This document shows positions 1 through 32,291 of a stretch of 32,291 bases of DNA, piece after piece. Below the pieces are notes generated by a model that searched no databases, was not told where the DNA came from, and saw only the letters and a program-made list of their open reading frames with translations. Source of the stretch: Clostridiales bacterium (GTDB lineage Bacteria; Bacillota; Clostridia; Lachnospirales; Lachnospiraceae). Where the stretch lies: the NCBI GenBank assembly GCA_029012085.1, contig JAQXLK010000116.1, forward strand, positions 1 to 32,291, in the 5' to 3' direction. Each line of letters begins with the position of its first letter. Position 1 is the first letter of the stretch. A program made the translations under genes and the position numbers.

Positions 1-1035
<1,035 letters not shown>

Positions 1036-1052
1036 TTATAACCTAACGTGCA

Positions 1053-1115
1053 AACAGGAAAAAAACACCCTGGGAAGCGAGTTTACTTGTTTCCCAGGGT
1101 GTTTTTCTTCCTGTT
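1053..1115. terminator. Bidirectional rho-independent terminator between groEL and the minus-strand gene at 1196
   Basis: An 11-bp GC-rich stem, CACCCTGGGAA (1066-1076) with TTCCCAGGGTG (1091-1101), is flanked by an A run on the left and TTTTTC on the right. It is extended by AACAGGAA / TTCCTGTT. T-rich tails occur on both strands, so it can end groEL and the convergent gene. Confidence 0.92.
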
Positions 1116-1121
1116 TATAGG

Positions 1122-1190
1122 TGAGGTGCACTCTATCGAGCCAAAGGCGAGATGGAAGTGTACCTCGCCGGTTTGCGGAGCAAACGGCAC
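1122..1190. repeat. Compound inverted repeats downstream of the minus-strand gene
   Basis: Several short hairpins are nested here: GAGGTGCACT (1123-1132) with AGTGTACCTC (1156-1165), GCGAG with CTCGC, and GTTTGC (1171-1176) with GCAAAC (1180-1185). They lie between the stop codon of the minus-strand gene and the shared terminator. The function is unknown; this could be transcript 3'-end structure or a small palindromic repeat. Confidence 0.5.
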
Positions 1191-1195
1191 GTTAG

Positions 1196-1657
1196 CTACC
1201 ACCACCGATATTCAGGCTTTTTTTCATCAAATATTTTCCACCTAATGAAATCATCTAAAAAGATACACAGCAAAGACAGTAACATCCAAATGCAGGAAAA
1301 GCTAAGACATATTTGTCCATAAAGATTATATGGCATATCTGAATAGTCCCATACTCCTAAATGCAAACGTATATTTACTATATATCCGGTTATAAATTCC
1401 AATCCAGTGATAATGAATGTAGATAAAATCATTTGCATAATCAGAGATAATTTGAAGTGCGTAAACTGATTTAAACCGCCACATAAGATAATTGCCAAGC
1501 CACCACATATAATCATGGAAACATGTGAATAGCCTCTGTAGAGAATTTCTATATAAAAATAGGAAAAGCCTCCGACAAGAAATAAAAATAAGTATTTTAA
1601 CAGGTTGTTTGATAGTTTATTAAGATGATGATATAAATAATTGGGAAGTTGAAGCAT
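1196..1657 (-). CDS. Putative ABC transporter permease-like membrane protein (pfam06541-like)
   Basis: A 153-residue, very hydrophobic protein with four or five likely membrane helices. The patterns FLVGGFSYFYIEILYRGYSH near the N-terminus, GVWDYSDMPYNLYGQICLSF in the second half and a terminal EYRWW resemble the small membrane proteins grouped as putative ABC-transporter type IV (pfam06541). Their substrate is unknown and they usually have no ATPase next to them, as here. The ATG at 1657 was chosen because AGGAG sits about 6 nt upstream of it; a GTG nine bases further upstream would overlap that ribosome binding site. The gene converges on groEL and ends in the shared terminator. The family call is from memory of the pattern; the membrane location is clear. 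Confidence 0.7.
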   Translation of the reverse strand: MLQLPNYLYHHLNKLSNNLLKYLFLFLVGGFSYFYIEILYRGYSHVSMIICGGLAIILCGGLNQFTHFKLSLIMQMILSTFIITGLEFITGYIVNIRLHLGVWDYSDMPYNLYGQICLSFSCIWMLLSLLCIFLDDFIRWKIFDEKKPEYRWW

Positions 1658-1753
1658 ATGATCCACTCCTAAGATTAATATTTTTGTGATATGAGTACGG
1701 ATAGTATATGGAATTTAAAAAAATATATTCTGCTGGATTATGAGAACATGTAC

Positions 1754-1800
1754 AAAAAAAGACCAATACCATGAAAGTATGCGTCAATCATCATGGTATT
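1754..1800 (-). terminator. Rho-independent terminator of the minus-strand orphan gene
   Basis: The arms AATACCATGA (1765-1774) and TCATGGTATT (1791-1800) form a perfect 10-bp stem. Read on the minus strand, the stem is followed by GGTC and seven T residues (1754-1760). It lies just downstream of the stop of the gene at 1839-2072. Confidence 0.85.
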
Positions 1801-1838
1801 GATCTGAGTATGTACAGTTCGTTCAAATGAGAATGTTA

Positions 1839-2072
1839 CTATGGCTCTAATGGAGTCATTTTAAGTCCCTTGTACATCTTTGTGTAGAAGCTAATTTCAT
1901 CCTGATATAAAACATATCCACGAGGTCCATCTTTAACAATATATGCGTATTTGTTTTTTTGAACATTCATATATAATACTTCGTCCACGTTAAGCTCCTT
2001 CGCTTTTGCTTTTGCGGTATATACATTAAGTGGTTCTAGTTTAAACTTTTTAACTGCTTGTTCTACTGTCAT
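1839..2072 (-). CDS. Small orphan protein, 77 residues, function unknown
   Basis: I do not recognise this protein. It starts MTVEQAVKKFKLEPLNVYTAKAKAKE, looks soluble, is lysine-rich, and has no signal peptide or membrane helix. The N-terminal half reads like a helix-turn-helix-sized alpha-helical segment, and the second half (ILYMNVQKNKYAYIVKDG region, then GYVLYQDEISFY) looks like beta strands. The ATG at 2072 was chosen because a perfect AGGAGG lies 6 nt upstream; the in-frame GTG at 2081 overlaps that site. The gene is a single-gene transcription unit with its own sigma-A-type promoter (2155-2183) and its own terminator (1754-1800), so it is very likely expressed. Confidence 0.75.
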   Translation of the reverse strand: MTVEQAVKKFKLEPLNVYTAKAKAKELNVDEVLYMNVQKNKYAYIVKDGPRGYVLYQDEISFYTKMYKGLKMTPLEP

Positions 2073-2103
2073 ATGAGACACCTCCTAACTTATAATGTTT
2101 AAA

Positions 2104-2132
2104 TTGACAAATTCACATAATATATTCATAAT
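2104..2132 (+). promoter_or_regulatory. Possible promoter for queH
   Basis: TTGACA (2104-2109) and CATAAT (2127-2132) are separated by 17 bp on the plus strand, facing queH. The leader would be about 140 nt, and the site lies within the leader of the divergent gene, so the call is tentative. Confidence 0.4.
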
Positions 2133-2154
2133 TATATATGGTTCATCTAATAAT

Positions 2155-2183
2155 AGTATATTGTTTATCGTGCACAAAGTCAA
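2155..2183 (-). promoter_or_regulatory. Sigma-A-type promoter for the minus-strand orphan gene
   Basis: On the minus strand, TTGACT (2183-2178) and TATACT (2160-2155) are separated by exactly 17 bp. This would start transcription near 2148, about 75 nt before the ATG at 2072. Confidence 0.75.
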
Positions 2184-2278
2184 TAGGTAATTTTGTATGA
2201 AAGTAATGGAATGATACCAATACTTTAATAAAACGAATTGTAAAAAATGAACAATTAATCAAAAAAAAGGAGAAGAAA

Positions 2279-2938
2279 ATGAACAGTAATACCAATTTTC
2301 AAAAGATTATGGATGAGACTTTAATGGTGATAGAAAACGAGAATGAACAGGGGAAGGATGTTCCAAAGCTTTTGCTGCATAGCTGCTGTGCACCATGTTC
2401 GAGTTATGTGTTAGAATATTTGACAAAATATTTTGAGATTACTATATTATTTTACAATCCTAATATTTCTGAAGAAACAGAATATACGAAACGAGTGAAT
2501 GAGTTGAAACGTCTGATTAATGAAATACCTGTTAAGCATTCGGTTACATTTATGGAAGGAGAGTATTCACCACAGGAATACTTTAGGGCTATAAAGGGAC
2601 TGGAACATTTGGGGGAACGAAGTGAACGTTGTTATGCATGCTATAAACTACGAATGGATTATACTGCAAGAATTGCGAAAAAGAATGGCTTTGATTATTT
2701 TACAACGACACTTTCGATTAGCCCGCATAAAAATGCGGACTGGATTAATGAAATAGGGCAACAGTTATCAGATGAATATGAAATTTCTTATTTATATGCA
2801 GACTTTAAGAAAAAAAATGGATATAAACGTTCGATTGAATTGTCAAAAGAGTATCATTTATATCGGCAGGATTTCTGCGGTTGTGTGTACAGTAAGGCAG
2901 AAGAGGAAAAAAGAAAAAGAGAACGGTTAGAACAGTAA
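2279..2938 (+). CDS. queH: Epoxyqueuosine reductase QueH
   Basis: This 219-residue protein belongs to the QueH (former DUF208) family, which reduces epoxyqueuosine to queuosine at position 34 of GUN-anticodon tRNAs. It is the cobalamin-independent, non-homologous alternative to QueG. The family cysteines are visible: LLHSCCAPCSSYVLEYL at about residues 32-48, ERCYACYKLRMDYTA at about 115-130, and a final RQDFCGCVYS near 200-209. These bind a 4Fe-4S cluster and a nearby mononuclear iron in known members. SISPHKNADWINEIG is also characteristic. The start is preceded by AAAAAAGGAGAAGAAA with good spacing. No other queuosine gene is adjacent. A weak hairpin with a T-rich tail overlaps the stop codon. 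Confidence 0.95.
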   Translation: MNSNTNFQKIMDETLMVIENENEQGKDVPKLLLHSCCAPCSSYVLEYLTKYFEITILFYNPNISEETEYTKRVNELKRLINEIPVKHSVTFMEGEYSPQEYFRAIKGLEHLGERSERCYACYKLRMDYTARIAKKNGFDYFTTTLSISPHKNADWINEIGQQLSDEYEISYLYADFKKKNGYKRSIELSKEYHLYRQDFCGCVYSKAEEEKRKRERLEQ

Positions 2939-2958
2939 GTAGCTGTTCTCTTTATATT
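2929..2958 (+). terminator. Weak terminator-like hairpin after queH
   Basis: AGAACAG (2929-2935) pairs with CTGTTCT (2943-2949) across the queH stop codon and is followed by CTTTATATTTAT. The stem is only 7 bp and the T tract is interrupted. Confidence 0.45.
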
Positions 2959-3013
2959 TATAAAGAAAATCAGGTGAAATTTGAGTGTAATTTATTTTTC
3001 TGGAAAAAAGGGG

Positions 3014-3042
3014 TTGTCAAAGTGAAGAAAGTGTGCTAGGAT
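3014..3042 (+). promoter_or_regulatory. Promoter of carAB
   Basis: TTGTCA (3014-3019) and TAGGAT (3037-3042) are 17 bp apart, with an extended-10 TGC just before the -10. Transcription would start near 3049, leaving a leader of about 100 nt before carA. Confidence 0.6.
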
Positions 3043-3070
3043 AATTGAAAATATAAATGTAATGTTATGA

Positions 3071-3126
3071 AAAAAACCCAGCCTATAGCAATGAAGTGAT
3101 AGGTTTTGTTAGTGGTTTTTTTTTTT
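3071..3126 (+). promoter_or_regulatory. Possible attenuator in the carAB leader
   Basis: CCTAT (3082-3086) pairs with ATAGG (3099-3103). An outer AAAAAACC (3071-3078) can pair with GGTTTTTT (3114-3121), followed by an uninterrupted run of 11 T (3116-3126). This resembles a terminator placed between promoter and gene. I do not see a clear PyrR-binding consensus, so the controlling signal is unknown. Confidence 0.45.
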
Positions 3127-3152
3127 GGCAAAAATCGGAAAGGAAGGTACTT

Positions 3153-4226
3153 ATGAAAGCATTTTTAATCCTGGAAGACGGGCATGTTTTTGAGGGAAAA
3201 AGCGTCGGATGTACAGACGAAATTATCAGTGAAATCGTATTTAATACATCAATGACAGGTTATTTGGAGGTTCTTACAGATCCTTCTTATGCGGGTCAGG
3301 CAGTCTGTATGACGTATCCATTAATTGGTAATTATGGTATCTGTTTTGATGATATGGAGGCGAATAAGCCTTGGCAGTCAGGTTTTATTACAAGAGAAGT
3401 TGCAAAGCTTCCAAGTAATTTTAGAAATGAAGAAACATTAGAGGATTTCCTTATCCAGAATCATATTACGGGTATTGAAGCAATTGATACAAGAGCACTT
3501 ACTAAGATTTTACGGGAAAAAGGTACTATGCGGGGAATGATTACTACGGATGAGAACTATAGCCTGGAAAATGTCATTCCACGTCTTAAGGAATACGAGA
3601 TTGGAGATGTGGTTAGAATGACCACATGTAAAGAGATTGAGCATTATGATGGTGATGGCTTTAAGGTGGCAGTAATTGATCTTGGTGCAAAGAAAAATAT
3701 TATCAGAGAACTGAGAAACAGAGGTTGTGAGGTTACAGTTTATCCATCCTATACAAAGGCAGAGACGATTATTGAAGGAAAACCGGATGGTATTATGCTG
3801 ACGAACGGACCGGGAGACCCAAAGACAAATGTTGAGGTAATTGAAGAGGTTAAAAAATTATTTGCAACAAAGATTCCGATTTTTGCAATTTGTTTAGGTC
3901 ATCAGCTTCTTGCATTAGCAAATGGTGCGGATACAGAAAAAATGAAATATGGTCATAGAGGTGCAAATCATCCGGTGAAAGATTTGAAAACTGGTAAGGT
4001 ATATATTTCTACTCAAAATCACGGATATATGGTAAAGGAATCTACAATTGACAGAGATATTGCAGAGGTCAGTTTCGTAAATGTTAATGACGGAACGGTA
4101 GAGGGTGTTCATTATCTGGGTAAGAATGTACAGACAGTGCAGTTCCACCCGGAGGCTTGTGCAGGTCCTCTTGATACAAATTATTTGTTTGATGAGTTTA
4201 TGAATATGATGGAGGTGTCTAAATAA
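3153..4226 (+). CDS. carA: Carbamoyl phosphate synthase, small (glutaminase) subunit
   Basis: CarA removes the amide from glutamine and passes ammonia through a tunnel to CarB for carbamoyl phosphate synthesis, feeding pyrimidines and arginine. The 357-residue product has the CarA N-terminal domain (LEDGHVFEGKSVG, FNTSMTGYLEVLTDPSYAGQ). Its C-terminal class I amidotransferase domain has the nucleophile in FAICLGHQ (C247) and the H332/E334 pair in VQFHPEA. The ATG at 3153 was chosen because AAGGAAGG lies just upstream and the protein then starts MKAFLILEDG as in the family; an earlier in-frame ATG at 3096 would lie within the leader hairpin. It overlaps carB by one base (TAATG), so the two are translationally coupled. 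Confidence 0.97.
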   Translation: MKAFLILEDGHVFEGKSVGCTDEIISEIVFNTSMTGYLEVLTDPSYAGQAVCMTYPLIGNYGICFDDMEANKPWQSGFITREVAKLPSNFRNEETLEDFLIQNHITGIEAIDTRALTKILREKGTMRGMITTDENYSLENVIPRLKEYEIGDVVRMTTCKEIEHYDGDGFKVAVIDLGAKKNIIRELRNRGCEVTVYPSYTKAETIIEGKPDGIMLTNGPGDPKTNVEVIEEVKKLFATKIPIFAICLGHQLLALANGADTEKMKYGHRGANHPVKDLKTGKVYISTQNHGYMVKESTIDRDIAEVSFVNVNDGTVEGVHYLGKNVQTVQFHPEACAGPLDTNYLFDEFMNMMEVSK

Positions 4227-7200
4227 TGCCAAAGAATCCCAATATCAAGAAAGTAGTAGTAATTGGTTCTGGTCCAATTGTAATTGGACAGGCTGCAGAG
4301 TTTGACTATGCCGGAACACAGGCATGTCGCGCTCTTAAAGAAGAGGGACTATATGTAATTTTAATTAATTCAAATCCTGCAACTATTATGACAGATAAGA
4401 ATATTGCAGATCAGGTGTATATTGAGCCTCTTACTCCGGAAATTGTGAAAAAAGTTATTATACAGGAAAAACCGGATAGTATTTTGCCAACTCTTGGTGG
4501 ACAGGCAGCTCTTAATATCGCAATGGAATTGGAAGAGTCTGGTTTTCTTCGTCAGCATAATGTGCGCTTGATTGGTACATCTGCAAAAACAATCAAAAAA
4601 GCAGAGGATCGTGATGAATTTAAGAAAACCATGGAAAAAATTGGAGAACCAATCGCACCATCCCAGGTGGTTACTACGGTGGAAGAAGGTCTTGAATTTG
4701 TAAAGACGATCGGTTATCCTGCAGTGCTCAGACCGGCATATACCTTAGGAGGTTCCGGTGGTGGTATTGCTGCAGATGAGGAAGAGTTTAAAGAAATATT
4801 GGAAAATGGTCTTCGCCTTTCCCGTGTAGGACAGGTATTAGTAGAGCGTTGCATTGCAGGTTGGAAAGAAATCGAATACGAGGTTATGCGTGATGCAAAT
4901 GGTACCGGTATTTGCGTATGTAATATGGAAAATCTGGATCCGGTTGGTGTGCATACAGGTGACTCTATTGTTGTTGCACCTTCCCAGACTCTTGCAGATA
5001 AGGAATACCAGATGTTAAGAAGTTCAGCACTTAACATAATTTCTGAATTAAAGATTACCGGTGGATGTAATGTGCAGTTTGCTCTTCATCCAACATCATT
5101 TGAATATTGTGTAATTGAGGTGAATCCTCGTGTAAGCCGTTCATCAGCATTGGCTTCAAAAGCAACCGGATATCCAATTGCAAAGGTATCTGCTAAGATT
5201 GCACTTGGTTATCATTTGGATGAGATTAAGAATGCAATTACTGGAAAAACCTATGCAAGTTTTGAGCCGGCACTTGATTATTGTGTTGTGAAAATTCCGA
5301 GACTTCCTTTTGATAAGTTTATCAAAGCTAGCCGTAAGCTTACTACACAGATGAAAGCAACCGGTGAGGTTATGAGTATTTGTACGAATTTCGAAGGTGC
5401 TCTTATGAAAGCTCTTCGTTCTTTAGAGCAGCATGTGGACAGTTTGATTTACGGTGATTTAGGTAGTGAGCCGGTTGAGAAAATACATGAGGAACTGTAT
5501 CGTGTAGATGATCGTCGTATTTTTGTTGTAGCTGAGGCGCTCAGACGGGGAATTGAAAAAGAAGAAATCCATAAAATTACCCAGATTGATATGTGGTTCT
5601 TAGATAAGATTGAGAATATTGTCAAGATGGAAAAACGCCTTGCTGAGGAAGAAATGACAAAAGAACTCTTATATGAGGCGAAGCGTTTGGAATTCCCTGA
5701 TAATGTAATTGCTCAGATTACCGGTAAGACAAAGCAGGAGATTCATGATTTACGTTTTGAGTATGATCTGCATCCTGCATATAAAATGGTTGATACCTGT
5801 GCAGCTGAGTTTGAAGCTTCTACGCCTTATTACTATTCATGTTATGACGGAGAGTGTGAGGTGGATGCAACAAGAACAAAGAAAAAGGTTATGGTATTAG
5901 GTTCGGGTCCGATTCGTATCGGTCAGGGGATTGAATTTGATTATTGCTCTGTACACAGCACATGGACGCTTTCAGAGAGTGGATATGAGACCATTATTGT
6001 AAATAATAATCCGGAAACGGTATCTACTGATTTTGATATTGCGGATAAACTTTATTTTGAGCCACTTACTGCAGAGGATGTAGAGGCAATTGTTAATTTA
6101 GAGAAACCGGACGGAGCTGTTGTTCAGTTTGGTGGACAGACTGCCATTAAGTTGACAGAGGATTTACTTAAGATGGGAGTTCCGATTCTTGGTACTTCGG
6201 CAGAAAATGTGGATGCTGCTGAAGATAGAGAACTTTTTGATGAGATTTTGGAAAAATGTTGCATTCCAAGACCTGCCGGAAAGACAGTATTTACTTGTGA
6301 AGAAGCATTGGCAGCGGCAAATGAGTTAGGTTATCCTGTTCTTGTAAGACCTTCATATGCGTTAGGTGGACAGGGTATGCAGATTGCCATCTGTGATGAC
6401 GATATTGTAGAGTTCATGGAGATTATTAATCGTACTGTCCAGGAACATCCGATTTTGGTAGACAAATACCTGATGGGTAAAGAGGTTGAGGTAGATGCAG
6501 TTTGTGATGGTGAGGATATCCTGATTCCGGGTATCATGGAACATGTGGAACGGGCTGGTATTCACTCTGGTGATAGTATCTCCGTATATCCTGCAAGAAG
6601 CATTTCTGACAAAATTAAGCGAGTATTAGAGGATTATACAAGAAAGCTTGCAACAAGCCTGCATGTAATTGGTCTGATTAATATTCAGTTTATTGTATAT
6701 CAGGATGAGGTATACGTAATTGAGGTAAATCCTCGTTCATCCCGTACAGTCCCATATATCAGTAAAGTAACCGGTATTCCGATTGTCGATCTTGCTTCAA
6801 AGGTTATTATTGGTGAAAAAATCAGGGATCTTGGTTATGAGCCGGGACTTCAGCCAGAGAGTGAGTATTATGCTGTAAAGATGCCTGTATTCTCCTTTGA
6901 AAAACTTCGGGGTGCAGAGATTAGTTTAGGACCGGAAATGAAGTCTACAGGAGAGTGTCTTGGTATAGCAAAAGACTTTAATGAAGCGCTCTATAAAGCA
7001 TTCTTAGGAAATGGTGTAGATCTTCCAAAACACAAGAAAATGGTTCTTACTGTTAAGGATTCTGATAAGCTGGATGCAGTAGAGATAGGTAAACGTTTTG
7101 CAGCACTTGGTTATGAAATCTATTCAACCAGAAGTACTTGTCGTGTATTGAATGAAAATGGTGTTCCTGCAAAGCATATCAATAAGGTAGAATGTGAGTC

Positions 7201-7423
7201 ACCAAATTTATTAGATTTAATTCTGGGACATGAGATAGATTTGGTTATTGATACTCCTGCACAGGGAATTGAACGTAGTAAAGACGGATTTATCATTCGT
7301 CGTCATGCAATTGAGACAGGCGTAACCGTTCTTACAAGTTTGGATACAGCGGATGCACTTTTGACATCCTTAGAGAAAGCAAATAAAGAACATCTTACTC
7401 TTGTGGATATTTGTAAGCTGTAG
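4226..7423 (+). CDS. carB: Carbamoyl phosphate synthase, large subunit
   Basis: At 1065 residues this is full length for CarB. The two homologous ATP-grasp halves are obvious, each opening with a VIGSGPI or VLGSGPIRIGQG signature (near residues 12 and 555) and each with an ALGG or TLGGSGGG glycine loop and an EVNPR metal-binding motif. The first half makes carboxyphosphate and the second phosphorylates carbamate. The last 130 or so residues form the MGS-like allosteric domain (MVLTVKDSDKL, then TRSTCRVLNENG), where UMP and ornithine act in studied enzymes. The start codon overlaps the carA stop codon. A strong terminator follows. Confidence 0.98.
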   Translation: MPKNPNIKKVVVIGSGPIVIGQAAEFDYAGTQACRALKEEGLYVILINSNPATIMTDKNIADQVYIEPLTPEIVKKVIIQEKPDSILPTLGGQAALNIAMELEESGFLRQHNVRLIGTSAKTIKKAEDRDEFKKTMEKIGEPIAPSQVVTTVEEGLEFVKTIGYPAVLRPAYTLGGSGGGIAADEEEFKEILENGLRLSRVGQVLVERCIAGWKEIEYEVMRDANGTGICVCNMENLDPVGVHTGDSIVVAPSQTLADKEYQMLRSSALNIISELKITGGCNVQFALHPTSFEYCVIEVNPRVSRSSALASKATGYPIAKVSAKIALGYHLDEIKNAITGKTYASFEPALDYCVVKIPRLPFDKFIKASRKLTTQMKATGEVMSICTNFEGALMKALRSLEQHVDSLIYGDLGSEPVEKIHEELYRVDDRRIFVVAEALRRGIEKEEIHKITQIDMWFLDKIENIVKMEKRLAEEEMTKELLYEAKRLEFPDNVIAQITGKTKQEIHDLRFEYDLHPAYKMVDTCAAEFEASTPYYYSCYDGECEVDATRTKKKVMVLGSGPIRIGQGIEFDYCSVHSTWTLSESGYETIIVNNNPETVSTDFDIADKLYFEPLTAEDVEAIVNLEKPDGAVVQFGGQTAIKLTEDLLKMGVPILGTSAENVDAAEDRELFDEILEKCCIPRPAGKTVFTCEEALAAANELGYPVLVRPSYALGGQGMQIAICDDDIVEFMEIINRTVQEHPILVDKYLMGKEVEVDAVCDGEDILIPGIMEHVERAGIHSGDSISVYPARSISDKIKRVLEDYTRKLATSLHVIGLINIQFIVYQDEVYVIEVNPRSSRTVPYISKVTGIPIVDLASKVIIGEKIRDLGYEPGLQPESEYYAVKMPVFSFEKLRGAEISLGPEMKSTGECLGIAKDFNEALYKAFLGNGVDLPKHKKMVLTVKDSDKLDAVEIGKRFAALGYEIYSTRSTCRVLNENGVPAKHINKVECESPNLLDLILGHEIDLVIDTPAQGIERSKDGFIIRRHAIETGVTVLTSLDTADALLTSLEKANKEHLTLVDICKL

Positions 7424-7442
7424 ATATAAAAAGTAAAGATAT

Positions 7443-7477
7443 AAAAATGGCAGCATGCGTATAGTGCTGCCATTTTT
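7443..7477 (+). terminator. Rho-independent terminator after carB
   Basis: AAAAATGGCAGCA (7443-7455) and TGCTGCCATTTTT (7465-7477) form a perfect 13-bp stem with a 9-nt loop, ending in T residues. Confidence 0.93.
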
Positions 7478-7489
7478 ACTTCATATATG

Positions 7490-7518
7490 TTGACAAAGCA
7501 ACAAAATTTCAATATGAT
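7490..7518 (+). promoter_or_regulatory. Promoter of the enoyl reductase gene
   Basis: A consensus TTGACA (7490-7495) and TATGAT (7513-7518) are 17 bp apart, right after the carB terminator. The leader to the ATG at 7626 is about 100 nt. Confidence 0.8.
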
Positions 7519-7625
7519 TATACAAGGATCAAAAGGAATGACCTAAGGCTTGCAGAATGTGAAAAAATGGCCTGAATAAGGCAGAAAAATAGATTATTTA
7601 AGGAGAATAAGGAGGATATTTTGCA

Positions 7626-8798
7626 ATGATAGTTGAACCTAAGGTAAAAGGATTTATTTGTACAACCGCACATCCACTGGGATGTAGTAAGAATGTAGAG
7701 AAGCAGATCAAATATGTGAAGAATAATGGAGCGATAAATGGAGCAAAGAAGGTTCTGGTAATTGGAGCATCAACTGGTTATGGACTTGCTTCTCGTATTG
7801 TGACAGCGTTCGGAATGGGGGCAGCTACGATTGGTGTTGCTTTTGAACGGGAAGCTTCAGGAAAGAGAACTGCTACACCGGGCTTTTATAATACGAGAGC
7901 CTTCGATGAAGCAGCAAAGAAAGAGGGTCTTTATGCAAAATCTTTCAATGGGGATGCGTTTTCAGTAGATATGAAGCAGCAGGTAATTGAAACGATTAAG
8001 CAGGATTTAGGAAAAGTAGATTTGATTGTTTATTCATTGGCAGCACCTAGGAGAACCACACCGGATGGAGTGAACCATATATCTGTTCTTAAGACAAGAG
8101 GATGTGAATTTACTCAGAAAAACTGGAATTTGAGGGATGATTCTATTAGTGAAGCAACAATTCCTATGGCAACAGAGGAAGAGACTGAAGAAACAATTAA
8201 AGTTATGGGCGGCGAAGACTGGATTGATTGGATAGATGCATTGACTGCTGCAGATGTAGTGGAGGATAATGCTGTAACAATTGCATATTCTTATATTGGA
8301 CCAAAACTGACTTATCCAATCTATCATGAGGGGACGATTGGTATGGCAAAGCAGCATTTGGCAAACAGTGCTGTAGCAATTACAAAGAAACAGGAAGCGA
8401 AAGGAATAAAAGCTTATGTCTCTGTTAATAAGGCATTAGTAACGCAGGCAAGTGCGGCAATTCCTGTTGTGCCTCTTTATTTATCGGTGTTATATAAGGT
8501 AATGAAAGAAAAGGGCGTTCATGAGGGTTGTATTGAGCAGATATACCGGTTGTTTTCTGATAAGGTTTATGGGGAAAATGGCGTAGTTGTTGAGCCGGAT
8601 GGAATGCTGCATGTAGATGATTGGGAAATGCGTGAGGATGTTCAAAACGAGGTAATGGATATTTGGAAAAAAATTGATAGTGATAATCTTATGGAACTGG
8701 CTGATACAGAGGGATATTGGAACGATTTTTATCAGATGTTTGGTTTTAAAGTGGATGGAGTTAATTATCAGGCAGAAGTACCGGATGAGTTAATTTAA
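7626..8798 (+). CDS. fabV: FabV / trans-2-enoyl-CoA reductase (NADH)
   Basis: This 390-residue protein belongs to the FabV/TER family, long-form short-chain dehydrogenases that reduce trans-2-enoyl-ACP or enoyl-CoA with NADH. The cofactor loop GASTGYGLASR starts at residue 47. The catalytic pattern of this family, Tyr-x8-Lys, is present as Y233 and K242 in YHEGTIGMAK. IVYSLAAPRR and TQKNWNL are also family signatures. Sequence alone does not tell fatty acid synthesis (FabV) from butyrate-type enoyl-CoA reduction (TER). No fab or butyrate gene is adjacent, and the gene sits in its own transcription unit. The ribosome binding site AAGGAGG lies 10 nt upstream of the ATG. Confidence 0.93.
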   Translation: MIVEPKVKGFICTTAHPLGCSKNVEKQIKYVKNNGAINGAKKVLVIGASTGYGLASRIVTAFGMGAATIGVAFEREASGKRTATPGFYNTRAFDEAAKKEGLYAKSFNGDAFSVDMKQQVIETIKQDLGKVDLIVYSLAAPRRTTPDGVNHISVLKTRGCEFTQKNWNLRDDSISEATIPMATEEETEETIKVMGGEDWIDWIDALTAADVVEDNAVTIAYSYIGPKLTYPIYHEGTIGMAKQHLANSAVAITKKQEAKGIKAYVSVNKALVTQASAAIPVVPLYLSVLYKVMKEKGVHEGCIEQIYRLFSDKVYGENGVVVEPDGMLHVDDWEMREDVQNEVMDIWKKIDSDNLMELADTEGYWNDFYQMFGFKVDGVNYQAEVPDELI

Positions 8799-8836
8799 TT
8801 TTCATTACCCAAACTGTCATTTTAAACAAAATTAAC

Positions 8837-8865
8837 TTGAAAAGAGAGAAAAAATAGGTTAAAAT
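8837..8865 (+). promoter_or_regulatory. Promoter of the chemoreceptor gene
   Basis: TTGAAA (8837-8842) and TAAAAT (8860-8865) are 17 bp apart, about 45 nt before the ATG at 8912. It reads as sigma-A type; I do not see a clear flagellar sigma-D promoter. Confidence 0.6.
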
Positions 8866-8911
8866 TTACATTATCAGCGTTGTTTTATTACGTACAAAGG
8901 AGGAGCAAAGT

Positions 8912-10954
8912 ATGCAGGGGTCATATGTCAATCGAATTTCAAAGGTTGTAATGAAACTTGTTCGTCTTGTAATGGTAGGTGTGGGAGTTGGAATGTTTAT
9001 TCTTACCGCTAGTCTCTCTATTCAGTCGAGCACGAATAAGATGAAAGCAAAGGTTACTGAATATGCAGCAGAAGTAGAAAATATCATGAGTGGTACCATT
9101 ACACAGTTGAATGGTCTGGTGATGATGGTGGAACAGGGACAGATTTCAGGGTATCAGCAATCATTGGACTATGTGGATACTGTTGTTGCCGGCGATGATA
9201 ATCTGTCAGCACTTTATGTAGCATATGATGATAAGTCTTTGGTAATGAGTGGTGGCTGGCAGCCACCGGAGGATTTTGATCATAGAACACGGGAATGGTA
9301 TACCGGGGCAAAAGATTTAGAAGAAGGTGTATATATTACAGAACCATATTTGGATGAACAGTCAGGTGGGTACTGTATTACCATTTCAAAGCGAATAATG
9401 AAGGATGGACAATTCGTTGGCGTCTGTGGTATGGATATGTATATGGATGATATTGTGAAAGTAATGCAGAGTACATATAATAACAACGCATATGCATTTC
9501 TTGTATCAGCAGGTGATACAATCTTAACACATCCAAGTGAAGCACTTTCGTTAAGTGCGGAACATTCCTATACGTTAGATGATGCATTAAAGGGCAGATA
9601 TGCGAAACTTAAGAATACGGACAAGCGTTATCTTGTAAAGAATTATAAGTTTGGAACCGTTGCAGCCATATCTAAAATGGTACCATCTACCGGATGGAAA
9701 GTAATATATATGTCTCCAGCATCACTTGAAATACGGTTACCGGTATTGTTACTTATCATTCTTATTATTCTTTATTTTATAGTCGTTAAGGTAATTAAAA
9801 ACTATTGCTATCGGGAGATGAATAGATGGTTTAGTCCGCTTGCCTCGATTAGTGAGAAGGTTACAGAGATTGCAGCGGGCAATCTGGATATTGTTTTTGA
9901 TGAGGAGGCTCTAGCAGAAGAGATAGCAATGCTTACTGTATCGCTGAATGATACTGTAAGTCAGTTAAAGACATATATTGGTGATATTTCACTTATTGTT
10001 AATAATATTTCCAATAATAATTTGGATGTCCGGTCTACTGTTGAATATCAGGGTTCTTTTATTGCAATTCAGAATGGGTTGAATACGATTATTGACAAAT
10101 TGAATGCTGCATTTGCCCAGGTGAATGAACAATCTGAGATTGTTGTAAATTATTCGGGACAGGTACAGGAGAGCACGATGCAGGTAGCGACCGGTGCAAC
10201 AGAGCAGAGTCTTGCAGTACAGGGATTAGCTGCCAATATTAAGGTATTATCAGAACAGATTCAATATATTACAAGAAATGCAGAGGCTGCCAGTGAGGTT
10301 TCTAAAACTACGAATGAACAGCTTGCTCTCGGAAATGAGGAGATGCAGTCACTTCTTGAAGCAATGAAGACGATTGAAGAGACTTCTAAGCAGATTGGGG
10401 TTATCATCACAACGATTAGTGGTATTTCAGAAGAGACGAATCTGTTAGCGCTTAATGCATCAATTGAAGCAGCAAGAGCGGGTGAGGCAGGTCGAGGATT
10501 TGCAGTCGTTGCAGATGAGATTAGTAAATTAGCTACTGCTTCTGCAGATGCTACGGAAAATATTACACAGTTGATTGAGAATTCTATGGATGCTGTTGAA
10601 ATCGGTAAGAACTTAGCAGATCGTACATCAGATACGTTGCAGACGGGTATTCATAATTCATTAAAATCAAATGAAGATATTATGCAGATTACAGAGTTTG
10701 TTAAGAATCAGGCAATTGCTGTGGAGGAAATTGAAAAGAGTATTGATGAAATTGCTTCCATTATTGATTCGAATGCAGCTACTTCGCAGGAAAATGCTGC
10801 AATTAGTGATGAATTGATTAATTGTGCAAATGCCCTTAAGGTAACGGTTGAGGAATATAATTTACGGGATGCAATTGAAGAAGCTGAAGATGTATCCATT
10901 GAAGAGTTAGAAGACGTATCCGTTGATGAGTCACAAGAGGATTCTGAGTGGTAG
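8912..10954 (+). CDS. Methyl-accepting chemotaxis protein with dCache sensor
   Basis: A 680-residue transmembrane chemoreceptor. TM1 is at about residues 15-37 and TM2 at about 275-294 ([20 protein letters not shown]). They enclose a periplasmic-side dCache_1 domain with [20 protein letters not shown] and [12 protein letters not shown]. The R-x-W-Y and Y-x-D residues in this segment match the pattern described for amino-acid-binding dCache domains, so an amino acid ligand is plausible but not shown. A HAMP domain follows TM2, and the signalling hairpin tip is clear ([20 protein letters not shown], then [13 protein letters not shown]). The C-terminus is a very acidic 30-residue tail without a CheR-binding NWETF-like pentapeptide. 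It is a single-gene unit with its own promoter and terminator. Confidence 0.95.
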
Positions 10955-10996
10955 TATTTTGGATGATATAATGAAGTGAATATTTAGTACGATTGG

Positions 10997-11046
10997 CCGG
11001 CATACAAAGAGATGGATTACATTTGTATGCCGGTTATTTGTTGTTT
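10997..11046 (+). terminator. Rho-independent terminator after the chemoreceptor gene
   Basis: CCGGCATACAAA (10997-11008) pairs perfectly with TTTGTATGCCGG (11022-11033), followed by TTATTTGTTGTTTT. Confidence 0.88.
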
Positions 11047-11070
11047 TAAAAATATTGGAGGAAGTATACG

Positions 11071-11958
11071 ATGGAATATTATTCTTTAAATCAGTATTTA
11101 AAGGATACTTTTGGGTGTAAGGTATATAAAATTGCTCTGGATGGTGGATTTACCTGTCCAAATCGGGATGGTACATTAGGAACGAAAGGATGTATTTTCT
11201 GTTCAGGAAAGGGCTCCGGAGATTTTGCTGAAAGTAGAAAGTTTTCGATTACAGAACAAATTGAGTATGGAAAAAAGCGCATAGAGGGAAAAATAAAAAA
11301 AGGAAAATATATTGCATATTTTCAGGCGTTTACAAATACATATGCACCAATTGAACGATTGAGAATGCTTTATGAAGAGGCTGTATCACATCCGGATATA
11401 GTGGTATTATCCATTGCAACACGGCCGGATTGTCTTTCGGATGAGGTTATAAAGTTACTTTGCAAGATAAATAAAGTTAAGCCAGTGTGGGTAGAACTTG
11501 GATTACAGACCATTCATGAAAAGACAGCAAAATATATTCGGCGGGGATATCCGTTGTCTGTATATGATGATGCAGTGAGACGTTTGAAACAGGTAGGAAT
11601 TACAGTGATAACCCATGTCATACTAGGCTTACCGGGAGAGACTAGAGAGGAGATGCTTAATACGGTATCTTACGTAGGAAAAAGTAATGTGGATGGAATT
11701 AAGCTGCAGTTATTGCATGTAATTAAGAATACAGAATTAGAGAAGGAATATCTTGCTGGGAAATTTGATGTGCTGTCTATGGAAGAATATGTTGGGTTGG
11801 TGGCAGATTGCATTGCAAAGCTGCCTGAAGATATGGTGATTCACCGGATGACAGGTGATGGTGATAAGAATACATTGGTGGCACCATTATGGAGTGGTGA
11901 TAAGAAAAGGGTTCTAAATGCACTGAATAAGGCGATTCGGGAGAAAGAACGGGATTAG
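11071..11958 (+). CDS. Radical SAM protein, TIGR01212 (YhcC-like) family
   Basis: A 295-residue radical SAM enzyme. The N-terminal region FTCPNRDGTLGTKGCIFC gives C29, C41 and C44, the C-x11-C-x2-C spacing of the TIGR01212/YhcC group rather than the usual C-x3-C-x2-C. These cysteines hold the 4Fe-4S cluster that cleaves S-adenosylmethionine. Further family signatures are YFQAFTNTYAP, IATRPDCL, WVELGLQT, HVILGLPGET and the closing IHRMTGDG. The substrate of the family is not established. A good GGAGG ribosome binding site precedes the ATG. No promoter is obvious between the upstream terminator and the start, so expression may depend on read-through or on a promoter I cannot recognise. Confidence 0.93.
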   Translation: MEYYSLNQYLKDTFGCKVYKIALDGGFTCPNRDGTLGTKGCIFCSGKGSGDFAESRKFSITEQIEYGKKRIEGKIKKGKYIAYFQAFTNTYAPIERLRMLYEEAVSHPDIVVLSIATRPDCLSDEVIKLLCKINKVKPVWVELGLQTIHEKTAKYIRRGYPLSVYDDAVRRLKQVGITVITHVILGLPGETREEMLNTVSYVGKSNVDGIKLQLLHVIKNTELEKEYLAGKFDVLSMEEYVGLVADCIAKLPEDMVIHRMTGDGDKNTLVAPLWSGDKKRVLNALNKAIREKERD

Positions 11959-12012
11959 AACGGGGTATCTTAGAGGATGTAGTTTCTAGTGATTTTTGCA
12001 TTCAGAAAACCT

Positions 12013-12041
12013 TTGCAACACTTTCATTTCTGTGTTATACT
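12013..12041 (+). promoter_or_regulatory. Promoter of pnp
   Basis: TTGCAA (12013-12018) and TATACT (12036-12041) are 17 bp apart. Transcription would begin near 12048, right at the start of the leader hairpin. Confidence 0.75.
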
Positions 12042-12052
12042 GAAAAAGATTA

Positions 12053-12134
12053 TGGTAAGGCATATACCGAGACTTCTGACGTAACAGCAGGATTTTTGCT
12101 TTGTTGTCAGGTCAGTTGTTTCGGTGTTTTACCA
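12053..12134 (+). promoter_or_regulatory. Long hairpin in the pnp 5' leader
   Basis: Successive arms pair inward: TGGTAA (12053-12058) with TTACCA (12129-12134), ACCGAGAC (12066-12073) with GTTTCGGT (12118-12125, one G-U), CTGAC (12076-12080) with GTCAG (12106-12110), and AACA with TGTT. The whole leader between promoter and ribosome binding site folds into one imperfect stem. In E. coli a leader hairpin cut by RNase III mediates PNPase autoregulation; a similar role here is inference. Confidence 0.65.
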
Positions 12135-12162
12135 AGATTAATAATTTTTAAGGAGATAAGTT

Positions 12163-14253
12163 ATGTACAAAAAGTTTGAAATGGAACTTGCCGGCAGAAC
12201 ACTTCGTGTAGATGTTGGACGAGTTGCAGCACAGGCAAATGGTGCAGCATTTATGCACTATGGAGATACGGTTGTATTATCTACAGCAACTGCATCCGAG
12301 AAACCAAGAGAGGGAATTGATTTCTTTCCGCTTTCTGTAGAGTATGAGGAGAAGCTCTATTCTGTAGGTAAGATCCCGGGAGGCTTTAACAAGAGAGAAG
12401 GTAAGGCAAGTGAGAATGCGATTCTTACATCCCGTGTTATTGACCGTCCAATGCGTCCTTTATTCCCTAAGGACTATCGTAATGATGTAACCCTTAACAA
12501 TTTGGTAATGTCAGTTGATCCTGAGTGCTCACCAGAGCTTACTGCAATGCTTGGTTCTGCAATTGCAACAGCTATCTCAGATATTCCATTTGATGGTCCT
12601 TGTGCTACCACACAGGTTGGTTTGATTGATGGAAAGTTTGTATTTAATCCGAATGAAGCACAGAATGCAGTTTCTGATTTGAAGCTTACGGTAGCTTCTA
12701 CAGCTGAGAAGGTTATTATGATTGAAGCTGGTGCCAATGAAGTGCCAGAGGATAAGATGATTGAGGCTATTTATGCAGCCCATGAGGTTAACCAGCAGGT
12801 AATCGAGTTTATCAATAAGATTGTTGCTGAGTGTGGTAAGCCAAAGCATTCTTATACAAGCTGTGCAGTTCCTGAGGAATTATTCGCAGCAATTAAGGAG
12901 ATTGTTCCTCCAGAGGAGATGGAGAAGGCAGTCTTTACAGATGAGAAGCAGGTAAGAGAGGAGAATATCCGTCAGATTACTGAGAAGTTAGAAGAAGCAT
13001 TTGCTGATAATGAGGAGTGGCTTGCTGTTCTTTCAGAAGCTATTTATCAGTATCAGAAGAAGACTGTTCGTAAAATGATTTTAGTTGACCACAAGAGACC
13101 GGATGGACGTGAGATTAATCAGATTCGTCCATTGGCTTCAGAGGTTGATATTATTCCTAGAGTTCATGGTTCTGCTATGTTTACCCGTGGACAGACCCAG
13201 ATTTGCAATGTTACCACATTGGCACCGTTATCTGAGGCACAAAAGATTGATGGTCTTAATTTGTTAGAGACCAATAAGAGATATATGCATCAGTATAATT
13301 TCCCTTCTTATTCAGTAGGTGAGACAAAGCCATCAAGAGGACCTGGACGAAGAGAGATTGGACATGGTGCATTGGCAGAGCGTGCATTAATTCCTGTACT
13401 TCCATCAGAAGAGGAATTCCCATATGCTATCCGTTCTGTATCAGAGACCTTTGAGTCTAATGGTTCTACATCCATGGCATCTACCTGTGCGTCTTGTATG
13501 TCACTTATGGCAGCAGGTGTACCGATTAAGAAAATGGTTGCAGGTATTTCCTGTGGTCTTGTAACCGGTGAGACAGATGATGATTACATCGTATTAACAG
13601 ATATCCAGGGTCTTGAGGACTTCTTTGGTGATATGGACTTTAAGGTAACCGGTACTCATGATGGTATTACTGCAATTCAGATGGATATTAAGATTCATGG
13701 TCTTACACGTCCAATCGTGGAAGAAGCAATTCGTAGAACAAGAGAAGCAAGACTTTATATTATGGATGAGGTTATGTCTAAGGTAATTGCAAAACCACGT
13801 GAGACAGTTGGTGCATTGGCACCTAAGATTAGCAGCCTTAAGGTTGATCCGGAGAAGATTGGTGAAATCATCGGACAGCGTGGTAAGACAATTAACTCCA
13901 TTATTGAGGAGACAGGTGTTAAGATTGACATTGATGATGATGGAACAGTTGCAATCTGTGGTGTAGAGCAGGCCGGTATTGACAGAGCACTTAAGATTAT
14001 TCACTCCATTGTAGATCCGATTGAGGTTGGAAAGATTTACGAGGGCAAAGTTGTTCGTATTATGAATTTTGGCGCATTTGTAGAGCTTTCTCCAAATAAG
14101 GATGGTCTGATTCATATTTCTAAGCTTTCAAAAGAAAGAGTTGCAAAGGTAGAGGATGTTGTAAATATCGGTGATACCGTTAAGGTTAAGGTGCTTGAGA
14201 TAGACCGTATGGGCAAGATTAGCTTAAGCCTTAAGGATGCAGCAGAAGAATAA
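12163..14253 (+). CDS. pnp: Polyribonucleotide nucleotidyltransferase (PNPase)
   Basis: At 696 residues it is full length. PNPase degrades RNA 3' to 5' with phosphate, or adds tails in reverse, as a trimer. Two RNase PH-like domains are visible: the first at about residues 10-145 (PREGIDFFPLSVEYEEK, GKIPGGFNKREG) and the second at about 310-540 (KRPDGREINQIRPL, SGSTSMAS-like, IQMDIKIHGL). They are followed by a KH domain (KIGEIIGQRGKTINSIIEETG region, about 565-590) and a C-terminal S1 domain (YEGKVVRIMNFGAFVEL, about 625-690). AAGGAG precedes the ATG. The usual upstream neighbour rpsO is absent. The next gene starts 28 bp downstream, so they are probably cotranscribed. Confidence 0.98.
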   Translation: MYKKFEMELAGRTLRVDVGRVAAQANGAAFMHYGDTVVLSTATASEKPREGIDFFPLSVEYEEKLYSVGKIPGGFNKREGKASENAILTSRVIDRPMRPLFPKDYRNDVTLNNLVMSVDPECSPELTAMLGSAIATAISDIPFDGPCATTQVGLIDGKFVFNPNEAQNAVSDLKLTVASTAEKVIMIEAGANEVPEDKMIEAIYAAHEVNQQVIEFINKIVAECGKPKHSYTSCAVPEELFAAIKEIVPPEEMEKAVFTDEKQVREENIRQITEKLEEAFADNEEWLAVLSEAIYQYQKKTVRKMILVDHKRPDGREINQIRPLASEVDIIPRVHGSAMFTRGQTQICNVTTLAPLSEAQKIDGLNLLETNKRYMHQYNFPSYSVGETKPSRGPGRREIGHGALAERALIPVLPSEEEFPYAIRSVSETFESNGSTSMASTCASCMSLMAAGVPIKKMVAGISCGLVTGETDDDYIVLTDIQGLEDFFGDMDFKVTGTHDGITAIQMDIKIHGLTRPIVEEAIRRTREARLYIMDEVMSKVIAKPRETVGALAPKISSLKVDPEKIGEIIGQRGKTINSIIEETGVKIDIDDDGTVAICGVEQAGIDRALKIIHSIVDPIEVGKIYEGKVVRIMNFGAFVELSPNKDGLIHISKLSKERVAKVEDVVNIGDTVKVKVLEIDRMGKISLSLKDAAEE

Positions 14254-14281
14254 GAAAGTAACAGATTAAGAGGACTTTACC

Positions 14282-14758
14282 ATGGAGACATTACAAACAA
14301 TATTGCACAATCCGATGTTTGTTGCACCATGCCTGAGCTGGTTTATAGCACAGGTGTTAAAGACCATAATTAATTTTATTATTACAAAGGAATTCAATCC
14401 GGAACGTTTGATTGGAAGTGGCGGCATGCCAAGCTGCCATTCCGCAACTGTTATTGCACTTTTATTTGCAACAATATATTGTAAAGGATTGGAAGGCTTT
14501 GAATTTCCGATGGCAGCCATTTTTGCAATTATTGTAATGTATGATGCAATGAATGTGCGTATGGAGACCGGAAAACAGGCAGTTATCTTAAATCTTTTTC
14601 TAAAAAATGAAGAGATACGGTCGCATTTAAAAGATGCCAGCAAGGGAGAGTGGCCAAAGATTATTTTAAAAGAATATGTTGGACATACTCCGGCGCAGGT
14701 AATTGCCGGCATTCTGATTGGACTTGTGATAGGATATCTGGTGTGTACCTTTTTGTAG
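14282..14758 (+). CDS. DUF212 (YuiD-like) membrane protein, PAP2-related
   Basis: A 158-residue integral membrane protein of the divergent PAP2/DUF212 family, often annotated as acid phosphatase/vanadium-dependent haloperoxidase-related. The family signatures are SGGMPSCHSATVIAL at about residues 44-58 and NVRMETGKQA at about 90-99, followed by the late helix HTPAQVIAGILIGLVIGYLV. Their histidine and arginine positions recall the phosphatase site, but no activity is established for this group. AGAGG lies upstream of the ATG. It follows pnp by 28 bp and is ended by a strong terminator. Confidence 0.88.
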   Translation: METLQTILHNPMFVAPCLSWFIAQVLKTIINFIITKEFNPERLIGSGGMPSCHSATVIALLFATIYCKGLEGFEFPMAAIFAIIVMYDAMNVRMETGKQAVILNLFLKNEEIRSHLKDASKGEWPKIILKEYVGHTPAQVIAGILIGLVIGYLVCTFL

Positions 14759-14800
14759 TATAAGAAATTATTTTTTAGAGATAATAGTATAATGATAACG

Positions 14801-14837
14801 AAAGAGGAAGTGGAAGCTTCCTCTTTTACTTTTTTTA
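14801..14837 (+). terminator. Rho-independent terminator ending the pnp operon
   Basis: AAAGAGGAAG (14801-14810) pairs with CTTCCTCTTT (14817-14826) over a 6-nt loop, followed by TACTTTTTTTAT. It abuts the ribosome binding site of the next gene (AGGAGG, about 14839-14844), so the following gene either needs read-through or has a promoter overlapping this region. Confidence 0.88.
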
Positions 14838-14850
14838 TAGGAGGTGCAAT

Positions 14851-15525
14851 ATGGAGAAAGAACAGCAGGAACAGATTAAGGAAAATGGACAGCTTGATAT
14901 GAAGACAAATCGGTATGGTTATAAAATTCATTTGCTGAATATTATTGGGGAGATTGAGGGGCATCAATGTTTGGGACCGGTGACAAAGACTACAAAATAT
15001 GAACATGTTTTGCCGGAGCTTGCGAAGGTGGAAGAGGATGAAACGATTGATGGCATGATTGTTTTATTGAATACGGTAGGTGGTGACGTAGAGGCTGGTC
15101 TTGCCATTGCGGAAATGATTGCTTCCCTGTCAGTTCCTGTTGTAACACTGGTACTGGGAGGAGGACATTCCATTGGGGTGCCCCTCAGTGTTTCTGGAAA
15201 TCATTCCTTTATTGTGCCAACAGCAACTATGCTGGTACATCCGATTCGGATGAATGGAACGGTGCTTGGAGTGAAGCATAATTATGAGTATATTGACCGG
15301 ATGCAGGATCGTATTATTTCCTTTACCTGCAGGCAGACCGGAATGTCAGGTGAGATGATGAAAAAGCTTATGTTTAATACCAGTGAACTCGCAAAGGATG
15401 TGGGCAGCATTTTAGTGGGAGAAGAGGCGGTAAAAGCAGGACTGATTGATGAAGTGGGGGGGATTCAGGAAGCATTTTCCCATTTATATAGCTTGATAAA
15501 TCAGAAAAAAAATAGTAGTATATAA
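14851..15525 (+). CDS. tepA: ClpP-class serine protease, TepA-like
   Basis: A 224-residue ClpP/crotonase-fold protease resembling Bacillus TepA (YmfB). The strand NTVGGDVEAGLAIAEMI at about residues 74-90 matches the ClpP substrate-binding segment. The nucleophile is S107 in GGGHSIGVPLSVSG, and the histidine is H130 in ATMLVHPIRMNG. D183 is a candidate acid, but I could not fix it by alignment. There is no signal peptide, so it is cytosolic. Position supports the call: in Bacillus tepA also lies near pnp and just before spoIIIE. TepA has been linked to translocation and spore proteolysis; its job here is inferred only. A palindromic element separates it from ftsK. Confidence 0.85.
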   Translation: MEKEQQEQIKENGQLDMKTNRYGYKIHLLNIIGEIEGHQCLGPVTKTTKYEHVLPELAKVEEDETIDGMIVLLNTVGGDVEAGLAIAEMIASLSVPVVTLVLGGGHSIGVPLSVSGNHSFIVPTATMLVHPIRMNGTVLGVKHNYEYIDRMQDRIISFTCRQTGMSGEMMKKLMFNTSELAKDVGSILVGEEAVKAGLIDEVGGIQEAFSHLYSLINQKKNSSI

Positions 15526-15553
15526 GTTGCTGATTTTTCGCAAATTGATAAGT

Positions 15554-15626
15554 CGGACGCTCTATATTTGATAAAATTATTTTCAATTATGAAAAATAAT
15601 TTTATCAAATACAGAGCTGTGAATTG
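15554..15626. repeat. Short palindromic element (copy A)
   Basis: A 24-nt arm (15560-15583, starting CTCTATATTTGATAAAATTA) and its near-perfect complement (15593-15616) form a 24-bp stem with one mismatch and a 9-nt loop. The stem is flanked by CGGACGCTC on the left and GAGCTGTGAATTG on the right. The same ends occur around the diverged element at 18380-18620. The AT-rich arm could also act as a weak terminator after tepA. Confidence 0.8.
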
Positions 15627-15671
15627 ACGATGGCATGAAAAATCAGAATAAAGAAAGAGGAGGGTATCAGC

Positions 15672-18353
15672 TTGGCTGGTAGTAAGAATCAAAACAGAAA
15701 ACAAACTTCAAATAATAAGAATGCAGCTTCTCGAAACGGAAAGAACAGCAATCGTTCGAAGAAGGATACGACTAGAGAGACACAGACAAAGAAAAGCAAC
15801 AGACAGGGAAGAGAAGTGGTGGAGGAAGAGGTATCTTACGCACCAGAGATTGCTGTTTGGATTGTGTGTGCGGTAATGCTGATTATCGAACTTGGTAATT
15901 TTGGATTATGTGGGTTTATTAATGTGGTTAGTAACTTTTTCTTCGGTATTTTCGGAGTGATTGAGTACATATTACCATTGGTTGTGATGTTTGCGGCTTT
16001 CTTCCTGCATGTGAATGAATATAAGAAGCGTGCAGTACAAAAGGTTGTATTTGGTTCCTGCGTATTATTGTGTATTGGAATGATTGGTCAGTTAGTGGCA
16101 GGAATGTCCGATTTTTCTGTTGCAAATGCGTATATGGATGGATATAAGAACCATTTAGGCGGAGGTGTTTTATGTGGCAGTGCTGCTTATCTGCTGCATA
16201 AGGGCGTTGGTCTTGTGGGTACCTATATTATCATTATTCTCGTAATGATTCTGTGTGTGGTATTGTTTGCAGAGGTTTCTGTTATTGAGTTAGTAAAATC
16301 ATTTATGGCGGAAATGAAAGAAATCAGAGAGGAAGAGGATTACGATACGGAGGAAGATTATGAGGAAATAAGACAATCCAGACGAAAAGTAAAAAAACAA
16401 CCCAGGGCAGATTTTGATGAAATCGTGACAGAAGATTTTCCGGGTGGAAGAGATGAAGTGTTTAAGGAACGGAAGAAATCTTCCTTACTGGATGCAATTT
16501 CTGTTCTTCCGGCAGATTCCGATAAGGGGATTTTACCATCTAAAACTGTAGATAAGTTTCCGAAAAATGAAGAAGTACATGAAATTACCATGGAATATGA
16601 GCTGGACTTGCCGGGTGAAAATATGGGTGAGTTTGCAGTGACAGAAGTATCAAAGGAAGCGGTAAAGGAAAGTGCACCAAAGCGTTCTCGAAAAAAGAAA
16701 GCGAAACCTGTGAACGTTGAGAACATAGTAACACCACCGGTTTCTGGTGCCGCAAAGGTAGAGAATGAGATGACAGCGGCTCCACCGGCAGATGTTATGA
16801 ATATGGAGAATAAGACGGCAACGGAAGTGAAAAATGTTTCGGCAAAGGTTGTAAGTACCAGTGACTCCGATTACAAATTTCCACCTTTGGAACTTCTAAA
16901 AAGAAGCAAAAGCCAGACTTCTACAAAGGAGGATACCATTCGAAAGAATGCAGTGAAGCTTCAGGAGGTCTTAAAGAGCTTTGGTGTAAATGTTACCATG
17001 ACAAATTATAGCTGTGGACCATCGGTAACCCGTTATGAAATGGTGCCGGAGCAGGGAGTAAAAGTCAGCAAGATTACAGGGCTTGCTGACGATATCATGA
17101 TGAATCTGGCGGCTCAGAGTATTCGAATTGAAGCACCGATTCCAGGAAAATCCGCAGTCGGCATTGAGATACCAAATGGAACGCGAAGCGGCGTAGGTTT
17201 TCGAGAATTAATTGATACAGAAAAATTTATCAAGCATCCATCTAAGATTGCTTTTGCCGTTGGTAAGGATATTGAGGGTAATGTTGTGGTAGAAGATATT
17301 GCAAAAATGCCGCATTTATTGATTGCAGGAGCTACCGGTTCCGGTAAGTCGGTATGTACAAATACGTTGATTATGAGTATTTTATATAAGGCACATCCTG
17401 ATGAGGTGAAATTGATTTTGGTGGATCCGAAACAGGTAGAGCTTAAAGTATATAATGGAATTCCACATCTGCTTACACCGGTTGTAACAGATCCAAAGAA
17501 GGCAGCTGGTGCACTGAACTGGGCAGTTGCTGAGATGACAAAACGATACCAGATGTTTTCGGAGTATAATGTTCGTAATATTCAGGGATATAATGCAAAG
17601 CTGGAGGAACTTAAAAAATCCGGTCAGATACCGGAGGAGGCGCAGACCTTGGAAAAAATGCCACAGATTGTTATTATTGTGGACGAGTTGGCAGACCTGA
17701 TGATGGTGGCGAAGGCAGAAGTAGAGGAGGCAATTGTGCGTCTTGCCCAGCTTGCCCGTGCTGCAGGAATCCATCTGGTGATTGCAACACAAAGACCTTC
17801 TGTTGATGTAGTAACCGGTTTGATTAAGGCAAATGTTCCATCTAGAATTGCACTTTCCGTATCATCTGGTATTGATTCTAGAACCATCATCGATACGGTT
17901 GGCGCAGAGAAGCTTTTAGGTAATGGTGATATGTTGTTTTATCCGACCATGTATCCGCAACCGCTTCGTGTACAGGGAGCATATATTTCAGATGATGAAG
18001 TCATGAATGTGGTTGAATTTTTAAAGGCGCAAAATGGAGAGACGACCTATAGTGAAGAAATTACGAAGCAGATTACTTCTTCGGGAGGAAGCAGTGGTGC
18101 CACAGCAATAAATGGCTCATCTGATAATGACAGGGATGAATATTTTGTTCAGGCTGGAAAGTTTATTATTGATAAAGATAAGGCATCCATCGGAATGCTT
18201 CAGAGAATGTTCAAGATTGGATTTAACCGGGCCGCCCGGATTATGGATCAGTTAGCTGAGGCTGGTGTGGTTGGGCCGGAAGAGGGAACGAAGCCAAGAC
18301 AGGTATTAATGTCGGAGGAACAGTTTGAGGAATATGTGGATGAATACTTTTAG
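15672..18353 (+). CDS. ftsK: DNA translocase FtsK/SpoIIIE
   Basis: An 893-residue septal DNA pump. After a basic, Asn/Ser/Lys-rich N-terminus there are about four membrane helices (residues about 58-205). A long acidic and Lys-rich linker follows (about 205-410). The motor has the Walker A loop GATGSGKS at 553-560, VDPKQVEL, a Walker B region IIVDELADLMMV, and LVIATQRPSVDVVTG. The C-terminal winged-helix gamma domain (FIIDKDKASIGMLQRMFKIG and on) reads KOPS/SRS-type polarity sequences in studied homologues. The start is a TTG at 15672, supported by GAGGAGGG seven bases upstream and by the lack of a better-placed ATG. It segregates chromosomes at division and, if the host sporulates, may serve in forespore translocation. 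Confidence 0.96.
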   Translation: MAGSKNQNRKQTSNNKNAASRNGKNSNRSKKDTTRETQTKKSNRQGREVVEEEVSYAPEIAVWIVCAVMLIIELGNFGLCGFINVVSNFFFGIFGVIEYILPLVVMFAAFFLHVNEYKKRAVQKVVFGSCVLLCIGMIGQLVAGMSDFSVANAYMDGYKNHLGGGVLCGSAAYLLHKGVGLVGTYIIIILVMILCVVLFAEVSVIELVKSFMAEMKEIREEEDYDTEEDYEEIRQSRRKVKKQPRADFDEIVTEDFPGGRDEVFKERKKSSLLDAISVLPADSDKGILPSKTVDKFPKNEEVHEITMEYELDLPGENMGEFAVTEVSKEAVKESAPKRSRKKKAKPVNVENIVTPPVSGAAKVENEMTAAPPADVMNMENKTATEVKNVSAKVVSTSDSDYKFPPLELLKRSKSQTSTKEDTIRKNAVKLQEVLKSFGVNVTMTNYSCGPSVTRYEMVPEQGVKVSKITGLADDIMMNLAAQSIRIEAPIPGKSAVGIEIPNGTRSGVGFRELIDTEKFIKHPSKIAFAVGKDIEGNVVVEDIAKMPHLLIAGATGSGKSVCTNTLIMSILYKAHPDEVKLILVDPKQVELKVYNGIPHLLTPVVTDPKKAAGALNWAVAEMTKRYQMFSEYNVRNIQGYNAKLEELKKSGQIPEEAQTLEKMPQIVIIVDELADLMMVAKAEVEEAIVRLAQLARAAGIHLVIATQRPSVDVVTGLIKANVPSRIALSVSSGIDSRTIIDTVGAEKLLGNGDMLFYPTMYPQPLRVQGAYISDDEVMNVVEFLKAQNGETTYSEEITKQITSSGGSSGATAINGSSDNDRDEYFVQAGKFIIDKDKASIGMLQRMFKIGFNRAARIMDQLAEAGVVGPEEGTKPRQVLMSEEQFEEYVDEYF

Positions 18354-18379
18354 ATGAGGTTGGTTGGGTGTTGGCTAAG

Positions 18380-18620
18380 CGGACGCTCCGGATGTCATAA
18401 TATTGTTTCCAACCGGGCACGCTTGCGCTTAGTTACGTGCGTAGTGGTACATAAGCAAGGTAACACTATGCCCACTAGGTTCGAAAGTACCTCACCAAGT
18501 GGGCAAGTGTACTTTCGTACTAAGCTCGAAAAAACCTCGCTAAGTACTCAATGCAAGTACCAACGGACGTAAATAGCCCTTATGGAAAACAATTTTATGA
18601 CACCCGGAGCTGTGAACTGG
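18380..18620. repeat. Palindrome-bounded element with internal hairpins (copy B)
   Basis: The terminal inverted arms are 18385-18410 and 18584-18610; they match with two mismatches and one gap. The outer ends CGGACGCTC (18380-18388) and GAGCTGTGAACTG (18607-18619) are those of copy A at 15554-15626. About 170 bp lie between the arms, with internal hairpins such as TAGTGGTAC / GTAACACTA and CGAAAGTAC / GTACTTTCG. No coding frame is convincing. It looks like a non-autonomous palindromic element or a structured RNA. Confidence 0.75.
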
Positions 18621-18748
18621 CAACCGTTTAAAAATTTTAACTTTATTGGAATTAGAGCTGTGAATTGGCAACCACGAAAATAGTTAAGTTCATTAGAAAT
18701 AGAGCTGTGAACTGGTAAAATAGAAAAATAATCAGTTTCATAAGATGT
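18607..18748 (+). repeat. Three tandem degenerate 47-48 bp repeats
   Basis: GAGCTGTGAAYTGG recurs at 18607, 18655 and 18702, giving periods of 48 and 47 bp. The first two units extend to GAGCTGTGAAYTGGCAACC. The rest of each unit is AT-rich and only loosely conserved (AACTTTATTGGAATTA, AAGTTCATTAGAAATA, CAGTTTCATAAGATG). The first unit is the right end of copy B. Confidence 0.8.
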
Positions 18749-18810
18749 AAAAAGATTATAAATAATAAGTGGATTTTAGCTTATTTTCTACAAGTTCTAC
18801 GGAAATACGG

Positions 18811-18839
18811 TTGACGAACCATCAATCTATCGTTACAAT
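18811..18839 (+). promoter_or_regulatory. Promoter of fhs-folD
   Basis: TTGACG (18811-18816) and TACAAT (18834-18839) are 17 bp apart. A direct repeat GTTACAAT overlaps and follows the -10. The start codon is about 53 nt downstream. I see no THF riboswitch. Confidence 0.75.
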
Positions 18840-18892
18840 GGTTACAATTTTATAATTATATAAAATACGAAAGGAATAATAAGGAGGCTCAT

Positions 18893-20560
18893 ATGAAGAC
18901 AGATATTCAGATTGCACAGGAAGCAGAAATGGTACACATCAGAGAGGTTGCAAAGAAATTAGATATTGCAGAAGAGGAATTAGACCTTTATGGCAAGTAT
19001 AAGGCAAAGCTTTCAGATGAACTGATTAAGCGGATTGAGAACAATAAGGATGGAAAGCTTGTTTTGGTGACGGCAATCAATCCAACACCGGCAGGTGAAG
19101 GTAAGACAACGGTTACTGTTGGACTTGGACAGGCACTTGGTAAAATGGGTAAAAAGGCATCCATTGCACTTCGTGAGCCATCTTTAGGACCTTGTTTTGG
19201 TATTAAAGGCGGTGCTGCAGGTGGTGGATATGCCCAGGTAGTACCGATGGAAGATTTGAATCTTCATTTTACAGGAGATTTTCATGCGATTACTTCTGCA
19301 AATAACCTTTTAGCAGCAATGCTTGATAATCATATCCAGCAGGGAAATGCACTTCATATCGATACAAGACAGATTGTATGGAAGAGATGTATGGATATGA
19401 ATGACCGTGTCCTTCGTAATATTGTGGTAGGACTGGGAAGCAAGATGGATGGTTATGTGAGAGAAGATCATTTTGTAATTTCTGTAGCTTCAGAGATTAT
19501 GGCAATCCTTTGTCTTGCAAATGATATGGAAGATTTAAAGGATAAGCTTGGAAAGATTATTGTTGCTTATTCCGTTGAGGGTAATCCGGTAACTGCTAAG
19601 GATTTGAAGGCAGTAGGTGCTATGGCTGCACTTTTAAAGGATGCTATTAAGCCAAATATGATTCAGACATTAGAGCATACACCTGCATTTGTACATGGTG
19701 GTCCTTTTGCGAATATTGCTCATGGTTGTAACTCTGTACGTGCTACAAAGCTTGCATTAAAGCTTTCAGATATTGTGGTAACAGAGGCAGGTTTTGGTGC
19801 AGATTTGGGTGCAGAGAAGTTTATGGATATTAAATGTCGTAAAGCAGGTCTTGCACCGGATGCAATTGTGTTAGTGGCTACTGTCAGAGCATTAAAGTAC
19901 AATGGCGGTGTTGCAAAGGCAGACTTATCTAATGAGAATGTAGAGGCTTTGAAGAAGGGTATCGTGAACCTTGAAAAGCATATTGAGAATCTGCAGCAGT
20001 ATGGTGTACCAATTGTTGTAACCCTCAATCAGTTTATTACCGATTCTGAAGCAGAGTTATCCTTTGTGAAAGAGTTTGTTGAGAATATGGGCTGTGATTT
20101 TGCACTTGCTAAGGTTTGGGAAAAAGGCGGCGAAGGCGGTCTGGAATTAGCAGAGAAAGTGGTTGATGTATTAGAGAATAAGAAGGCTGATTTCAAGATG
20201 CTCTATGAAGATGATATGTCTTTGGAAGATAAGATTAAGACCATTGCTACTAAGATTTATGGTGCAAATGGTGTAAATTATACTGCGGCAGCAAAGAAAC
20301 AGCTTGATAAGATTACAGAGCTTGGTTATGGTAATCTGCCAGTATGTATGGCAAAGACACAGTATTCATTGTCTGATGATCAGACAAAGTTAGGACGTCC
20401 TACAGATTTCGATATCAGTGTAAGAGACGTTTATGTGAATGCAGGTGCCGGATTTGTAGTAGCAATCACAGGTTCCATCATGACTATGCCGGGACTTCCA
20501 AAGGTTCCTGCTGCAGAAGGAATTGATGTGGTGGATGACAAGATTACAGGATTGTTCTAG
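18893..20560 (+). CDS. fhs: Formate-tetrahydrofolate ligase
   Basis: This enzyme makes 10-formyl-THF from formate, THF and ATP, feeding one-carbon metabolism and, in acetogens, the methyl branch of the Wood-Ljungdahl pathway. The 555-residue protein is full length. It shows the family P-loop in [20 protein letters not shown] (PAGEGKTT at 66-73), then [32 protein letters not shown], and [13 protein letters not shown], all close to the family pattern. AAGGAGG lies six bases before the ATG. folD follows after 18 bp, an obvious operon that converts formate to methylene-THF. No other acetogenesis genes are in the window, so a role in purine, serine and formylmethionine supply is the safer reading. 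Confidence 0.98.
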
Positions 20561-20578
20561 TTTGTAAGGAGGGATACT

Positions 20579-21427
20579 ATGGCACAGTTAATTGACGGTA
20601 AGGCAATCAGCAAGCAGATTAAAGATGAATTAAAGGAAAAGGTAGCAGCATTAAAGGCAGAAGGAAAAGAGATTGGAATGGCTGTTATCCAGGTTGGAAA
20701 TGATCCAGCTTCCTCTGTGTATGTTGGCAATAAGAAAAAAGCCTGTGAATATATCGGTATTCGTTCTGAAAGCTATGAGCTTCCGGAGGAGACAACACAG
20801 GAAGAGTTGATTTCTTTAATTGAAAGATTGAATCAGGATGATAAGATTCATGGTATTTTAGTTCAGTTGCCGGTTCCAAAGCATATTGATGAAGATACAG
20901 TTATTAAGGCTATTTCTCCGAAGAAAGATGTAGATGGATTTCATCCACAAAGTGTGGGAGCATTAAGCATCGGACAGCCGGGATTTGTATCCTGTACACC
21001 TGCAGGAATTATACAGCTGTTAAAGAGAAGCGGTGTGGAGATTGAAGGAAAAGAGTGTGTGGTAATCGGACGAAGCAACATTGTAGGTAAACCAATGGCG
21101 TTATTGCTTTTAAGAGAAAATGGAACCGTAACCATCACTCATTCTAAGACAAAGGATTTAAAGGAGGTTTGCAAGAGAGCGGATATTTTAGTGGTAGCTA
21201 TCGGCAGACCGAAGATGATAGATGCTTCTTATGTGAAAGAGGGAGCAGTTGTTATTGATGTGGGAATCCACAGAAATGAGAATAACAAGCTTTGCGGTGA
21301 TGTGGACTTTGATAGTGTAGAGCCAGTTGCTTCTGCCATTACCCCGGTACCGGGTGGTGTAGGTCCGATGACCATTGCAATGCTTATGAATAACTGTGTG
21401 GAAGCTGCAACTATGTTTGACAAGTAA
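20579..21427 (+). CDS. folD: Bifunctional methylene-THF dehydrogenase / methenyl-THF cyclohydrolase
   Basis: FolD interconverts methylene-, methenyl- and 10-formyl-THF. The 282-residue length is standard. The active-site tyrosine and lysine are seen in [12 protein letters not shown] (Y48, K52), with VQLPVP (Q96) and the KDVDGFHP motif at about 116-123. The nucleotide-binding segment is [14 protein letters not shown] (161-174), and the closing motif [14 protein letters not shown] is intact. AGGAGGG precedes the ATG. It is cotranscribed with fhs, giving the complete formate-to-methylene-THF segment. Confidence 0.97.
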
Positions 21428-21547
21428 ATGAATATAGAAACAGTTTTGTGTGAGGACAGAGTCATAAAGATTTGTGCATAGAAAATAAAGCAAATTCGAA
21501 TCAGTCTCGTTAAGGAGACGAGAAGAAATATAGATTGGAGTCAGAAA

Positions 21548-22873
21548 ATGATTCAGATTTTATTTGTGTCCCTTGGCTGTGACAAGAATCTGGTAGATAG
21601 CGAGGTCATGCTTGGTTTATTGCAGGATAAGGGATATTCCATAACAAATGAAGAAAAGGAAGCAGATGTTGCAGTAATCAATACCTGCTGTTTTATTCAT
21701 GATGCAAAGGAAGAAAGTATTGAGAATATCATTGAAGTGGGGAAATTAAAGCAGACAGGGAAGCTAAAAGCATTGATTGTTACCGGATGTCTGGCGCAGC
21801 GTTATAAGGACGAGATTCACAAAGAACTACCGGAGGTAGATGCTATTCTTGGTACCACCAGTACCGAGTCTATTGTAGAGGCAGTGGAAGAGGTATTAAA
21901 GGGCAAAGGATATGACCATTTTGAAGATATTGATTATCTTCCTCCAAGCCATGAAAAGCGTGTAATTACATCAGGAACTTATATGGGATATTTAAAGATT
22001 GCGGAAGGCTGTAACAAGCATTGTACCTATTGCATTATTCCGAAGGTTCGTGGAAACTTCCGGAGTGTACCAATGGAGGATCTAGTAGCACAGGCAAGAT
22101 ATCTTGTATCAAACGGTATTACAGAGATTTGTCTGGTGGCGCAGGAAACGACATTATATGGTGTTGACATATATGGAGAAAAGAGGCTTCCGGAATTATT
22201 GAGAAAGCTTTCTGAGATTGAAGATTTGGAATGGATTCGGCTGTTATACTGTTATCCGGAAGAGATTACCAAAGAGCTGATTGCAGAGATGAAGGACAAT
22301 CCGAAAGTATGTCATTATATTGATATGCCATTACAGCATTGTGAAAATGATGTATTACGCCGTATGGGACGCCGGACAACGAAGGAAGAGATTAAACAGA
22401 CCATAGAATATATCAGAAGTGAGATACCGGATATTGTTCTTCGAACTTCTCTGATTGCAGGCTTTCCGGGGGAAACACAGGAAGAACATGAAGCACTGTT
22501 AGAATTTATCGATGAAGTGGAATTTAACCATTTAGGGGTATTTACTTACTCACCAGAGGAGGATACACCTGCTGCCGGATTTGAGAATCAGGTGGAGGAA
22601 GCGGTAAAAGAGCAGTGGCGGGATGAAATTATGGAGCTTCAGCAGGAGATTTCCTATGATTTGAATTCTACCATGGTTGGAAAGACACTTAAGGTGATTG
22701 TGGAAGGATATCTGTATAAAGAGCAGATGTATGTGTGTCGTTCCTATATGGATGCACCGGACATTGACGGCTGTGTGTTTGTTGCTTCGGAGGATGAGCT
22801 GTTAACGGGAGATTTTATTGAAGTGACAATTACTGATTTTAATGAATATGATTTGATAGGAGAAATACGATGA
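21548..22873 (+). CDS. rimO: Ribosomal protein S12 methylthiotransferase RimO
   Basis: RimO adds a methylthio group to a conserved aspartate of ribosomal protein S12. The 441-residue protein has the N-terminal MTTase domain with cluster cysteines C11 (SLGCDKN), C47 (NTCCFIHDAKEES) and C81 (VTGCLAQRY). The radical SAM core is CNKHCTYC (C155, C159, C162), and a C-terminal TRAM domain covers about the last 65 residues. SLGCDKNLVDSE and the short IPKVRGNFRS segment favour RimO over MiaB. TGGAG lies seven bases before the ATG. The stop codon overlaps the pgsA start (ATGA), so the two are translationally coupled. Confidence 0.95.
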   Translation: MIQILFVSLGCDKNLVDSEVMLGLLQDKGYSITNEEKEADVAVINTCCFIHDAKEESIENIIEVGKLKQTGKLKALIVTGCLAQRYKDEIHKELPEVDAILGTTSTESIVEAVEEVLKGKGYDHFEDIDYLPPSHEKRVITSGTYMGYLKIAEGCNKHCTYCIIPKVRGNFRSVPMEDLVAQARYLVSNGITEICLVAQETTLYGVDIYGEKRLPELLRKLSEIEDLEWIRLLYCYPEEITKELIAEMKDNPKVCHYIDMPLQHCENDVLRRMGRRTTKEEIKQTIEYIRSEIPDIVLRTSLIAGFPGETQEEHEALLEFIDEVEFNHLGVFTYSPEEDTPAAGFENQVEEAVKEQWRDEIMELQQEISYDLNSTMVGKTLKVIVEGYLYKEQMYVCRSYMDAPDIDGCVFVASEDELLTGDFIEVTITDFNEYDLIGEIR

Positions 22874-23445
22874 ATTTACCAAATAAACTTACTATTTTGA
22901 GAACGGTTTTGATTCCATTTTTTTTAGTGGCATTATTGTGTGATGTGAATTATGGCGGTTTTATTCCATACGGTAACTGGATTGCATTGGCTATATTTGC
23001 TGTTGCCTCCATTACTGATATGTTGGATGGTAAGATTGCAAGAAAATATAATCTTGTCACAAACTTTGGAAAGTTCATGGATCCATTAGCAGACAAGCTG
23101 CTGGTTTCTTCTGCGATGATTGCATTTATTGAGCTTGGAAGAATTCCTTGCTGGATTGTCATTTTAATTATTGCAAGAGAGTTTATTATTAGTGGTTTCA
23201 GACTGGTGGCAGCGGATAATGGAGTTGTTATTGCTGCAGGTATCTGGGGAAAGATTAAAACTGCAGAGCAGATGGTGATGCTTTGTATTCTGATTGCTGA
23301 TTTTGGAAGTGTTTTCGAGGCAGCAGCAGATGGAATTCATCTTTTTGAAAATGTTTTGATTTATCTTGCTTTGATTCTCACAATTGTATCGTTAATTGAT
23401 TATCTGGTTCATAATAAGGGTGTGTTGGCGGAGAATGATAAGTAA
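22870..23445 (+). CDS. pgsA: CDP-diacylglycerol-glycerol-3-phosphate 3-phosphatidyltransferase
   Basis: PgsA makes phosphatidylglycerol phosphate, the committed step to phosphatidylglycerol. The 191-residue membrane protein starts MNLPNKLTILRTVLIPFF as usual. It carries the full CDP-alcohol phosphotransferase motif, D-G-x2-A-R-x8-G-x3-D-x3-D, as D53-G54, A57-R58, G67, D71 and D75. About five membrane helices follow. It overlaps rimO by four bases. No terminator is visible after it, and the next gene pair seems to have its own promoter. Confidence 0.95.
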   Translation: MNLPNKLTILRTVLIPFFLVALLCDVNYGGFIPYGNWIALAIFAVASITDMLDGKIARKYNLVTNFGKFMDPLADKLLVSSAMIAFIELGRIPCWIVILIIAREFIISGFRLVAADNGVVIAAGIWGKIKTAEQMVMLCILIADFGSVFEAAADGIHLFENVLIYLALILTIVSLIDYLVHNKGVLAENDK

Positions 23446-23488
23446 TGATGGACAGTAATGTTTCAAAAGAATAATGGGTGACATGTAG

Positions 23489-23517
23489 TGTACAAAAATC
23501 GGATTTTAAGTTATACT
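23489..23517 (+). promoter_or_regulatory. Possible promoter of the toxin-antitoxin pair
   Basis: TGTACA (23489-23494) and a good TATACT (23512-23517) are 17 bp apart, about 30 nt before the antitoxin ATG. Confidence 0.5.
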
Positions 23518-23547
23518 ATATATAACAAAAAGGAAGAAGGTGTTTGT

Positions 23548-23784
23548 ATGTTAGCTTTACAAGGGTATTATGATGGGAATACAGTGCAGCCATTGGAAAA
23601 GATTCAGGCAAAGAAAAATCAGAAATTGATTATAACGATATTGGATGAATTTATACAGGAAGTGCCGGAAACTACAATGCATTCTGCTAGAGGTTTACTT
23701 TCGGAATATGCAAATCTTGAGTTGATGAAAGAAGAGAAGTCTGCTTGGGAAAAGGCGGTGATAGAAAAGTATGGTAATACTTGA
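23548..23784 (+). CDS. Putative antitoxin of a PIN-domain toxin-antitoxin pair
   Basis: A 78-residue protein, MLALQGYYDGNTVQPLEKIQ, then a QKLIITILDEF strand and an acidic, helical C-terminal part (SARGLLSEYANLELMKEEKSAWEKAV). The short beta start with a YYDGNTVQPLE pattern, followed by a partner-binding tail, fits antitoxins that accompany PIN toxins in Firmicutes. I cannot name the family for certain. The ATG at 23548 was chosen because GGAAGAAGG lies just upstream; an earlier in-frame ATG (23488) would start upstream of the -10 element. It overlaps the toxin gene by 14 bases, the usual coupled arrangement. If typical, it also represses its own promoter together with the toxin. Confidence 0.75.
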   Translation: MLALQGYYDGNTVQPLEKIQAKKNQKLIITILDEFIQEVPETTMHSARGLLSEYANLELMKEEKSAWEKAVIEKYGNT

Positions 23785-24136
23785 TGCAAATATGATTTTA
23801 CGCTATTTGTTAAATGATAATGAAAAAATGGCAGAAGAAGCAGAGAAAATTATTCGTGAGGGTTCTGTACAGGTGACAATAGAAGTTCTTGCAGAGGTTG
23901 TATATGTTTTGAAGGGAGTATATTCTATTGAACGGGGTACAATAAAGACAAGTATGTTAGTTTTTTTATCTGAGGTTCAGATGATTGATATAGAAGTTGT
24001 TAAGCTTGGATTAGAAACGTATGCTGAACAGAATTTGGACTTTGTGGATTGTATATTATATGCATATAATAGAGTAAAAGGATATGAAATAAAAACTTTT
24101 GATAAGAAATTGAAGAGGTTATTGGAAAATAAGTAA
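23771..24136 (+). CDS. PIN-domain ribonuclease toxin (VapC-like)
   Basis: A 121-residue PIN-domain protein. The acidic metal-binding set is present: D5 in VILDANMILRYLL, an acidic residue in the helix VTIEVLAEVVYVL (E38 or E42), D93 in LDFVDCILYAY (D90 is an alternative) and D111 in IKTFDKKLKRL. PIN toxins cut RNA with Mg2+, often tRNA or rRNA sites; the target here is unknown. It starts inside the antitoxin gene and is followed by a long terminator hairpin. The cassette lies between the conserved pgsA end and a decayed gene, a typical insertion point for mobile stabilisation modules. Confidence 0.88.
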   Translation: MVILDANMILRYLLNDNEKMAEEAEKIIREGSVQVTIEVLAEVVYVLKGVYSIERGTIKTSMLVFLSEVQMIDIEVVKLGLETYAEQNLDFVDCILYAYNRVKGYEIKTFDKKLKRLLENK

Positions 24137-24159
24137 TGATTTCATTGCTAGGTTAAAGA

Positions 24160-24210
24160 GGCTTCAGTTCGGTATTTTATAATATATAATACCGGGTTGG
24201 AGCTTTTCTT
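24160..24210 (+). terminator. Terminator after the toxin-antitoxin pair
   Basis: GGCTTCAGTTCGGTATT (24160-24176) pairs with AATACCGGGTTGGAGCT (24188-24204) to give a 17-bp stem including several G-U pairs. It is followed by TTTCTT. Confidence 0.8.
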
Positions 24211-24719
24211 GGCTGTCACTGTTTATACAGGGTACAGCAAAAGATAGTGTTGTGTTGTTGATGGTGGCAGCTAGTATTGTTATTCGGATATTTGAAAAGA
24301 AACTGGGGAGACTTGCAAAATATTTATATATTTCCATTATGCCTGTCTTTGGAGCAGTCGTGATTTTTTTTGCAAATGATGGTAAATTTGGGGCAATGAT
24401 TCTGTTCCCAAAGTCTTATCTAAAGATGGACAGTCTGGTAATCTGGATATTTATTGGTATTGTTTATGTTCTAGCTTTACTTGTTGCAGTAGTGATTACA
24501 ACCAGAACGTATGAATTGAAGAATATCGTAACAATCAAAGATGATTTGCTGGTCTCTATGAAGAAATTGGAATCCATATCAGAACAGGCTGCGGAAAGAA
24601 CAGCAGAGATCAGTACTTCTACGGGAGAGCAGGTGGCAGGCGTGGAAAAGATTATTCATTCTATGGAAAATGTACAAAATGGAATAGAACATTTGTCTGT
24701 AATATTGAATAACAGATAG
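24183..24719 (+). pseudogene. Decayed membrane receptor, probably a chemoreceptor remnant
   Basis: The frame is open from 24183 to the stop at 24717-24719 and reads as protein before any plausible start: YIIPGWSFSWLSLFIQGTAK runs directly into DSVVLLMVAASIVIRIFEKK. No ribosome binding site precedes the GTG at 24252 or the ATG at 24261. Three or four hydrophobic helices are followed by a cytoplasmic coiled coil (SEQAAERTAEISTSTGEQVA). This is the layout of a multi-helix-sensor methyl-accepting chemotaxis protein, but it stops before any signalling tip. The junction FGAM-ILFPKSYL may hide an internal deletion. A terminator overlaps its 5' end. I read it as truncated at both ends; a small expressed membrane protein cannot be excluded. 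Confidence 0.6.
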
Positions 24720-25042
24720 GTATATCATATCGTGCAGAGTGGAGAAGCAGAAAGGTATAATGTGTTTCATGTTCTGATGCTGATGAGACATGCCAAAGAC
24801 GATATATCTGTATGACATTATGGAAATAAAAAAGAAACGAGCAACCTTTTCCAGTCGGATGACCTTACTCAGCAGAAGAACCCATTTCTTTTATCTAAAT
24901 CATAAAGGGATATGTCAGTTTTGTCAACCTTCAATTTTTGTTATTTTAAGCATATTTTAAGAAATTAAATCCTCTTTTGGTTAATACAAAAGAAAATTTG
25001 TTTATAAAATAATAATTATTCTCATTTTCTATTCCGTTTTCC
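24720..25042. other. AT-rich gap without a gene
   Basis: These 323 bases contain no convincing frame. The first part may be residual sequence of the decayed receptor. An inverted repeat occurs at 24830-24892, and the rest up to the promoter at 25043 is A/T-rich. I looked for a c-di-GMP riboswitch because an HD-GYP-type gene follows, and did not find the consensus. Confidence 0.5.
24830..24892. repeat. Inverted repeat enclosing a possible structured RNA
   Basis: AAAAGAAA (24830-24837) and TTTCTTTT (24885-24892) enclose about 47 nt containing GAGCAACC, CCAGTCGGATGACC and CTCAGCAG. Read on the minus strand it would end in a T run, like a weak terminator. I cannot assign a known RNA family. Confidence 0.35.
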
Positions 25043-25071
25043 TTGACGTTTTTTGTCAAAAATTGTATTAT
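25043..25071 (+). promoter_or_regulatory. Promoter at the head of the HD-GYP/TasA-like locus
   Basis: TTGACG (25043-25048) and TATTAT (25066-25071) are 17 bp apart. Transcription would start near 25078, on the ribosome binding site AGGGGG (25078-25083), leaving a leader of only about 10 nt. Confidence 0.65.
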
Positions 25072-25088
25072 ATACTGAGGGGGACACT

Positions 25089-25796
25089 ATGATTGTATAT
25101 GATAAAGAGGACATGAAAAAAACAAAAGAGGGCTGTTATCCAACACTTTCCTGCCTGTATAGTATTATACCAAGAGATGTCAGATTACATATGGAACGGG
25201 TTGGTGTATATGCAAAGGTATTCTATGAATATTTGGAGCAGCAGCATCCTGAGCTTGTAGCACCCCTTAATCATGAGATAGATGACTGCATACAGGATCT
25301 TTATACTTTGCATGACGTTGGACGTGCCTTTGTTCCAGTACGGTTTCAGAATAAAGCCGGCGGATTGACGGATGAAGAGTTTGAGCAGGTGAAAAAGCAT
25401 ACAATATTGACAGCAGATACACTGGATAGTGTGTATAAGCTGCCCTTTACAGATATAGTCAAGATGCATTTATATAACATATCTATGTATCACCATGAGA
25501 AATATGATGGTACGGGATATCCCTTTGGTATACAGGGTGAACAGATACCAATTGAGGCAAGGATTTGCTCCCTGGCGGATGCATTTGACGGAATGACAAG
25601 CTGGAAGCCATATCGAAAGAATATGGGCTTGGATACTGTAAAGCGGATTATATTGGAAGAGGCGGGAAAACAATTTCAGCCTACACTTTCGTTGGCATTT
25701 GTGGAATGTATCGATAATATGCCAATGGATATGGATGCTTCATGGGAAGCACAGGCGGGACAATATTTCAGTAAGGAGAAAGATATTTTCAGATAG
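25089..25796 (+). CDS. HD-GYP-type c-di-GMP phosphodiesterase-like protein
   Basis: A 235-residue stand-alone HD-GYP domain. Metal and substrate motifs are mostly intact: H75-D76 in LHDVGR, H104 in KKHT, H135-H136-E137, then DGTGYP (140-145) and IPIEARICSLADAFDGMT (153-170). The usual HDxGK is HDVGR here, with Lys replaced by Arg. This is unusual for a family in which active members hydrolyse c-di-GMP. There is no receiver or membrane domain. The start was taken as the ATG at 25089 with AGGGGG six bases upstream; a TTG at 25053 lies inside the promoter. The next gene begins 32 bp after the stop, suggesting one transcript with the surface-protein locus and hence a signalling role there (inference). 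Confidence 0.85.
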   Translation: MIVYDKEDMKKTKEGCYPTLSCLYSIIPRDVRLHMERVGVYAKVFYEYLEQQHPELVAPLNHEIDDCIQDLYTLHDVGRAFVPVRFQNKAGGLTDEEFEQVKKHTILTADTLDSVYKLPFTDIVKMHLYNISMYHHEKYDGTGYPFGIQGEQIPIEARICSLADAFDGMTSWKPYRKNMGLDTVKRIILEEAGKQFQPTLSLAFVECIDNMPMDMDASWEAQAGQYFSKEKDIFR

Positions 25797-25828
25797 GGAA
25801 TAACAATTTACCGGCAGGGTGATAAAAT

Positions 25829-26779
25829 ATGGCAGGTAGAAAGAAGGGTAAAAAGGAACAACTGAATATAGATACAAGTTCTGCGAAATCTGTACAGAGA
25901 CAGTACCGGCGGATGGAGCGAAGTTCCAAGTTCTGGAATAAAATTGATCCGGCAAACAAGTTCAGGCATTGGTATTTGGGAACGGCGAGTTTGACAAGAA
26001 GCTTGTTTCGTGTGGTTGCGGCCTGGCAGACTATTGTTATATTGGTAAGTGTTTTGGTGACTTTATACATATTGGCAGCATTTTATACAGGAAAAGGAGA
26101 ATTCGTTATTAAGTTAGACCGTCCTATGGCGGATGAGGGATTTCTTCTTTCGGAAAATCAGGATTTTAGTGATTTTCTTGTTACTTTACGGGACGATGCA
26201 GTAGAGGATGCAACGAATATATCCATTTATGATATTGCAAAGGATGTAATGGATGTGGATGGTAAGCATAATGGAGCCAATTATGTAGCTTATACCTTTT
26301 ATTTGAAGAATAAGACGACACAGGCGCATGATTACCATTATGAGTTATCCGTACAAAGTACTGCAAAGAATGCAGATACCGCAACGTGGGTAATGGTATT
26401 TAAGAATGGCAAACAACAGATATTTGCCCAGGAAAATGATGGCGGTTATGCAGAATGTCTGTATAGCAAGTGGGAATTTCCATTTATGGAATATGCCGAG
26501 GACCCGAAAGTTCAATCGGTGGTTGAGGATGCCAATAAAGCACATGTAACGGATGAAATGATGGAGTACCATGAATTCACCCAGGTGGAAGGTCTTTACC
26601 AGTTAGAAACCCTTCCATGGGCAGCAAAGGATTTGGTCTGTACGGGAAGCCGTCAGGAAATGCAGCCGGATGAGACGGATAAATATACCGTAGTTATCTG
26701 GTTAGAAGGAGATGACCCGAACTGTAAGGATGATATACTAGGCGGGCATGTGGAGATGACGATGCGGTTTATGTATTAG
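25829..26779 (+). CDS. One-helix membrane protein with TasA-like C-terminal motif
   Basis: A 316-residue protein I cannot assign to a named family. It has a basic cytoplasmic N-terminus (MAGRKKGKK, about 60 residues), one membrane helix at about 64-85 (WQTIVILVSVLVTLYILAAF) and a roughly 230-residue outer domain that looks beta-rich. The last 31 residues, with VVIWLEGDDPNCKDDI at 288-303, match the end of the next gene's product (LYIWIEGTDPQCGNEI), so the two are probably related in fold. It could be a membrane anchor or assembly base for the secreted subunit. The N-terminus is too long and basic for a normal cleaved signal. AGGGTGAT precedes the ATG. It lies 32 bp after the HD-GYP gene. Confidence 0.8.
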   Translation: MAGRKKGKKEQLNIDTSSAKSVQRQYRRMERSSKFWNKIDPANKFRHWYLGTASLTRSLFRVVAAWQTIVILVSVLVTLYILAAFYTGKGEFVIKLDRPMADEGFLLSENQDFSDFLVTLRDDAVEDATNISIYDIAKDVMDVDGKHNGANYVAYTFYLKNKTTQAHDYHYELSVQSTAKNADTATWVMVFKNGKQQIFAQENDGGYAECLYSKWEFPFMEYAEDPKVQSVVEDANKAHVTDEMMEYHEFTQVEGLYQLETLPWAAKDLVCTGSRQEMQPDETDKYTVVIWLEGDDPNCKDDILGGHVEMTMRFMY

Positions 26780-26834
26780 AATTAAAACAGGAAGTCCTGT
26801 TCAATATAAAATAATTAGGAAAGGATGAGGAAGA

Positions 26835-27785
26835 ATGATGAGAGAAGAAAATGAAAAGAAACAAAAGAACATTGTGAAAAAGGCGAAGAAAATCCGCAGT
26901 ATGGTGATGATGTCACTGTTGTGTGTGCTGATGTTGTCGGCAGCGACTTATGCGTGGTTTACGTTGAGTAATACGGCGAAGGTGAGTAATCTGACCATGA
27001 CGGTTGGGGATGTTACTGGTTTGCAGGTTGCAGACTGGGCTAGTGATAGTGAAACGATTAGTGATACTGGTGATAATGCATGGAGAGCGGAAACTACTGC
27101 AGTGGAGTTTAACGGAAAGTTGTTACCAGCAACGACTAAAGATGGTAAAACTTTTTTAGCACCTGATTACGCAGATAATGGATCGGTTGATAATACAACA
27201 TCAGCATCAAAATATTTAACTAAAGGATCTGCAAAAAATGATGAAGGATATTATATAGAGTATAAGTTTTGGATGCGTGCAAGTGGTGTTGCGAGAGGAA
27301 AAACGAAAGTTAAATTAGATGTGGGAACTGATTTGAATAATGGAATATATAAAGAGACTAATCCACAACCTAAAGGTACATATTCTTTATCTAAAGATGT
27401 GAATGAGGGTGATGTATTACCATCTTCTGCTGTTCGAATTGCCATTATAAAGGATGCAAGTGCTGGTGAAACTGAAAGTATAAAGGTTTATGAGCCTAAT
27501 GCCAAGAATGATAGTGGAGCCGACTTAGAGAATGCAAAAATAATAGCAAGTGATGTTAGAGGTGATAAAAAAACGGTAGATTCAGATGTATTGCAGAAAG
27601 TCGGAGGAGAATTTGTTTCTAGTAGTAGCGAGGTGTTAGAACTTACAAATAATAAACAAACTCTTATCAAATTGTATATTTGGATAGAAGGAACAGATCC
27701 TCAATGTGGAAATGAAATTGCGGCAAAAAATATTATTTCGCAGTTGAAGTTTTCTACAGTAACAACAGAAACACAGACGCCATAA
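26835..27785 (+). CDS. Secreted TasA/camelysin-like protein with SipW-type signal
   Basis: A 316-residue exported protein. After a basic start, the hydrophobic segment SMVMMSLLCVLMLSAATYAWFT (about 22-43) resembles the signal peptides of SipW substrates such as TasA and camelysin, with cleavage likely near SAATYA-WFT. The segment VSNLTMTVGD follows at once. The C-terminal YIWIEGTDPQCGNEI (281-295) is shared with the preceding gene. There is no LPXTG motif or second helix, so it may be released or polymerise. The central part has a base composition clearly lower in GC than the signal region (hand count about 33-36 against 48 per cent). By context it is the likely main fibre or matrix subunit, processed by the SipW-like peptidase at 30822. 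TasA homology is inferred from signal, motifs and neighbours, not alignment. Confidence 0.75.
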   Translation: MMREENEKKQKNIVKKAKKIRSMVMMSLLCVLMLSAATYAWFTLSNTAKVSNLTMTVGDVTGLQVADWASDSETISDTGDNAWRAETTAVEFNGKLLPATTKDGKTFLAPDYADNGSVDNTTSASKYLTKGSAKNDEGYYIEYKFWMRASGVARGKTKVKLDVGTDLNNGIYKETNPQPKGTYSLSKDVNEGDVLPSSAVRIAIIKDASAGETESIKVYEPNAKNDSGADLENAKIIASDVRGDKKTVDSDVLQKVGGEFVSSSSEVLELTNNKQTLIKLYIWIEGTDPQCGNEIAAKNIISQLKFSTVTTETQTP

Positions 27786-27851
27786 AGTTAATCATGTCTA
27801 CCTCGTTGAAAGCAGAAGATGAACCACCACCCCCACAACGGAGAATAACAA

Positions 27852-29519
27852 ATGGATGCATTTTTTAATTATTTTTACAATTTCATGAATAGCGTGTTCG
27901 GATATCTTTGGGATATTGTAATTGCCATCAAGAATGCAATTGTCGGAATCTTGGATGTTAAGTTCTATATGGATTTATTCAAGTCCTACAAGGATGATTT
28001 GTCTACCGGTGGGTGGATTGCAGCATTACTGACGCATATTATTGTACTGTTAATTTTTATCCTTCTTGTTTATCTGATTGGAAGAGGTTTACGTGTCTTT
28101 TTCCGGTTTAAGGTGCCTGTAGTGGAGTACGAGGAGATGAAGGATGAAGTAGTCAGACTGAAACGTGAGATTTTGAAGGCAAATTACGAAAAGGATAAGA
28201 TTCTTGCAATGAAGGTAAGCGAGATGGGCATGCAGGTGAACCCGGATTTGCTGGATTTGCAAGGCGAAGAAGCGGCTGCTGTGGAGGATACGGCTGATAA
28301 AGAAGAAGCGGTTCGAAATGCTGCAGCAGAGAGCGAGAACAATCTGGATGATTTGAGCGATGCAGAAAAGGAAGCTTTGGCAGTGGCACAGGCAGAGGGC
28401 AAGCCGGTTCAGAAGGTGGAAGTCGGAGAGCTTCGTTTCCCGAAATTATCTGCCGTGGATGCATATTACAAATCCGAAAATTATGTGGCACCACAGTTTC
28501 CTATGAATTATTCGTTGGAAGAGCTTTGTATGACATTTCGTAACTATGCAGCTTCCAGACTGGGACTGTATTATGAGTTAGAGGTTATCCGGGAGGTGTT
28601 TGCTTCCTTTGGAGCAGCGAAGATGCTGATTTTACAGGGTATTTCCGGTACAGGTAAAACTTCTCTTCCATACGCATTAGGACAGTTTATCAATAATCCG
28701 AGTCTGATTTGTTCGGTTCAGCCGTCATGGCGTGACCGTACGGAATTGTTTGGTTATTACAATGACTTTACGAAGAAATACACAGAGACGGATTTCTTAA
28801 AGACGATATACGAATCCCATTATCAGGACAATATCCGTGTTATCATTTTGGACGAGATGAATATTGCCCGTGTGGAATACTATTTTGCGGAAATGTTGTC
28901 TATTTTGGAATTACCACGTGAGGATGAACGATTTATCTCCGTGGTATCCAGCAAAGCAGAAAATGACCCGGACAAGATGATAGATGGTAAGGTGTGGATT
29001 CCGAAAAATGTATTTTATGTAGGAACCATTAATAATGATGATTCTACCTTTGCGGTAGCGGATAAGGTATATGACCGTGCGATTCCAATCGATTTGGATG
29101 ACCGCGCGACTGTATTTGAAGCACCGGATACAGAAGGTATTCCGATTAATATGGATTACCTGAATTCACTGTATGAGAAAGCAAAAAAAGATTATCCTCT
29201 CTCAGAGGAAAGTCTTATGGAATTAGATAGGCTGGATACTTATCTGATTGAACATTTCAGATTAACATTTGGTAACCGTATTCTTAGACAGATGAAAGAT
29301 TTTGTTCCATGCTATGTGGCATGTGGTGGTACAGAGATTGATGGAATTGATTTTATGTTTGCTAAGAAGATTCTTCGTAAATTTGAGTCTTTAGGATTAG
29401 GATTTATTCGTGATGAGATTGACGGCTTGATTGATTATCTGAACCATGTATATGGAGAGGAAAACTTCAGAGTAAGTAAAACGTATTTAGCTCGTTTGAA
29501 GAAAATGAGCGGAGCATAA
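27852..29519 (+). CDS. Membrane-tethered McrB-like AAA+ ATPase
   Basis: A 555-residue protein with a hydrophobic, aromatic N-terminus, a clear membrane helix at about 57-80 (THIIVLLIFILLVYLIGRGL), and a charged, acidic, probably coiled-coil linker (about 95-190). The AAA+ module has Walker A GISGTGKTS (263-271, K269), Walker B ILDEMNIARVEYYFAEML (D334, E335), and sensor-1 GTINNDDSTFAVADKVYDRA with N394 and a candidate arginine finger R409. DEMN-x-A-x4-YF-x-EM and GTxNxxD are hallmarks of the McrB group of GTP/ATP-driven motors. McrB proper is cytosolic and cuts modified DNA with McrC; this one is anchored and has no DNA-binding domain I recognise. GGAG precedes the ATG. Substrate unknown; remodelling of an envelope complex is my inference. 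Confidence 0.85.
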   Translation: MDAFFNYFYNFMNSVFGYLWDIVIAIKNAIVGILDVKFYMDLFKSYKDDLSTGGWIAALLTHIIVLLIFILLVYLIGRGLRVFFRFKVPVVEYEEMKDEVVRLKREILKANYEKDKILAMKVSEMGMQVNPDLLDLQGEEAAAVEDTADKEEAVRNAAAESENNLDDLSDAEKEALAVAQAEGKPVQKVEVGELRFPKLSAVDAYYKSENYVAPQFPMNYSLEELCMTFRNYAASRLGLYYELEVIREVFASFGAAKMLILQGISGTGKTSLPYALGQFINNPSLICSVQPSWRDRTELFGYYNDFTKKYTETDFLKTIYESHYQDNIRVIILDEMNIARVEYYFAEMLSILELPREDERFISVVSSKAENDPDKMIDGKVWIPKNVFYVGTINNDDSTFAVADKVYDRAIPIDLDDRATVFEAPDTEGIPINMDYLNSLYEKAKKDYPLSEESLMELDRLDTYLIEHFRLTFGNRILRQMKDFVPCYVACGGTEIDGIDFMFAKKILRKFESLGLGFIRDEIDGLIDYLNHVYGEENFRVSKTYLARLKKMSGA

Positions 29520-29529
29520 AAATTGAGAG

Positions 29530-29580
29530 GGCTGTCGCACACAATACACAGTATATAGGGATGCGGCGGCCTTTTGTGTT
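29530..29580 (+). terminator. Terminator-like hairpin inside the locus
   Basis: GGCTGTCGCA (29530-29539) pairs with TGCGGCGGCC (29562-29571), a 10-bp stem with two G-U pairs and a 22-nt loop, followed by TTTTGTGTT. It lies between the ATPase gene and the DUF2357-like gene and could lower expression of the downstream part. Confidence 0.75.
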
Positions 29581-29609
29581 CACAATGAGCCAATAGGCGA
29601 GAGGAAAGT

Positions 29610-29657
29610 ATGAAGTATAGGAAACGGGTAGGAAACCTGCCCGGTAAGGAAGGGTAA
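29610..29657 (+). CDS. Possible 15-residue leader ORF before the DUF2357-like gene
   Basis: ATG at 29610 is preceded by GAGGAAAG (29601-29608) and opens a short frame, MKYRKRVGNLPGKEG, whose TAA ends four bases before the next ATG at 29662. It contains an 8-bp hairpin (29625-29643) and covers the downstream ribosome binding site. It may couple or gate translation of the next gene. No proof of expression. Confidence 0.35.
   Translation: MKYRKRVGNLPGKEG
29625..29643 (+). promoter_or_regulatory. Tight hairpin just upstream of the DUF2357-like gene
   Basis: CGGGTAGG (29625-29632) pairs with CCTGCCCG (29636-29643) over an AAA loop, ending four bases before the ribosome binding site AGGAAGGG. The position suggests an effect on translation initiation. 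Confidence 0.55.
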
Positions 29658-29661
29658 CGAT

Positions 29662-30804
29662 ATGGTATACGATGAATATTCGGATGATATTTTAAATGCA
29701 TATGCCAAAATGACCGGTAAAGCAGAGGGAGATATGACGGAAGACCCGTATTACAAATATTTCTACAATCTGTTAGAGACAGGCCGGAACTATGTCAAAT
29801 ATTCCTATGTCCGTCTGGTAAAGGAAGTGGATGAGACATGGGTTAATGCCATAGAAGAAGCGTTACCGTCTTTGCAGCATGTGGTATTAAATCCCCGTAA
29901 ATTCATTGAGGAAGAGCGGGAGGTTGTTAACATTGCCATGGCAAGAAATATTACGGCAGAATCCGTAAGACATTTACTGGCACATAGTAATTATATTGAC
30001 GAATACCGGGAAGATGGAACGGTAATTCCTAATAAAATTTTGAACATTTATAAAGAGGAATCCTTAAATACATACGAAAATCGTTTTATCTGTACCCTGA
30101 TTGCAGAATTACAGTTTTTTATTAATAAGAGATTTGATGCCATATTTGAGGCGAGTAAGGACGAGCTGGGCGTTAATTTTGAAGTGGGTTCCAGTATCGA
30201 TAATTATACAGAAACAGTGGATTATTCCTTACAGATTAAGATTCGGGATAAACAGACTGACACAGAAAGTGAGTTTGAAAATAAGGATGTATTTGCAAGA
30301 ATTATACAATTACATCGTAATATAAATATGTTGGTGGGCACAGAGTTTGTTGCAACGATGCGGCGTTTTCCGGCTGTAAAGCATCCGATTGTAAAGACGA
30401 ATGCCATTGCAAAGAACCGTGATTATAAGGCGTGCCACAAATTGTGGAATTTTATTCATTCCTATACGCATGTAGGATACAAGGTGGATTTGGTGAAACA
30501 GGATCCTAACATTTCCAAATCCTTTGAACATGATATTTACAGTTCATTTATATGGAATTATGCGATGCTTCATAACTATATGGAGGATGTGGATGTACTA
30601 AATATTAACAGAGAAACCCGTAAGAAGGAACTGGATATGCAGGGAATCCGTCAGCTGTTAGAGGAGATTGTGGCAGGTACGGATATTCCGGATGCCAACC
30701 TTCGGAAGATTGTAGATAATGAGTTAAGGAGTATTCAGGCGCGCAGGAAGCAGGAAAAGGAAGCTGCTGAAAAAGTGGTAAAACAGCAGAAAAAGGAACA
30801 ATAA
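29662..30804 (+). CDS. DUF2357-like partner of the McrB-like ATPase
   Basis: A 380-residue, soluble, helix-rich protein. The segments VVLNPRKFIEEE (75-86), IPNKILNIYKEESLNTYENRF (122-142) and LIAELQFFINKRF resemble the DUF2357 domain, a family commonly encoded beside McrB-like ATPases and often fused to a PD-(D/E)XK nuclease. I see no such nuclease motif here; the C-terminus is a charged helix rich in Lys and Glu (about 350-380). The protein may therefore be an adaptor rather than a nuclease. The start ATG has AGGAAGGG seven bases upstream. It follows the ATPase gene across a terminator-like hairpin and precedes the signal peptidase gene by 17 bp. The family assignment is from motif memory. 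Confidence 0.65.
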   Translation: MVYDEYSDDILNAYAKMTGKAEGDMTEDPYYKYFYNLLETGRNYVKYSYVRLVKEVDETWVNAIEEALPSLQHVVLNPRKFIEEEREVVNIAMARNITAESVRHLLAHSNYIDEYREDGTVIPNKILNIYKEESLNTYENRFICTLIAELQFFINKRFDAIFEASKDELGVNFEVGSSIDNYTETVDYSLQIKIRDKQTDTESEFENKDVFARIIQLHRNINMLVGTEFVATMRRFPAVKHPIVKTNAIAKNRDYKACHKLWNFIHSYTHVGYKVDLVKQDPNISKSFEHDIYSSFIWNYAMLHNYMEDVDVLNINRETRKKELDMQGIRQLLEEIVAGTDIPDANLRKIVDNELRSIQARRKQEKEAAEKVVKQQKKEQ

Positions 30805-30821
30805 GAAAGAGTAGTGAAGGC

Positions 30822-31991
30822 ATGAAGAGATTTTTTTCGATATTAAGAGATGTAGCATTTGTTATATTTGTACTTTTCATTTGTGGTATGATTTTCATAA
30901 TGTCTACCGGGAAGCATTTTTCGGTTGCCGGTTATCAGGTGTTGAGGGTGCTTACCAGCAGTATGGAACCGGCGATTGCAGAAAATACATGTATCATCAT
31001 AAAGGAGTATCCGGTAGACCAGCTAAAGGTGGGAGACATTATTACATTTACATCGGATGACCCGCAGATTCAGGGATATTATAATACCCACCGTATTCAT
31101 GATATTGTGGAAGAAAATGGGGAAACCCTCTTTGTAACAAAGGGTGATGCTACTTCTGCAGTGGATGCGTATCCGGTACATAAGGATCAGGTGGCAGGAA
31201 TATTTGTAAAGGAGCTGCCGGGAGGAAGGACACTTGGAAAGATGTTCTTGGCACTGTCGGATAACAAGGTATATTTTCTGGTTATTATGCTTCCGCTTGC
31301 CTTATGTCTGTTATCTTACTTTTGGCAGATTGTGAGTATGGTAACCGGGCGGTATGATGAAGACGAAGAAGATGAGGATTACGAAGCAATCAAGAAAGAA
31401 ATTGATGAGTTATACGATATGGGAGGCTACCCGGCTGTTGAGACAGATTTTAATGTGAAAGAAACTGCTGGTAAGGAAAGAAATTTCGGAGTTGAGGATG
31501 GTTCTGTTGCGGAAGGAATTTCTGATGATGGGGAAACAATTTCCGAGGTTGTAGGAACTCCTAGTAAGACAGAAACTGCCAGCATTGAGGGTGTATTTGG
31601 TAAGAAAGATACTTTCGGCATCGAGGGAACGTTTGATGAGGTTGGGGTTCCTAGCGTTGAGGAGTTTTCAAGCAGGGAAACAGCTTTTGGTGTGGAGGAA
31701 GATTTTGGCATGGAAAGAAATGATGAAATTGAAAGTAAGCAGCAGAATGAGAAAATATCAGATAACATAAATACGATTATTTCAGATAGTGAAATAGAAG
31801 CAATATTAGCAGAGGCAGCCAGCAAAATTGAGGATTCAGAGACTAAGCCGGAAAAAACTCGAATCGAGAAGATGGTGGAGGAGCTTACTTCAAATACAGT
31901 TAGTGATGAACTAGTGGAGAAAAAGAGAGAAATGCTCAAGGCAGAATATAAAAAAATCAATAAAAATTATGCTAAGTCTGATGCTGAATAA
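30822..31991 (+). CDS. sipW: SipW/ER-type signal peptidase I with long repetitive acidic tail
   Basis: Residues 1-175 form a signal peptidase of the ER/archaeal (S26B, SipW) type. TM1 is at about 9-28, then the catalytic serine in LTSSMEP (S47), a histidine in place of the bacterial lysine (H90 in NTHRI), TKGDA with D109, D115, and a second helix at about 151-172. In Bacillus SipW processes TasA and TapA, which fits the TasA-like genes here. The unusual part is residues 177-389: a cytoplasm-side or surface extension, highly acidic, with short repeats around FG(I/V/M)E at 222, 265, 289 and 295, then a charged helix at about 320-385. SipW proteins are usually near 190 residues. The RBS is weak (GAAGG). 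The gene follows its neighbour by 17 bp. Confidence 0.85.
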   Translation: MKRFFSILRDVAFVIFVLFICGMIFIMSTGKHFSVAGYQVLRVLTSSMEPAIAENTCIIIKEYPVDQLKVGDIITFTSDDPQIQGYYNTHRIHDIVEENGETLFVTKGDATSAVDAYPVHKDQVAGIFVKELPGGRTLGKMFLALSDNKVYFLVIMLPLALCLLSYFWQIVSMVTGRYDEDEEDEDYEAIKKEIDELYDMGGYPAVETDFNVKETAGKERNFGVEDGSVAEGISDDGETISEVVGTPSKTETASIEGVFGKKDTFGIEGTFDEVGVPSVEEFSSRETAFGVEEDFGMERNDEIESKQQNEKISDNINTIISDSEIEAILAEAASKIEDSETKPEKTRIEKMVEELTSNTVSDELVEKKREMLKAEYKKINKNYAKSDAE

Positions 31992-32043
31992 TTTGGCAGG
32001 TAAAGCTATTTTTGAAGTATAAAAGATAGGTGGTGATGGATAT

Positions 32044-32291
32044 ATGCAAAAGGATTTAAATGAGAATACACAACAAAATAGAACGAATAAGCATTTTATC
32101 CATCAGGTGCGTATATTACTGAAAGACTGGGATATCAAGGTGATGTCTTATGTTATGCTTGTCATTGTTATGATTGCAATGATTGCGGCTACGGTAGCAT
32201 GGTTTCTTTATTTTAAAGTTGTGGCAGTTTCTAATATGAGCATGACAACTGCTGACTGCGAAGTGCTGAAGGTGGAAGTAAAGCAGGGTAC
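32044..32291 (+). CDS. TasA-like membrane or exported protein, 5' part only
   Basis: The frame starts at 32044 and runs off the window after 82 codons. It has a 33-residue polar N-terminus, then a hydrophobic stretch at about 34-58 (VMLVIVMIAMIAATVAWFLY) and VSNMSMTTAD at 62-71. ATVAWF followed by VSNMSMT closely parallels ATYAWF followed by VSNLTMT in the secreted protein at 26835, so the two are probably paralogues of the SipW-dependent type. Whether the segment is cleaved or stays as an anchor is unclear; the long charged N-terminus recalls the protein at 25829. AGGTGG lies about 12 bases upstream, a rather long spacing. An alternative ATG at 32035 is in another frame that stops quickly. 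Confidence 0.7.
   Translation, partial: MQKDLNENTQQNRTNKHFIHQVRILLKDWDIKVMSYVMLVIVMIAMIAATVAWFLYFKVVAVSNMSMTTADCEVLKVEVKQG

Follow-up and report, generated by a model that had tools for sequence, protein, structure and literature searches.

A conserved Lachnospiraceae locus joining TasA-like proteins and a SipW-type peptidase to a membrane McrB-like NTPase: a probable surface-fibre operon of the CoCoPALM kind

Introduction

Signal-peptidase-linked McrBC systems have already been named CoCoPALM (eLife 2024, PMC11090510), which makes outdated the statement in the initial annotation that the McrB-type ATPases described so far are encoded at DNA restriction loci. As outlined in that paper, they combine an McrB-like domain, whose N-x-D signature usually has E or D as its next residue and which is fused to an FtsB-homologous membrane and coiled-coil domain, with an McrC homologue (DUF2357) that usually has a coiled coil, and their loci include a gene of the signal peptidase family. 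The locus described here likewise has an McrB-like domain with N-x-D signature, a membrane segment and a probable coiled coil, the DUF2357 partner and the adjoining signal peptidase gene. In its single passage on CoCoPALM, the paper does not dissect the systems, nor does it mention TasA-like subunits, a giant protein, c-di-GMP enzymes or an island site.

On the fibre side, the closest described systems are the Bacillus tapA-sipW-tasA and sipW-calY operons (PMC9674648, PMC10151520), which likewise have a dedicated SipW, an aromatic residue two places past the cut (phenylalanine at P2' in TasA; PMC10269814) and beta-sandwich subunits, predicted in our case. The cited descriptions of these operons name no NTPase; the subunits found here match no TasA model and number five per operon in addition to a giant protein. 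Within the Clostridia, matrix proteins including BsaA have been studied together with SipW in Clostridium perfringens (PMC7395162), a likeness that we draw from the description only. Canonical Escherichia coli McrBC shares the AAA+ McrB domain and the DUF2357 activator, but the pair here has an N-terminal membrane segment and no recognised nuclease.

Gene content and conservation of the locus

We analysed a window of 32,291 nucleotides in which seven genes, all in one direction, occupy positions 25089..32291 with intergenic gaps of 32, 55, 66, 142, 17 and 52 bases (Table 1). The window is a whole contig and the gene at 32044 is therefore incomplete; its available part is 64% identical to the full gene of a related locus (L005), and in relatives it is followed by the subunit genes C7 and C5 and the giant gene C9. 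The co-directional run of HD-GYP, TasA-like, SipW-type and McrB/DUF2357 genes described in the initial annotation was recovered by profile searches and motifs, and of the three TasA-like end motifs claimed there, those of C2 and C3 are visible while the third protein is cut.

Table 1. Genes of the locus with their window coordinates
Gene product	Position	Strand	Basis or remark
HD-GYP domain protein, predicted c-di-GMP phosphodiesterase, operon gene 1	25089..25796	+	Pfam HD_5, 6e-22
C2, membrane-anchored TasA-like subunit	25829..26779	+	Hydrophobic segment, cytosolic tail, end motif W-x-E-G-x-D-x-x-C
C3, TasA-like secreted protein	26835..27785	+	Possible main fibre subunit
McrB-like AAA+ NTPase, membrane segment near the N-terminus, probable coiled coil	27852..29519	+	PRK11331, motifs
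McrC-like partner, DUF2357 domain, no PD-(D/E)xK nuclease recognised	29662..30804	+	PF09823
SipW-type (ER/archaeal-type) signal peptidase with long C-terminal tail	30822..31991	+	TIGR02228, 3.1e-21
C6, N-terminal part of third TasA-like protein	32044..32291	+	Gene cut by contig end

The TasA-like/McrB/DUF2357 part was found in 38 of the 40 scanned loci as far as their contigs extend, in one of them (L029) without SipW. Among 30 Lachnospiraceae-type loci, where sequence exists, the HD-GYP gene and C2 were each present in 28/28, C3 in 29/29, DUF2357 in 30/30, C6, C7 and C5 in 29/29 each and SipW in 28/29. The isolates Lachnospiraceae bacterium 28-4, 10-1 and 1XD21-87 are among the carriers. In eight Bacilli-type loci, with McrB identity of about 40%, a C3-like gene preceded McrB, and DUF2357 and SipW followed it, in 7/7 cases each. 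These counts come from profile searches over all open reading frames; because the profiles were themselves derived from these Lachnospiraceae-type loci, only the Bacilli-type rows and a family sample are independent of them. C2 or C3 adjoined a membrane McrB in all 12 fetched loci of the family sample and SipW was present in 11, six of the 12 being contigs already among the scanned Lachnospiraceae-type loci, and the two McrB matches without a membrane part had neither C2/C3 neighbours nor SipW. SipW-type genes occurred in all 13 genomes with a membrane McrB versus 47 of 187 without one (p 5.8e-8, uncorrected for descent). The genes stay together across genera, in Lachnospiraceae-type and Bacilli-type genomes alike, which is the outcome that the initial annotation had set as support for a system, and the McrB/DUF2357-SipW link is not confined to one strain. 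Chance neighbourhood was rejected on the locus counts, the family sample and the SipW co-occurrence. Pairwise distances of the operon families also correlate (r 0.75 to 0.98), which we did not count as evidence because shared descent yields the same.

A phylum sample contained the locus once in 398 genomes, namely in the window's own. In plasmid and phage collections, 17 and 1 records, respectively, matched at E<=1e-20, none covering more than 80% of the query.

The McrB-like NTPase and its DUF2357 partner

The McrB-like identity of the gene at 27852 was borne out by a match to the NCBIfam McrB model PRK11331 (7e-07, 28 bits; model cut-off 637), by solved-structure sequences, three of which matched at E<=0.001 and were all E. 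coli McrB, and by its motifs. Walker A and N-N-D are invariant in 16/16 aligned rows and Walker B likewise apart from one masked residue. The residue after N394-N395-D396 is D in 15 rows and masked in one; in a gapless alignment with E. coli McrB this second D falls at the NxxD position, and the published 'deletion' of the NxD signature was not seen. The membrane segment spans residues 58-76, with a weaker segment at 15-33. One or two such segments are present in 38 of 41 McrB cluster members, six in L043 and none in two. The coiled coil that probably follows was judged by eye, and no FtsB/DivIC family was among the Pfam matches at E<=1.

The partner matched Pfam DUF2357 at 1.9e-10, and PF09823 was found in 16/16 scanned members. 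No nuclease family, including the PD-(D/E)xK nuclease of restriction McrC, was recognised among Pfam families at E<=0.1 in these 16, though a degenerate nuclease fold may persist, and the DUF2357 profile did not match McrC among solved-structure sequences up to E 10. The C-terminal tails are charged, longest in Bacilli-type members, and were judged by eye to include a coiled coil.

TasA-like subunits and their peptidase

In SipW/ER-type signal peptidases a Ser-His catalytic pair replaces Ser-Lys, and the window protein has this pair by alignment, with Ser47, His90 and Asp109 invariant in 16 rows. Its TIGR02228 match exceeds the model cut-off and that to the SipW model NF046067 (2.8e-20) lies under it, in agreement with the SipW-type assignment made initially.

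The subunits themselves are named above cut-off by no Pfam or NCBIfam model (NCBIfam only for C7); when ten were scanned with NCBIfam, the best score for a TasA family model was 12.6 bits for one C7 member with NF046066 (cut-off 450). We regard them as TasA-like from their signal-end motif, profile matches among themselves and predicted fold. The signal-end motif A-x-[FY] occurs in 135/156 subunits versus 18/84 other open reading frames, which gives them a SipW-type signal with an aromatic P2' residue where cleavage is predicted. C2 has a single hydrophobic segment followed by A-x-[FY] in 28/33 members; in its cytosolic tail, 14 of the 32 positions in residues 36-67 are conserved at >=90%, a feature of the core clade. 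Profile comparison linked C2 with C3, which share the end motif (hhalign E 3.9e-06), and C6 with C3 across the signal region (hhalign E 4.9e-13), and found C2 and C7 unrelated. TasA was not matched when C3 and C7 profiles were compared with solved-structure sequences; in a structural search with the predicted fold, the TasA fibre was the top row and 20 of 50 rows were, judged from their titles, filament subunits of the donor-strand or a related type. Profile comparison showed no relation between the C-terminal 450 residues of the giant proteins and the five subunit families, and one giant scanned with Pfam and NCBIfam had no match. C3 is possibly the main fibre subunit.

Proposed function and alternatives

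The locus is probably a surface-fibre operon of the CoCoPALM kind in which the membrane McrB/DUF2357 pair drives subunit handling or peptidase gating. Since the cluster recurs in many related bacteria, the motor probably helps to build a fibre and not to cut DNA, and the conserved content and missing nuclease fit the fibre branch of the initial annotation. In the model that we infer, with its fibre, ring, substrate and regulation, five small subunits (C2, C3, C6, C7 and C5) and one giant adhesin-like protein would be exported, and the dedicated SipW-type peptidase would cut the small subunits at A-x-[FY]. The cut may release a strand at the N-terminus with which the following subunit's fold is completed, as is known for TasA. 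A membrane-tethered McrB-like AAA+ ring with its nuclease-free McrC-like activator would sit at the inner membrane face beside uncleaved subunits and SipW, where NTP hydrolysis could handle the cytosolic tails of the subunits or gate the peptidase, giving ordered or on-demand subunit release.

An alternative that we consider unlikely is that the pair is a quality-control extractor, pulling stuck or uncleaved subunits from the membrane and dispensable for normal fibre assembly. The membrane anchor of the AAA+ protein, the cytosolic N-terminal tail on every subunit, well conserved for C2 in the core clade, and the occurrence of SipW-type genes without the pair would all suit such a role; however, in both Lachnospiraceae-type and Bacilli-type loci the pair stays between the subunit genes and the peptidase gene, whereas loss or relocation should be more frequent for something merely accessory. 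Less probable still is the defence branch of the initial annotation, in which the pair would detect phages or foreign nucleic acids while the secreted subunits serve as effectors or adsorption blockers. Restriction systems make up most McrBC relatives described so far (PMC11090510), the locus is patchy (2/23 congeners) and island-like in one genus, and the ATPase region matched the PADLOC candidate PDC-M26A at 4e-36. This was, however, the sole good PADLOC match in the locus, the DUF2357 partner and nine other operon or island proteins matching no model, and the long McrB of L042, without membrane segment or SipW, fits PDC-M26A better (162 versus 123 bits). Nucleases were recognised neither in the partner nor in the Pfam-scanned operon proteins (C7 being outside that scan), and a defence cassette was rejected as the best reading on the PADLOC results and the lack of recognised nuclease families. 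That an unrelated McrBC remnant was inserted into a plain TasA/SipW operon is scarcely credible: the cited descriptions of the Bacillus tasA and calY operons do not mention McrBC genes (PMC9674648, PMC10151520), but the order is conserved in many genera with intact motifs, and the comparative data already contradict this origin.

For the fibre operon, we raise tentatively, as somewhat short of an even chance, the broader proposal that McrBC, a DNA-translocating restriction motor, was recruited in Gram-positives as a membrane-tethered, NTP-driven machine for assembly or release of donor-strand fibres under c-di-GMP control, a fibre class so far described without a cytosolic motor. If right, a restriction-enzyme motor switched from DNA cutting to cell-surface construction, an adhesive fibre linked to c-di-GMP and missed by the family models tried is present in some gut Lachnospiraceae, and CoCoPALM, named but undissected, gains a defined gene set and becomes testable through subunit cutting, the NTP need for fibres and the C2 tail as docking site of the pair.

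c-di-GMP enzymes and genomic context

HD-GYP phosphodiesterases are marked by the motifs HD and HHExxDGxGYP. With its start placed at the ATG that most aligned relatives use, the first gene of the operon encodes a protein whose HD and GYP residues are intact in 13 aligned members, so that the 'variant HD-GYP protein' of the initial annotation is no degenerate form. It lies upstream of C2 in 28/28 Lachnospiraceae-type loci having upstream sequence. An EAL-domain gene was found at one island end in 5/5 genomes with both ends read and at 0/8 empty sites; as islands and empty sites belong to different genera, a Fisher test on these EAL genes was set aside. EAL proteins follow SipW in 4/6 Bacilli-type loci long enough to judge. 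From this gene content, c-di-GMP enzymes beside or in the cluster may couple the fibre to the decision to attach or leave. Rfam gave no riboswitch in six sources at gathering scores or in window positions 24100-25900 at E<=5. Promoter-like sites numbered 32 versus 28.4 in shuffles, without excess; one lies directly 5' of the HD-GYP gene.

Gene content of the operon

Seven genes run in one direction at the right end of the window (see table), and the operon is cut at base 32291, because the window is an entire contig (G000:C116) of a draft genome of 407 contigs. The HD-GYP protein matched HD_5 (6e-22) and retains the expected HD-GYP residues, and the partner gene matched DUF2357 (1.9e-10). The McrB-like NTPase, which has an N-terminal membrane segment, matched McrB PRK11331 under its cut-off (7e-07), and the peptidase matched the SipW model under its cut-off (2.8e-20) and an archaeal-type signal peptidase model over its cut-off (3.1e-21).

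Features of the window at and upstream of the operon
Feature	Position	Strand	Remarks
98-residue ORF overlapping a PIN-domain gene	23488-24136		PF01850, 5.7e-12
155-residue ORF	24252-24719		hydrophobic stretches and helical tail (by eye)
HD-GYP, C2 (membrane-anchored subunit), C3 (second subunit), McrB-like NTPase, DUF2357, SipW-type peptidase, start of C6	25089-32291	+	genes in this order

The McrB profile matched three solved sequences at E<=0.001, each of them E. coli McrB. Walker A (residues 263-270), Walker B and N-N-D were kept in 16 aligned members, bar one masked residue. The basic flank of a membrane segment stays cytosolic under the positive-inside rule, and the NTPase domain was placed in the cytosol because basic residues follow segment 58-76. 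DUF2357 was recognized in 16 of 16 scanned partners (of 38 in the group) and a nuclease in 0 of the same 16, a set lying apart from the longest partners (L035, L062); the partner may keep a degenerate nuclease fold. Those two DUF2357 proteins are 1,308 (L035, 11613-15539) and 818 residues (L062) long, compared with the usual ~400. An McrB-like ATPase region, 35% identical, was also seen in an unannotated phage scaffold (L106, MT835511.1, 3001-3786).

Recurrence of the operon

Queried with the McrB protein, the sequence collection yielded 40 loci, for which presence was counted by running profiles over all ORFs as far as each contig extends. Thirty loci (L005-L034), labelled as Lachnospiraceae, Roseburia, Agathobacter, Lachnospira, Clostridium or just a higher rank, form a Lachnospiraceae type with the order HD-GYP, C2, C3 (one or two copies), McrB, DUF2357, SipW, C6, C7, C5 and the giant C9. 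Here HD-GYP and C2 were each found in 28/28 loci, C3 upstream of McrB in 29/29, DUF2357 in 30/30, SipW in 28/29, and C6, C7 and C5 each in 29/29. The exception was L029, where the ORF profiles found no SipW, McrB and DUF2357 are present, and two bases separate DUF2357 from C6 (12989-12992).

Eight further loci (L035-L041, L044) with an McrB identity of ~40% were of a Bacilli or Erysipelotrichaceae type. A C3-like gene preceded McrB in all seven with upstream sequence, and McrB was followed by DUF2357 and then a SipW-type gene in all seven with downstream sequence; a C2-like gene was found in three by profile (L035, L037, L039) and in seven by single-linkage BLAST grouping. The core common to both types is a C3-like subunit, McrB, DUF2357 and SipW. 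The longer McrB proteins of L042 and L043 have a different architecture, and no SipW match was found at either locus, L043 spanning only 3.7 kb.

In an independent sample of 200 genomes of the family from 199 genera, the McrB profile (E<=1e-40) matched in 15, including the window's own. The 14 other loci were all fetched, and in 12 the match begins at residue 1 or 2; six of these contigs, judged by their length, are shared with the 40-locus scan (L055-L060) and six are new (L061-L066). C2 or C3 adjoins McrB in all 12 and SipW is present in 11, while the remaining one (G582) has a contig that stops short of the SipW position, with a SipW-type gene close to the beginning of a different contig. 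L067 and L068, whose McrB lacks the membrane part, have two tandem McrB-like genes flanking a DUF2357 gene, with neither SipW nor TasA-like (C2/C3) genes beside them. SipW-type matches (E<=1e-10) occurred in 60 of the 200 genomes, comprising 13/13 with membrane McrB versus 47/187 others (Fisher p 5.8e-8, shared descent ignored). Thus SipW-type genes can be present where the pair is absent, but in this sample membrane McrB was never observed without a SipW-type gene. One genome of the family, G519, had ten SipW-type matches. Outside the family the pair seldom occurs, a phylum sample giving 1/398, namely the window's own genome, and its distribution within the genus is patchy (2/23 congeners). 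The gene grouping reported in the initial annotation is confirmed and strengthened.

Genomic island and c-di-GMP enzymes

At empty sites of the same genus, rimO and pgsA are followed directly by a carboxyltransferase gene in 8/8 genomes; rimO was located in 25 genomes, of which these 8 entered the comparison. In genome G016, the ~22 kb between pgsA and the carboxyltransferase gene hold the operon, a giant of 3,696 residues and a GGDEF-EAL gene. Relatives of the GGDEF-EAL gene (in L045, EAL 6.7e-61 and GGDEF 2.2e-08) were sought with a purpose-built EAL profile, and the gene or a relative lies at one island end in all five genomes with both ends read, after the giant in four and before HD-GYP in one. 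It was found in none of the eight empty sites, all from one genus.

Among Bacilli-type loci, L035, L037, L038 and L039 carry EAL, and a member of the same protein group encoded in L041 and in L044 gave no EAL match. In L039 the first EAL gene shares four bases with the SipW gene, and two further overlapping genes come after it, the last also EAL; an MTA/SAH nucleosidase-like gene (15711-16427; TIGR01704, 61 bits, cut-off 73.8) is overlapped on both sides by EAL-type genes. The five divergent loci L062-L066, one of them cut upstream, gave no HD-GYP match; in L065 the upstream sequence includes a short EAL-like ORF. No riboswitch was found with Rfam in six sources at gathering scores or in window 24100-25900 at E<=5.

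Giant protein C9

Five complete giants (L045, 217-11307; L069-L072) are 3,678 to 4,135 residues long with 18 to 27 GG-[LFVIM]-x-G repeats each. None contains LPxTG, and their C-terminal ends are nearly identical (KTDM, KTDMQ or KTDF); profile comparison found no relation of this end to the subunit families. The shared end is possibly a docking or sorting element, and one guess is that the giant could serve as a tip adhesin, docking onto a subunit through its last strand.

Possible function and known systems

The locus belongs to an already named class, CoCoPALM (PMC11090510), the term given there to McrBC systems with a linked signal peptidase, and its anatomy is absent from those parts of the published text on CoCoPALM that were consulted. 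A literature search for the name led to that paper and its preprint, and otherwise to unrelated papers. In open-access records, mostly titles and abstract beginnings, no dissection of CoCoPALM was found among the top-ranked records on SipW/McrB/TasA and on TasA with Lachnospiraceae or SipW, nor under DUF2357-signal peptidase, McrB with signal peptidase and pilus assembly, or SipW with c-di-GMP and Clostridia. In Bacillus, according to the portions consulted, TasA subunits join via donor-strand exchange with the help of TapA (PMC9674648, PMC10151520); PMC9674648 contains no word starting with ATP.

The initial annotation had suggested either an ATP-driven system that assembles, loads or surveys a surface fibre, or defence. 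The fibre reading is the better of the two, and most economically the pair would act on how the subunits are exported and matured. Cleavage by SipW would set a subunit's N-terminal strand free, and a ring on the cytosolic side might hold, release or pull uncleaved subunit tails; alternatively, the ring might gate SipW, whose tail is long in the window. The c-di-GMP enzymes suggest control of attachment. A defence function is possible given the ancestry of McrBC, but little besides that ancestry argues for it.

Genes between pgsA and the operon

In the window, pgsA is separated from the operon by a 98-residue ORF, a PIN-domain gene and a 155-residue ORF. The first two look like a toxin-antitoxin pair, which was not seen between pgsA and the next gene in the eight empty sites. 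The 155-residue ORF, for which no family scored over its cut-off, may be a truncated sensor.
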